A stretch of 45,267 nucleotides of DNA from contig JARGGB010000021.1 of assembly GCA_029210815.1 (NCBI GenBank), positions 1 to 45,267 on the forward strand. Reading direction: 5' to 3'. Source of the DNA: Candidatus Brevefilum sp. (lineage in GTDB: Bacteria > Chloroflexota > Anaerolineae > Anaerolineales > Anaerolineaceae). Positions 1-45,267 of the stretch are shown here, one piece after another. The notes under the pieces were generated by a model, which did no database searches, was not told the DNA's origin, and saw only the letters and a program-made list of their open reading frames with translations. Each line of letters opens with the position of its first letter. Position 1 is the first letter of the stretch. A program made the position numbers and the translations under genes.

Positions 1-249
1 GACGACATGTACGACGATGATGATGACGACATGTACGACGATGATGATGACGACATGGGCGACGATGATGATGACGACATGGGCGACGACGATGATAACG
101 ACGACATAGGCGGCGATGATGACGACATGTACGACGATGATGATGACGACATGTACGACGATGATGACGACATGGGCGACGACGATGACGACATGGGCGA
201 CGACGATGATTACGACGACATAGGCGGCGATGATGACGATGATGATTGA
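1..249 (+). CDS. Asp-rich C-terminal tail of a protein truncated by the window edge
   Basis: The frame is open from base 1 and stops with TGA at 247-249. The visible part is almost only Asp, in blocks of four to six, punctuated by Met-Tyr, Met-Gly and Ile-Gly-Gly. An ATG at position 7 exists, but it lies inside the repeat and has no ribosome binding site, so I read this as the end of a gene that begins to the left of the window. The tail would be extremely acidic and probably disordered; such tails can bind cations or basic partners, but nothing here shows which. The function of the whole protein cannot be told from this fragment. Confidence 0.6.
   Translation, partial: DDMYDDDDDDMYDDDDDDMGDDDDDDMGDDDDNDDIGGDDDDMYDDDDDDMYDDDDDMGDDDDDMGDDDDYDDIGGDDDDDD
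7..246 (+). repeat. Two tandem 120-bp units encoding Asp-rich repeats
   Basis: The tail is built of two 40-codon units, 7-126 and 127-246. Each has the order MY-block, MY-block, MG-block, MG-block, IGG-block. Unit 1 has N and unit 2 has Y at the same place before the IGG block, and the Asp blocks differ by one residue here and there. The GAC/GAT pattern is largely kept between units, so the duplication looks recent or maintained by slippage or recombination. Confidence 0.85.
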
Positions 250-301
250 TCACAAAGTCTTCAGCGTTTATAATAGTTAAAGTCTGAAGTAAAGCAAATC
301 C

Positions 302-335
302 AAAAAAAGGGCCCATCTAAAAGGTGGGCTTTTTT
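302..335. terminator. Bidirectional intrinsic terminator
   Basis: The stem GCCCATCT (311-318) pairs with AGGTGGGC (322-329) across a 3-nt loop, with one G-T pair. It is flanked by an A-run (302-308) and a T-run (330-335), so it can end the Asp-rich gene on plus and the sucCD transcript on minus. Confidence 0.85.
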
Positions 336-376
336 GTTGCTTGATCTCTATTTGTTGTGTGAAATTAAATGCCTGC

Positions 377-1246
377 TTATAATTTTTTGATTAATTCAGG
401 GATTTCTTCAGGATAATGGGCAACTTGAATGCCTGCATTTTTCAATGCATTGATTTTTGATTCTGCTGTGCCAACGCCGCCTTCGATGATTGCCCCAGCG
501 TGCCCCATGCGTTTATTCGGAGGTGCTGCCAGACCGGCTATAAAACCAATCACTGGCTTTGTCATGTGGTTAGCAACATAAACTGCTGCCTTTTCTTCCT
601 CCAAACCCCCAATTTCGCCAATCATCACGACCACATCCGTTTGTGAATCGCCCTCAAAGTGTGAAAGGATGTCAATAAAATCGGTGCCAACGATAGGGTC
701 TCCGCCGATTCCTACACAGGTGCTCGTTCCAATGTCCGCTTGTTTGAGGGCGTAAACGACTTCATAGGTGAGTGTGCCAGAACGCGATACAACACCCACG
801 TTTCCTGGTTTGGTGATGTTTCCGGGAATGATGCCGACCTTTGTAAATGGTGGTGAGATGATGCCAGGCGAGTTTGGTCCGATTAATCGGATGTCTTTGT
901 GACTGATAGCACGCTTGATCTGAAGCATTTCTTTAACCGGGATACCTTCAGTTATACACACGATCAATTTAATCCCAGCATCTGCAGCCTCAAGGATAGC
1001 ATCCCCTGCAAAACGGGCAGGCACAAAAATGATGCTGGCATTAGCACCTGTGAATTCTGCTGCCGTTTGAACAGAATCGAAAACTGGGATCTTTCCGTTT
1101 AACACCCATTCGCCGCCTTTTCCAGGTGTAACGCCAGCGACGATGTTGGTACCGTATTTGAGCATTTGAACGGAGTGAAAGCCACCCTCGTGACCCGTAA
1201 TCCCCTGAACAAGCAGCCTTGTTTCCGTGTTAACTAAAATGCTCAT
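377..1246 (-). CDS. sucD: Succinyl-CoA synthetase (succinate-CoA ligase) alpha subunit
   Basis: This is the alpha subunit of the NDP-forming succinate-CoA ligase, which interconverts succinyl-CoA and succinate with substrate-level phosphorylation in the TCA cycle. At 289 residues it has the usual full length. The CoA-binding Rossmann part is N-terminal ([12 protein letters not shown] near residue 13). The ligase part carries SRSGTLTYE (about 154-162), GIGGDP (about 179) and the phospho-His loop GHAGAII with His249. The usual Cys of the IGPNCPG motif is Ser here (Ser126). The start overlaps the sucC stop by 4 bp (ATGA), so the two subunits are translationally coupled. The family is certain; ADP versus GDP preference cannot be read. 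Confidence 0.97.
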
Positions 1247-2385
1247 GGTGCGTACTCCAGGGATTTTTGAACAGCTTTTCCTGCTGCTTCCTGTAAAGTA
1301 TCTGCTGTCTCAAGGTTTGCACTTGCCAATATCTCCCGACCTTCTTTTTCGTTGGTGCCGACCAGGCGAATGATGAAAGGTATATCTGTTTTAATCTGAT
1401 CGAGGATTTTCTTTATTCCAATCGCTACCTCGTCACAGCGAGTGATACCGCCGAAGATGTTAACCAGAACTGTTTTAACCTGGGGGTCCTGAAGAATAAT
1501 TCTTAACGCAGCTGCAACCTTTTCAGCACTGGCACCGCCCCCAATGTCAAGGAAATTCGCGGGCTGACCGCCGTTGTGTTGAATAATATCCATGGTAGCC
1601 ATTGCCAGTCCTGCGCCGTTGACAAGGCAGCCAATATCGCCAGAAAGTTTGATGTATTCCAGGCAGAATTTTTGTGCTTCAATTTCTTCCGGTGCTTCTG
1701 CAGAGAAATCCCGTTTCTCAACCAGGTCAGGGTGGCGAAAAAGGGCATTATCGTCGATGATCATTTTCCCATCAAGCGCGATCAAACGCCCATCTGCTGT
1801 GATCACAAGGGGATTGATCTCTGCAAGGGTGGCATCCAATTCCTGGTAGGACTGATACAGGCCTTTTGTGATGCTGATGAATGATCGCCAAAGCGGCCTT
1901 GGTAATTCTATTTCTGCAGCCAGATTGCGTGCCTGGTAATCTTTTAAGCCTAATAAGGGGTCAACATAAACCCTGGCAATTTTTTCTGGAGATGTCCTTG
2001 CCACCTCTTCAACATCGACGCCGCCTTCTCCGCTGGCGATCAGGAGGGTCGATCCAGAATCTCGATCGATTGTCATACCGATATAAATTTCTTGCTGTAT
2101 GTTGACGGCTTCTTCAACCAGCAAACGCCTGACAGGGATCTCTTTTATTTTACTGCCAAGGATTTTTGAGGCTTCATCACTGGCTTCACCTGGCGATTTA
2201 ACTAAACGGATTCCCCCAGCTTTTCCCCTGCCGCCTACAAGCACCTGGGCTTTTAATACGACTGGTCGATTTAATTCTTCAGCTATTAATTTTGCATCTT
2301 CTGGTGAGGAAGCTAATCGCCCCCGGGGTACAGGAATTTGATGGTTGGCAAAAATTTCTTTGGATTGGTACTCGTGAAGTCTCAT
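1243..2385 (-). CDS. sucC: Succinyl-CoA synthetase beta subunit
   Basis: This is the nucleotide- and succinate-binding beta subunit of succinate-CoA ligase. Its 380 residues form an N-terminal ATP-grasp domain (starts [12 protein letters not shown], with the glycine-rich [11 protein letters not shown] near 48) and a C-terminal flavodoxin-like ligase domain ([23 protein letters not shown]). It is first in the sucCD operon, 4-bp overlapping with sucD. No Shine-Dalgarno sequence is visible before the ATG, in contrast to most genes here. A TGGTATAAT promoter element lies about 35 bp upstream. Assignment to succinate rather than malate-CoA ligase is by overall similarity and is the default reading. 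Confidence 0.96.
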
Positions 2386-2418
2386 AGAATTTTTATGTTG
2401 TTAATAGAATGTTAAAGC

Positions 2419-2427
2419 ATTATACCA
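2419..2427 (-). promoter_or_regulatory. Extended -10 promoter of sucCD
   Basis: On the minus strand the sequence reads TGGTATAAT, a perfect extended -10 element, placing the transcription start about 25-30 nt before the sucC ATG. No convincing -35 hexamer is seen 16-18 bp upstream, as expected for extended -10 promoters. Confidence 0.6.
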
Positions 2428-2469
2428 TGTGGTCGTTATGGGAGCAGGTTTGTGATAGTTTATTCATAG

Positions 2470-2504
2470 AAAAAGGATGCCGAAGTTATAACTTCGGCAT
2501 CCTT
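2470..2504 (-). terminator. Intrinsic terminator of the SPFH-HTH gene
   Basis: A perfect 16-bp inverted repeat (2473-2488 with 2489-2504, GGATGCCGAAGTTA core) is followed on the minus strand by a T-run with one interruption (complement of 2470-2474). It lies 27 bp past the stop of the SPFH gene and before the sucCD promoter, so it insulates the two units. Confidence 0.85.
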
Positions 2505-2530
2505 CTGTTAGCATTGTTGTTAAGAAGATA

Positions 2531-3577
2531 TTAGCCCTTGAGGAAGTCCTGTAAGGATTCCTTGCTGATGCGATAAGCACTGCCAATTTTACGTGCTTTC
2601 AAATCGCCTGCTTCAATGACTGCCACCACATCCTCGGCCGCAACTTTTAGATATTGTGCAGCTTCGGCAGGGGTCATGACATCAGGCATTGCACCTGCAG
2701 CAGCACCAGCTGGGACACCAGCGCTATCCTGCTGGTCTCGGTTTCGAAGTGCAGAGCTGAGCGCGTCCCCAATACCCATTCCGGCGCCAATGCCTGCTGT
2801 TAAGCCAGCACCGCCAGAAGGATTTTGAGCAGCATCTCGCATGGCATCTGCAGCCTGGAGCTGGGTGTAAGTTTGCATATCCAGCATACCCATTGCCCGC
2901 AGTTCCTCAGCAGATTTATCGGAGGGTTTCAGGTTTCCGATGTAGAAGGATTTAAGCTGCAAACCTATTGCCAGAAAATCATCCTGGGTTTTTGCGCGAA
3001 CACCAGCAGATAATTCATCCGTCAGGCCAATCAATTCGAGGACATTGCTCTTGGCTGTTGTTTCGCCCAGAAGGTCCTGTAATTTGGAGAGCAGCATGGT
3101 GCGCAAACGGTTTTCGATATCACTTGTGCGATAGTAACCCTGGGCACCCACAATCTGATTGACAAATTGCTGTGGGTCGCTCACCTGGAAGCTGTAAGTT
3201 CCAAAGCCTTGCAATAAGGCTACGCCCAGACCAACGCCAGGATTTCTGACAATGATAGGTTGGGGGGTGCCCCATTTGCGGTCGGCAAATTCTTTCATGG
3301 AGACATAGAAAACTTCAGCGGTAAAAGGTGTTCGGTTGCCAAAGGCTTTGCCAATCAAGTCGGTCAACAAGGGGATGTTTGCGGTCGTAATCGTGTGTCG
3401 ACCTGGACCAAGGACATCTAAAGCTCGACCATCTCGCATAAAGACAACATTTTGTGATTCACGGACGATGACCTGTGACCCAATCCGCAAGTCGGCAACG
3501 CCTGTTTCCGGAAAACGATGTACAATCTCGTCCTTCATCTCTTTTGGATATTCAACGACATCAAAAATTCTAGCCAT
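2531..3577 (-). CDS. SPFH-domain protein fused to an excisionase/MerR-type HTH domain
   Basis: Residues about 1-225 resemble the YdjI-type SPFH (stomatin/prohibitin/flotillin-like) family, once labelled virion core protein. Visible marks are an N-terminal MARIFDVVEYP, the stretch VIVRESQNVVFMRDGRA and the block VRNPGVGLGVALLQGFGTYSF. A middle Gly/Ala/Met-rich linker follows (about 255-300, GGAGLTAGIGAGMGIGDAL). The last 48 residues (from MTPAEAAQYLKV, about 301-348) look like a helix-turn-helix of the excisionase (HTH_17) type. YdjI relatives are linked in Bacillus to PspA-type membrane stress modules, usually with a zinc ribbon; the HTH here is unusual. The gene sits 53 bp after the 175-residue ORF and probably shares its transcript. 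Function is inferred only. Confidence 0.75.
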   Translation of the reverse strand: MARIFDVVEYPKEMKDEIVHRFPETGVADLRIGSQVIVRESQNVVFMRDGRALDVLGPGRHTITTANIPLLTDLIGKAFGNRTPFTAEVFYVSMKEFADRKWGTPQPIIVRNPGVGLGVALLQGFGTYSFQVSDPQQFVNQIVGAQGYYRTSDIENRLRTMLLSKLQDLLGETTAKSNVLELIGLTDELSAGVRAKTQDDFLAIGLQLKSFYIGNLKPSDKSAEELRAMGMLDMQTYTQLQAADAMRDAAQNPSGGAGLTAGIGAGMGIGDALSSALRNRDQQDSAGVPAGAAAGAMPDVMTPAEAAQYLKVAAEDVVAVIEAGDLKARKIGSAYRISKESLQDFLKG

Positions 3578-3630
3578 ATTAATTCACTCCAATTCTTATT
3601 CTAATTTTTAATCATATCTAGTAATTATAC

Positions 3631-4158
3631 TTATGCTTCGGTTGTAATACCTTGCATAACTTCCGAACGCTTGTTGAAAGCATCAACACATTGTTGGCTA
3701 ACTGTCCTCAGATGTCTGAGGGCAGCATCCAGGCCTTCAGTACCAATGGAGGTCTCAACGTTGTCGACAGCTGAAGCCACCTCGTCTGAAAGGGCTAAAA
3801 GGGCATAATCATATTGATAGACCTGGTCAAGTTCATCTTGTTTGATCTTGATGGCATCAAAAATTCCGGCATAACCGTAGGATGCAGTTTTGACACGATC
3901 AATGAATTGCCTGAGCTTCAACGCACTGGCTTCAAGGTCGTCAATGTATTGAAGTTCGCCCTGGCTTATGAGATCTCTTTGCAGGCTGGAAACCCGTTGA
4001 TAGTGGACCTCAAATTCATCAGCTATCTTCTCTCTTAAGATTTTATCAGAAAGACGTCGATCTCCTCTTTCGATGTAGCCTTTGAATCCCGGGATCTTCG
4101 CTAAGATTTTTTTGAAAAAATCCTGATCACCGGTCACTTTTTCTAATATATCACTCAT
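3631..4158 (-). CDS. Conserved hypothetical helical protein, partner of the SPFH protein
   Basis: This 175-residue protein is soluble, charged and predicted helical, with no signal peptide or membrane segment. The N-terminus (residues 1-35) holds a Phe/Gly-rich stretch (KIPGFKGYIERGDRR); the rest has heptad-like Leu/Ile spacing (EFEVHYQRVSSLQRDLI, LEASALKLRQFIDRVK) suggesting a helical bundle or coiled coil. I do not recognise the family. A good ribosome binding site, GGAGG, lies 5 nt before the ATG. Its place directly upstream of the SPFH gene on the same strand suggests a joint function at the membrane or in stress response, by analogy with PspA-like helical proteins that accompany SPFH proteins, but no sequence motif proves this. 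Confidence 0.7.
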   Translation of the reverse strand: MSDILEKVTGDQDFFKKILAKIPGFKGYIERGDRRLSDKILREKIADEFEVHYQRVSSLQRDLISQGELQYIDDLEASALKLRQFIDRVKTASYGYAGIFDAIKIKQDELDQVYQYDYALLALSDEVASAVDNVETSIGTEGLDAALRHLRTVSQQCVDAFNKRSEVMQGITTEA

Positions 4159-4350
4159 GGTTCCTCCATATATAGTTTAATAGGACTAATTTAGGGTTTT
4201 TTCCCTGATTTACTTTCAATATAATTATATAAAATACAAAATAGATAAGCAATAGAAAATATAAGGGATTTTCGCTCTTTTATCCTATATCTATTATAAA
4301 GTATCTTTGAGATAGTATATAATTGGATTAAATTATCAGAAGGAGGACCT

Positions 4351-4500
4351 ATGGCAAAATTCCCTGATGAGCGGGGGCAAGGATGGATTGAGTGGATTTT
4401 AATCTTCATTTTGGCAATAATGGTCTTAATCACATCTTATTTATTGTTGAAACCTGCATTGTCAGTCATGGTTCGAAATTTTTTTCAGTCACTTCAATAA
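4351..4500 (+). CDS. Small Flp-like pilin or single-pass membrane peptide (49 aa)
   Basis: A 49-codon ORF starts with ATG at 4351 behind a near-perfect AGGAGG (4341-4346) and ends TAA at 4500. The product begins MAKFPDERGQGWIEW and continues as a hydrophobic helix (ILIFILAIMVLITSYLLL) and a short C-terminal tail ending FFQSLQ. The pattern Gly, then Glu five residues on, then a hydrophobic helix matches the processing site of Flp/TadE-class prepilins (compare the GQGLVEYALIL type seen in many Chloroflexota). Cleavage would fall between Gly9 and Gln10. No tad pilus genes are visible in the window, so it is either an orphan pilin or just a small membrane peptide. comF follows 22 bp downstream and may be co-transcribed. 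Confidence 0.6.
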   Translation: MAKFPDERGQGWIEWILIFILAIMVLITSYLLLKPALSVMVRNFFQSLQ

Positions 4501-4522
4501 ATAAATATTCAGGTGATAACCA

Positions 4523-5254
4523 GTGCTAAAAAATCAAATTGCAACAAGGCTTTTTAAGGGTTTTTGGTCTGCTCTTGATTGGGTATACCCACCTTCGTGT
4601 GCTGTTTGCGGGAAGCCTGGTTATGCTTTATGTTTGAACTGCAGTAATGAAATTCTTTTTATTTCAGGAAAAGTCTGCGCTCTTTGCGGTGTGCCAATTC
4701 ACGCAAATCGAAATATTTGCCAGGAATGCTGCGAGCATCGGACTGCCTATGACGGCATGCGTAATGTCGCCTTTTATGGTGGGGTTATTAGAGAGTGCGT
4801 TCACGCGTTGAAATATCAGAATAACCAGAGCCTTGGGAGGATTTTTTCAGAGTTAATGCTTCCGATTGTTTTGAATGCAGAATGGCATGTCGATATTGTG
4901 ATACCCGTGCCTTTGAGCCGGGAGCGTTACAAAGCGCGTGGATACAACCAGGCGGCAGCAATTGCGCGGCCCCTGGCTTTAGGACTGGAAAAACCTTTTG
5001 TACCCTTTGGGTTGGCGCAAATTCGTGACACGAAGTCGCAGGTTGGCCTTTCAGGTGAACAGCGGCGTCAAAATGTGGTTGGTGCGTTTAAAGCAATTCA
5101 AGAACTTGTGAATGAAAAAAATATTCTGCTGGTTGATGATGTAATGACAACGGGTTCAACAATGGAATCATGCGCAAAGTCATTAAAGGATGCTGGCTCA
5201 AGAAAGGTCTACTGCATCACTATTGCCCGGTTTTTAAGGCTAAATGATGGATGA
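4523..5254 (+). CDS. comF: ComF family phosphoribosyltransferase-like protein
   Basis: ComF proteins are linked to DNA uptake/competence and recombination; the biochemical role is not settled. The 243-residue product has an N-terminal double zinc ribbon (Cys26, 29, 37, 40 and Cys52, 55, 66, 69) and a C-terminal type I phosphoribosyltransferase fold with the PRPP-binding loop LLVDDVMTTGSTM (about 202-214). The motif SRERYKARGYNQA (about 132-144) is typical. The start is GTG at 4523, with AGGTGAT a few bases upstream. It follows the small pilin-like gene closely, which would fit a competence or pilus theme, though this is only suggestive. Confidence 0.9.
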   Translation: MLKNQIATRLFKGFWSALDWVYPPSCAVCGKPGYALCLNCSNEILFISGKVCALCGVPIHANRNICQECCEHRTAYDGMRNVAFYGGVIRECVHALKYQNNQSLGRIFSELMLPIVLNAEWHVDIVIPVPLSRERYKARGYNQAAAIARPLALGLEKPFVPFGLAQIRDTKSQVGLSGEQRRQNVVGAFKAIQELVNEKNILLVDDVMTTGSTMESCAKSLKDAGSRKVYCITIARFLRLNDG

Positions 5255-5273
5255 TGTGGACTCTCGTTTCAAG

Positions 5274-5279
5274 TATAAT
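5274..5279 (+). promoter_or_regulatory. Putative -10 element for hpf
   Basis: A perfect TATAAT lies 33 bp before the hpf ATG, just past the comF stop. The -35 region falls in the comF end and is weak. A separate transcript would suit a ribosome hibernation factor. Confidence 0.4.
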
Positions 5280-5311
5280 TTGATTATCAAAATATTAAAT
5301 GGAGGCAAAAA

Positions 5312-5884
5312 ATGACTGTCAAAATCGATATCTTTACCAAAAACCTCGAGTTAAGTGATCGTCTGAATGATTATGTTGTCACAAAAGTAGAAAAACTTGA
5401 AAAATTTCTAGACGAAGTAGATGAGTGTCGGGTAGATCTTTCGTATATTAAGACAGCAAGAAATGCCAATGATCGGCATGTTGCACAGTTAACCTTGCGG
5501 GGAAAGGGCTTTATTCTGCGATCAGAGGAGCGCTCTGACAGTATGTTCTCTGCTGTTGATGCGGCATTGGATAAAATGCGACGCCAGATAAGGCGGTATA
5601 AAGGCAAGCGTGCCCGTGGTCGGGGAGATGGACAGACTATCGCCGAAGCCATCGATATGGGTTACCAGGAGGAAATAGAGGCAGAAACAGAAGAAAGCCC
5701 GGTGATTGCCCGGCGAAAACGCTTCATGCTGGTGCCTATGGATGAGCTGGAAGCCGTTGAACAAATGAAATTGCTCGGTCACGAAGACTTTTTCGTCTTT
5801 TATAATGCCAATTCAAGCGAATTTAATGTTTTATACAAACGCCGGGATGGCTCTTACGGGATCATCATCCCTGAAATTGGGTAA
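5312..5884 (+). CDS. hpf: Long-form ribosome hibernation promoting factor
   Basis: This factor binds idle ribosomes and, in its long form, dimerises 70S into 100S particles in stationary phase. The 190-residue length and two-domain layout identify the long form: an N-terminal S30AE/RaiA domain (about 1-105, starting MTVKIDIFTKNLELSDRL, with a basic patch MRRQIRRYKGKRARGRG near 90-107), an acidic linker (about 118-127), and a C-terminal dimerisation domain (about 133-190, RRKRFMLVPMDELEAVEQM ... FFVFYNANS). GGAGG is well placed 6 nt before the ATG. It stands between comF and folE with its own strong terminator, so it is probably a single-gene unit or the end of the comF transcript. Confidence 0.95.
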   Translation: MTVKIDIFTKNLELSDRLNDYVVTKVEKLEKFLDEVDECRVDLSYIKTARNANDRHVAQLTLRGKGFILRSEERSDSMFSAVDAALDKMRRQIRRYKGKRARGRGDGQTIAEAIDMGYQEEIEAETEESPVIARRKRFMLVPMDELEAVEQMKLLGHEDFFVFYNANSSEFNVLYKRRDGSYGIIIPEIG

Positions 5885-5898
5885 GTTTATAAGTTCGG

Positions 5899-5943
5899 AA
5901 ACGGCTTGTACAGGGTATGCCGTACAAGCCGTTTTATTTTTTT
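5899..5943 (+). terminator. Intrinsic terminator of hpf
   Basis: AAACGGCTTGTAC (5899-5911) pairs perfectly with GTACAAGCCGTTT (5922-5934) around a 10-nt loop and runs into a T-rich tract to 5943. Confidence 0.92.
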
Positions 5944-6000
5944 CGGGAATTCTGGTTAAATGTATCATGAAATTAATTATTAAAAATTTGGAGGTTTATG

Positions 6001-6639
6001 ATGGTTGATGATTGCTACGATCCTTTGGCGCAAGCAGCTGATTTATTTTGTAAAGAAGATATGGATTTAGATACGATTGAATCCTCAATAGGGAAGATTC
6101 TTGAGGCAATTGGCGAGGACAAGGATCGTGAGGGTTTGCTTAGAACACCCCACAGGGTAGCGAAGAGTTATGCTGAACTTCTGGCTGGGTACCGGATGGA
6201 TCCAAAGGCATTGATCAACAATGCAGTATTCGACGTTGCTTATGATGCAATGGTGATTGTAAGGGATATCGAATTTAGCAGCATGTGCGAACACCACATG
6301 CTCCCTTTCATTGGTAGGGCGCATGTAGCGTATATCCCTTCTGATAAAGTTATTGGTCTTTCAAAGATTCCCAGAATTGTTGATTTGTTTTCAAAGCGTT
6401 TGCAGGTGCAAGAGCGCATGACAACTCAAATTGCCGAATTTATAAACGTGGTGCTGCAACCGCAAGGGGTGGCTGTAGTTGTAGAAGGTCTGCATATGTG
6501 CATGATGCTGCGTGGCGTCAAAAAACAAGATGCGCGTATGACGACTTCAGCCATGCTGGGAGCATTTCGTGATGATTACAGCACAAGGATGGAATTCCTT
6601 GATAATATTTCACGAGGTGCAAATAGCTTGCATATTTAA
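6001..6639 (+). CDS. folE: GTP cyclohydrolase I
   Basis: FolE converts GTP to 7,8-dihydroneopterin triphosphate, the first step of folate synthesis. The protein has the classic RTPHR motif (about 50-54) and the zinc ligands Cys97, His100 (in the CEHH motif) and Cys168 (in HMCMM), numbered from the first of two adjacent Met codons. The length of about 212 residues is normal. Two ATGs occur in a row at 5998 and 6001; the Shine-Dalgarno GGAGG at 5990-5994 is only 3 nt from the first and 6 nt from the second, so I chose the second. The gene is convergent with folB, their stop codons lying 2 bp apart. Together with folB and folK nearby it makes a folate locus. Confidence 0.97.
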
Positions 6640-6641
6640 AC

Positions 6642-6992
6642 CTATTTTGACCGTTTGATCTCCACACCAACGGAATCAGCTTGTGGAACAGCGTTTGGTT
6701 TTTCGATTTTTAGCCAGACGCTGTTAATTTTCTTATTCTCGAGAATTCTGTCAGCAAGGGCAGTGATCAGGGCTTCGATGGTCCCATAATTGCTGTCATC
6801 AATAAAGTGAATGATGTCGTCGGACAGCCCAGAGTAATCAATAGTTTTATTGACGTCATCGCCTTTTGCCGCCTCTTTGATATCTGTTTTTATTTCGACG
6901 CTGACACGAATCTCTTGCTTTTTACGTTGTTCGTGGGGATGTATGCCAAGGATACCGAATACTTTGAGGTTTTGAATGAATATTTTGTCCAT
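6642..6992 (-). CDS. folB: Dihydroneopterin aldolase
   Basis: FolB cleaves 7,8-dihydroneopterin to 6-hydroxymethyl-7,8-dihydropterin and glycolaldehyde in folate synthesis. The 116-residue product has the family start (DKIFIQNLKVFGILGIHPHEQ), including the usual Gly-x-His-Pro-x-Glu segment, a central TIDYSGLSDDI, the NYGTIEALITALADRIL helix with the conserved Glu, and an end with a VWLKIEKPNAVP strand that includes the Lys-Pro motif. It is tail to tail with folE and head to head with the glycosyltransferase, its own start lying under the putative -35 region of that gene. An AAGAAGG ribosome binding site precedes the ATG. Confidence 0.93.
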   Translation of the reverse strand: MDKIFIQNLKVFGILGIHPHEQRKKQEIRVSVEIKTDIKEAAKGDDVNKTIDYSGLSDDIIHFIDDSNYGTIEALITALADRILENKKINSVWLKIEKPNAVPQADSVGVEIKRSK

Positions 6993-7015
6993 TTTAACCT
7001 TCTTTCCAATATAAT
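6985..7015 (+). promoter_or_regulatory. Putative promoter of the glycosyltransferase gene
   Basis: TTGTCC (6985-6990) and a perfect TATAAT (7010-7015) are separated by 19 bp, slightly long. The predicted start lies about 30 nt before the ATG. The element overlaps the folB start on the other strand, so the two divergent genes may interfere. Confidence 0.4.
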
Positions 7016-7050
7016 TGAATTAAGAAAACAAGGATTGTAGTAGAGGTTGT

Positions 7051-8463
7051 ATGAAAATCACAGTATTTACGATCAACCCGATATTTCCAGATAAGGTTAC
7101 CGGCGGTGCTTCTAAACATCTTAATTATATTACAAGATTTTTAGGTGATCAGGGGCATCAAGTTGAAGTTTTATGTCCCGAGACAGAGGAATTAGGAACC
7201 CCCTTTGGATTGCATGACAATGTGGAAGTCTTTCCAGAACTGCCGTTTAATTTGCCCTTTCCCCAACCCTATGCTGTCAGTCCACCAGACCTTTCGTTAA
7301 TTGTGAGCCGAATCAGCAAGCGGTTAACTAATGCAGATCGATTGTACATTCATGACGGGGAATGGCTGATCCCAGATGTTTATGCTGATATACCGACTAT
7401 TGCTTCGTTTCGAGACAATATTTACCCGGAATCGGTTTTAGGAACCTTTGTTGGCAAACTTGACGCCATTATCACTGTTTCAGATTACTCCAGGGCTGTT
7501 ATTCAAAATACAGCAGGTTTATTCTTCCCGGGTTTATCAGAACGCATGCATACAGTTATCAATGGCATCGATTTTGATTTTTTCAAACATGTGGATTTCA
7601 CAAACCTGGCAAGTCGACTGGGCTTAAACCCTGAAGAAGACATCATCCTCTTACATCCGCATCGACCAGAACAAGGAAAAGGTTTAGCAGAGACAATTCG
7701 GGTTGCTAATCGGCTGGTCCATAAGCACGGGTTAAGCCAGATAAAAGTATTGATCCCTGAGTGGATTGGTTCAATGGTAAGCTCAGGCGATTCAATCTTC
7801 TATAACGAAATGATGCATTTAATTCAGGATTTTGAACTGATTGATAATTTCAAGTTTGTCCCCTGGCTGCCCGTTGATCGAATGCCAGAGCTCTACAGCC
7901 TGGGCAACGTAACACTTTGTTTGGGGAACATTGTTGAAGCATTTGGGAATGTTGCCTACGAATCCCTGGCGTGCGGAACGCCCAGTATCGTCAGCCGTGT
8001 TGGTGTTCACCGAACGCTTTTGCCTGATGAGTTAATTGAGAAGGTACATTTTGGGGATGTTGACGAGGTCGTACAACGGATATTGGCGATCCTTGAGGGT
8101 AAAGAATGGCATCCGGATCGGGTATTACAAGCATTAATAGCCAAAATGAACATCCAAAAACAAATTCAATCCTACAATGAAATAATTACCAATTGCAAAA
8201 AACTAAAACCAATAACATTTGCACAACCTGATTCCACACGAGGAACAGCTTATAAATTACCACCTTGGGTATATTTTAAAGAGGATTTCATTTACCATGA
8301 TTTCCATGGGAAATTTGAAAATGCTTCAGAATTGGCGAGTTTGGCAAGAAAATCAGAAATGTTAAGTGAGGAATCGGCTTTGAAGGATGGCATTACCCAC
8401 GAGATGTGGCAGGCGTGGATAAGTAAAAGTTGGATTGTTCCGGTAGATCATTTAAAGGAGTAA
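7051..8463 (+). CDS. GT4-family glycosyltransferase with an extra C-terminal domain
   Basis: This is a retaining GT-B glycosyltransferase that probably transfers a sugar from a nucleotide donor to a glycan or lipid; acceptor and donor are unknown. The N-terminal domain has the Gly-Gly loop TGGASKHL (about 18-24). The C-terminal domain carries INGIDFDFF (about 170), the HPHRPEQGKGL donor-binding stretch (about 202) and the E-x7-E pair Glu296/Glu304 (EAFGNVAYESLACGTPSIV). Residues about 385-470 form an additional segment, rich in aromatic residues (YKLPPWVYFKEDFIYHDFHG) and ending in a helical part, not part of the usual GT4 fold. The SDR gene follows after 4 bp, its ribosome binding site lying in the end of this gene, so they are co-translated. 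Confidence 0.85.
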   Translation: MKITVFTINPIFPDKVTGGASKHLNYITRFLGDQGHQVEVLCPETEELGTPFGLHDNVEVFPELPFNLPFPQPYAVSPPDLSLIVSRISKRLTNADRLYIHDGEWLIPDVYADIPTIASFRDNIYPESVLGTFVGKLDAIITVSDYSRAVIQNTAGLFFPGLSERMHTVINGIDFDFFKHVDFTNLASRLGLNPEEDIILLHPHRPEQGKGLAETIRVANRLVHKHGLSQIKVLIPEWIGSMVSSGDSIFYNEMMHLIQDFELIDNFKFVPWLPVDRMPELYSLGNVTLCLGNIVEAFGNVAYESLACGTPSIVSRVGVHRTLLPDELIEKVHFGDVDEVVQRILAILEGKEWHPDRVLQALIAKMNIQKQIQSYNEIITNCKKLKPITFAQPDSTRGTAYKLPPWVYFKEDFIYHDFHGKFENASELASLARKSEMLSEESALKDGITHEMWQAWISKSWIVPVDHLKE

Positions 8464-8467
8464 TAAA

Positions 8468-9184
8468 ATGTTTGATTTTGAAGGCAAGATAATCGTGGTT
8501 ACGGGTGCTGCAGGCAATTTAGGGCAGGCAGTGGTCAAAGGCTTTTTACACAGCAATGGAACTGTATGTGGTTTGGACCATCGTTCGGGTCGTATGGATC
8601 AATTTAAGAGCTCAAAAGAAGGTGTCGGATCATTTTATGCTTTTGATGAGGTTGACCTGACGGATAAAGCAAACATGCTTTCCCTTGCAGAACAGATAAA
8701 GTCTGAAGTCGGTGATGTGAATGTCCTCGTGAACACCGTTGGCGGTTTCAGTATGGGTGAGCCGGTGTACGGCATATCAGAGGAGACATGGCAGCGCATG
8801 ATAAATATGAATGTCATGTCCTTTTTGAATGCGGCGGAAGCATTCGTTCCAACGATGATCGAAAGCGGCGGGGGAAAGGTGATAACAATTGGCGCTAAGG
8901 CAGCCTTGCTTGGGATGGCAAATGCAGGGGCTTATTCAGCGGCCAAAGCTGCAGTGCTTCGGTTAACTGAAAGTATGGCAGGCGAGTTGAAACAGAAGAA
9001 TATTCAAGTCAACAGTGTTGTTCCGGGAATTATTGACACACCACAAAATCGAAAGGATATGCCCAATGCTGATTTTGAGAAGTGGGTGAGTCCAGAACAG
9101 GTGACGGATGCCATACTATTTTTAGCCTCATCCTCAGCAGATGGGATCAGCGGGGCAGCAATTCCTGTTTATGGAAGGTTGTAG
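8468..9184 (+). CDS. Short-chain dehydrogenase/reductase lacking the catalytic Ser
   Basis: This is a classical-size SDR (238 residues) with the Rossmann cofactor loop TGAAGNLG (12-19), NTVGG in place of NNAG (89-93), Asn115, and the YxxxK pair Tyr156/Lys160 (YSAAK). The catalytic Ser normally 13 residues before the Tyr is Ala143 here, and no nearby Ser takes its place, so activity may be altered or need another residue. The acidic residue at 37 (GLDHRSG) suggests NAD preference. It is tightly coupled to the upstream glycosyltransferase gene, which hints at a sugar or lipid intermediate as substrate, but the substrate cannot be told. It is convergent with the pteridine reductase gene (3 bp between stop codons). 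Confidence 0.85.
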   Translation: MFDFEGKIIVVTGAAGNLGQAVVKGFLHSNGTVCGLDHRSGRMDQFKSSKEGVGSFYAFDEVDLTDKANMLSLAEQIKSEVGDVNVLVNTVGGFSMGEPVYGISEETWQRMINMNVMSFLNAAEAFVPTMIESGGGKVITIGAKAALLGMANAGAYSAAKAAVLRLTESMAGELKQKNIQVNSVVPGIIDTPQNRKDMPNADFEKWVSPEQVTDAILFLASSSADGISGAAIPVYGRL

Positions 9185-9187
9185 TTA

Positions 9188-9919
9188 TTACAGGTATTGG
9201 CCGCCGTCAACACGCAAAAATGCACCCGTTGTAAAATCGCTCTTGATCAGGTGGATAGCGTTTTCCGCAGCGATATCGGGACTGCCTGCCCTTTGTAATG
9301 GGACGTATTTATTAGCGTAAGCTTCTAAATCGACATCTTCTTTTCCTGCTAAAGGCAGCATAATTCCAAGCCCAAGTGCATTTACTGTGATGCGCGGCGC
9401 GAGTTCAATAGCATACATGCGCGTCATCTCAACAAGGGCAAGTTTTGTCAGTCGATACGCAAAATGATCTGGCTCGTGTTGAATTATTTGGGCATCTGCA
9501 ATATTTAAAACCCTACCTTGCCGATCGGGGGGTAATTGTTTGGCAAATGCCTGGATCAAGAAAAAGGGTGCCTTCAAATTGACGCGAAATTGTTTTTCCC
9601 AAATTTCTCTGCTGGTTTCTAAACCGCTTCCCCTGAGATAGAGGGCGGCGTTGTTTATGAGGATATCCACGCAAACAAAATGATTATGAATTTGCGGGAA
9701 AATGTCGTTGACCGCATCCGAATGATTGAAATTTGCACCAATTGTGATTGCCTCAACACCTGTTTCTCGAGCAAGTTGTGCTGTTTCTTCAGCTGGTTCA
9801 TGGGAGCTGTTGTAGTGAATTACAAGATTTGCACCTTCTTTTGCTAAGGCAAGGGCAAATGCTCGGCCTAACCGGACCCCACCACCCGTAACCAGTGCCG
9901 TCTTATGCTTCAAATCCAT
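9188..9919 (-). CDS. PTR1/FolM-type pteridine (dihydrofolate/dihydromonapterin) reductase
   Basis: This is an SDR of 243 residues whose features match pteridine reductases rather than ordinary SDRs. The cofactor loop is TGGGVRLG (11-18), with the Arg of the TGxxxRxG variant that favours NADPH. At 13 residues before the catalytic Tyr155 of YRLTK stands Asp142, not Ser; this Asp-Tyr-Lys triad is the hallmark of Leishmania PTR1 (Asp181/Tyr194/Lys198) and of E. coli FolM. LINNAALY (88-95) is standard. Its start overlaps the end of the Lgt-FolK gene by 17 bp, so it is co-translated with a folate enzyme. I infer reduction of dihydrofolate or a dihydropterin, perhaps replacing or backing up FolA. 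Exact substrate not proven. Confidence 0.8.
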   Translation of the reverse strand: MDLKHKTALVTGGGVRLGRAFALALAKEGANLVIHYNSSHEPAEETAQLARETGVEAITIGANFNHSDAVNDIFPQIHNHFVCVDILINNAALYLRGSGLETSREIWEKQFRVNLKAPFFLIQAFAKQLPPDRQGRVLNIADAQIIQHEPDHFAYRLTKLALVEMTRMYAIELAPRITVNALGLGIMLPLAGKEDVDLEAYANKYVPLQRAGSPDIAAENAIHLIKSDFTTGAFLRVDGGQYL

Positions 9920-11144
9920 TTTCCACCTCTTTTAACATTTGGATCTTGTGGTCATCTTTCAATTGATCAATGATATCTTCAATCAAAATGCCGCTTGCTG
10001 GGTGCCTGAAATCAGGTGCAAGCTCTTTAAGCGGGATTGCAACGTATTTATATTTTATCAGATTAGGATCGGGTATTTGGTTACCATTAGTTATAAACAC
10101 GTCGATGTCATGGGTGAGGATATCCAAATCAATCGGCACATCGACTTTATTACCGGGTTCCCTGCCTAAATCAACTTCGATGTTTTTTAGCCGTGACCGC
10201 AAATCATTGTAAGAAAGCCCGGTGTCAATCTCAATAACCTTGTTGTAAAAGAACGATGGATCGGATTGTTTTTGGACGTCTTTGGATTTGTAAGTATGGG
10301 AAATCCCTCGAATTTTTGAAAAATCCTCCAGTTTTCTGACTGCCTCTGGCATATTCTTGTCAGGATCCTGGTTTGAGCCAAGGCTGATAAAAACCGGGAT
10401 ATGTTTGCGAACCTGATAACTCTTCTTGTAAATCAATGCGATCCCAAGTATAAGTAAGGCAAAACCAAAAAGCTGCCAAATATCAAATTTTCCAATAAGG
10501 CTTTTCTCTGAAACAAAGGCACGAGTGATAAGAGCGATAAGCCCTGCGGTACTCAAGGTGAGGCTAAATAATGTTCCACTCCTCAGAAAACCAGTGGTTT
10601 TAAAAGCCTTTGTGTGATAAAGCATCGCCAGTAAATAAATAGCTGCTAAGAAGAGTGCATACAGGTTCACTGGATGCCTGGTCTCGTTCCACAATTGGAT
10701 CCCCCATGGTAATTCAGTGGGCAAACCATAGCCATTGCCGGTGGTGTAATTTGATAGGTGTATGCCTGCAAGTAGAAACAGGAAGAAAGGTGTCAGGGTA
10801 TCCAGGCTTGGCCACAAAGGAAGATGCTTTTTTTGCGCAAAGATTAAGGCAGCCAGTAAACTTACAAAGATGCCAAAACTGGGATTTAACATCGACGGCG
10901 TCAATGAAAACATTGCCATGGGATTTCCAGCCAATGCTGATGGGTTTTGGAGGACAAAGCCTACCCGTGCGCTAATAAGACCAGCGATCAACCCCAAAAG
11001 GATGCTGTTCTCAATTAGATCTCCGTTGGTGCCTAGGTTCTTTGAAAAGTAAGATGTTGTCCATAACCCGATGAATAAGCTTGCTATCAGAATAAAGCCT
11101 GCTGCTTGAATTGAGACCGGACCGATATTGATCATAGGGAACAT
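9903..11144 (-). CDS. folK: Fusion: Lgt-like membrane domain + 6-hydroxymethyldihydropterin pyrophosphokinase (FolK)
   Basis: Residues about 1-245 are a polytopic membrane domain like prolipoprotein diacylglyceryl transferase: it begins with an Lgt-type IGPVSIQAAGFIL, has LPTELPWGIQLWNETRHPVNLY (first 20 residues at about 141-160; compare the RHPTQLYE motif) and ends with a last helix ILGIALIYK. The usual Arg-rich RxGNFxNG motif reads HLSNYTTGNGYG (129-140) and has lost the Arg, so Lgt activity is doubtful. Residues about 249-395 are HPPK: FISLGSN (252-258), DLGRE (325-329), IDLDIL with the Mg-binding Asp pair (338-343) and AIPLKELAPDFRHP (369-382). HPPK adds pyrophosphate to hydroxymethyldihydropterin in folate synthesis. 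The ORF has no break at the junction, so this is a true fusion in this assembly. It lies between a tlpA-like gene and a pteridine reductase. Confidence 0.88.
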   Translation of the reverse strand: MFPMINIGPVSIQAAGFILIASLFIGLWTTSYFSKNLGTNGDLIENSILLGLIAGLISARVGFVLQNPSALAGNPMAMFSLTPSMLNPSFGIFVSLLAALIFAQKKHLPLWPSLDTLTPFFLFLLAGIHLSNYTTGNGYGLPTELPWGIQLWNETRHPVNLYALFLAAIYLLAMLYHTKAFKTTGFLRSGTLFSLTLSTAGLIALITRAFVSEKSLIGKFDIWQLFGFALLILGIALIYKKSYQVRKHIPVFISLGSNQDPDKNMPEAVRKLEDFSKIRGISHTYKSKDVQKQSDPSFFYNKVIEIDTGLSYNDLRSRLKNIEVDLGREPGNKVDVPIDLDILTHDIDVFITNGNQIPDPNLIKYKYVAIPLKELAPDFRHPASGILIEDIIDQLKDDHKIQMLKEVENGFEA

Positions 11145-11153
11145 ATGTTTACC

Positions 11154-11708
11154 TTAATCCCTTTCTCCAAAAATTTCATTCAGCTTTGCTCGTAAATAAG
11201 CTTCGCTCATACCCGAACCGATAATGACATCAACAACCTCTCCCTCAGGTCCAACTAAGACCGACAAAGGGACGGCGTGCAGCTGGTAGTCCCGGGATAG
11301 ACTGCCGTCTTGATCAAGCAGCATCGTGTAGGTATAACCCTGGGACTCGAAATAGCTCTCAGCATTCGTGAGGCTGTCCTGAAAACTCGTGTTGATTGCG
11401 AGTATCTCAAAGCCTTCAGGGGCGAATTCTTCATAAACGGATTGCAGCCCTGGCATGGTTCTTTTACAGATGGAACACCAGGATGCCCATAAAAACACCA
11501 GTACAGGCTGACCTTCATAATCAGAGAGGGAAATGCTTTGACCCTCTGGTGTTTGGAGTGTGAAATCTGGTGCCTGGAATCCTTTGTGAACGGCAGCGGC
11601 TTTTGTGGATGCTTGAATCTCGGGAAAAAGGGAGGGAGTCAAAATGACCCAGATCAGGCTTAATAAAACCACAACAACGATAATAGTTGTAAATCTTTTT
11701 TTACTCAT
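11154..11708 (-). CDS. TlpA/ResA-like membrane-anchored thioredoxin
   Basis: The product is a 184-residue thiol-disulfide oxidoreductase anchored by an N-terminal helix (about 7-24) with its thioredoxin domain outside the membrane. The AhpC/TSA-Redoxin-like start is GFQAPDFTLQTPEG (about 43-56), the active site WCSIC has Cys78 and Cys81, and the cis-Pro loop is HAVPLS. The family supplies reducing equivalents for extracytoplasmic cysteines, e.g. in cytochrome c maturation; no cytochrome genes are near. The gene is first in a three-gene minus operon, 9 bp before the Lgt-FolK fusion. Pairing of a secreted thioredoxin with an Lgt-like protein suggests an envelope role for both membrane parts. 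A GAAGGGA ribosome binding site precedes the ATG. Confidence 0.9.
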   Translation of the reverse strand: MSKKRFTTIIVVVVLLSLIWVILTPSLFPEIQASTKAAAVHKGFQAPDFTLQTPEGQSISLSDYEGQPVLVFLWASWCSICKRTMPGLQSVYEEFAPEGFEILAINTSFQDSLTNAESYFESQGYTYTMLLDQDGSLSRDYQLHAVPLSVLVGPEGEVVDVIIGSGMSEAYLRAKLNEIFGERD

Positions 11709-11910
11709 AAATCCCTTCGTCTAGATTTTCCTGGGATGAAATTAAGAAATTAATTTCCGAATTTAATTCACTTAATGATAATACCCAAAAAGCAGTCACG
11801 GGGAAATTGTAAAAGCTTTGTAAGTTATTAACATCTCATTGCGTCTAAGGATTGTAGCTGATGAATTTCTATGCCTATTCTATAAGGATTTTATTATTAA
11901 ATATTAAAAC

Positions 11911-11939
11911 AACTTATTCATAGGCGATATGAATAAGTT
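11911..11939. repeat. Perfect 12-bp dyad in the tlpA-tkt divergent intergenic region
   Basis: AACTTATTCATA (11911-11922) and TATGAATAAGTT (11928-11939) are perfect inverted arms around GGCGA. No T-run follows and no gene ends here, so a terminator is unlikely. It stands just upstream of the tkt promoter, a position that fits an operator. The rest of this 293-bp intergenic region (11709-12001) is AT-rich and shows no ORF or RNA gene that I can recognise. Confidence 0.6.
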
Positions 11940-11942
11940 CGT

Positions 11943-11969
11943 TTGATTGAGAATGAGGCATGGTAAAAT
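11943..11969 (+). promoter_or_regulatory. Putative promoter of the tkt operon
   Basis: An extended -10 TGGTAAAAT (11961-11969) is preceded by TTGATT (11943-11948) at a short 15-bp spacing. The predicted start lies about 25 nt before the tkt ATG at 12002, which has AAAGGA 7 nt upstream. The perfect dyad at 11911-11939 abuts it. Confidence 0.45.
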
Positions 11970-12001
11970 GAAATGGACATATAAAATGAAAGGATTACTC
12001 C

Positions 12002-14044
12002 ATGGAAAATCGTTCAATTCAAGAAAAGTCAATTAATGCCATAAAATTTTTGGCTGTTGATGGTGTGCAAAATGCCAATTCGGGGCATCCGGGTTTACCC
12101 CTTGGATGTTCCGGCATTGCCTATGCTTTGTGGATGAAAATTCTTAAGTACAACCCTAAAAATCCGAAATGGTATAACAGGGACCGGTTTGTCCTGTCTG
12201 GTGGGCATGGGTCAATGTTGTTATACACTATGCTGCATCTCACAGGTTACGATATCTCTATGGATGATTTAAAATCTTTTCGCCAATGGGGAAGCATCAC
12301 CCCTGGGCATCCTGAATACGGCATGACCCCGGGTGTTGAGGTTACGACGGGTCCTCTAGGACAGGGTTTTGGCAACGGGGTCGGTATGGCAATTGCAGAA
12401 GCGCATTTGGCGGCAGTCTTCAACCGACCTGGCTATACACCGATTGATCACTTTATCTATTCCATTGTCACCGATGGGGACTTGATGGAGGGTATTGCAT
12501 CTGAAGCAGCCTCCTTAGCAGGTCATCTTAAACTTGGAAAGTTGATCTATTTTTATGATGACAACCGGATTTCAATTGACGGCCCCACAAGCCTTGCTTT
12601 TACTGAAGATCGAGCCAAACGTTTTGAAGCTTATGGTTGGCATGTGGCACATGTAAACGATCCTTTTGATGTTGATGCGCTTGTGGCAGCAGTTGACGCT
12701 GCAAAAGCAGATGAACGACCGTCCTTGATCATTGTCAGGACAACCATTGGCGATGGTTTGCCATCTGTACAAGGCACTGAGAAAGCACATGGGTCTCCTC
12801 CTGGTTGGGACGAAATCGCAACGGCGAAGCAAAATGCTGGGTGGCCTGCTGATGAAAGATTTTATGTGCCGGATGATGTTCGCGAACACTTCTCAACAAG
12901 AATTGAAGTTGGGCGAGAAAGTGAAGAGGTCTGGGAGAAACAATTCGAGGCTTATGAAGCGGCATTTCCTGAGCTGGCAAATGAATTAATACGGCGGATC
13001 AATGGTGATCTGCCTGAAAACTGGGAAGAATCACTCCCTGTTTTTCCTGAAGACGAGAAGGGTATGGCAACAAGAGCTGCCTCGGGAAAAGTCTTGAATG
13101 CTTTAGCCAAAGCCTTGCCTGAGTTGATGGGGGGGTCAGCCGACCTTGCGCCTTCGAATAAAACCTGGATCAACGGTGAATTAGATTTCCAGACAGACAC
13201 ACCCCAGGGACGAAATATGCATTTTGGCGTACGTGAGCATGCAATGGGTTCAATTGTCAATGGCATGTCTGTTCACGGCGGTCTGATCCCATATGGCGGC
13301 ACTTTCCTCGTGTTTTCAGATTATATGCGAGGTGCAGTAAGGCTTTCTGCGCTTTCAGAATATCCGACCATTTGGGTCTTTACCCATGACTCGATTGGCG
13401 TCGGTGAAGATGGACCAACCCATCAACCCGTTGAGCATACCGGCAGTCTGCGAATAATTCCCAATTTGGTCACGATCAGACCTGCTGATGCAAATGAAAC
13501 TGCACAGGCGTGGCGCTTTGCAATTCAACATCACGGTCCGGTGGCATTAATCCTCTCACGTCAAAATTTACCCACCATTGATCGCAACACCTTTTCTGAG
13601 GCTGAGGGCTTATTCAAAGGAGCTTATGTCTTAGCGGATATGGGTCAGGATGAACCCGAGTTGATATTGATGGCATCTGGTTCAGAAGTTGATTTGATTC
13701 TTCGCGCCGCCAGTAGCCTGGCAGCAGAAGGTGTCAATGTCAGAGTTGTATCCTTCCCAAGTTGGGAGATTTTTTCACAACAGGACCAGACTTACAAAGA
13801 CCAAGTATTACCCCCGAATGTCCGTGCACGCATCGCGGTAGAAGCGGGCAGCTCTATGGGCTGGCATCGTTGGGTCGGAGATAGGGGCAAGGTCATTGGT
13901 ATTGACAAATTTGGCGCTTCAGCACCGGGCGACCTTGTTATGGAAAACTATGGATTTACGGTTGCAAATGTGATAGACAAGGCATTTGATTTATTACAAT
14001 CGGTACATCTTGATGAACTGAACCGTAATAACGGCAAAAAATAA
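12002..14044 (+). CDS. tkt: Transketolase
   Basis: Transketolase moves two-carbon ketol units between sugar phosphates in the non-oxidative pentose phosphate pathway, using thiamine diphosphate and a divalent metal. The 680-residue protein is full length: the N-terminal TPP domain has [10 protein letters not shown] (about 26), HGSMLLY, the GHPE loop, and the TPP motif DGDLMEG through [10 protein letters not shown]; the middle pyrimidine-binding domain has FGVREHAMG (with the catalytic Glu), and [18 protein letters not shown]; the C-terminal domain has VEAGSSMGW. It is first in the tkt-rpiB-tal/pgi operon, which gathers the non-oxidative branch in one unit. Confidence 0.97.
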
Positions 14045-14060
14045 AGAAAGGTATTTGAAA

Positions 14061-14519
14061 ATGAGAGTAGCAGTTGCTGCAGACCATGGTGGGTTTCCTT
14101 TAAAGGATGTGGTTATAAATACCCTGAAGCAAATGGGGCACACCCCAATTGACCTGGGTACGGATTCAACAAAAAGTGTGGACTACCCGGATTTTGCCGA
14201 GCTTGCTGGAAAAGCCATTGTTCATGGGGAGGCGGATCGAGCGGTTGCACTTTGCGGCTCAGGTGTCGGCATTTGTATTGCAGGCAATAAGATTAAGGGC
14301 GTTTATGCTTGTTTGTGTCATGACACCTATTCCGCCGCCCAGGGCGTGGAGCATGATCATATGAATATGTTGTGTTTAGGCGCAAGGGTGATCGGCGATG
14401 AATTGGCAAAAAAGATTGTGGAAGCCTTCATTACAGCTGAACCATCAGATGAACCAAGACACTTGAGAAGAGTTGAGAAAACCCGATTGATTGAAGCAAA
14501 AGGAATGAAAGGACGATAA
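14061..14519 (+). CDS. rpiB: Ribose-5-phosphate isomerase B (RpiB/LacA family)
   Basis: RpiB interconverts ribose 5-phosphate and ribulose 5-phosphate. The 152-residue product starts MRVAVAADHGGFPLK with the AADHGG phosphate loop, holds the catalytic Cys in ALCGSGVGICIAGNK (about 65-79), and has the DHMNMLCLGARVIG segment typical of the family. I took the ATG at 14061, which has AGAAAGG 9 nt before it; the upstream in-frame TTG at 14055 is too close to that site. Its stop overlaps the next start (TAATG). Substrate allose 6-phosphate is possible for the family, but the operon context points to ribose 5-phosphate. Confidence 0.95.
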   Translation: MRVAVAADHGGFPLKDVVINTLKQMGHTPIDLGTDSTKSVDYPDFAELAGKAIVHGEADRAVALCGSGVGICIAGNKIKGVYACLCHDTYSAAQGVEHDHMNMLCLGARVIGDELAKKIVEAFITAEPSDEPRHLRRVEKTRLIEAKGMKGR

Positions 14520-17284
14520 TGAGCAGCGTTATAAAATTAGGTCTATTAGGACAATCTATTTGGTATGACAATCTCCAAAGATCATTAATTCAAGACGGCA
14601 CCCTCAAGAACAGGATAGAAAAGCGAGAAATTTTGGGCGTAACATCAAACCCAAGTATCTTTGAGAAAGCAATCTCATCATCCAAAGACTATCATGATGA
14701 TTTGCAAACGATGTCCTGGGCTGGATTGTCAGCTGAGGAAATGTTCTACCGGTTAGCTATCAAAGATATTCAAGACCTGGCAGATTTATTTATGCCGTAC
14801 TTTGAATCAACAGGCGGCAGAGATGGCTTTGTGAGTTTAGAGGTTAATCCGAAGCTTGCCTATGACACACAGCGGACTATTGATGAGGCGCTATGGTTAT
14901 GGAAAACTGTGGACCGACCGAACCTGCTGGTAAAAATTCCAGCAACCAAAGAAGGCTTGCCAGCAATCACTGATGTGATCGCTGCAGGTGTAAACGTCAA
15001 TGTGACATTGATTTTTTCTCGAAAGAGATATATTGAGGTGATGGATGCCTACTTACAGGGTCTTGAAAAACGATTAGAGGCTGGCGAAGACATTTCTAAT
15101 ATTGCCTCTGTCGGATCCTTCTTTGTTTCACGGCTTGAAAATAAAGCAGACGGTCGATTGCAAAAGATCATAGACCAGGGCGGCGAGAATGCTGAAAAAG
15201 CTAAATCCCTTTTTGGAAAAATCGCAGTTGCAAACACAAGGCTTGCTTACCTGGATTATGAAGCATTCTTCAGTTCAGATCGCTTTAAGAAATTAGCTGA
15301 AGCAGGTGCCATGAAGCAAAGGCCACTTTGGGCTTCGACCAGCACAAAAAATCCGAATTACAGTGATATTAAATATGTGGAGTCGCTGGTTGCTGAAAAC
15401 TCAGTAAACACCGTTCCCCCAGAGACGCTGGATGCTTTTATTGACCATGGCGATCCGGTAATCACAATTTATGATGATCTGGACCAGGCTGAAAAGGATT
15501 TCGAGGCATTGGCGGAATTGGGCATCTCGATTGATGAAATCACCAAAGAGCTTGAAGATGAAGGCGTGCAAAAATTCGCTGAATCCTTCAATAAGCTCCT
15601 GGCTGTTATTGAGGAACAAAAAAATAAATTTAGAAAAAATCTTGGCAGCCTGGCTGAAAAGATCCCAACAGAGGTGGAGGCATTTAAATCCTTTGATGTG
15701 ATCGGAAGAATGCATCGTACGGACCCTACAATCTGGACTGAGGATCCTGACGGACAAAAGGTTGTACAAACGCGTTTAGGGTGGCTTGGTTTACCAGATG
15801 AGGGTCTAGCATTGATAGCATCATTGAACAAGCTTTTGATGGATTGCCGCTCAGAAGGGTACGAAAAAGTTTTGCTTTTAGGAATGGGCGGCTCGTCTTT
15901 GGCACCAGAGACTATCAGCCTTGTTTTAGGTGACAAAATCAACGGGTTGTCTCTGAAAATTTTGGATTCAACAATTCCAACCCAGGTTAGAGAAGCAGAA
16001 GCCTGGGTTGATTACGAGAAAACTGTGTTCATCGCTGCAAGTAAATCCGGAACAACAACAGAAACTCTTTCCCTCTACCAGTATTTCTGGGAAAAATCTG
16101 AAGCTGTCCTTGGTGATAAGCGACCTCTGCACTTTATTGCAATCACGGACCCCGGCAGCAAGCTTGCGAAAATGGGGCAGGCTTCAGGTTTTCGAGCTGT
16201 TTTTACTGCCAACCCAAATGTGGGCGGTCGGTATTCTGCTTTGAGCCATTTTGGACTGGTGCCAGCCGCATTGATGGGTGTCGATCTGGAACGATTTTTA
16301 TGTCAGGCACAGGAAATGGCAGAAAGATGTTCACCATCAACTCCTATTGAGTTGAACCTGGGTGCGCTGCTTGGTATTCTTGTAGGATTGGGTGACAGCA
16401 GCGGGAAAGATAAATTGACCATTTTGGCGGACGAAAGACTGGTGCCTGTGGGTGCCTGGCTCGAGCAGCTCGTTGCTGAGAGCAGCGGCAAACAGGGCAG
16501 GGGGATTGTCCCGGTCGAAGGGGAAAGCCTTCTTGCCCCGGAAAATTATCGAATGGATCGTTTGTTTGTTTACCTGCGAGAAACAGGTGAGCATGACGAT
16601 TTTGTAGGCGCACTGGAAAATAGAGGGCATACTGTCGTTTCGCTTGATGTTCCAGATCCTTATGAATTAGCTGCGCAATTCTATCTATGGGAGATTGTCA
16701 TTGCTGTCGCCAGCGGGATCATTGGGGTGAATGCATTTGACCAGCCTGATGTTCAGGACAATAAGAATCGCACGAAGGAAAAGATTGCACGATATCAAGA
16801 AACTGGCGTATTGGAAGAGCCAGAAGCGATCTGGGAGCAGGGTGGAACGAAGGTCTTTGGCGTTGAATTTGATGGGCTTTCAACTTGCGAATCGGTGGGT
16901 GAGGTGATTGAAAAATTCATCAAGCTGTCCAAAGATGGTGATTACATCGCATTGAATGCGTATCTTCCACGCAATGAGAAAACAAAAGAAAAGCTTCAAA
17001 TCCTGCGCAATCATATTTTGCAGGAATCAGGCAGGGCAACCACCCTGGGATTTGGACCCCGTTTCTTACACTCTACCGGGCAGCTTCATAAAGGCGGCGC
17101 AAACAACGGTGTTTTTATCCAGATCACGCAAGATGACCCCTCCGATTTGCCTATTCCTGGCCTGGATTATTCCTTTGGTATCCTGGCAAGGGCTCAGGCG
17201 CTTGGAGATTTAGAAGCTTTGTTAGCCCGTGATCGGCGTGCCATTCGCATCCATTTGGGTCCAGAGGATATGATTGAGGTTTGA
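14519..17284 (+). CDS. tal-pgi: Bifunctional transaldolase / glucose-6-phosphate isomerase
   Basis: This 921-residue fusion joins transaldolase (about 1-370) and phosphoglucose isomerase (about 385-921). In the first part, GVTSNPSIFEKAI (about 40-52) and the Schiff-base Lys139 in LLVKIPATKEGLPAI are seen. In the second part the SIS fold shows LLGMGGSSLAPE (near 455), AASKSGTTTETLSL and the NVGGRYSALSHFGLV segment. Such Tal-Pgi fusions are known from several bacterial groups. The protein would link fructose 6-phosphate made by transaldolase and transketolase to glucose 6-phosphate, feeding glycogen synthesis and ppgK metabolism encoded nearby. The start codon shares one base with the rpiB stop. 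A strong terminator ends the operon. Confidence 0.96.
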   Translation: MSSVIKLGLLGQSIWYDNLQRSLIQDGTLKNRIEKREILGVTSNPSIFEKAISSSKDYHDDLQTMSWAGLSAEEMFYRLAIKDIQDLADLFMPYFESTGGRDGFVSLEVNPKLAYDTQRTIDEALWLWKTVDRPNLLVKIPATKEGLPAITDVIAAGVNVNVTLIFSRKRYIEVMDAYLQGLEKRLEAGEDISNIASVGSFFVSRLENKADGRLQKIIDQGGENAEKAKSLFGKIAVANTRLAYLDYEAFFSSDRFKKLAEAGAMKQRPLWASTSTKNPNYSDIKYVESLVAENSVNTVPPETLDAFIDHGDPVITIYDDLDQAEKDFEALAELGISIDEITKELEDEGVQKFAESFNKLLAVIEEQKNKFRKNLGSLAEKIPTEVEAFKSFDVIGRMHRTDPTIWTEDPDGQKVVQTRLGWLGLPDEGLALIASLNKLLMDCRSEGYEKVLLLGMGGSSLAPETISLVLGDKINGLSLKILDSTIPTQVREAEAWVDYEKTVFIAASKSGTTTETLSLYQYFWEKSEAVLGDKRPLHFIAITDPGSKLAKMGQASGFRAVFTANPNVGGRYSALSHFGLVPAALMGVDLERFLCQAQEMAERCSPSTPIELNLGALLGILVGLGDSSGKDKLTILADERLVPVGAWLEQLVAESSGKQGRGIVPVEGESLLAPENYRMDRLFVYLRETGEHDDFVGALENRGHTVVSLDVPDPYELAAQFYLWEIVIAVASGIIGVNAFDQPDVQDNKNRTKEKIARYQETGVLEEPEAIWEQGGTKVFGVEFDGLSTCESVGEVIEKFIKLSKDGDYIALNAYLPRNEKTKEKLQILRNHILQESGRATTLGFGPRFLHSTGQLHKGGANNGVFIQITQDDPSDLPIPGLDYSFGILARAQALGDLEALLARDRRAIRIHLGPEDMIEV

Positions 17285-17307
17285 CCAGCAATATCAGGAT
17301 AATACTG

Positions 17308-17337
17308 AATTCCCGGGGTAATGCCCGGGAATTTTTT
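17308..17337 (+). terminator. Intrinsic terminator of the tkt operon
   Basis: AATTCCCGGG (17308-17317) and CCCGGGAATT (17324-17333) form a perfect 10-bp stem with a 6-nt loop, followed by TTTT to 17337. Confidence 0.92.
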
Positions 17338-17353
17338 GTTAATCCATTCTTGT

Positions 17354-17362
17354 TGGTATAAT
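17354..17362 (+). promoter_or_regulatory. Extended -10 promoter of ruvX-mltG-ppgK
   Basis: TGGTATAAT is a perfect extended -10 element, the same nine bases as before sucC and ftsH. The -35 region is poor. It lies about 70 bp before the preferred ruvX start. Confidence 0.6.
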
Positions 17363-17433
17363 TTTGGAGTGATAAATTTTTTACTTGTGAAAGTTTTAAT
17401 TAGTTCTCGATGTCATACAGAGACGGAAAAATA

Positions 17434-17877
17434 ATGAGAGTGCTTGGTGTTGATCCCGGTGACAAGCGCATCGGTTTGGCAATAAGTGATCCAACGGGGA
17501 CGATTTCAAGACCCTTGTGCGTCATTAAGCATCAAGCGCGGGAAAAAGACGCTCAGAGAATTATTGAAGCGGCTATTAAACATGGTGCAGCGATGATCGT
17601 GGTCGGATGGGCGCTCGATTCTCAGGGGGAAATCGGTCACAGTGCGAGGAAATCTCAGCGTTTGGCAGATGTTATTCGTGATCATTGTGATTTACGTGTC
17701 AAAATGTGGGATGAAAGCGGTACAACCCAAGATGCGATAAATTCGAGGATTGCGATGGGTGTTTCTCGGAAAAAACGATCAGGTCATCTAGATGATCTTG
17801 CCGCAAGTATTCTGCTGCAGGATTTCTTAATTCACAATGAAGACATAGTAAAACAACCAGAGGATCCCCATGGCTAA
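17434..17877 (+). CDS. ruvX: RuvX/YqgF family Holliday-junction resolvase-like nuclease
   Basis: YqgF/RuvX is an RNase H-fold nuclease with roles proposed in Holliday junction resolution and 16S rRNA 5' processing. The 147-residue product has the first catalytic Asp in LGVDPGDKRIGLAISDP, the second acidic strand with VVGWALDSQGEIG (the family norm is VVGLPLNMDG), MWDESGTTQDA with the Glu, and the last Asp in SGHLDDLAASILLQ. An in-frame ATG at 17410 would add 8 residues but lacks a ribosome binding site; the ATG at 17434 starts directly with the conserved MRVLGVD. The end overlaps the mltG start by 8 bp. Confidence 0.93.
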   Translation: MRVLGVDPGDKRIGLAISDPTGTISRPLCVIKHQAREKDAQRIIEAAIKHGAAMIVVGWALDSQGEIGHSARKSQRLADVIRDHCDLRVKMWDESGTTQDAINSRIAMGVSRKKRSGHLDDLAASILLQDFLIHNEDIVKQPEDPHG

Positions 17878-19003
17878 AAAGAGAAAAGCTCGAATTTTAC
17901 CGCTGTTCATTTTGCTTTTCCTGTTAATTTTTGCCGGGTTAATTGTTGGTGTTTTTAGTATTAACCAGGTAATAACCAGTGAATTTGGGAAACCGACGAA
18001 AAATCTTTCCCTTACCCAGAGAATTTTATACCCGATTGAGTTGTTTCTTCGCCGAGAAGCACTGACCAAGCCAAAAAACAGCTCTGGCGTTGACCAACCT
18101 TTTACAATTGCCCAGGGAGAGTCCGTTTCGATAATTTGCATCCGGTTAGAGCAATCCGGTTTAATTGAGGATGCTGAATTACTTCGAACTTATCTCGTTT
18201 ACACTGGACTGGATCGACAATTGCAATCCGGTCAATTTGTGCTTAACCCAGCCATGTCCTCAATCCAAATTGCTTCAGCTTTGATGGATGCGACACCTTC
18301 TGAGGCGGTTGTCAGCATTTTGCCAGGCTGGCGGATCGAAGAGGTAGCAGCAAACATAGCTGGAAGTGGTCTGGCAATTTCCCGGGAGGAATTTATTTCA
18401 GAGTCCTATACACCTTCGTCGGAATATTTTTCTTATTTGCCCATTGATAATTCGCCGACTTTGGAAGGTTTTTTATTTCCAGGGATGTACATGATTCCTC
18501 GCGAAGAAAGTATTGCCTATGTTTTACGCGAAATTCTGAGTGAATTTAGCGCGAATATGGATGAAGATCTCCTGAATGGTTTCGAGCGGCAGGGGCTTTC
18601 GATTTACGAAGCAGTGGCTTTAGCCTCCATTGTTGAGAAAGAAGCAGTAGTGGATGATGAGAAACCGCTGATTGCTTCGGTTTTTTATAACCGTCTCGCA
18701 CAGGGCATGCGGTTGGAAACCGATCCGACGGTGCAATATGCGCTGGGTTTCAGCGAGGAGTGGTCTACTTGGTGGAAATCCCCGCTGTCAAACGCTGACC
18801 TTGCAGTTGAATCCCCATATAATACTTATCTCGCGTTCGGCTTGCCGCCAACACCCATTTGCAACCCGGATTTAGGATCGCTTCGTGCCGTCGCTTTTCC
18901 AGCCGAAACGCCCTATTTATATTTCAGGGCAGCTTGTGATGGGTCTGGTCGGCATAATTTCTCGATTACATTTGAGGAACACCTCAATAATGCCTGTGAT
19001 TAA
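17870..19003 (+). CDS. mltG: Endolytic murein transglycosylase MltG (YceG)
   Basis: MltG cuts nascent peptidoglycan strands inside the glycan and so limits their length. The 377-residue protein has an N-terminal inner-membrane helix (about 10-32), a LysM-like region (about 75-140; [12 protein letters not shown]), and the catalytic YceG domain with [16 protein letters not shown] (about 244-259, catalytic Glu in the EKE motif), [21 protein letters not shown] and [19 protein letters not shown]. These are all family signatures. It is translationally coupled to ruvX, an arrangement common in bacteria, and is followed by ppgK after 23 bp. Confidence 0.95.
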
Positions 19004-19026
19004 TTTGATTCATAAAAGGAGTTGAG

Positions 19027-19779
19027 ATGACAGTTTTAGGAATTGATATTGGTGGTTCAGGCATCAAAGGGGCACCGGTTAATGTGAAAACGGGCGAGTT
19101 TTTAGAGGAGCGTTACCGAATTCCGACTCCCTCTCCTGGTAAACCTGAGCAGGTGATTGAAGTCATCAAACAAATCGTTGATCATTTTAATTGGGAAGGA
19201 AAAATCGGTGCAGGATTTCCGGGTGTTGTTCGGCGCGGTGTGATCGGAACAGCCGCCAATGTTAGCAAGGATTGGATTGGACAAAACCTGGCAAAATTGA
19301 TTAAAGACGCAACAGGAAGCAAAACGACCATCCTGAACGATGCAGATGCCGCAGGTCTGGCGGAGATGCGATTTGGAAGCGGTAAGAAGTATGAGGATGA
19401 GTTTGTTTTATTCCTCACCATTGGTACTGGTATTGGATCAGCCTTGTTTGTTAAGCGTGAACTGTGGCCAAATTCAGAACTTGGGCACCTAAACATCCGC
19501 GGGAAAGATGCGGAAAGGATAGCCGGTGATGGGGTAAGGTCTGAAAAAAATCTCTCCTGGAAAAAATGGGGAAAACGTTTGGATAAGGTTTTACAAACTT
19601 ATGAATTTCTACTTAATCCTGACGTTATCATCCTTGGCGGGGGTGTTAGCAATAAATTTGACAATTATGGGAAATATCTGAAAAATATTGAGGCAGAGGT
19701 GATCCCTGCTGTCTTGAGAAACCAGGCTGGCATTGTAGGCGCAGCGATGGCGGCTGCAGAATCAATCATTATTGATTGA
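19027..19779 (+). CDS. ppgK: ROK-family polyphosphate glucokinase
   Basis: This ROK-family kinase most likely phosphorylates glucose with polyphosphate (or ATP) to glucose 6-phosphate. At 250 residues it is of PpgK rather than ordinary ROK length (300 or more). It has the phosphate loop DIGGSGIKG (7-15), the catalytic Asp105 in [22 protein letters not shown] and the PpgK-like WPNSELGHL stretch with a Glu and His that bind glucose. It lacks the zinc motif CxCGxxGC of the NagC/ROK type, as PpgK proteins do. It ends the ruvX-mltG-ppgK unit. The product enters the Tal-Pgi and glycogen routes encoded on both sides. The polyphosphate preference is inferred from similarity. Confidence 0.88.
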
Positions 19780-19801
19780 CCAAGAAATTTATCCATATTT
19801 T

Positions 19802-19901
19802 GGAGCGCAGGCTTTAGCCTCAGAGCTTGAGTCTTGAACAATATTGTTCTTGAATTGTAAATTATCTTCAGAGAAAAAAAGCGCACTTAAGTCCGCGCTC
19901 C
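19802..19901. repeat. Inverted pair of REP-like palindromes
   Basis: GGAGCGCAGGCTTTAGCCTC (19802-19821) and, inverted, AGCGCACTTAAGTCCGCGCTCC (ends 19901) share the pattern GGAGCGC-x-GGCTTTAGCC or its complement, each a small palindrome of its own. The outer 7-bp arms GGAGCGC/GCGCTCC are perfect. The layout resembles REP/BIME units, sitting between convergent ppgK and the ferredoxin gene. This 226-bp region holds no ORF. Confidence 0.55.
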
Positions 19902-19970
19902 GAAAGTCCTTGGATATTTTTTGGAATTCATAATTCAACATTTTAAGAGATGTGATGTGAATTGAATTAG

Positions 19971-20000
19971 AAAGAGGCCGTCTTATTGATCGGCCTCTTT
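19971..20000. terminator. Terminator hairpin between convergent ppgK and ferredoxin genes
   Basis: AAAGAGGCCG (19971-19980) and CGGCCTCTTT (19991-20000) form a perfect 10-bp stem, loop 10 nt. Stem ends give short A/T runs on both sides, so it may act in both directions, although the T-runs are short. Confidence 0.75.
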
Positions 20001-20005
20001 GTCGT

Positions 20006-20422
20006 TTAATCTTCCATCAGGGCAGTATAACCTGGACCGTCTGAGAAATAGTCATAATTTGCTTGAATGTCTCTGGTCAGGTCGATCTCTTCATCTGGTT
20101 CCAATGTGTGTGTTGATTCAATGTGAACCGTGTTCCCCTGGTAATCGTGACCGTCAAAAGCATCTTCGAAGCCTGGCGTACCTAAAGGCATAGCCTGGAC
20201 TTCGCCGCCCATGGCTAAGTAGGCTTGAGGAACTTCGTCTTCCGGGAATATTGCATGAAATGGACACTCAGGGATGCATGCGCCGCAGTCGATGCAGGTG
20301 TTCGGATCGATATAAAACCAGGGCCATTCTTCTTGCGGTTTCCCTGGCACAATACACTCAACCGGACAAACGGTTACACAGCTGCCTTCGCGTACGCATA
20401 AGCTTGTGATGATGTGAGTCAT
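20006..20422 (-). CDS. Two-cluster ferredoxin with an acidic C-terminal extension
   Basis: This is a small electron carrier with two cysteine groups: Cys9, Cys15, Cys19, Cys23 (CVREGSCVTVCPVEC) and Cys43, Cys46, Cys49, Cys53 (CIDCGACIPECP). The N-terminal group has the wider spacing of seven- or eight-iron bacterial ferredoxins; CP motifs follow each group. Residues about 60-138 are an acidic tail (LEPDEEIDLTRDIQANYDY) beyond the usual two-cluster domain. Oxidoreductase partners are not encoded in the window apart from the distant molybdenum hydroxylase. GGAGG stands 6 nt before the ATG and a consensus sigma-70 promoter precedes it. Confidence 0.92.
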   Translation of the reverse strand: MTHIITSLCVREGSCVTVCPVECIVPGKPQEEWPWFYIDPNTCIDCGACIPECPFHAIFPEDEVPQAYLAMGGEVQAMPLGTPGFEDAFDGHDYQGNTVHIESTHTLEPDEEIDLTRDIQANYDYFSDGPGYTALMED

Positions 20423-20448
20423 TATTCCTCCAAATCGTTATTTACGAG

Positions 20449-20477
20449 ATTTTAGTCGTCCATTTAGGCTTTGTCAA
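20449..20477 (-). promoter_or_regulatory. Sigma-70 promoter of the ferredoxin gene
   Basis: On the minus strand, TTGACA (complement of 20472-20477) is followed after exactly 17 bp by TAAAAT (complement of 20449-20454). The -35 hexamer overlaps the -35 of the divergent EamA gene by 5 bp, so both promoters cannot be bound at once. Confidence 0.8.
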
Positions 20478-20498
20478 GTTTATGGTTTACATTACAAT
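20471..20498 (+). promoter_or_regulatory. Sigma-70 promoter of the EamA transporter gene (leaderless start)
   Basis: TTGTCA (20471-20476), 16 bp, TACAAT (20493-20498). The next ATG in frame is at 20507, only 8 nt downstream of the -10, about where transcription would start. No ribosome binding site is present. The mRNA is therefore predicted to be leaderless. Confidence 0.65.
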
Positions 20499-20506
20499 AT
20501 ATCTCT

Positions 20507-21451
20507 ATGAGCGACCAGAATCATCAAAAGCAAATCCATCCGGTTCTTGCGACCACCTTGGGAATTTTATGTGTTTCCACAGCATCGATCTTTATTAGGT
20601 TTGCACAGGATGAAGCTTCTGCAATCGTGATTGCTGCTTCGCGCTTAATCGTCGCGAGCTTAATTATCGTGCCATTTGTTTTAATCAAACAAAAAGGGGA
20701 ATGGTCACGACTGTCAAGAACGGATTTTGGCAAGGCAATTTTATCAGGTGTTTTCCTGGCTTTACATTTTACGACATGGATCAACTCGCTTCGCTTAACG
20801 TCCATAGCAAGTTCAATTGTATTGGTCACCACAACCCCATTGTGGGTTGCGCTTTTATCCCCCGCTGTTTTAAAAGAACCTATTAGAAAATCGGTTGTTG
20901 CAGGCTTAGTGGTATCAATGGCTGGAAGTGTTGTTGTTGGTTTGGCAAACACCTGTCAATTTCAGGGCGGTATTTTAACATGTGATGGACAGCTTGCAAG
21001 CGGCGGTTCTATGTTGGGAAACCTTTTAGCCCTAACCGGCGCCTGGATGGCGGCAGGATACATATTGATGGGACGCCAACTGCGAAAAAATCTCACGACC
21101 CTGTCTTATGCCGGCCTGGTGTATGGGATTGCTGCCCTTGTCCTTGTGGTGATTATTGTGCTCAGAAAAGAACCGGTTTTTTCGTATTCGCGTCAAACGT
21201 ATTTCTGGCTGGCAGCCCTGGGTATTGTACCGCAGCTGATGGGACATTCACTGCTTAATTTAGCCCTTAAATATATATCGGCAGCTTATGTCTCCCTGAC
21301 TCTTTTGGGCGAACCGATTGGGACGGTGATTTTAGCCTTAATTTTTCTTAAAGAAAGCCCCACATTACTTGAGGGAATTGGGGCTGTTTTAATTTTGGCA
21401 GGGATTGTGATTGCCTCATTTTGGCGTGATAAAAAAGTTAATGCGGCATGA
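20507..21451 (+). CDS. EamA/DMT-superfamily transporter
   Basis: This is a ten-helix drug/metabolite-type exporter of the EamA family in the cytoplasmic membrane, 314 residues from the ATG at 20507. Two EamA repeats are visible: the first begins LGILCVSTASIFIRFAQDEAS and the second GNLLALTGAWMAAGYILMGR; the ends of each repeat carry the usual ALxxTSIASSIVLVTTTPLW-like and AAYVSLTLLGEPIGTVILAL stretches (shown in part). Substrate cannot be predicted; amino acids or metabolites are typical. A longer frame begins with TTG at 20471, but that TTG is the -35 hexamer itself and cannot be in the mRNA. The end overlaps the malQ end by 14 bp. Confidence 0.9.
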   Translation: MSDQNHQKQIHPVLATTLGILCVSTASIFIRFAQDEASAIVIAASRLIVASLIIVPFVLIKQKGEWSRLSRTDFGKAILSGVFLALHFTTWINSLRLTSIASSIVLVTTTPLWVALLSPAVLKEPIRKSVVAGLVVSMAGSVVVGLANTCQFQGGILTCDGQLASGGSMLGNLLALTGAWMAAGYILMGRQLRKNLTTLSYAGLVYGIAALVLVVIIVLRKEPVFSYSRQTYFWLAALGIVPQLMGHSLLNLALKYISAAYVSLTLLGEPIGTVILALIFLKESPTLLEGIGAVLILAGIVIASFWRDKKVNAA

Positions 21452-22997
21452 CCTGCCCTGAAGTTTGTTCCTCAAGTTTCTTGCGAATACTTTCCTTTTC
21501 ATCTTCTGGTAAGCGTCCATATAAATAGTTAGTTTCGTGCAGTCTATTTACAAGGCTTTCATTAATCGCATCGGGGTGAATACGCCAACCCCAATTTCCT
21601 GAGGCATTCCCGGGATAGTTCATGCGTGCCCAGTTGCCAAGGCTTAGAAAATCCTGCATGGGTGAAAGGACCCATGCAGCGGTCGATCGCCACAATGTGC
21701 GAATCATAGACCAGGAAATATCATTGCCTGACCGCGCCAGGTAACGCCGGCAAAAATCCTTTTCTCTTTCTGGGGCGCTTGTGTACCAACCCAGGGTCGT
21801 ATCATTATCATGTGTGCCGGTGTAGGCTACACAATTGACAGGGTAATTGTGGGGGAGGAAATCATCATCCGGATCGGATGCAAACGCAAATTGTAAGATT
21901 TTCATTCCCGGCAGATTAAAATCATCTCGCATTTGCTTAACTTCGGTTGTGATAACACCCAGATCCTCTGCAATAATGGGGAGTTCACCCAACTGGGTTT
22001 TGACCGCACTGAAGAAATCCTGACCTGGTCCCTTGACCCATCTTCCTTCTTCGGCGGTCTCATTGCCAAATGGGATTTCCCAGTACGCTTCAAATCCACG
22101 AAAATGATCAAGCCTGATGATGTCAACCTGGTTCAGGACAGACGCCATTCGCTTAAGCCACCATTGGTAATTATTCTTTTTGTGTAGGTCCCATTTGTAA
22201 AGCGGGTTTCCCCATAACTGACCGGTTCTTGAAAAATAATCTGGCGGAACGCCTGCAACGACTGTTGGCAAGCCTTCTTGATCCAGGTAGAAAAGTTCCT
22301 TATTCGCCCATACATCGGCACTGTCATAAGCGACGAAGATTGGAATATCGCCGATAATGCGAATGCCTTTCTTTTTGGCATAAGAACGCAAGCCTTGCCA
22401 TTGTTCATTGAAAATAAATTGCAGATAATTCTGAAATTCAATGTCTTCTTGATGTTCGGCAATGAAGGCTTTTAATATTTCAGGGTCTCTTTTCCGCAGG
22501 GATTCTGGCCATTCACTCCATGAGGCATTGCCATGTTCGGCTTTGATGGCCATGAAGGTAGCAAAGGGTTCCAACCACTCCTTTTGAGATTCTTTGAAAC
22601 TTGAAAACGTATCCAGGTATTTTTTTTGCTTGATTGACCTGAACTGTTTATAAGACCTTTTGAGGAGTTTGATTTTCCATTCAATGACGGGACCATAATC
22701 CACTTTTTCAATAGGAAAATCAGGCCTGTCAGCAAGATCGGATTTCTTCAGCAGTCCCTGATCCAGCAACCGGGCTGCACTGATGATATAAGGATTGCCA
22801 GCAAAAGCAGAAAAGCATTGGTAGGGGGAATCGCCATAGCCAGTGGGTCCCAAGGGCAAAACCTGCCAGAATTGGGTCCCTGTCCGAGCGAGGAAATCGA
22901 TCCATCGGTAGGCTTCTGGACCTAAATCTCCGATACCGTCAGGACCTGGCAGGCTGGTCGGGTGAAGAAGAATACCTGATGCTCGTTGTTGTTTCAT
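21438..22997 (-). CDS. malQ: 4-alpha-glucanotransferase (amylomaltase)
   Basis: MalQ, a GH77 enzyme, transfers maltosyl and longer units between alpha-1,4-glucans, releasing glucose. At 519 residues it has bacterial amylomaltase length. It starts with SGILLHPTSLPGPDGIGDLG, then FWQVLPLGPTGYGDSPYQ. The nucleophile Asp lies in IIRLDHFRGFEAYW, the acid/base Glu in IIAEDLGVIT and the third Asp in GTHDNDTTLGWY. It follows glgA after 18 bp, last gene of the cinA-amidohydrolase-glgA-malQ operon. With GlgA it makes and reshapes storage glucan; released glucose could go to the ppgK product. Confidence 0.97.
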   Translation of the reverse strand: MKQQRASGILLHPTSLPGPDGIGDLGPEAYRWIDFLARTGTQFWQVLPLGPTGYGDSPYQCFSAFAGNPYIISAARLLDQGLLKKSDLADRPDFPIEKVDYGPVIEWKIKLLKRSYKQFRSIKQKKYLDTFSSFKESQKEWLEPFATFMAIKAEHGNASWSEWPESLRKRDPEILKAFIAEHQEDIEFQNYLQFIFNEQWQGLRSYAKKKGIRIIGDIPIFVAYDSADVWANKELFYLDQEGLPTVVAGVPPDYFSRTGQLWGNPLYKWDLHKKNNYQWWLKRMASVLNQVDIIRLDHFRGFEAYWEIPFGNETAEEGRWVKGPGQDFFSAVKTQLGELPIIAEDLGVITTEVKQMRDDFNLPGMKILQFAFASDPDDDFLPHNYPVNCVAYTGTHDNDTTLGWYTSAPEREKDFCRRYLARSGNDISWSMIRTLWRSTAAWVLSPMQDFLSLGNWARMNYPGNASGNWGWRIHPDAINESLVNRLHETNYLYGRLPEDEKESIRKKLEEQTSGQVMPH

Positions 22998-23015
22998 TTT
23001 CAGCTCCTCACAAAA

Positions 23016-24476
23016 TTATTTATTGTTGATCAAACTACAATAGGTATCGATATACTTTTGGGCTGAATTTTCCCATGAAAAATCAATTCTCATTCCATTG
23101 TGCTGGATTTTTTTCCACAAAGTGGGATTTTGATAAAGACGTATCGCGCGCTGCATGGTGGTGGCAAAGACAGAGGGGTATGGTCTATCAAACAAGAAGC
23201 CTGTGCCGTCATCCGCTTTGCGTGTTACATGTGTGATGGTGTCCACCAACCCGCCTGTTGCCCTAGCCACGGGCACACAGCCGTAACGCATTGATATCAT
23301 TTGCGAGAGTCCGCAGGGTTCGTATCGCGAGGGCATCATAAAAATATCTGCGCCTGCGTATAGCCGATGTGCCAGTTTACCGTCAAAATTGATAATTGAA
23401 CGAACCCTCCCGGGAAATTCGTTTTCCAAATCTATCGCCATTTGTTCAATGGTTGGGTTTCCCGTCCCAAGAATGATCGCCTGCCAGGGTGAATCTTGTA
23501 GATATTTCAACCCTTTGAGGGCGATATCAATGCCCTTTTGTGCATCCATCCGGCTGATCAATGTTAACAGCGGAATATTTTCATCTTGTAAAAGGTTAAA
23601 TTCTTGCAGCAAATCTAATTTGTTGATTGGTCGTTGTGACAAATCATCATTCGAGAAATTTTGTGCAATGACTTTATCCGTTGCTGGATCCCATAAATCA
23701 AGGTCAAGCCCGTTGACAATGCCCTGAATTGCAGATTTCCTAGTCTTTAAAAAACCTTCCAGGCCGCACCCAAATTCGGGCGTGAGGATCTCTTCAGCAT
23801 AATGCGGAGAAACGGCAATAATTCTATCTGCATGCAAAAGCCCAAGAGGAAGGGGAGCATGCCTTGCCCATTCTGGAAGAACGGTATTTTCAGATGGCGG
23901 GAGTCTGTAATCTGAGAGTGCTTTTTGAACGCCAAATCCCATGAAGGGCAAATTGTGGAGGGATAAGATGGTTTTTGTCTTCGAGAGATGTGGTGAGAGA
24001 ATATCCCTGGTTTTTAATGCATAAATCGCTGTAGCAGTGTGCCAGTCGTTTGCCTGGATTATATCAACCCTAAAATCAAGAAACTTGGCTAAACCCAAAC
24101 AAGCAAGGGAGAAAAAAACAAATTTATAGCCGTCGTGAATGGGTTCCAGTGAGTATACTGGTGATTTTTCGTCAATCGGGTCACCATCTAATAAATAGAC
24201 TGGCAAACCATCTTTATCGTAATGATATACCTGGCAGTTTACCAGACCCTCTGAATTTTTAACCCCAAATTCACCAAGGAGTTTTGGTTTGAACCCTTTT
24301 TGTTTGACAGCAAAATGAAAGGGCAAAACGACCCTGATGTCTACGTTTTTAGATTTTGGCAGGGTTTTTGAGAGATTGCGAATAGCATCTGGTAAAGCAC
24401 CAGCAACATCTCCCAATCCCCCAACTTTTACAAAGGGTTCTGCTTCAGCTGTTAGAAAAAGAACATTGAGGGTCAT
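23016..24476 (-). CDS. glgA: Glycogen synthase (GT5)
   Basis: GlgA adds glucose from ADP-glucose (or UDP-glucose) to the non-reducing end of alpha-1,4-glucan. The 486-residue protein begins with the GT5 signature VLFLTAEAEPFVKVGGLGDV (about 5-24; the Lys of KVGG binds the nucleotide sugar). HNLPFMGFG, the VNGLDLDLWDP loop, LISRMDAQKGID and the MMPSRYEPCGLSQM motif with the retaining-GT Glu all follow. No glgC is in the window, so the sugar donor has to be made elsewhere. Genes on both sides form one operon with short gaps (15 and 18 bp). Confidence 0.96.
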   Translation of the reverse strand: MTLNVLFLTAEAEPFVKVGGLGDVAGALPDAIRNLSKTLPKSKNVDIRVVLPFHFAVKQKGFKPKLLGEFGVKNSEGLVNCQVYHYDKDGLPVYLLDGDPIDEKSPVYSLEPIHDGYKFVFFSLACLGLAKFLDFRVDIIQANDWHTATAIYALKTRDILSPHLSKTKTILSLHNLPFMGFGVQKALSDYRLPPSENTVLPEWARHAPLPLGLLHADRIIAVSPHYAEEILTPEFGCGLEGFLKTRKSAIQGIVNGLDLDLWDPATDKVIAQNFSNDDLSQRPINKLDLLQEFNLLQDENIPLLTLISRMDAQKGIDIALKGLKYLQDSPWQAIILGTGNPTIEQMAIDLENEFPGRVRSIINFDGKLAHRLYAGADIFMMPSRYEPCGLSQMISMRYGCVPVARATGGLVDTITHVTRKADDGTGFLFDRPYPSVFATTMQRAIRLYQNPTLWKKIQHNGMRIDFSWENSAQKYIDTYCSLINNK

Positions 24477-24491
24477 TTAATTTCTCGCCTT

Positions 24492-26480
24492 CTATTTGTT
24501 TTTTAAGTATTTTTTGATGATTTCGATATAATCATGCGTTTCAGCCATGTCAGAGGACGCACCACTATATTCAATTAATTCCGCAATTAAACTGGATTTC
24601 AACTCTGCATCTTCCCGGCTCCAGGTTCGGCTTTTTACCTCAAGGAAATGACCCAAATCAGGATTGATGAGTGTATCAATATTGATGTAAAAATCAACCC
24701 CTTTATATTGAATTTTAAACCGTTTGCGATCCTTTTCGATGTCAATTTCGCTGGTGGGGTCGAAATATTCCCGGTAAAAGCGCAGAGAATGGGTTGCCGG
24801 TGCATAATACCGACTGCGGGAGAGCATCACATCTCGTTCAAAGGAAGCTTCACGCGTTAGGCCAACAAGGGTCAATCGCCCACGCACATTGGTGATTTCA
24901 CCTTTTCTTCCGATAAACTCATCCTCCCTGTATCGTAAAAGCCCTTGCTTCTTTTTATCAAAAAAGAAGTAGGTGTCGTATTCGTGGTAATGTCGGGTGT
25001 AGATGATATCAATACCATCCTGATCCAGGGCTTCAATGATTTTGTCCGGATCGGTAATACGAACCTTTGCCTGGACTTCAAAGCTTTCTTCTTGCATTGC
25101 GCCGCCGATGGCAACCAGTTTTGACAGGACCGATTGCTCACGTTCAATCAAGAAGGCATCGATTTTCTTTGCATAATCCTGCGCTTCTGTCATCAACTGC
25201 GCTTCGTCAAGGGTTAACAAGACATGATCTCGCATTAACCACTTTCCATTGACCATCATATCGCTGATATCTGTTGATTTTGAAGCATATATTACCTGAG
25301 CGTAAAGACCCTCCTGATCACGTTCAAACTTTGGCGAATTATGCAATGTATTGATATCGACGAGGATCATATCTGCTCGTTTACCAGGAACAAGGGAGCC
25401 TGTGATGTGGTCCATGTGAACGGCTTTTGCCCCCATACTGGTTGCCATTGCCAGCGTTTGTCTGGCTGGCAAGGCAGTTGGGTCACCAGAGGAGGCTTTT
25501 GCAATCATGGAAGCTAAACGCATTTCTTCGACCATATCCAGATCGTTATTAGAAGCTGGTCCGTCGGTGCCAATCCCGACGTTTACCCCCAGCTCCAGCA
25601 TTTTAGTAACATTTGCAAAACCTGAAGCCAATTTAAGGTTGGATGAAGGATTATGTGCAACACCAGCTTTGTGTTTTTTCAGTTCCCGCATTTCACCTTC
25701 ATCGATGTGCACGCAGTGCGCAGCAATTACTTTTGCATTGAAAATGCCGCGCTTTCTCACATAAGGCACAACGGGCATGCCAAATTCCTCTCGTATATCA
25801 TCAACTTCTCCGGCTGTTTCAGCGATGTGGGTGTGCAGCGGAACATCGTATTTTACAGCAAGTTCCGTACTTGCGCGATAAATTTCATCCGTGCAAGTGT
25901 AGGGCGCATGCGGCGCAATTGAAGGGACGATCAGGGGATGGTCTTTCCAGGTTTTGATGAATTCTTCTGCATCTGCCAATGCTTCTTCGTAGTATGTGGC
26001 ATCAGGTGAAGGGAATTTAAGGACAGATTGTGAGCAAATGGCTCTCAAGCCTGCCTCTGCAGTGGCTTTGGCAACATCTGATTCATAATAATACATATCC
26101 ACAAATGTTGTCACACCGGAGCGAATGCATTCAGCGCAGGCTAATTTTGTGCCCAGGCGAACGAATTCCGGCGAGACAAATTCTCGTTCCACGGGCATCA
26201 TATATCCCATTAACCACACATCAAGGCGCAGATCGTCAGCCAGTCCGCGAAGGAGAGTCATGGGGACATGGGTGTGGGCATTGATCAGCCCGGGCATCAG
26301 GATTTTTTGGTTACAATCTACAAGCTCGTGAGCCTGAAATTCTTGTAAAATTTTCTTTTCAGATCCGACAGCAACAATGCTGTCACCTTCTACAACAACC
26401 GCACCCGGGTCATAAATATTAAAATCCTTGTCCATGGTGAGCACAATAGCGTTATGGAAAATCCAATCAGCTTGTTTCAT
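24492..26480 (-). CDS. Fusion: MtaD/SAH-deaminase-like amidohydrolase + CYTH domain
   Basis: Residues about 1-445 are a metal-dependent amidohydrolase of the TrzA/MtaD type (5-methylthioadenosine or S-adenosylhomocysteine deaminase): metal ligands in INAHTH (His70, His72), HTHIAE (His217, His219), AAHCVH (His256) and GTDGPASNND (Asp307), plus APHAPYT. Numbering is from the first of two adjacent Met codons. Residues about 465-660 look like a CYTH (triphosphate tunnel) domain: an ExQxK start (Glu469, Lys473), RxR (Arg517, Arg519), YINIDTL and LEVKSR near 614-618. I know of no standard enzyme with this pair. A deaminase acting on a nucleoside with a phosphohydrolase or binding module is possible. 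The second ATG is better spaced behind TAGGAG, which contains the cinA stop. It sits in the glgA-malQ operon. Confidence 0.82.
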   Translation of the reverse strand: MKQADWIFHNAIVLTMDKDFNIYDPGAVVVEGDSIVAVGSEKKILQEFQAHELVDCNQKILMPGLINAHTHVPMTLLRGLADDLRLDVWLMGYMMPVEREFVSPEFVRLGTKLACAECIRSGVTTFVDMYYYESDVAKATAEAGLRAICSQSVLKFPSPDATYYEEALADAEEFIKTWKDHPLIVPSIAPHAPYTCTDEIYRASTELAVKYDVPLHTHIAETAGEVDDIREEFGMPVVPYVRKRGIFNAKVIAAHCVHIDEGEMRELKKHKAGVAHNPSSNLKLASGFANVTKMLELGVNVGIGTDGPASNNDLDMVEEMRLASMIAKASSGDPTALPARQTLAMATSMGAKAVHMDHITGSLVPGKRADMILVDINTLHNSPKFERDQEGLYAQVIYASKSTDISDMMVNGKWLMRDHVLLTLDEAQLMTEAQDYAKKIDAFLIEREQSVLSKLVAIGGAMQEESFEVQAKVRITDPDKIIEALDQDGIDIIYTRHYHEYDTYFFFDKKKQGLLRYREDEFIGRKGEITNVRGRLTLVGLTREASFERDVMLSRSRYYAPATHSLRFYREYFDPTSEIDIEKDRKRFKIQYKGVDFYINIDTLINPDLGHFLEVKSRTWSREDAELKSSLIAELIEYSGASSDMAETHDYIEIIKKYLKNK

Positions 26481-26487
26481 CATTCTC

Positions 26488-27660
26488 CTATCTTGTTTTT
26501 TTAATTCTTGTAATCAACTGCCGTCGTAAAAAGTCTAAACCAATATTTTGTGCCCAAAGCGGGATGTATTCTTTTGGACCACCATATTTGCGAGTTTTGG
26601 ATACTTTTTGCCTTGAATTTTGAAAATACAAGTGAGCTGTTGTGTCTTCGTTAATATTGACCGCGATCCCAAACCAAACATCACAGCCAATATTCCTTTG
26701 AACATCTTCAAAAGTCTTTTCAAAATCTAATATATTTTCAGGTTTTTCATTCAATATGTTTGCATGAAGCTGGTCAGGCTGTCCCAATTTTAATCGTTCT
26801 GTGAATTTTCCGTCCAGACCGTATTCTAAAATCCCTAATTTAATATCATGTTGGTTCGTGATTCGGCTGATGATCAATGCCAGGGTTTCCTCATCCTGCC
26901 CGTAAATATTTTCGCCTAAACGGGATTTCAGTTGCTGGATGATGGGATCGCTTAATCTTTTAGCTTCATCTACAGATTCTGCCTTAGTGGTGACCCTGAT
27001 ATCCACCTGACCTGGATGAGCAAGCAAACCTACTGTGGGGTTTGACATTTGTTCAAGATCATCGATAATCTCATCGATCACAGATTCACCGATCGAGGCA
27101 GCGTGCAGAACCGTTGCCTTGATGATTTGATTCTTCAACTCATATTTCTGGCTCAAATAGGGGATGATCGATTCATGTAAAATGAATTCCATCTCGCGAG
27201 GAACGCCAGGCAAAGAAATGACGCAGGAATCCCCAACCTCAACGATAAAGCAAGGGGCAGTTCCTACTGGATTATGAACTTCAATTGCGCCTTCTGGAAT
27301 AAATGCCTGGCGGCGGTTGTTTTCTGTTGGTTGTCTTCCATAGTATATGAAATGGTTTAGGATATCTTCCCAAAGCTTGGGATCAAAAACCAGTTCACGA
27401 TCTGTTGCTTTTGCAACTGCCAGGCGAGTTGGGTCATCAACGGTAGGACCAAGTCCACCTGTTGTCATGACGACATCCGCTCGAGTCAGGGATTCCTTGA
27501 TTGTTGAAGCGATCCTGGCGGGGTTGTCACCGATTGTGATAATTCTAAATATATCTATCCCATGATCCCTTAATGTGCGAGCGATGTAGGTTGAATTGGT
27601 GTCCGTGATTTCACCCAGTAATAGTTCAGTACCAATTGTGATGATTTCTAAAGTTGGCAT
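26488..27660 (-). CDS. cinA: CinA-like protein with degenerate C-terminal deamidase domain
   Basis: CinA proteins combine an N-terminal MoCF-like nucleotide pyrophosphatase domain and a C-terminal NMN deamidase (PncC). The first domain here is intact: IITIGTELLLGEITDTNS (about 6-23), TTGGLGPTVDDPTR (about 66-79), NPVGTAPCF and LPGVPREME (about 150-158). A KH-like middle part follows. In the last 130 residues the place of the catalytic ESCTGG motif is EYGLDG (279-284), without the Ser and Thr; later parts are also divergent (NINEDTTAHLYF). NMN deamidase activity is thus not expected, although the domain may keep its fold. First gene of the operon with the amidohydrolase, glgA and malQ; AGAGGA precedes the start. 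Confidence 0.88.
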   Translation of the reverse strand: MPTLEIITIGTELLLGEITDTNSTYIARTLRDHGIDIFRIITIGDNPARIASTIKESLTRADVVMTTGGLGPTVDDPTRLAVAKATDRELVFDPKLWEDILNHFIYYGRQPTENNRRQAFIPEGAIEVHNPVGTAPCFIVEVGDSCVISLPGVPREMEFILHESIIPYLSQKYELKNQIIKATVLHAASIGESVIDEIIDDLEQMSNPTVGLLAHPGQVDIRVTTKAESVDEAKRLSDPIIQQLKSRLGENIYGQDEETLALIISRITNQHDIKLGILEYGLDGKFTERLKLGQPDQLHANILNEKPENILDFEKTFEDVQRNIGCDVWFGIAVNINEDTTAHLYFQNSRQKVSKTRKYGGPKEYIPLWAQNIGLDFLRRQLITRIKKTR

Positions 27661-27723
27661 AAATTCCTCTTAAACGATTTTAACCGATATTTATTTTTAA
27701 TGATGAATGATCTTCAGCTTTTC

Positions 27724-27752
27724 TTGACGCTGCAGGGTCTTTATTGTAGGAT
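27724..27752 (+). promoter_or_regulatory. Putative promoter of yraN-miaA-ligase
   Basis: TTGACG (27724-27729) and TAGGAT (27747-27752), 17-bp spacing, about 27 bp before the yraN ATG with AAAGG upstream of that ATG. Divergent from cinA. Confidence 0.5.
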
Positions 27753-27778
27753 TAATTCATTCGACATAAAGGCAGCTC

Positions 27779-28141
27779 ATGACCTATCAGAAAGAAATAG
27801 GAAATAAAGGTGAGAAAATTGCGGTAGATTACCTGATTGATAAAGGCTATTTACTTCTAGACCGCAATTATCATACCAGATATGGCGAATTGGACCTCGT
27901 TATGTTTGAAAATGAGATGATTGTCTTTGTGGAAGTTAAAACAAGAACCTCGGCAAGCTTTGGCACCCCTGAAGAAGGTATTACGCCATCAAAGTTAGAT
28001 CACCTTCAAAACGCAGGTTTATTATGGCTGCAGGCACACCCGGAATCACCGGACGATTGGCGTATTGATGCTGTCAGCATTCTATTGCAGAAAAATGGAA
28101 AAATTCGAGATATTCGACATTTTGAAAATATAAATTTATGA
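27779..28141 (+). CDS. yraN: YraN/UPF0102 endonuclease-like protein
   Basis: A 120-residue protein of the UPF0102 family with a restriction-endonuclease-like fold; its cell role is not well defined, perhaps in recombination or DNA repair. The signature is present: GNKGEKIAVDYLIDKGY, then the catalytic-type Asp39 in YGELDLVM and Glu52-x-Lys54 in VFVEVKTRTS, and VDYLIDKGYLLLDRNY at the front. The stop overlaps the miaA start by 4 bp (ATGA). Confidence 0.92.
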   Translation: MTYQKEIGNKGEKIAVDYLIDKGYLLLDRNYHTRYGELDLVMFENEMIVFVEVKTRTSASFGTPEEGITPSKLDHLQNAGLLWLQAHPESPDDWRIDAVSILLQKNGKIRDIRHFENINL

Positions 28142-29076
28142 CTGAAGACAAAAAAAAGCCCCTGATTGTAATTGTAGGTCCGACTGCCGTTGGCAAGACA
28201 AGCGTTTCTATTGATCTTGCCAAAAGATTGAACGGTGAAATCCTCTCCGCGGATTCGCGTTTGCTATATCGAGGTATGGATATTGGCACAGCAAAGCCAA
28301 GCAAGGAGGAGCAAGCAGGCGTCCCTCACTATTTGATTGATGTAGCAGATCCGGATGAACGATGGAGCCTGGCAATCTATCAGCGTGAGGCATACCGGAT
28401 CATCAACGACATTCATGCCAGGGGTAAAATGCCGTTTTTGGTTGGGGGTACCGGGCAATATATTCGTTCAATTATTGAAGGGTGGAATATTCCGCCCCAG
28501 CGTCCGGATTACAAGCTCAGGGATGCATTGAATTCCTGGGCTGAGAAGATTGGTTCCGAGGGTATTTATGAAAGCTTGAGATTACTCGACCCTGAAGCTG
28601 CAGAAAAAATTGACTACCGCAATCAACGCAGGACAGTGCGCGCTTTGGAAGTAATCTTTAAGACTGGACAGCGTTTTTCTGATCTGCGGCGAAAACAAGA
28701 ATGCCCGTATCAACCCATCATATTAGGAATTCAACGTTCTCGTGAGGAACTTTATGAGCGGGTTGATCAACGGATTGAAATCATGTTAAACGACGGTCTG
28801 GAGGAAGAAGTGCGAGGATTGCTCGATGTGGGGAATTCACCAAATTTATCCACGATGTCAGCCATTGGTTATGGAGAGATCATCCTATACTTGCAAGGGG
28901 AAATAAGTTATGAGGATGCCGTGGCTTTGATAAAACGTAATACACGAACATTTGTCAGGCGGCAAGCAAACTGGTTCAAGCCTGACGATCCACGCATAAA
29001 TTGGTTTGATGCGTCGCCGGATTTGGTGGAAAAAATGGAAAGCTTTATCAGGAGAAGTTTACACAATGAAGCATAA
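28138..29076 (+). CDS. miaA: tRNA dimethylallyltransferase
   Basis: MiaA adds a dimethylallyl group to N6 of A37 in tRNAs reading UNN codons. At 312 residues it is full length: P-loop GPTAVGKT (about 14-21), SADSRLLYRGMDIGTAKP (catalytic Asp in SADS), FLVGGTGQYIRSIIEGW, and DYRNQRRTVRALEV in the tRNA-binding part. It is translationally coupled to yraN (ATGA) and overlaps the acyl-CoA ligase start by 11 bp. No good ribosome binding site is seen, so it depends on coupling. Confidence 0.96.
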   Translation: MTEDKKKPLIVIVGPTAVGKTSVSIDLAKRLNGEILSADSRLLYRGMDIGTAKPSKEEQAGVPHYLIDVADPDERWSLAIYQREAYRIINDIHARGKMPFLVGGTGQYIRSIIEGWNIPPQRPDYKLRDALNSWAEKIGSEGIYESLRLLDPEAAEKIDYRNQRRTVRALEVIFKTGQRFSDLRRKQECPYQPIILGIQRSREELYERVDQRIEIMLNDGLEEEVRGLLDVGNSPNLSTMSAIGYGEIILYLQGEISYEDAVALIKRNTRTFVRRQANWFKPDDPRINWFDASPDLVEKMESFIRRSLHNEA

Positions 29077-30685
29077 GCCCTGGTTCGCGCATTATGATGA
29101 TGGTGTTCCAAGAGAAATATCCATTCCAAGGATTTCCCTGGTTGATCTCTTGCATGAAGCAGTTCACAAATTTGGCGATTCCACCTGTACGATCTGCGGC
29201 TCCGAAGCTTTTTCCTACCAACAAATCGATGATTTTTCGGATAGGTTTGCCAGGTATTTGCTGGAAAACGGCCTGAAAAAAGGCGATCGCGTCGGGATTT
29301 TGCTGCCGAATACGGCTTCTTTTGTGATTGCCTATTATGGAATTTTGAAAGCTGGGGGTGTTGTTATGGCAATGAACCCGGCTTATCGCATTCCAGAAAT
29401 TGAACGATTATCCGTCGAATCAGGGATCAGGTTTTTGGTGCTGCCGGAAGTTGTCTATGATGAAATAAAGGGCATGCAGGGAAATACGTATATTGAAAAA
29501 TTGGTGGTTGTTGATTCGAGATTGCCCGAGCTTTCTGCAGATGACATTTCATGGGAACAATTAATCGAAGTATATGCTGAGACGGGTCCATTGGAGGTCC
29601 AGGTGAGTCCTGATGACCCTGCCATATTTCAGTATTCAGGGGGGACTACCGGGACGCCGAAGTGTGCGATTGGCTTACATCGCAACCTTGTGGCAAATGT
29701 TTACCAGTTCAATCACTGGTTGGTCAACACAGAGCCCGGAAAGGAAACTGTACTGGTTGCGATCCCTATTTACCACGTTTACGGCATGGTTTTGGGCATG
29801 AATTTGGCAATTAAAATGGGCGCAAGGATGGTGTTGATCCCTGATGCAAGGGATTTGGACGGCTTGCTGAAGGCGGCTGAAGAACACCAGGCGACGGTTT
29901 TCCCGGGGGTCCCAAATCTTTATGCCGCGATAAACCACTATCCTCCTGTTCTTGATGGTAAATATAATCTTTCTTCGATAAAAGCCTGCATATCAGGTTC
30001 TGCCACCTTACCCTTGAAGGTGAAACAAGAGTTTGAATCACTGACACACGGTCATCTGGTTGAAGGGTACGGCTTATCTGAAGCACCTACAGCGACGCAC
30101 TGTAACCCGGTATTAGGAGAGAATCGGGATGGCTCTATTGGACTGCCTTTGCCGAATGTTGACTGCAAGATTGTTGATATTGAAACTGGGGAAAGAGAAT
30201 GTTCAATTGGTGAAGCAGGGGAGTTATGGGTCAGGGGTCCACAGGTGATGGCTGGGTACCATCAGCGTCCTGAAGAATCAGCTAATACGCTTGTTGGCGG
30301 CTGGCTGCGCACAGGGGATGTCGTACGTATGGATGAGGATGGTTATTTTTACATCGTGGACCGCAAAAAAGATGTGATAAAAGTTGGGGGATTCCAGGTC
30401 TGGCCCAATGAAATAGAAGCGGTCTTGTTTCAGCATCCGAAAATTCGTGAGGCAGCCGTTGCCGGGATCACGGAGATGGATGGGTCAGAGGTTCCAAAAG
30501 CATGGGTGGTCTTACGTGAAGGACAAAGTGCAACCGCCGAGGAACTCGTGTCATTTTGTGATCGTTTCCTGACAAGATATAAGATTCCCCAGTACTTCGA
30601 ATTTCGAGAAAGCCTACCGCGGACAAGGGTTGGGAAAGTCCTCCGGCGTGAGCTTGTTGCCGAACATTACCGATCTAAGATATAA
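29066..30685 (+). CDS. Long-chain fatty-acid-CoA ligase-like AMP-forming enzyme
   Basis: An ANL-superfamily adenylating enzyme that activates a carboxylic acid, most likely a fatty acid, to acyl-CoA via acyl-AMP. The 539-residue protein shows the P-loop-like YSGGTTGTPKC (190-200), VEGYGLSEAPT, GWLRTGDVV with the conserved Asp, DRKKDVIKVGGFQVWP and the catalytic Lys524 in RTRVGKVLRREL. It has an N-terminal HYDDGVPREISIPRISL start as in FadD relatives. I took the ATG at 29066, with GGAG 11 nt before; the frame is open up to 29006 inside miaA, but that stretch is a shadow of miaA. The chain length or exact acid is unknown. A terminator follows. Confidence 0.9.
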   Translation: MKHKPWFAHYDDGVPREISIPRISLVDLLHEAVHKFGDSTCTICGSEAFSYQQIDDFSDRFARYLLENGLKKGDRVGILLPNTASFVIAYYGILKAGGVVMAMNPAYRIPEIERLSVESGIRFLVLPEVVYDEIKGMQGNTYIEKLVVVDSRLPELSADDISWEQLIEVYAETGPLEVQVSPDDPAIFQYSGGTTGTPKCAIGLHRNLVANVYQFNHWLVNTEPGKETVLVAIPIYHVYGMVLGMNLAIKMGARMVLIPDARDLDGLLKAAEEHQATVFPGVPNLYAAINHYPPVLDGKYNLSSIKACISGSATLPLKVKQEFESLTHGHLVEGYGLSEAPTATHCNPVLGENRDGSIGLPLPNVDCKIVDIETGERECSIGEAGELWVRGPQVMAGYHQRPEESANTLVGGWLRTGDVVRMDEDGYFYIVDRKKDVIKVGGFQVWPNEIEAVLFQHPKIREAAVAGITEMDGSEVPKAWVVLREGQSATAEELVSFCDRFLTRYKIPQYFEFRESLPRTRVGKVLRRELVAEHYRSKI

Positions 30686-30716
30686 AAAAGGCTGCAAAAA
30701 TCTCGCAGCCTTTTTT
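30684..30716. terminator. Bidirectional terminator between acyl-CoA ligase and ftsH
   Basis: AAAAAAGGCTGC (30684-30695) and GCAGCCTTTTTT (30705-30716) form a perfect stem with a 9-nt loop; A-run and T-run serve the convergent genes on both strands. Confidence 0.92.
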
Positions 30717-30731
30717 GTGGGTTTACTTTTA

Positions 30732-32594
30732 TTAGAGGTTGACGATTTCTGGAATACCGCCGTTTTTCTCAACGGGTGTGGGGAAAATTTCATAGAAAGC
30801 ATCTGCGTCCAGGGTTTCAACTTCCAGGAGTTTCTTGGCAATTTTATCCAATTCTTCCCGATACCGGATCAAAATATCCTTGGCTCGTTTATATGCATCC
30901 TGAACAATATTTTGAATCGCTGTGTCAATTTTCTCAGCGATATGTTCTGAGTAATCTCTTTGTTCAGAGATTTCACGACCCAGGAAAACCAATTCTTCTT
31001 TTTTACCATAGACCATCTGGCCTAATTCTTCGCTCATTCCCAGGCGCATGACCATCGTTCTTGCCAGCTTTGTGACACGTTCAAGATCGTTTGACGCGCC
31101 AGAGGTGATGTCGTTGAAAACAACTTCCTCTGCTGCGCGTCCACCCAGGAGGCCAATCATGTCGCTCATGATCTGGCGTCGTGATTTCAGCACGTGGTCT
31201 TGTTCGGGGAAAGCCATTGTGTAGCCGCCAGCGTCCCCACGGGAAATGATGGATACCTTTTGGACTGTGTCAGCTTCGGGGAGTGCGTTGAGAACCACGG
31301 CGTGCCCTGCTTCGTGATATGCGATGATCTTCTTCTCATCCTCGTTGATCAAGCGGCTTTTCCGTTCAGGTCCGGCAATAACACGTTCAATGGCTTCCAT
31401 AAACTCAGAATGCTCAATAATTTTCTTGTCACGGCGCGCTGCCAGGATGGCTGCTTCGTTGACAAGGTTTTCAATATCCGCACCAACAAAACCGGGGGTT
31501 GATCGGGCGATGTCGTATAAATCAACATCGGGAGATACGGGTTTACCCTTGACATGAACGTTTAGGATTTGTTCTCTGCCTTTGATATCCGGGCGATCCA
31601 GCACAACCCGTCGATCAAAGCGACCAGGGCGGAGAAGGGCGGGGTCGAGGATATCGGGGCGGTTTGTCGCTGCAATGATGATCACATTGGTGTCTGTGTC
31701 AAAGCCGTCCATTTCCACCAGCAGTTGGTTCAGGGTTTGCTCTCGTTCATCATGGCTGCCGCCCAAGCCAGCGCCACGGTGGCGTCCAACCGCGTCAATT
31801 TCATCAACAAAGACAATGGCGGGTGAATGCCGTTTTGCCTGTTCAAAAAGATCACGAACACGGCTGGCACCAACGCCAACGAACATTTCGACGAACTCAG
31901 AACCGGAAATTGAGAAGAAAGGAACCCCGGCTTCGCCAGATACAGCTTTCGCCATGAGGGTTTTTCCTGTGCCGGGGGCACCGACTAGCAAAACACCCTT
32001 TGGGATGCGAGCACCAAGTGCTATGAATTTTTGAGGTTCACGCAAAAATTCTACAACTTCTTGCAGCTCTTCTTTTGCTTCATCGACACCTGCCACGTCT
32101 TCAAATGTCACCGTAGGGTGATCACCGGAAAACATGCGAGCTTTGGATTTTCCAAAGGACATGGCTGCGTTATTGCTTCCCTGCGCCTGCCTGAAAATAA
32201 ACCAGAACATGCCGATCAAGAGCAAGAACGGCAGGATGTAGCTGGCGACTGAAACAATTCCCAGAACCGGGCTTGGCAATTTGATATCAATGGATACTTT
32301 ATCTGCAGAAAGATATTCTGGCTGTACGCCGAGTTCAACCAATTGCTCGACTAGCGGTGAATTTGGGTCTTTTGTGGATGTCTTGATTTCATCGCTGTTT
32401 TTATACGTGATCTCTAAGAAGCTGTCATCTTCAATGATTGAGTCGATTTTGCCAGCTTTCAGATCCGTAGCAACCTGGTTGATGGGGATTTTATCTGCGC
32501 CTGCGGCTTGTTGATTTACAGTAAAGAATACCATCGCAATAATTGCTATAAAAAGCATTACGTAGATGATAAACGATTGGTTTCCTGATTTCAC
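30732..32594 (-). CDS. ftsH: ATP-dependent zinc metalloprotease FtsH
   Basis: FtsH is a membrane-bound AAA+ protease that extracts and degrades membrane and regulatory proteins. In its 620 residues: first membrane helix (about 8-26), an extracytoplasmic part (27-105), second helix (about 110-134), AAA domain with Walker A GAPGTGKT (205-212), Walker [11 protein letters not shown] (261-270), SRH region with RPGRFDRRV, and the protease with HEAGH (427-431) and a distal conserved [18 protein letters not shown]. Start is GTG at 32594 behind GGAGG. The C-terminal tail is short. Single-gene unit with its own promoter and terminator. Confidence 0.98.
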
Positions 32595-32641
32595 TTAATC
32601 CTCCAGATAAAAAATTTTCTAACTTAAATAATGACTTTGGT

Positions 32642-32650
32642 ATTATACCA
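32642..32650 (-). promoter_or_regulatory. Extended -10 promoter of ftsH within a palindrome
   Basis: The minus strand reads TGGTATAAT, about 48 bp before the GTG. It lies in the perfect palindrome TTGGTATTATACCAA (32637-32651), so a regulator site overlapping the -10 is possible. No clear -35. Confidence 0.55.
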
Positions 32651-32743
32651 ACCGGAATCGGGGTTTACCAGTAATTTATGTAATAATTAATAAATATTAT
32701 AGAATTGGGCAAGTGAGATGTTTTGACGGCGAAATCAGCTTGC

Positions 32744-33076
32744 TTATTCAGGTAATTCTGTAAATTGGTTTAAGATTGGATGGCATTCACTGCAGCCGAC
32801 ATAGGGGTCTTCAACGACCTGGTGGCTTTTCGTGCAGTAAGCAGATATTTTCACTTTCTGACCAATGCCTAAGAAACCTGAGGTTATTTCGCCAGAGAGG
32901 ATCATATGGGGGCAGGTGTTTGCCTTGACGATGTCAGGAACCGGGCAGGTCTTGCAGTGCTTGATTTCCCAGGGCGGGTTCGAATCCACAATCAAGCGGC
33001 ATTCTTCATGGTGCCGACCGCGATGGTAGTCACCATAGAAATAGGGACATTCTTTGCCTGTTGTCGGGACTCTCAT
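32744..33076 (-). CDS. Cys-rich hypothetical protein, probable metal binder
   Basis: A 110-residue soluble protein with eight Cys: Cys10, 26, 41, 44, 55, 81, 95 and 98, arranged as isolated Cys and two CxxC pairs (CKTC at 41-44, CSEC at 95-98), plus a His/Arg-rich stretch DYHRGRHHEEC. Most likely two zinc or iron-sulfur sites. I do not recognise the family. A GTG at 33088 in frame is possible; the ATG at 33076 has GAGG seven bases before and starts MRVPTTGKECPYFYG. It follows efp on the same strand after 61 bp (with a small CCCCT/AGGGG hairpin between) and may be transcribed with it. Confidence 0.72.
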   Translation of the reverse strand: MRVPTTGKECPYFYGDYHRGRHHEECRLIVDSNPPWEIKHCKTCPVPDIVKANTCPHMILSGEITSGFLGIGQKVKISAYCTKSHQVVEDPYVGCSECHPILNQFTELPE

Positions 33077-33137
33077 GAACTGCCTCACTTGTAATCGTGT
33101 CCCCTGCTAGGGGATCCCGAGTGATGAAATTGCCAGT

Positions 33138-33695
33138 TTAGACGCGAGTGATGTATTCGCCGTTGCGTGTGTCGACGCGGATTGTATCCCCTTGTCCCAC
33201 AAAGGAGGGCACCTGGACCTCTAATCCCGTTTCAGTAATGACTTTTTTGGTCACACCGGTGGCGGTGTCGCCGCGAACAGACGGCTCAGCTCTTGTGATC
33301 AGGAGGTCTACAGAGGTGGGCAATTCGACATCGAGGGCTTCTGTGGTGTAAAACATGAGCTTTACATCCATGTTTGGTTTCAAGAATTCAGCCTGGTCAC
33401 CAACGATCTCTTTATTGACGGGATATTGTTCGTAGGTCTGATTGTCCATAAAATAGTAAAAGCGGTCGTCTGCATACAAGAACTGGGCGTTATGATAATC
33501 CAGACGTACATCCTGCACGCGATTGCCGGAGTTGAAAGTCATATCCAGTGTCGTGCCCTTGCGAAGGTCACGAGCTTTGATTCGAATCGTCGCCTGCCCT
33601 CGCCCCGGTTTATTGTGGGCATAATCTAATACTTTGTATAAACTGCCGTCCTGCTCAAAGGTAACACCTTTGCGTAATTCATTTACGTCGATCAT
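33138..33695 (-). CDS. efp: Translation elongation factor P with Arg32 at the modification tip
   Basis: EF-P relieves ribosome stalling at Pro stretches. The 185-residue protein has KOW/N-terminal domain (about 1-65), middle OB domain with QTYEQYPVNKEIVGDQAEFL and VELPTSVDLLITRAEPSVRG, and C-terminal OB domain with TGVTKKVITETGLEVQVPSF (shown in part). The tip loop reads NKPGRGQA: Arg32 stands where beta-Lys type EF-P has Lys34 and matches Arg32 of EarP-rhamnosylated EF-P. No earP is in this window. Start is ATG at 33695 (AAGGA upstream); the longer frame to 33752 lies upstream of the predicted transcription start. Confidence 0.96.
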   Translation of the reverse strand: MIDVNELRKGVTFEQDGSLYKVLDYAHNKPGRGQATIRIKARDLRKGTTLDMTFNSGNRVQDVRLDYHNAQFLYADDRFYYFMDNQTYEQYPVNKEIVGDQAEFLKPNMDVKLMFYTTEALDVELPTSVDLLITRAEPSVRGDTATGVTKKVITETGLEVQVPSFVGQGDTIRVDTRNGEYITRV

Positions 33696-33740
33696 ATATT
33701 TGTTCTTCCTTCTATAACATCTAATAAAAATAGCTAAAGG

Positions 33741-33769
33741 ATTATAGCGCACTCGTGAAAGCTTTACAA
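33741..33769 (-). promoter_or_regulatory. Sigma-70 promoter of efp
   Basis: Minus strand: TTGTAA (complement of 33764-33769), 17 bp, TATAAT (complement of 33741-33746). Predicted transcription start near 33734 gives a leader of about 40 nt before the ATG at 33695 and excludes the upstream in-frame start at 33752. Confidence 0.8.
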
Positions 33770-33810
33770 GTCATTTGGCTCTTCCAAGGGACAATTTACA
33801 GCAATAATTG

Positions 33811-35871
33811 TCATGGAATTGATTGGTTTTTACTATCAAGCTGTTTCTCAAACTGGTTTATGTTACTTGTTGGTTGTAGACAGGTATGTCCCAGGCACAC
33901 ATAGGCTGTGGGGAGATTGTCAAGCGTTTTCCGGTCCGCCAATAAACTTGGGAGGTCCTGGCTTTCATCTATGCCTTTATACCTTGCTGCGATCACACTT
34001 TCTGGTCGATATTTGTTTCTATAAACTTTTAGAAATTGATCGATTTTATCTAATCCCCCGCTGCTGATCAGAGCAATCTGCTGTGCGGGATGCCCCATGA
34101 GGTCAGCCATTTCTAACCAATAACCAAATCCAAAGGGGTGATCCCCAGCTTGCGAATATGCCGTCTTGACCATATTTAGGAATTGCTCCTGGGATTGTGT
34201 GTCGTGCTCATATTGTGCCACGAGCCAGTGAGCATGCGCGGCAAGGGCATTACCTGAGGGAACAGCATTATCCTGAAGATTTCTTGGACGCAAGATCAAA
34301 TCAGAAAGGCTCTTTTGTGTGTCAAAATAAAGATGACCATCTCCTGAAAACTCGGTGCACATCCTTCTAAATACCTCTCGAAGCTTGTTAAAAATGGATG
34401 GCGAGAAATCAACCTCATAGATATCATGCAAAGCCAAAATGAGCCCTGCGTAATCTGCAAGGGTCCCGGGGTTGTTTGCTTTCCCCTGGCTCCAGGACCG
34501 CATTAAGTTTCCAGTTTCATCTTGAAGATGGGTCAGCAGGAAATTAAGCGCATCCTTTGCTGCAGTTAAATAGCTATCTTGCTCAAGCAGCAAACCGGCT
34601 TCCGTAAAAGCCTGGATCGTCATGGTATTCCATGATGTGATGATCTTGTTATCTATTGTGGGTGGGGCAAGCTTTTTTCTGGCCTTTCTCAGAATTGAGA
34701 AAATACTGGATAATTCTTCAAGCAATTTCTCTATTGCCATATCCAGTTTTTCTGCCAGCACATGCAAGTTATCTTTATAACGAAGGATCAACAAACCATC
34801 TTCAAAGTTTCCTTCTTCAGACAATTTCATCGTATTTTGCAATAGTGTTAACTGTTCTTGTGATAAAGCATCTTTCAATGCATTCATTCGCCAGGCGTAG
34901 TAACGACCTTCGCCATCAACGGTATCAGCATCCAGGCTTGCATAAAAGCCGCCATCCGGGTGCGATAATTCCTGCAGCAGAAAACCTAAAGTGTTTGTAG
35001 CAACATGTTTGTAAACTGGATCCCCGGTTAGTGCAAATGCATGTAAGTAGACCTGGGCAAGTAAAGCATTGTCATACAGCATCTTTTCGAAATGGGGTAC
35101 CAGCCAGTTGACATCCGTGCTGTAACGATGAAAGCCGCCGCCGACAATATCATACATGCCGCCCTGAGCCATGTGATCAAGCGCATGGATTGCCATTTGT
35201 TCTGCAAGATGGTCCCCTTTCATCGCGCGTTGGATCAAAAATTGGACGAGCATGGCTTGAGGGAATTTGGGTGCATTTCCCCATCCACCTTTTTGCCAGT
35301 CATAGTTTTGATAAAGATTCTGGACGATCGAATCCAGATTAACCAATTGGTCAGTTTCATCAGGCACTTGAAATTGGGACTGTACCGCGTTAGTCAGCAC
35401 CTGAGCATTTTTTTGCACCCCCTGAGGATTGTTATGCCATACATCGATCACAGACATTAGCACCTGTGTGAATGATGGCATGCCATATGAAGAAATGGGA
35501 GGAAAGTAAGTGCCGCCGTAAAATGGTTTGAGATCCGGGGTTAAAAACACGCTCATTGGCCATCCCCCCCGGCCTGTCAAAGCGACGACAGCGCGCATAT
35601 AAATATCATCCAGGTCGGGGCGTTCTTCGCGATCCACTTTGATGCTGATGAAATGCTCATTGAGAATCGAAGCAGTATGTGGGTCTTCAAAGGATTCATG
35701 CGCCATGACATGACACCAATGACACGCAGCATACCCGATGCTCAGAAAGATCGGCTTATTTTCAATTTTTGCTTTTGTTAAAGCTTCTTCACTCCAGGTA
35801 TACCAATCTACGGGATTGTCCTGGTGCTGACGGAGGTAGGGGGAGGATGCATCTTTCAATCTATTTGTCAT
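33811..35871 (-). CDS. YyaL/DUF255 thioredoxin-domain protein (SPATA20-like)
   Basis: This is a 686-residue member of a widespread family (Bacillus YyaL, human SPATA20) of uncertain function. The N-terminal thioredoxin-like domain (about 1-165) starts [20 protein letters not shown] and has the redox-type site [15 protein letters not shown] with Cys50 and Cys53, then [12 protein letters not shown] and [20 protein letters not shown] (about 100-119). The rest is an alpha/alpha-barrel like those of cellobiose epimerases and glycosidases ([40 protein letters not shown]; shown in part). It is cytosolic, with no signal peptide. It stands alone between efp and the divergent GNAT gene. Confidence 0.93.
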
Positions 35872-36070
35872 AAATTTCTCCCATGAATATGGTCCTGCGC
35901 AAAAAGGACTTGATTTGATGGAATTGTTAAAAAGCTTTATAAGTAAACTGCATTATAATTTTATTGGATTTTTTAATAATAAGGTAGGCTTATGTGATGC
36001 CTTATCGCAACCAAACGACAGCCTGATGGTTAAACCTAATGATATTATCAATTTATTTTGAGAGGACATG

Positions 36071-37201
36071 ATGATTACAGTTAAGAAAATCAACTTAAAT
36101 TCAAGATCAGAGATCGACCGTTTTGTCCAGTTCCCTTTCGATTTATACAAGGAGCATCCCCAGTGGGTACCGCCTTTTATCTCTGATGTGCGAACGATGT
36201 TAAACCCCGAGAAACATCCTTATTATGAGCACTCAGATGCTGAATTTTTTATCGCACAGCGGGACGGCGAGGTCATGGGCAGGATTGCCGCCCTCGAGAA
36301 TAAACCTTTCAATCAGTACCATGATAAGAAGGATGCCGAATTCTACCTTTTTGAGTGCATCAATGACCAGGAAGTTGCTAACGCCCTTTTTGAAACGGTC
36401 ATTACTTGGGCACGAGAAAGGGGATTGAATAAGCTGGTAGGACCGAAAGGTTTTGGTCCCCTGGATGGCTACGGCATCCAAATTGAGGGCTTTGAGCACC
36501 GCCAGATGATGAACATGATGAATTATAACTACCCTTATTACCGTGACCTGGTTGAGAATTTGGGTTTTACCAAAATCGTTGATTTTGTATCGAGTTATAT
36601 TCAGCCTCAAAACTTCCAGCTCCCACCTAAGGTTCGAAAGGCTGCGGGAATTGCGAAAAAACGCGGCTCATTTACCGTTGTAGATTTTGAGAATAAACGT
36701 GAATTGGTCAAATGGGCAGGTCGGATTGGCCAGGCATATAACCAGGCATTTGTCGATAACTGGGAATATTATCCGCTCTCTCAAAATGAGATCGATTTTG
36801 TTGTGAAGAATGTCATGACCATTGTCGATCCGGACCTGATGAAAATCATTACCAAGAATGACGAAGTTGTTGGATTTGTTTTCCCATTCCCGGATGTGTC
36901 CGCTGCCATGCAGAAAAATAAGGGGAAGTTGGGACCTTTTGCGATATTAAGGCTGCTGATGGAAATTAAAAAGACAAATTGGATTTCATTTAATGGTGTC
37001 GGTATTTTACCGGAATACCAGGGCTTGGGCGGCAATGCCATCATGTATGCTGAGCTTGAGAAATCAATGCATACCAACGAACAGTTTATTCACGCAGAAT
37101 TAACCCAGGTGGCTGAAACGGCTGAACAGATGCGCAAGGATTTAAAGAATCTGGGTGTGAAATTTTATAAAAACCACCGGGTTTACCAGCGTGATATCTA
37201 A
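36071..37201 (+). CDS. GNAT-fold N-acetyltransferase-like protein
   Basis: A soluble protein of 376 residues, probably with two GNAT-like halves: the first half has YEHSDAEFFIAQRDGEVMGRIA and VGPKGFGPLDGYGIQIEGFE, the second VGFVFPFPDVSAAM and the acetyl-CoA-loop-like GILPEYQGLGGNAIMYAELE (about 315-334), in which Q-x-x-G-x-G is the pyrophosphate-binding pattern of GNAT enzymes. Long GNATs of this type without known substrate are common in Chloroflexota and Bacteroidota. Two adjacent ATGs, 36068 and 36071, follow AGAGGA; the second has the better spacing. The DUF4230 gene follows after 47 bp. Confidence 0.75.
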   Translation: MITVKKINLNSRSEIDRFVQFPFDLYKEHPQWVPPFISDVRTMLNPEKHPYYEHSDAEFFIAQRDGEVMGRIAALENKPFNQYHDKKDAEFYLFECINDQEVANALFETVITWARERGLNKLVGPKGFGPLDGYGIQIEGFEHRQMMNMMNYNYPYYRDLVENLGFTKIVDFVSSYIQPQNFQLPPKVRKAAGIAKKRGSFTVVDFENKRELVKWAGRIGQAYNQAFVDNWEYYPLSQNEIDFVVKNVMTIVDPDLMKIITKNDEVVGFVFPFPDVSAAMQKNKGKLGPFAILRLLMEIKKTNWISFNGVGILPEYQGLGGNAIMYAELEKSMHTNEQFIHAELTQVAETAEQMRKDLKNLGVKFYKNHRVYQRDI

Positions 37202-37248
37202 ATTGATGTTGTCCCAATTACTGTGTTCACTGTGAAAGAGAAGTTAAG

Positions 37249-37920
37249 ATGGAAAATGAAAAATCATCGATCAGTCTGATTAAAATTTTATTGATCATTT
37301 TACTGGTTACCGTCATTGGTTCGATCGTATTTTTTGCCTATACAATCAACAGAACCATCAATGCAGCGGTTTCTCCTATTCAGAATGTTAACAGTTCAAT
37401 CAGCACACAGGTTTCAAAATTACTCAATCCCACGCCGACCATTATCCCGGACCCGGTCACAATTATCCGTGAAGTTCAATCCCTGGCACGATTGGAGACG
37501 ATTCAATACACCGTTGAAAAGGTGATCACCGCAGAGATTAACCAGGGCGTTTTTGGCCCCTTGTTTGGCGATCGGTTATTGTTTGTTGCCCGTGGATATG
37601 TGATTGCCGGCGTTGATCTTTCGAAAATTGGTACAGAAGATATGCGTTTAGAAGATGGGGTCCTGTTTGTTGAACTTCCCGATGCCGAGATCTTCGTCGC
37701 TACCCTCAACAATGATGACTCCTTTGTCTATGACCGAACAACAGGCATCTTACGTAAAAGCGACCAGGATTTAGAGACAAATGCACGGCAAGTCGCTGAG
37801 AGCGAGATCATGAAGGCTGCGCTTGAAGACGGCATTTTAGCCCAGGCACAGCAAAACGCCGAGGTTTACCTGGAGCGCTTGTTTAATACCCTGGGTTATC
37901 AGCAGGTTGTATTTGAGTGA
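37249..37920 (+). CDS. DUF4230 membrane-anchored protein
   Basis: A 223-residue protein with one N-terminal membrane helix (about 9-32), a Ser/Asn-rich linker, and an extracytoplasmic DUF4230-like domain beginning TIIREVQSLARLETIQYTVEKV (first 20 residues at about 71-90), followed by FGDRLLFVARGYVIAGVDLSK and the helix VAESEIMKAALEDGILAQAQQ. The family is widespread, often next to signalling or stress genes, without known activity. It lies between the GNAT gene and the molybdenum hydroxylase on the same strand, gaps 47 and 116 bp. Confidence 0.85.
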   Translation: MENEKSSISLIKILLIILLVTVIGSIVFFAYTINRTINAAVSPIQNVNSSISTQVSKLLNPTPTIIPDPVTIIREVQSLARLETIQYTVEKVITAEINQGVFGPLFGDRLLFVARGYVIAGVDLSKIGTEDMRLEDGVLFVELPDAEIFVATLNNDDSFVYDRTTGILRKSDQDLETNARQVAESEIMKAALEDGILAQAQQNAEVYLERLFNTLGYQQVVFE

Positions 37921-38036
37921 TTGAGGTTGATTTTCCTAATCCAAGAATAATTATCTGAATATTTCTTTACAGGCAAAATTATTAATACAGCATCACTTTA
38001 TTGTTAGTTTGAAGAGAAAACTTAAGGAATTTCCAA

Positions 38037-40817
38037 ATGGATAAAGAAATCAACATTGTTGTTAACGGTAAAGATGTCCGAGTTAACCAGAAGTTTTTCG
38101 ACTGGCCTTTGGTAAAATTCTTGCGGGAAGAACTTCGTCTGACGGGGACAAAGCAGGGCTGTGACAGCAAAGGCACCTGCGGTTTGTGTAAGGTGATCAT
38201 CAATGGGCGAGCAAGAATCTCCTGCGTTGGAAAGATGGCAAGCCTGGATACGGCTGTCATCGAAACCATTGAGAACCTGGTGGTCCATGACGGCATCCCG
38301 CACCCATTAATCCAAACCGTGATAGAGGATGGCATCTTCCAATGCGGATTCTGTGCTTCCGGGGCAATTTTATCGGCAAAAGCGCTGTTGGATGAGACAC
38401 TCGATCCTTCTGATCAAGAAATAGAGCGTGCCATTTCCGGCACCTTATGCCGCTGTGCAGGGCTGTACAGAATGAACGAATCAATCAAACGCGCTGCCGC
38501 AATTTTGAGGGGCGAGGCAGCAAGCACCTGGACAGAAGATGACACCGCCAACGAATATATGACCATTGAAAAATTAACCGGTCAGAAAATATATACGGAT
38601 GATTTGCATTTTGAAGGGATGTTGGTCGTAAAGGCAGTACGGGCAAATATACCCCATGGAAAAATTAAGAAAATTGACATTAGCGAAGCCGAAAAAATGC
38701 CCGGAATCGTGAAGATTTTAACCAGGGTGGATATCCCCGGAGAAAATATATATGGACTGGTCCTGCTGGATCAACAGGTTTTTTGCGATGATGTGGTGCG
38801 GTATGTTGGTGATACTTTAGCTTTGGTGATTGGCGAAACCGAAGAACAGGTGCAGGCAGCGGTTGAGGCTGTGAAAGTGGAAATTGAACCATTACCGGTC
38901 GTTGCCACGGTCGAGGACGCGCTGAAATCGGACGCGCCAGTGCTTCATCCCAGGCTGAAGGATACTTATCCGGACATGCCTAACGTATTGAAGCATTTTC
39001 ACGTTCGTAAAGGAGACCCAGAAAAGGGCTTTGAAGAAGCCGATTTGATCTACGAGCAGCGTTACAGCGTCCCCTTTGTAGAACATGCTTATATGGAACC
39101 CGAGACGAGCATTGGTGTGTTGGAGGCGGATGGCACAGTCAAGGTTTATGTGGGGAGCCAGGGTCCGGTTGAGGACAGGGAACAGCTCGCCCGTGTGCTG
39201 GGTATGGATGAGGAGAGGGTGCAGGTTGCCCATGTCTATTTGGGCGGCGGGTTTGGCGGCAAGGAAGACATCGCTGGCCAGATCCATGCTGCTTTGGCGG
39301 CGTATCATACGGGTAGACCGGTTAAGGTGCACTGGAGCCGCAATGAATCCATTGTCGTAAGTTATAAGCGCCATGCAGCAGAACTATATTACAAAATGGG
39401 TATGACCAGAGATGGGAAACTCGTTGCAGCAGATGTGAAGGTTTACGGTGATACCGGTGCCTACGCCTCCGCAGGGGAAACGGTGTTGTTCCGCATGATG
39501 GCATTTGCCTGTGGTCCATATGAGGTGCCCAATGTTGAAGTGAACACCTATGCGGTTCATACAAACAACAACCCGGCTGGTGCGTTTCGAGGCTACGGCA
39601 GCCCACAGGTTGCTTTTGCAGCAGAAACCCACCTTCAGCATATGATTGACAAATTGGGACTGGATCCCATTGAAACAAGGCTGATGAATGCCCTTGACTA
39701 CGGTAAGACGACCATCACTGGCGATGTCCTGACGGAGGACGTCGGTGCAGGCATGGTTCAATGCTTGAACGCCCTGAAAACTGAATTAGAGAAAACAGAG
39801 ATGCCGCAAGTCGGCGAGAATGAAAAACTGGGCGTGGGGGTTGCCTGCGCATATAAGAACGTCGGGCTTGGGATCAGCGTCCCAGATCGATCCAGTGCGC
39901 AGGTCAGCCTTGAAAAGGACGGCAGATTTTTGGTCAGGCACGGCGGCACGGATATGGGGCAGGGATCGAACCAGGTTGTAGCGACCATTACCTCACGGGT
40001 GTTGGGAATTCCTTTGAAGGGTATTCGCGTTCACACGGGGGATACCCGGGAAGATCCACACGGGGGCATCACAACAGCCTCACGCGCCACCTTTGTGACG
40101 GGAAACGCAGCAAAGTTAGCTGCAGAAGGCTTGCGAGCGATGCTCTGGAAGGCTGTTTCAGAAGAATTTGGGATATCGGAAGATTTGATAGAAATTCGCG
40201 ATGGGGTTTTTGTCAATAAAGAGACAGGGAGCGAGATCATCCCCCTGAAAACGCTGGCATCTGGTGGAAACCAGTTTGCATATATGGCAGATTATGAGGC
40301 GCCGAAAACCCAGGCACCCTTTGATGAAATCCCAGCTTACCCTGGCGTGCCGGAAGCGCCCTTACACTTTGCTTATGACTTTGGGGCACAAGCTGCGATC
40401 CTGGCAGTGAACCTGGAAACCGGCGAGGTCAAAGTGCATAAGATTATTGCAGCGCACGATTCAGGAGAACCGCTGATTTATAAAAATGTGATCGGGCAAA
40501 TCGAAGGGGCGGTGGTTCAGGGCTTGGGGTATGCCTTAAGCGAAAATTTTATCATCGAAGAGGGCGTGCCAAAGACAAGACAGCTAAGGGATTTAGGGCT
40601 GCTGCGCTTCAGGGATATCCCCGAGATTGTCGCTATCCCGATCACCGATCCGCACCCGAAGGGACCTTTTGGTGCCAAGGGCATGGGCGAATTGGCGCTC
40701 TCACCAACCGCGCCGGCGGTGATCAATGCCATCCATGATGCGACAGGTGTGTGGGTGCGAGCGCTGCCGGCAACCCAGGATAGAATAAAGCGAGCGCTTG
40801 AGGGGAAGAGTGCATAG
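38037..40817 (+). CDS. Molybdenum hydroxylase with fused 2Fe-2S and Mo-cofactor domains (XDH/aldehyde oxidoreductase family)
   Basis: This 926-residue protein has the Mop (aldehyde oxidoreductase) layout without FAD: a plant-type 2Fe-2S domain (Cys42, 48, 51, 63), a helical 2Fe-2S domain (Cys103, 106, 138, 140), then the Mo-binding part with GGGFGGKED (about 402-410), GAFRGYGSPQ, GTDMGQGS and the catalytic Glu885 in AKGMGELALSP. It hydroxylates an aldehyde or N-heterocycle; xanthine or another purine is possible, and the Se-dependent hydroxylase group has the same fusion. No in-frame TGA occurs, so it holds no selenocysteine. No FAD subunit (coxM) or MoCo-insertion gene (xdhC) is adjacent, so its electrons must go to a ferredoxin or unknown acceptor. 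AAGGAA precedes the ATG. Confidence 0.93.
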   Translation: MDKEINIVVNGKDVRVNQKFFDWPLVKFLREELRLTGTKQGCDSKGTCGLCKVIINGRARISCVGKMASLDTAVIETIENLVVHDGIPHPLIQTVIEDGIFQCGFCASGAILSAKALLDETLDPSDQEIERAISGTLCRCAGLYRMNESIKRAAAILRGEAASTWTEDDTANEYMTIEKLTGQKIYTDDLHFEGMLVVKAVRANIPHGKIKKIDISEAEKMPGIVKILTRVDIPGENIYGLVLLDQQVFCDDVVRYVGDTLALVIGETEEQVQAAVEAVKVEIEPLPVVATVEDALKSDAPVLHPRLKDTYPDMPNVLKHFHVRKGDPEKGFEEADLIYEQRYSVPFVEHAYMEPETSIGVLEADGTVKVYVGSQGPVEDREQLARVLGMDEERVQVAHVYLGGGFGGKEDIAGQIHAALAAYHTGRPVKVHWSRNESIVVSYKRHAAELYYKMGMTRDGKLVAADVKVYGDTGAYASAGETVLFRMMAFACGPYEVPNVEVNTYAVHTNNNPAGAFRGYGSPQVAFAAETHLQHMIDKLGLDPIETRLMNALDYGKTTITGDVLTEDVGAGMVQCLNALKTELEKTEMPQVGENEKLGVGVACAYKNVGLGISVPDRSSAQVSLEKDGRFLVRHGGTDMGQGSNQVVATITSRVLGIPLKGIRVHTGDTREDPHGGITTASRATFVTGNAAKLAAEGLRAMLWKAVSEEFGISEDLIEIRDGVFVNKETGSEIIPLKTLASGGNQFAYMADYEAPKTQAPFDEIPAYPGVPEAPLHFAYDFGAQAAILAVNLETGEVKVHKIIAAHDSGEPLIYKNVIGQIEGAVVQGLGYALSENFIIEEGVPKTRQLRDLGLLRFRDIPEIVAIPITDPHPKGPFGAKGMGELALSPTAPAVINAIHDATGVWVRALPATQDRIKRALEGKSA

Positions 40818-40964
40818 TTCATACGATTTAGCGGCGATTACCCGACACTTTTTCTGTAAATTGATCATAAGACCTCTCCATTTACTCAAACGAATAATCT
40901 GGATCCCGTAAATAAGCTCTTCAGAACGCCCGGTCATCTCCTATTTCTATGAAATATCGTGTAG

Positions 40965-41002
40965 AAAAAAACACCGGATCGATACTCGATCGATCCGGTG
41001 TT
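40965..41002 (-). terminator. Intrinsic terminator of the VWA protein gene
   Basis: AACACCGGATCGAT (40970-40983) and ATCGATCCGGTGTT (40989-41002) are perfect 14-bp arms around a 5-nt loop. On minus the stem is followed by a T-run (complement of the A-run at 40965-40971). The remaining 220 bp between the two convergent genes hold no ORF. Confidence 0.9.
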
Positions 41003-41037
41003 GATCTTTTGGTCCAGGGAATATCAAGTCAACTGGA

Positions 41038-44000
41038 TTATTTTATAATTATTGGCAAGAAGGTTTGCCAGGGGGTCAGAATCACATCACCAAGGTAAGT
41101 GATCTCACCGCCTATCACCTCGATATCTTCAATAACCAGCGGCATGTATCCATGGAACTGAACGATTAATTTGTATAGACCCGGGGGCAGATTCTCCAGG
41201 CTGGCATAGCCTTTGGCATCTGTGTAAGCAGGCGGCAGACTGGTTTCTCCCTCGGGTATTACCACGACTCCAGCTTGCGGAATCAATGACAATCTGGCAT
41301 CTCTCGCAAGATAATCTTGAACAAAAACACGCAGTTGGATCCCGCCCAATTCATCAGGTGAACGGACAATCACACTGGCATGGTAGGTTTCGGACTCACT
41401 GCCTTCTTCATCCCTGAATTTGACATACACGTCGGCATTCCCTTCCCCATCAGGGCTGAGGGCCCATTCGGGATCAGGGTCATATGGCTGCCAACTCGAC
41501 CCAATGAAGAGCGGGTCATTACCGATCAGCATTTCAATACCTGCTCGGTTTTCTTCAAGCTCTTCCCCTGTTATGGTGTAAGGGAAGTCCAGTGGCAGGT
41601 GAAGCCTGACGTAGATGGATGTCACAAACACCGCGTGGTCAGAAATGATAATGCCGCCTACGGGTGGGATGGGGTTTGCCCGGGGGATGCCGCTGAATTC
41701 CCCGCTGGGGGCACTCATCGCTTCATCGTTCACCCCTATCAGACGGTAATAGTAGCGTGTGCCGGCTGTTAACCCTTCATCGTAATGTAAGCCCCCTTCA
41801 GCCTGTGCGTCGAATTCATCCACCAGGGTATAAGGATCACTTAAACTGGTTCGGCGGAAGAGCAGGATTCGCTGGTATGCCAGGCTGGCAGGATAGCGGA
41901 TCAGGTTGGCATAAGGTTTCAACCCGGGGTCGCCCAGGTCGTGGGATACCTGGCTGATCACACCCACGTCGATCGGTGGCGGCAATAAATCATCGGATCC
42001 ATCCAGCGGATTTGCGACTCGTTTGATTTCAGACTGGTCGTTTTCGCCGCCGTTATCCGTGTCTGGATTGCAAGGATTTGTCCCAAAATCGAATTCTTCC
42101 AGGCTGATCAAACCATCGAGGTCCGGGTCAAGGTGGCTGTCTTTAACATCATACGCCATGCATGGATATAGGTTTTCATATAGATTGATCAGGCCGTCTT
42201 TATCCGTATCCTGGAAATCAAAAGTCGGCTCCAGGGGTTCGATCACGCTGAAGGATCCTCTGGCGACACGCTGGAATTCGCCCCCAATATTGTCTTTGCC
42301 TTCTGCCAGCAGTGTGACAATATAGCTGCCCCGTTTTTCATAAACCTCGTCAGTTTGACTGGTTTTGCTTCCCACTGTCGTGCGGTAGTATAAGCCGCCG
42401 TAAACGCCGTCGCCAGGAAGTCCGTCATTATGGTCGCCGTCATCGAAAAGAGGTATGGACATCATCGAGCCGTCAGGATGTTCAACACTTGCCCTGACCT
42501 GTGCTTCCAGCACCGGTCCTTTTTTATCGGTCAGGCTGGCAATGATCGGCACGGGTTGATTGAGCAGAAACTGGTTTGTATCCAGTTCATAGACCACGCC
42601 GTATGCCCCGAAGAACAGCCCTAGCTGGGCGCCGTAACGGTTGATACCGGACAGGGTCGCCCTGTAAGCCAGCTCACTGTCCGCACTTAAATAGATCGTC
42701 CAGGTACCGGGGGCCAGTTTGGGCAGGCGGAAGGTGGCGTGGAATTCATCCCGGTTGATTTCGACATCTGGAAGATCGCCAATAGAAGTGCCATCCGGGT
42801 CATATATGTTGTAATCACCCATCCCACCGCCGCTCCAGGACAGGGTAAATAAGGGGTCTTCTACGCTTTCTTCGCGCACATCAACATAAAGCTCAATAAC
42901 TTCACCAGAGGATAACCAACCCTGGCTTTCCCACAGGCGCTCATGGGTTTGGACGCGTTCGGCGGATAGGGCATATGCATCGCCGAGTGCCAGGAGCACC
43001 TCGCTTATTGCCCTCCCTTTGACTTGCACAGTGCTTGTTGTGGCAGGGGGGAGATCCACATAGTAATAACGCCCGCCTGTAAAGGTCGCAATCGACTGCA
43101 TTAAGGGTTGATCGCTCAGGGGTCCAAGGGCAATCGCATTGACCTTGATATTGTTGTCGTGGACATAATTCTTAACATTATCCCAGTAGGCTGCTTCATT
43201 TTCCATGCCGTCGCTCAACAGTATAATCCAGCGCTCTGTTGGCGGCGCTGGTCGGCCATTGGATAAGATTTCAGTGGTAGCCATAACCATGCCGTCCCCG
43301 ATGGAGGTCATGTTTTCAGTTTCAATTAGCTGGATTGCCTCCTTGGCTTCCAGGCGGCTGTCCTCTGTGACAGGTTGCAGATTGTATTCAAGGGTTGCAT
43401 CATCATTTGGTTCACTCATGTCACCGCTGAAACTGACCACGCCGGTGTAATCGCTGCTGCGTGCGGAATCGACAAACAGCTTGCCAGCTTCCTTAGCCGC
43501 ATCAATTTTAGTGCTGCCCGATGGATAGTTCATGCTGCCCGATTTATCAATGACCAGCATTTGATCAACACTTTTAGTCGCATAGACGACGGCAGCCTCA
43601 TTGGTCACAATAGCGATGGTACCCAATTTAACGGTCAGGTTGTAGGTGTCTGGTTCAGGCCCCAACTTTACTGGCGCCTGTACCACCAGCCAGTACTCTC
43701 CCTGGACATAAGCACCGTTGATCACCTCAGCTTCGTTAAGCGGGTCGCTGGGGTTGCCAACGAACGCTGTAAAATCATCACTATCCAGTCCTTCTACAGA
43801 GGGTGTTCCCAGTGATGGGGGTCCCTGTACACGCAGTTTGACTAAAAACCGTTCGGGCTGATTATGAGCACCAACGTAAGCGATCGGGTCCGGATATTTG
43901 GGTTCACGAATTTCCATATCCACCTGACCGCAGTCGAAGGTGTAGGTGAAATCTGCAGCGGAGTTGCCGCCGGTGACCACGAGGCCCAGCTTTGTGTAGG

Positions 44001-45180
44001 GGGAGGCACTTAGTTGCAGAAAAGCCCGTGAATAATTCGCGACAGTGGCTTTATTGATCGATTGAACCCTGTCGGTGCCTTTAATTGGGATCAGGGCATA
44101 AGCTGCCTGGTCTCCTTCAGCGTGAAAGCCAACCACGCCGTCGCCGCAGCTTGAGACATCTGCCTCGAAATACCGCACTCCCCAACGTTCAACTTTTGAG
44201 GAAGCGGTTTTTGGTACAGAACCATTCCAGGTTTTTGTGACTGCATTGAAAATTTGGCCATTGCCGTCGTTTTCGTCGCGGTATCGATAACGTGCGGGGG
44301 ATGAAAGCAGTGAAAGATCCATTTGTTTTGTGTAGTTTGCAATAGTGAAATCCTGGAACATGGATTCCATGCTCCTGCTGGTAAAGGCAGCGATGGCTTC
44401 GCGCACTGCTTTGACGACATCCACCGGGCTGTTGTTTGCTTCAGCCCGTTCCCACAGCTCAACGACAAAATCAGACCCGGCATTGGGTTCAGTATTAATT
44501 GAGCCAAGCTGTTCCGTCAGGTAGGTCCACCACAGCACAGATGGATAGCTCAGGTCCCAGATAGCCCGATTGGGATTAGCCAGATAACCGTTTATCTCAC
44601 CGACATATCCACAGCAGCATCCAGCCCCATTCCAGGAATCCAGGTCGTTGTAAAATTTGTCCTGGAACATGCGTGCAGTGCCTTCCAGGGGGTGGACCCA
44701 ATTTGGCCATTTGTTGAAAGTGATATAAGCGAATTGGACATGATGGAACAGCTCGTGTCCAACGACCGAACGGATGCACTGTTCACCAGCGGTGTCATAC
44801 GCTGAAGCGGGTAAGAGAATCGCGTCGGCTGGCGCGCTGCCGCTGTCACAACTGGTGCAGGCATAAGTGTAAATATTTCTCGTTGAACTGAGAAAGTCAG
44901 GTGCTTTGAAGCCCACATCGGTGTAGCCAACATGAAGGCCATTCGGATTTCCGGCGGATGGGGTGTCATCATTGTTGCAGGTGTCCACCATAAACTGTGC
45001 CTGGGCAGCCGGCATGTAGCCTGCTGCAAGGGGATCCGTGTCATCATAGTGGACAACATACCCGAAGCTCGGGGAGGAGATCGATCCGGGCAGGGTGGGG
45101 TAGGCACGCTCGGCTTCAGACGACACCAGGGGGACGAGCAGAATAAATGCTAACAGAACCAGGATATAGTAGCGTTTCAT
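41038..45180 (-). CDS. Secreted giant protein: gluzincin-like metallopeptidase + VWA + Ca-binding/FnIII + C-terminal carboxypeptidase-regulatory-like domain
   Basis: A 1380-residue protein with a signal peptide (KRYYILVLLAFILLVPLVSS, 2-21). Residues about 35-300 contain HELFHH (His142, Glu143, His146) with Glu166 in HPLEGTAR, a metallopeptidase-like zinc site. Residues about 540-710 are a VWA domain with a full MIDAS (Asp545, Ser547, Ser549; Thr625; Asp657 in LLSDG). Calcium-binding type TSP3 stretches follow (DTDKDGLINLYEN, DPDLDGLISLEEF), then a fibronectin III-like part (RYYYRLIGVND) and a C-terminal beta-sandwich (GYASLENLPPGLYKLIVQ). The end is TFLPIIIK. The layout of protease plus VWA plus FnIII recalls CLCA proteins, but the protease part is not of CLCA type. 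Ribosome binding site AGGAAGG is 5 nt before the ATG. Probably an adhesin or extracellular sensor/protease. Confidence 0.85.
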   Translation of the reverse strand: MKRYYILVLLAFILLVPLVSSEAERAYPTLPGSISSPSFGYVVHYDDTDPLAAGYMPAAQAQFMVDTCNNDDTPSAGNPNGLHVGYTDVGFKAPDFLSSTRNIYTYACTSCDSGSAPADAILLPASAYDTAGEQCIRSVVGHELFHHVQFAYITFNKWPNWVHPLEGTARMFQDKFYNDLDSWNGAGCCCGYVGEINGYLANPNRAIWDLSYPSVLWWTYLTEQLGSINTEPNAGSDFVVELWERAEANNSPVDVVKAVREAIAAFTSRSMESMFQDFTIANYTKQMDLSLLSSPARYRYRDENDGNGQIFNAVTKTWNGSVPKTASSKVERWGVRYFEADVSSCGDGVVGFHAEGDQAAYALIPIKGTDRVQSINKATVANYSRAFLQLSASPYTKLGLVVTGGNSAADFTYTFDCGQVDMEIREPKYPDPIAYVGAHNQPERFLVKLRVQGPPSLGTPSVEGLDSDDFTAFVGNPSDPLNEAEVINGAYVQGEYWLVVQAPVKLGPEPDTYNLTVKLGTIAIVTNEAAVVYATKSVDQMLVIDKSGSMNYPSGSTKIDAAKEAGKLFVDSARSSDYTGVVSFSGDMSEPNDDATLEYNLQPVTEDSRLEAKEAIQLIETENMTSIGDGMVMATTEILSNGRPAPPTERWIILLSDGMENEAAYWDNVKNYVHDNNIKVNAIALGPLSDQPLMQSIATFTGGRYYYVDLPPATTSTVQVKGRAISEVLLALGDAYALSAERVQTHERLWESQGWLSSGEVIELYVDVREESVEDPLFTLSWSGGGMGDYNIYDPDGTSIGDLPDVEINRDEFHATFRLPKLAPGTWTIYLSADSELAYRATLSGINRYGAQLGLFFGAYGVVYELDTNQFLLNQPVPIIASLTDKKGPVLEAQVRASVEHPDGSMMSIPLFDDGDHNDGLPGDGVYGGLYYRTTVGSKTSQTDEVYEKRGSYIVTLLAEGKDNIGGEFQRVARGSFSVIEPLEPTFDFQDTDKDGLINLYENLYPCMAYDVKDSHLDPDLDGLISLEEFDFGTNPCNPDTDNGGENDQSEIKRVANPLDGSDDLLPPPIDVGVISQVSHDLGDPGLKPYANLIRYPASLAYQRILLFRRTSLSDPYTLVDEFDAQAEGGLHYDEGLTAGTRYYYRLIGVNDEAMSAPSGEFSGIPRANPIPPVGGIIISDHAVFVTSIYVRLHLPLDFPYTITGEELEENRAGIEMLIGNDPLFIGSSWQPYDPDPEWALSPDGEGNADVYVKFRDEEGSESETYHASVIVRSPDELGGIQLRVFVQDYLARDARLSLIPQAGVVVIPEGETSLPPAYTDAKGYASLENLPPGLYKLIVQFHGYMPLVIEDIEVIGGEITYLGDVILTPWQTFLPIIIK

Positions 45181-45267
45181 GGTTTCCTTCCTTTCTGAGG
45201 GGAGTCAGTTTGGATAAAGTTTATTAAATGGGTTCCTCGCTAATTAGTATGGGTAAATGATACTATA

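Follow-up and report, generated by a model that had tools for sequence, protein, structure and literature searches.

What does a protein do that carries a deaminase-like amidohydrolase and a triphosphate-tunnel (CYTH-like) domain on one chain? The question is raised by a gene in a 45,267-nucleotide stretch of DNA from Candidatus Brevefilum sp. (here called the window, i.e., the whole stretch that was analyzed). The gene is an open reading frame (ORF) of 663 amino acids in one uninterrupted frame with an ATG start, located on the minus strand at 24492-26483. A sequence-only reading of the DNA had placed the start of this frame at 24492, as found here, and its end at 26480, one codon short of 26483. 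It had also described an amidohydrolase and a CYTH domain in the same frame. This was borne out, and both domain identities were right: the fusion of a deaminase-like amidohydrolase with a CYTH/triphosphate-tunnel domain is real and was confirmed. The gene is divided as follows.

24492..26483, minus strand: fused gene, amidohydrolase plus CYTH/TTM-like domain (663 aa; family profiles and predicted structure)
25131..26483, minus strand: N-terminal MTA/SAH/5'-deoxyadenosine-deaminase-like amidohydrolase, residues 1-451 (PF01979, PDB matches, ligand invariance)
24495..25130, minus strand: C-terminal triphosphate-tunnel (CYTH-like) domain, residues 452-663, with an altered metal-2 site (profiles, predicted fold, conservation)

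The amidohydrolase half and its likely substrate

Searching the N-terminal half with PF01979 revealed a match at residues 61-416 (1.2e-72). The nearest solved relatives (3lnp, 4f0r, 4dzh, 4dyk, and 4gbd) match the first 445 residues only. Two of them, 4f0r, named 5-methylthioadenosine/S-adenosylhomocysteine deaminase, and 4gbd, which we take to be the MTA deaminase PA3170 of P. aeruginosa, were aligned over nearly the whole domain (7.3e-92 and 1e-82, respectively). The best NCBIfam models were PRK09045 (TRZ/ATZ), PRK06038, and PRK07228 (5'-deoxyadenosine deaminase); the same models matched 27/27 members of the full-length alignment, counted irrespective of cut-offs. The window protein reached the cut-off of none of the 25 NCBIfam models listed (457 bits versus 540 for PRK09045, 359 versus 522 for PRK07228, and 312 versus 779 for PRK15493).

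The residue counts cover 74 distinct tails, the window's and 73 others, and the fused sequences to which they belong, with loci from the 41-genome, class, and phylum surveys among the sources; exact duplicates and two short frames (L003 and L010) were left out beforehand. H70, H72, H219, E222, H256, and D307 were invariant in all 74 fused sequences, as were W90, E99, N282, K284, S287, and S311. By the amidohydrolase family pattern, H70, H72, H219, H256, and D307 are presumably the metal ligands and E222 the catalytic glutamate. The sequence-only reading had seen all metal ligands in the domain, and their invariance agrees with it.

Assignment of the N-terminal half to the MTA/SAH/5'-deoxyadenosine-type deaminases is well supported by these sequence comparisons. 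We infer that its substrate is most likely a 5'-modified adenosine, with 5'-deoxyadenosine or MTA as the best guess. The genome itself encodes an MTA phosphorylase (TIGR01694, over cut-off), an SAH hydrolase with the motif HVTTE, and a PF00962 adenosine-deaminase-family protein. On this ground MTA, SAH, or adenosine as the sole substrate was set aside, which is a mild argument only. None of the enzymes looked for and found in the genome is dedicated to 5'-deoxyadenosine, which argues mildly for that substrate.

The sequence-only reading had pointed toward purine salvage. A route of this kind through conversion of SAH to SIH was rejected as not favored because the SAH hydrolases examined all carry HxTxE. 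This motif was present in 8/8 proteins, namely, that of the genome itself and those of seven hand-picked relatives, out of 39 genomes with matches; two overlapping opposite-strand frames (L245 and L248) were left out of the count. In the excerpts of PMC10978960 that deal with these motifs, HxTxE is associated with a preference for SAH and HxExK with one for SIH.

The C-terminal half has a predicted tunnel fold

The window tail alone (residues 452-663) gave no Pfam match at E values up to 1, and TIGR00318 (cyaB) matched the window protein weakly (6.4e-4, 19.6 bits; cut-off, 57.95). Alignments were generated from 21 tails (A1) and then from 28 tails (A2) of related genomes, the second including more distant members. 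In A1, cyaB was matched by 17/21 relatives' tails at E values up to 10 (best, 2.5e-7) and PF01928 (CYTH) by 4/21 at the same threshold. In A2, 15/28 tails matched PF01928 at E values up to 0.01 (best, 1.6e-8), the window's protein remaining unmatched. When 41 genomes were searched in six frames with PF01928, four fused ORFs lay above the Pfam cut-off and one below it, the others being unlisted at an E value of 0.01. The CYTH domain named in the sequence-only reading was therefore recovered from the relatives and not from the window protein by itself, and the assignment needs those relatives because the window protein alone has no PF01928 match.

Profile-profile alignment of the tails with 16 standalone CYTHs, which were picked from related genomes by their ExExK pattern, gave an hhalign E value of 1.7e-5 and a probability of 78.5 for this one pair, with the motif residues in register. 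Searching the PDB sequences with the tail alignment as a profile revealed nothing at E values up to 10, and PDB matches to the tail came from fold comparison only.

AlphaFold2, run with the 21-row alignment, predicted eight strands for the tail (pLDDT 88.6, pTM 0.84). The full-length model scored similarly (pLDDT 89.7, pTM 0.81), these scores coming without a domain-domain error map. The tail model is a tunnel-shaped barrel, as anticipated in the sequence-only reading. Of the two outcomes that this reading had named as refuting its proposal, a prediction lacking such a barrel and the lack of a CYTH match, neither occurred, the CYTH match coming from the relatives. Foldseek gave SaTTM (7ns9, 2.7e-8) as its best match and a class IV cyclase at 3.0e-8. 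The first 17 rows consisted of SaTTM, class IV adenylyl cyclases or proteins so annotated, archaeal proteins of unknown function (2een, 1yem, and 2dc4), plant TTMs, and mouse thiamine triphosphatase. Superposition of the tail model with VIA-align gave Z values of 18.8 for 2een (rmsd 2.4 over 170 residues), 17.4 for 7ns9, 16.4 for 3n0z, and 15.6 for AtTTM1 (7z67). The eight-stranded tunnel fold of the CYTH/TTM superfamily is settled as far as prediction allows.

From row 18 onward, the Foldseek matches were Mediator subunits, and Mediator chains were likewise found among the structural matches with Z values (8gxq_r, 14.1; 7emf_R, 13.7). The tunnel could accordingly be a structural or protein-binding scaffold without a small ligand, like Mediator Med18/Med20. 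A pure scaffold would have no need of an anion clamp and a metal-1 Glu, however, and these are invariant in the tails (K473, R517, R519, K584, R586, R588, D603, and E615), which makes a scaffold quite unlikely in our estimate.

The metal-2 site is altered and the triphosphate clamp is retained

Comparison of the 74 tails revealed a set of residues that is invariant throughout: E469-x-Q471-x-K473, D503-x-Y505, R517-x-R519, K584-x-R586-x-R588, D603, and E615-x-K617. With protein numbering equal to tail numbering plus 451, these correspond to E18-x-Q20-x-K22, D52-x-Y54, R66-x-R68, K133-x-R135-x-R137, D152, and E164-x-K166 of the tail. Of the hallmarks listed in the sequence-only reading, E-x-Q-x-K and R-x-R are present as described, and the "late acidic/Lys strand" is E-x-K. 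The residues for triphosphate binding and for metal 1 are retained, i.e., the metal-1 Glu E615, the Arg/Lys clamps, and D-x-Y.

Three positions are changed in every tail. The N-terminal ExExK motif of hydrolytic TTMs is replaced by ExQxK (74/74); the strand-8 ExE is replaced by ExK, with loss of the second (metal-2) Glu (74/74); and the strand-4 Lys is lost, tail position 89 being I, T, V, L, or M (74/74). As a control, all 30 standalone CYTH loci of related genomes were taken without a motif filter. All but one (L111) fit the profile, and two of the 29 (L108 and L096) were each uncovered at one motif. At the same positions, the standalone proteins covered there carry E-x-E-x-K in 28/28, E-x-E in 28/28, and the strand-4 Lys (TYKG) in 29/29 cases. 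The altered site and the clamp are kept by selection.

According to the excerpts of PMC8233210 on TTM motifs, the first strand-8 Glu binds metal 1 family-wide, and the second serves metal 2 and is needed for hydrolysis. The excerpted text of PMC4641920 describes an acidic patch that holds metal 2 and is made up of two strand-1 Glu, one further Glu, and one strand-8 Glu; mutation of this patch is stated there to hamper catalysis in several TTMs. Two points of the alignment call for caution: hhalign sets D58 and not D52 (tail numbering) against the canonical Asp, the correspondence of DxY with SaTTM having been drawn by eye, and the strand-5 register (R556 and R558) is uncertain. Because this register is unfixed, replacement of an acidic-patch Glu by R556/R558 is not claimed.

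The aromatic residue of the ThTPase motif W/YxRxR is mostly absent, the position being Arg in 58/74 tails, Tyr in 4/74, and Leu in the window protein. Class IV cyclases, as characterized in the same excerpts of PMC8233210, have Ala in place of the second strand-8 Glu, an HF motif, and a small residue in place of the first Arg of RxR. None of this signature is found in the tails, which have ExK instead of ExA, no HF motif (0/74), and the first Arg of RxR (74/74). Class IV adenylyl cyclase activity of the tunnel is therefore highly improbable, even though cyaB was the best named model for 17/21 tails and 3n0z was among the best structural matches; the score of the window protein also lies far below the cut-off of that model. 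Since the tails depart from the published motif rules, they are not typical hydrolytic TTMs, ThTPases, or cyclases. Triphosphate hydrolysis or cyclization, which the sequence-only reading had mentioned for CYTH proteins, finds no support in the replaced metal-2 residues and the missing HF motif, with the plant TTMs keeping a hydrolytic role in play.

A tunnel that has lost metal 2 need not be inactive: plant TTM1/2 lack ExExK and ExE and still show pyrophosphatase activity. In the excerpts of PMC8233210, the plant cluster-7 TTMs are described as lacking both motifs, retaining RxR and DxY, and cleaving pyrophosphate. The tunnel might likewise be an active hydrolase of another kind, e.g., a one-metal pyrophosphatase/tripolyphosphatase as plant TTM1/2 may be, in which case the protein would be bifunctional. 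RxR and DxY in 74/74 tails and the structural match to AtTTM1 fit such an enzyme. A Lys at the metal-2 position of every tail disfavors a second metal, however, the strand-4 Lys is gone too, and the W/YxRxR aromatic that cluster 7 retains is nearly always missing. An active hydrolase is unlikely in our judgment, if the least so of the alternatives.

The possibility was also considered that the tunnel transfers phosphate or handles polyphosphate as VTC polymerases do. It rests on E-x-K, which precedes the C-terminal SKY/SKF in 11/11 bacterial VTC-family proteins that were aligned (of 12 fetched; strand assigned by eye), and on Vtc4, which lacks the acidic patch according to the excerpted text of PMC4641920. 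Such an activity is very unlikely, given that the tails have no profile relation to PF09359 members (hhalign E value of 0.026, probability of 1.9) and read ExQxK on strand 1, versus RxExK or RxDxK in the 11 VTC-family proteins.

The fusion is widespread in Chloroflexota

The tail was found in 38/41 nearby genomes (the genome itself and 40 relatives), in 72/120 genomes of the class (the genome itself included), and in 40/201 genomes of a phylum sample, 18 of them outside the class. In a wider genome scan, those of the best 80 of 565 loci that are named to a group were from Chloroflexota, mostly Anaerolineae; L177 is labeled only "bacterium CG2_30_54_10." The isolates Pelolinea submarina, Longilinea arvoryzae, Ornatilinea apprima, and Anaerolinea thermolimosa carry the fusion, which is therefore not an assembly artifact. 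The taxonomic distribution, a check proposed in the sequence-only reading, indicates that the fusion is ancient and has persisted beyond one class of the phylum.

When the deaminase half by itself was used to search the class (E values up to 1e-100), the result was a clean split. At identities of at least 47%, 74 rows were obtained, 73 of which adjoin a tail match (two of these, G061 and G148, run into a contig end); the 74th row (G044) matched over residues 2-319 only, in a frame of 371 aa. Five rows at 41-45% identity had no tail match; the frames are 430-444 aa long for three of these rows and 532 aa (G067) and 522 aa (G101) long for the other two. Pairwise distances in one half correlate with those in the other (r = 0.87 across 75 aligned rows, among which the window protein appears twice), and by this measure the two domains evolve together. 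A single early fusion followed by vertical descent would be the simplest account.

Searches of virus and plasmid collections revealed no relative of the tail. The fused query matched 867 records of the plasmid collection, none with one place covering at least 80%. In the literature searched on fusion or CYTH architectures, no account of an amidohydrolase-CYTH fusion was found.

Genomic neighborhood

In the window, the fusion is flanked on the same strand by the following genes.

26488..27660, minus strand: CinA-like gene, 4 nt upstream of the fusion (MoCF domain plus CinA KH)
23016..24476, minus strand: glgA, 15 nt downstream of the fusion (TIGR02095, 2.1e-137)
21438..22997, minus strand: malQ, 18 nt past glgA (PF02446, 2.7e-186)

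Because of these short spacings, cotranscription is likely here. For the CinA-like protein, no PF02464 (CinA C-terminal) match was listed, and its last ~135 residues look degenerate by eye.

Comparison of loci showed how far this arrangement extends. In the main sample (80 named loci), cinA was the commonest neighbor of the fusion, lying upstream on the same strand in 63/68 loci with at least 1.5 kb of upstream sequence and within 150 nt in 43 of them. In the same sample, glgA was the next gene in 33/73 loci, and malQ was present in 33/80. Among 18 loci chosen from lineages elsewhere in the class and phylum, cinA was upstream in 0/17 and glgA was next in 0/16. At L200, L201, L202, and L205, which belong to other classes, the next gene resembled dephospho-CoA kinase by eye. 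No universal neighbor of the fusion was found across the compared loci, so the neighbors do not tell its function; nor did the neighbor genes at these loci lend support to a role in handling SAM by-products.

These counts show that glgA and malQ are lineage-specific neighbors and that the glycogen setting is local. The coupling to glycogen or carbon storage that the sequence-only reading had suggested was rejected as a general role, since the fusion persists where glgA is not the next gene. The same reading had named a polyphosphate-glucokinase-like gene nearby. A ROK-family gene does lie at 19027-19776, but no evidence was found for a link between CYTH and polyphosphate, and beyond this gene nothing connecting the neighbors to polyphosphate was found.

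Other unusual proteins were observed in the window and the genome. A 413-aa ORF (9903-11144, minus strand) combines LGT (prolipoprotein diacylglyceryl transferase; 1.3e-19, residues 4-239) with HPPK/folK (8.2e-21, residues 252-377); for a membrane enzyme to be joined to a folate enzyme is unusual. A 921-aa ORF (14519-17284, plus strand), downstream of transketolase, encodes a transaldolase fused to phosphoglucose isomerase. The ORF at 2531-3577 (minus strand) encodes an SPFH/Band 7 protein with a terminal helix-turn-helix domain (HTH_17, residues 300-347). The genome has no PF01928 match at an E value of 0.01 or better, one being present in 34/41 genomes of the set; it does encode a VTC-family tunnel-domain protein (PF09359, 2.6e-35; L221, G000:C55:31022-31690).

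Proposed function

5'-Deoxyadenosine and methylthioadenosine are by-products of the use of SAM. We propose, tentatively and at somewhat below an even chance, that the fusion protein deaminates 5'-modified adenosines and that its tunnel is a non-hydrolyzing, probably regulatory, triphosphate-binding domain. The analysis established the fusion, both folds (that of the tunnel by prediction), the conservation, and the replacement of the metal-2 residues. In the proposed mechanism, one polypeptide joins a metal-dependent deaminase to a tunnel that keeps the residues for Mg-triphosphate (E615, the Arg/Lys clamps, and D-x-Y). The metal-2 site that activates the attacking water is lost, with K617 and Q471 standing in its place. 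The tunnel would then bind ATP or another polyphosphorylated compound uncut, and the bound ligand would tune or position the deaminase. Non-hydrolyzing binding of a triphosphate is plausible from the residue pattern; the identity of the ligand and the regulatory (sensor) role are speculative. The barrel may be a sensor because the cutting site has been rebuilt alike in every copy examined.

In a bolder form, which is rather doubtful, the tunnel would be an enzyme turned receptor: a fixed Lys/Gln pair would stand in for the catalytic metal-2 site, and across Chloroflexota the domain would sense the level of ATP or inorganic (poly)phosphate and set the pace of SAM by-product salvage accordingly. 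We know of no precedent for an allosteric role of the TTM fold in bacteria. If the tunnel binds its ligand uncut, a small number of fixed substitutions would have turned a widespread catalytic fold into a ligand sensor, and triphosphate levels would be linked to purine/SAM salvage within one protein. The family also matters for annotation, as none of the listed curated models gives either half a precise name: no NCBIfam cut-off was reached, the tail has no Pfam match, and its relatives lie near the CYTH threshold.

Comparison with known systems

The N-terminal domain resembles the MtaD/DadD deaminases (4f0r and 4gbd) over nearly its whole length, with all metal ligands. The solved relatives lack the tail, however, and the rows of the class without a tail fall below the fused ones in identity (41-45% versus at least 47%). 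With CYTH/TTM proteins (SaTTM, AtTTM3, YgiF, and class IV adenylyl cyclase), the tail shares the eight-stranded tunnel, the RxR clamp, DxY, the metal-1 Glu, and the K-x-R-x-R strand; it differs in the replacement of the metal-2 acids by Gln and Lys and in the loss of the strand-4 Lys. The partners of CYTH/TTM domains elsewhere are HD, exopolyphosphatase, kinase, and CHAD domains in the excerpts of PMC8233210, whereas here an amidohydrolase stands in front. The VTC polyphosphate polymerase domains have E-x-K on the last tunnel strand in common with the tail and are unlike it in strand 1 and in profile. The plant TTM1/2 proteins, as portrayed in the excerpted source, have a kinase-type partner and differ from the fused tails, in which the W/YxRxR aromatic is not conserved, but they share with the fusion the altered metal motifs, the retained RxR and DxY, and the two-domain layout.
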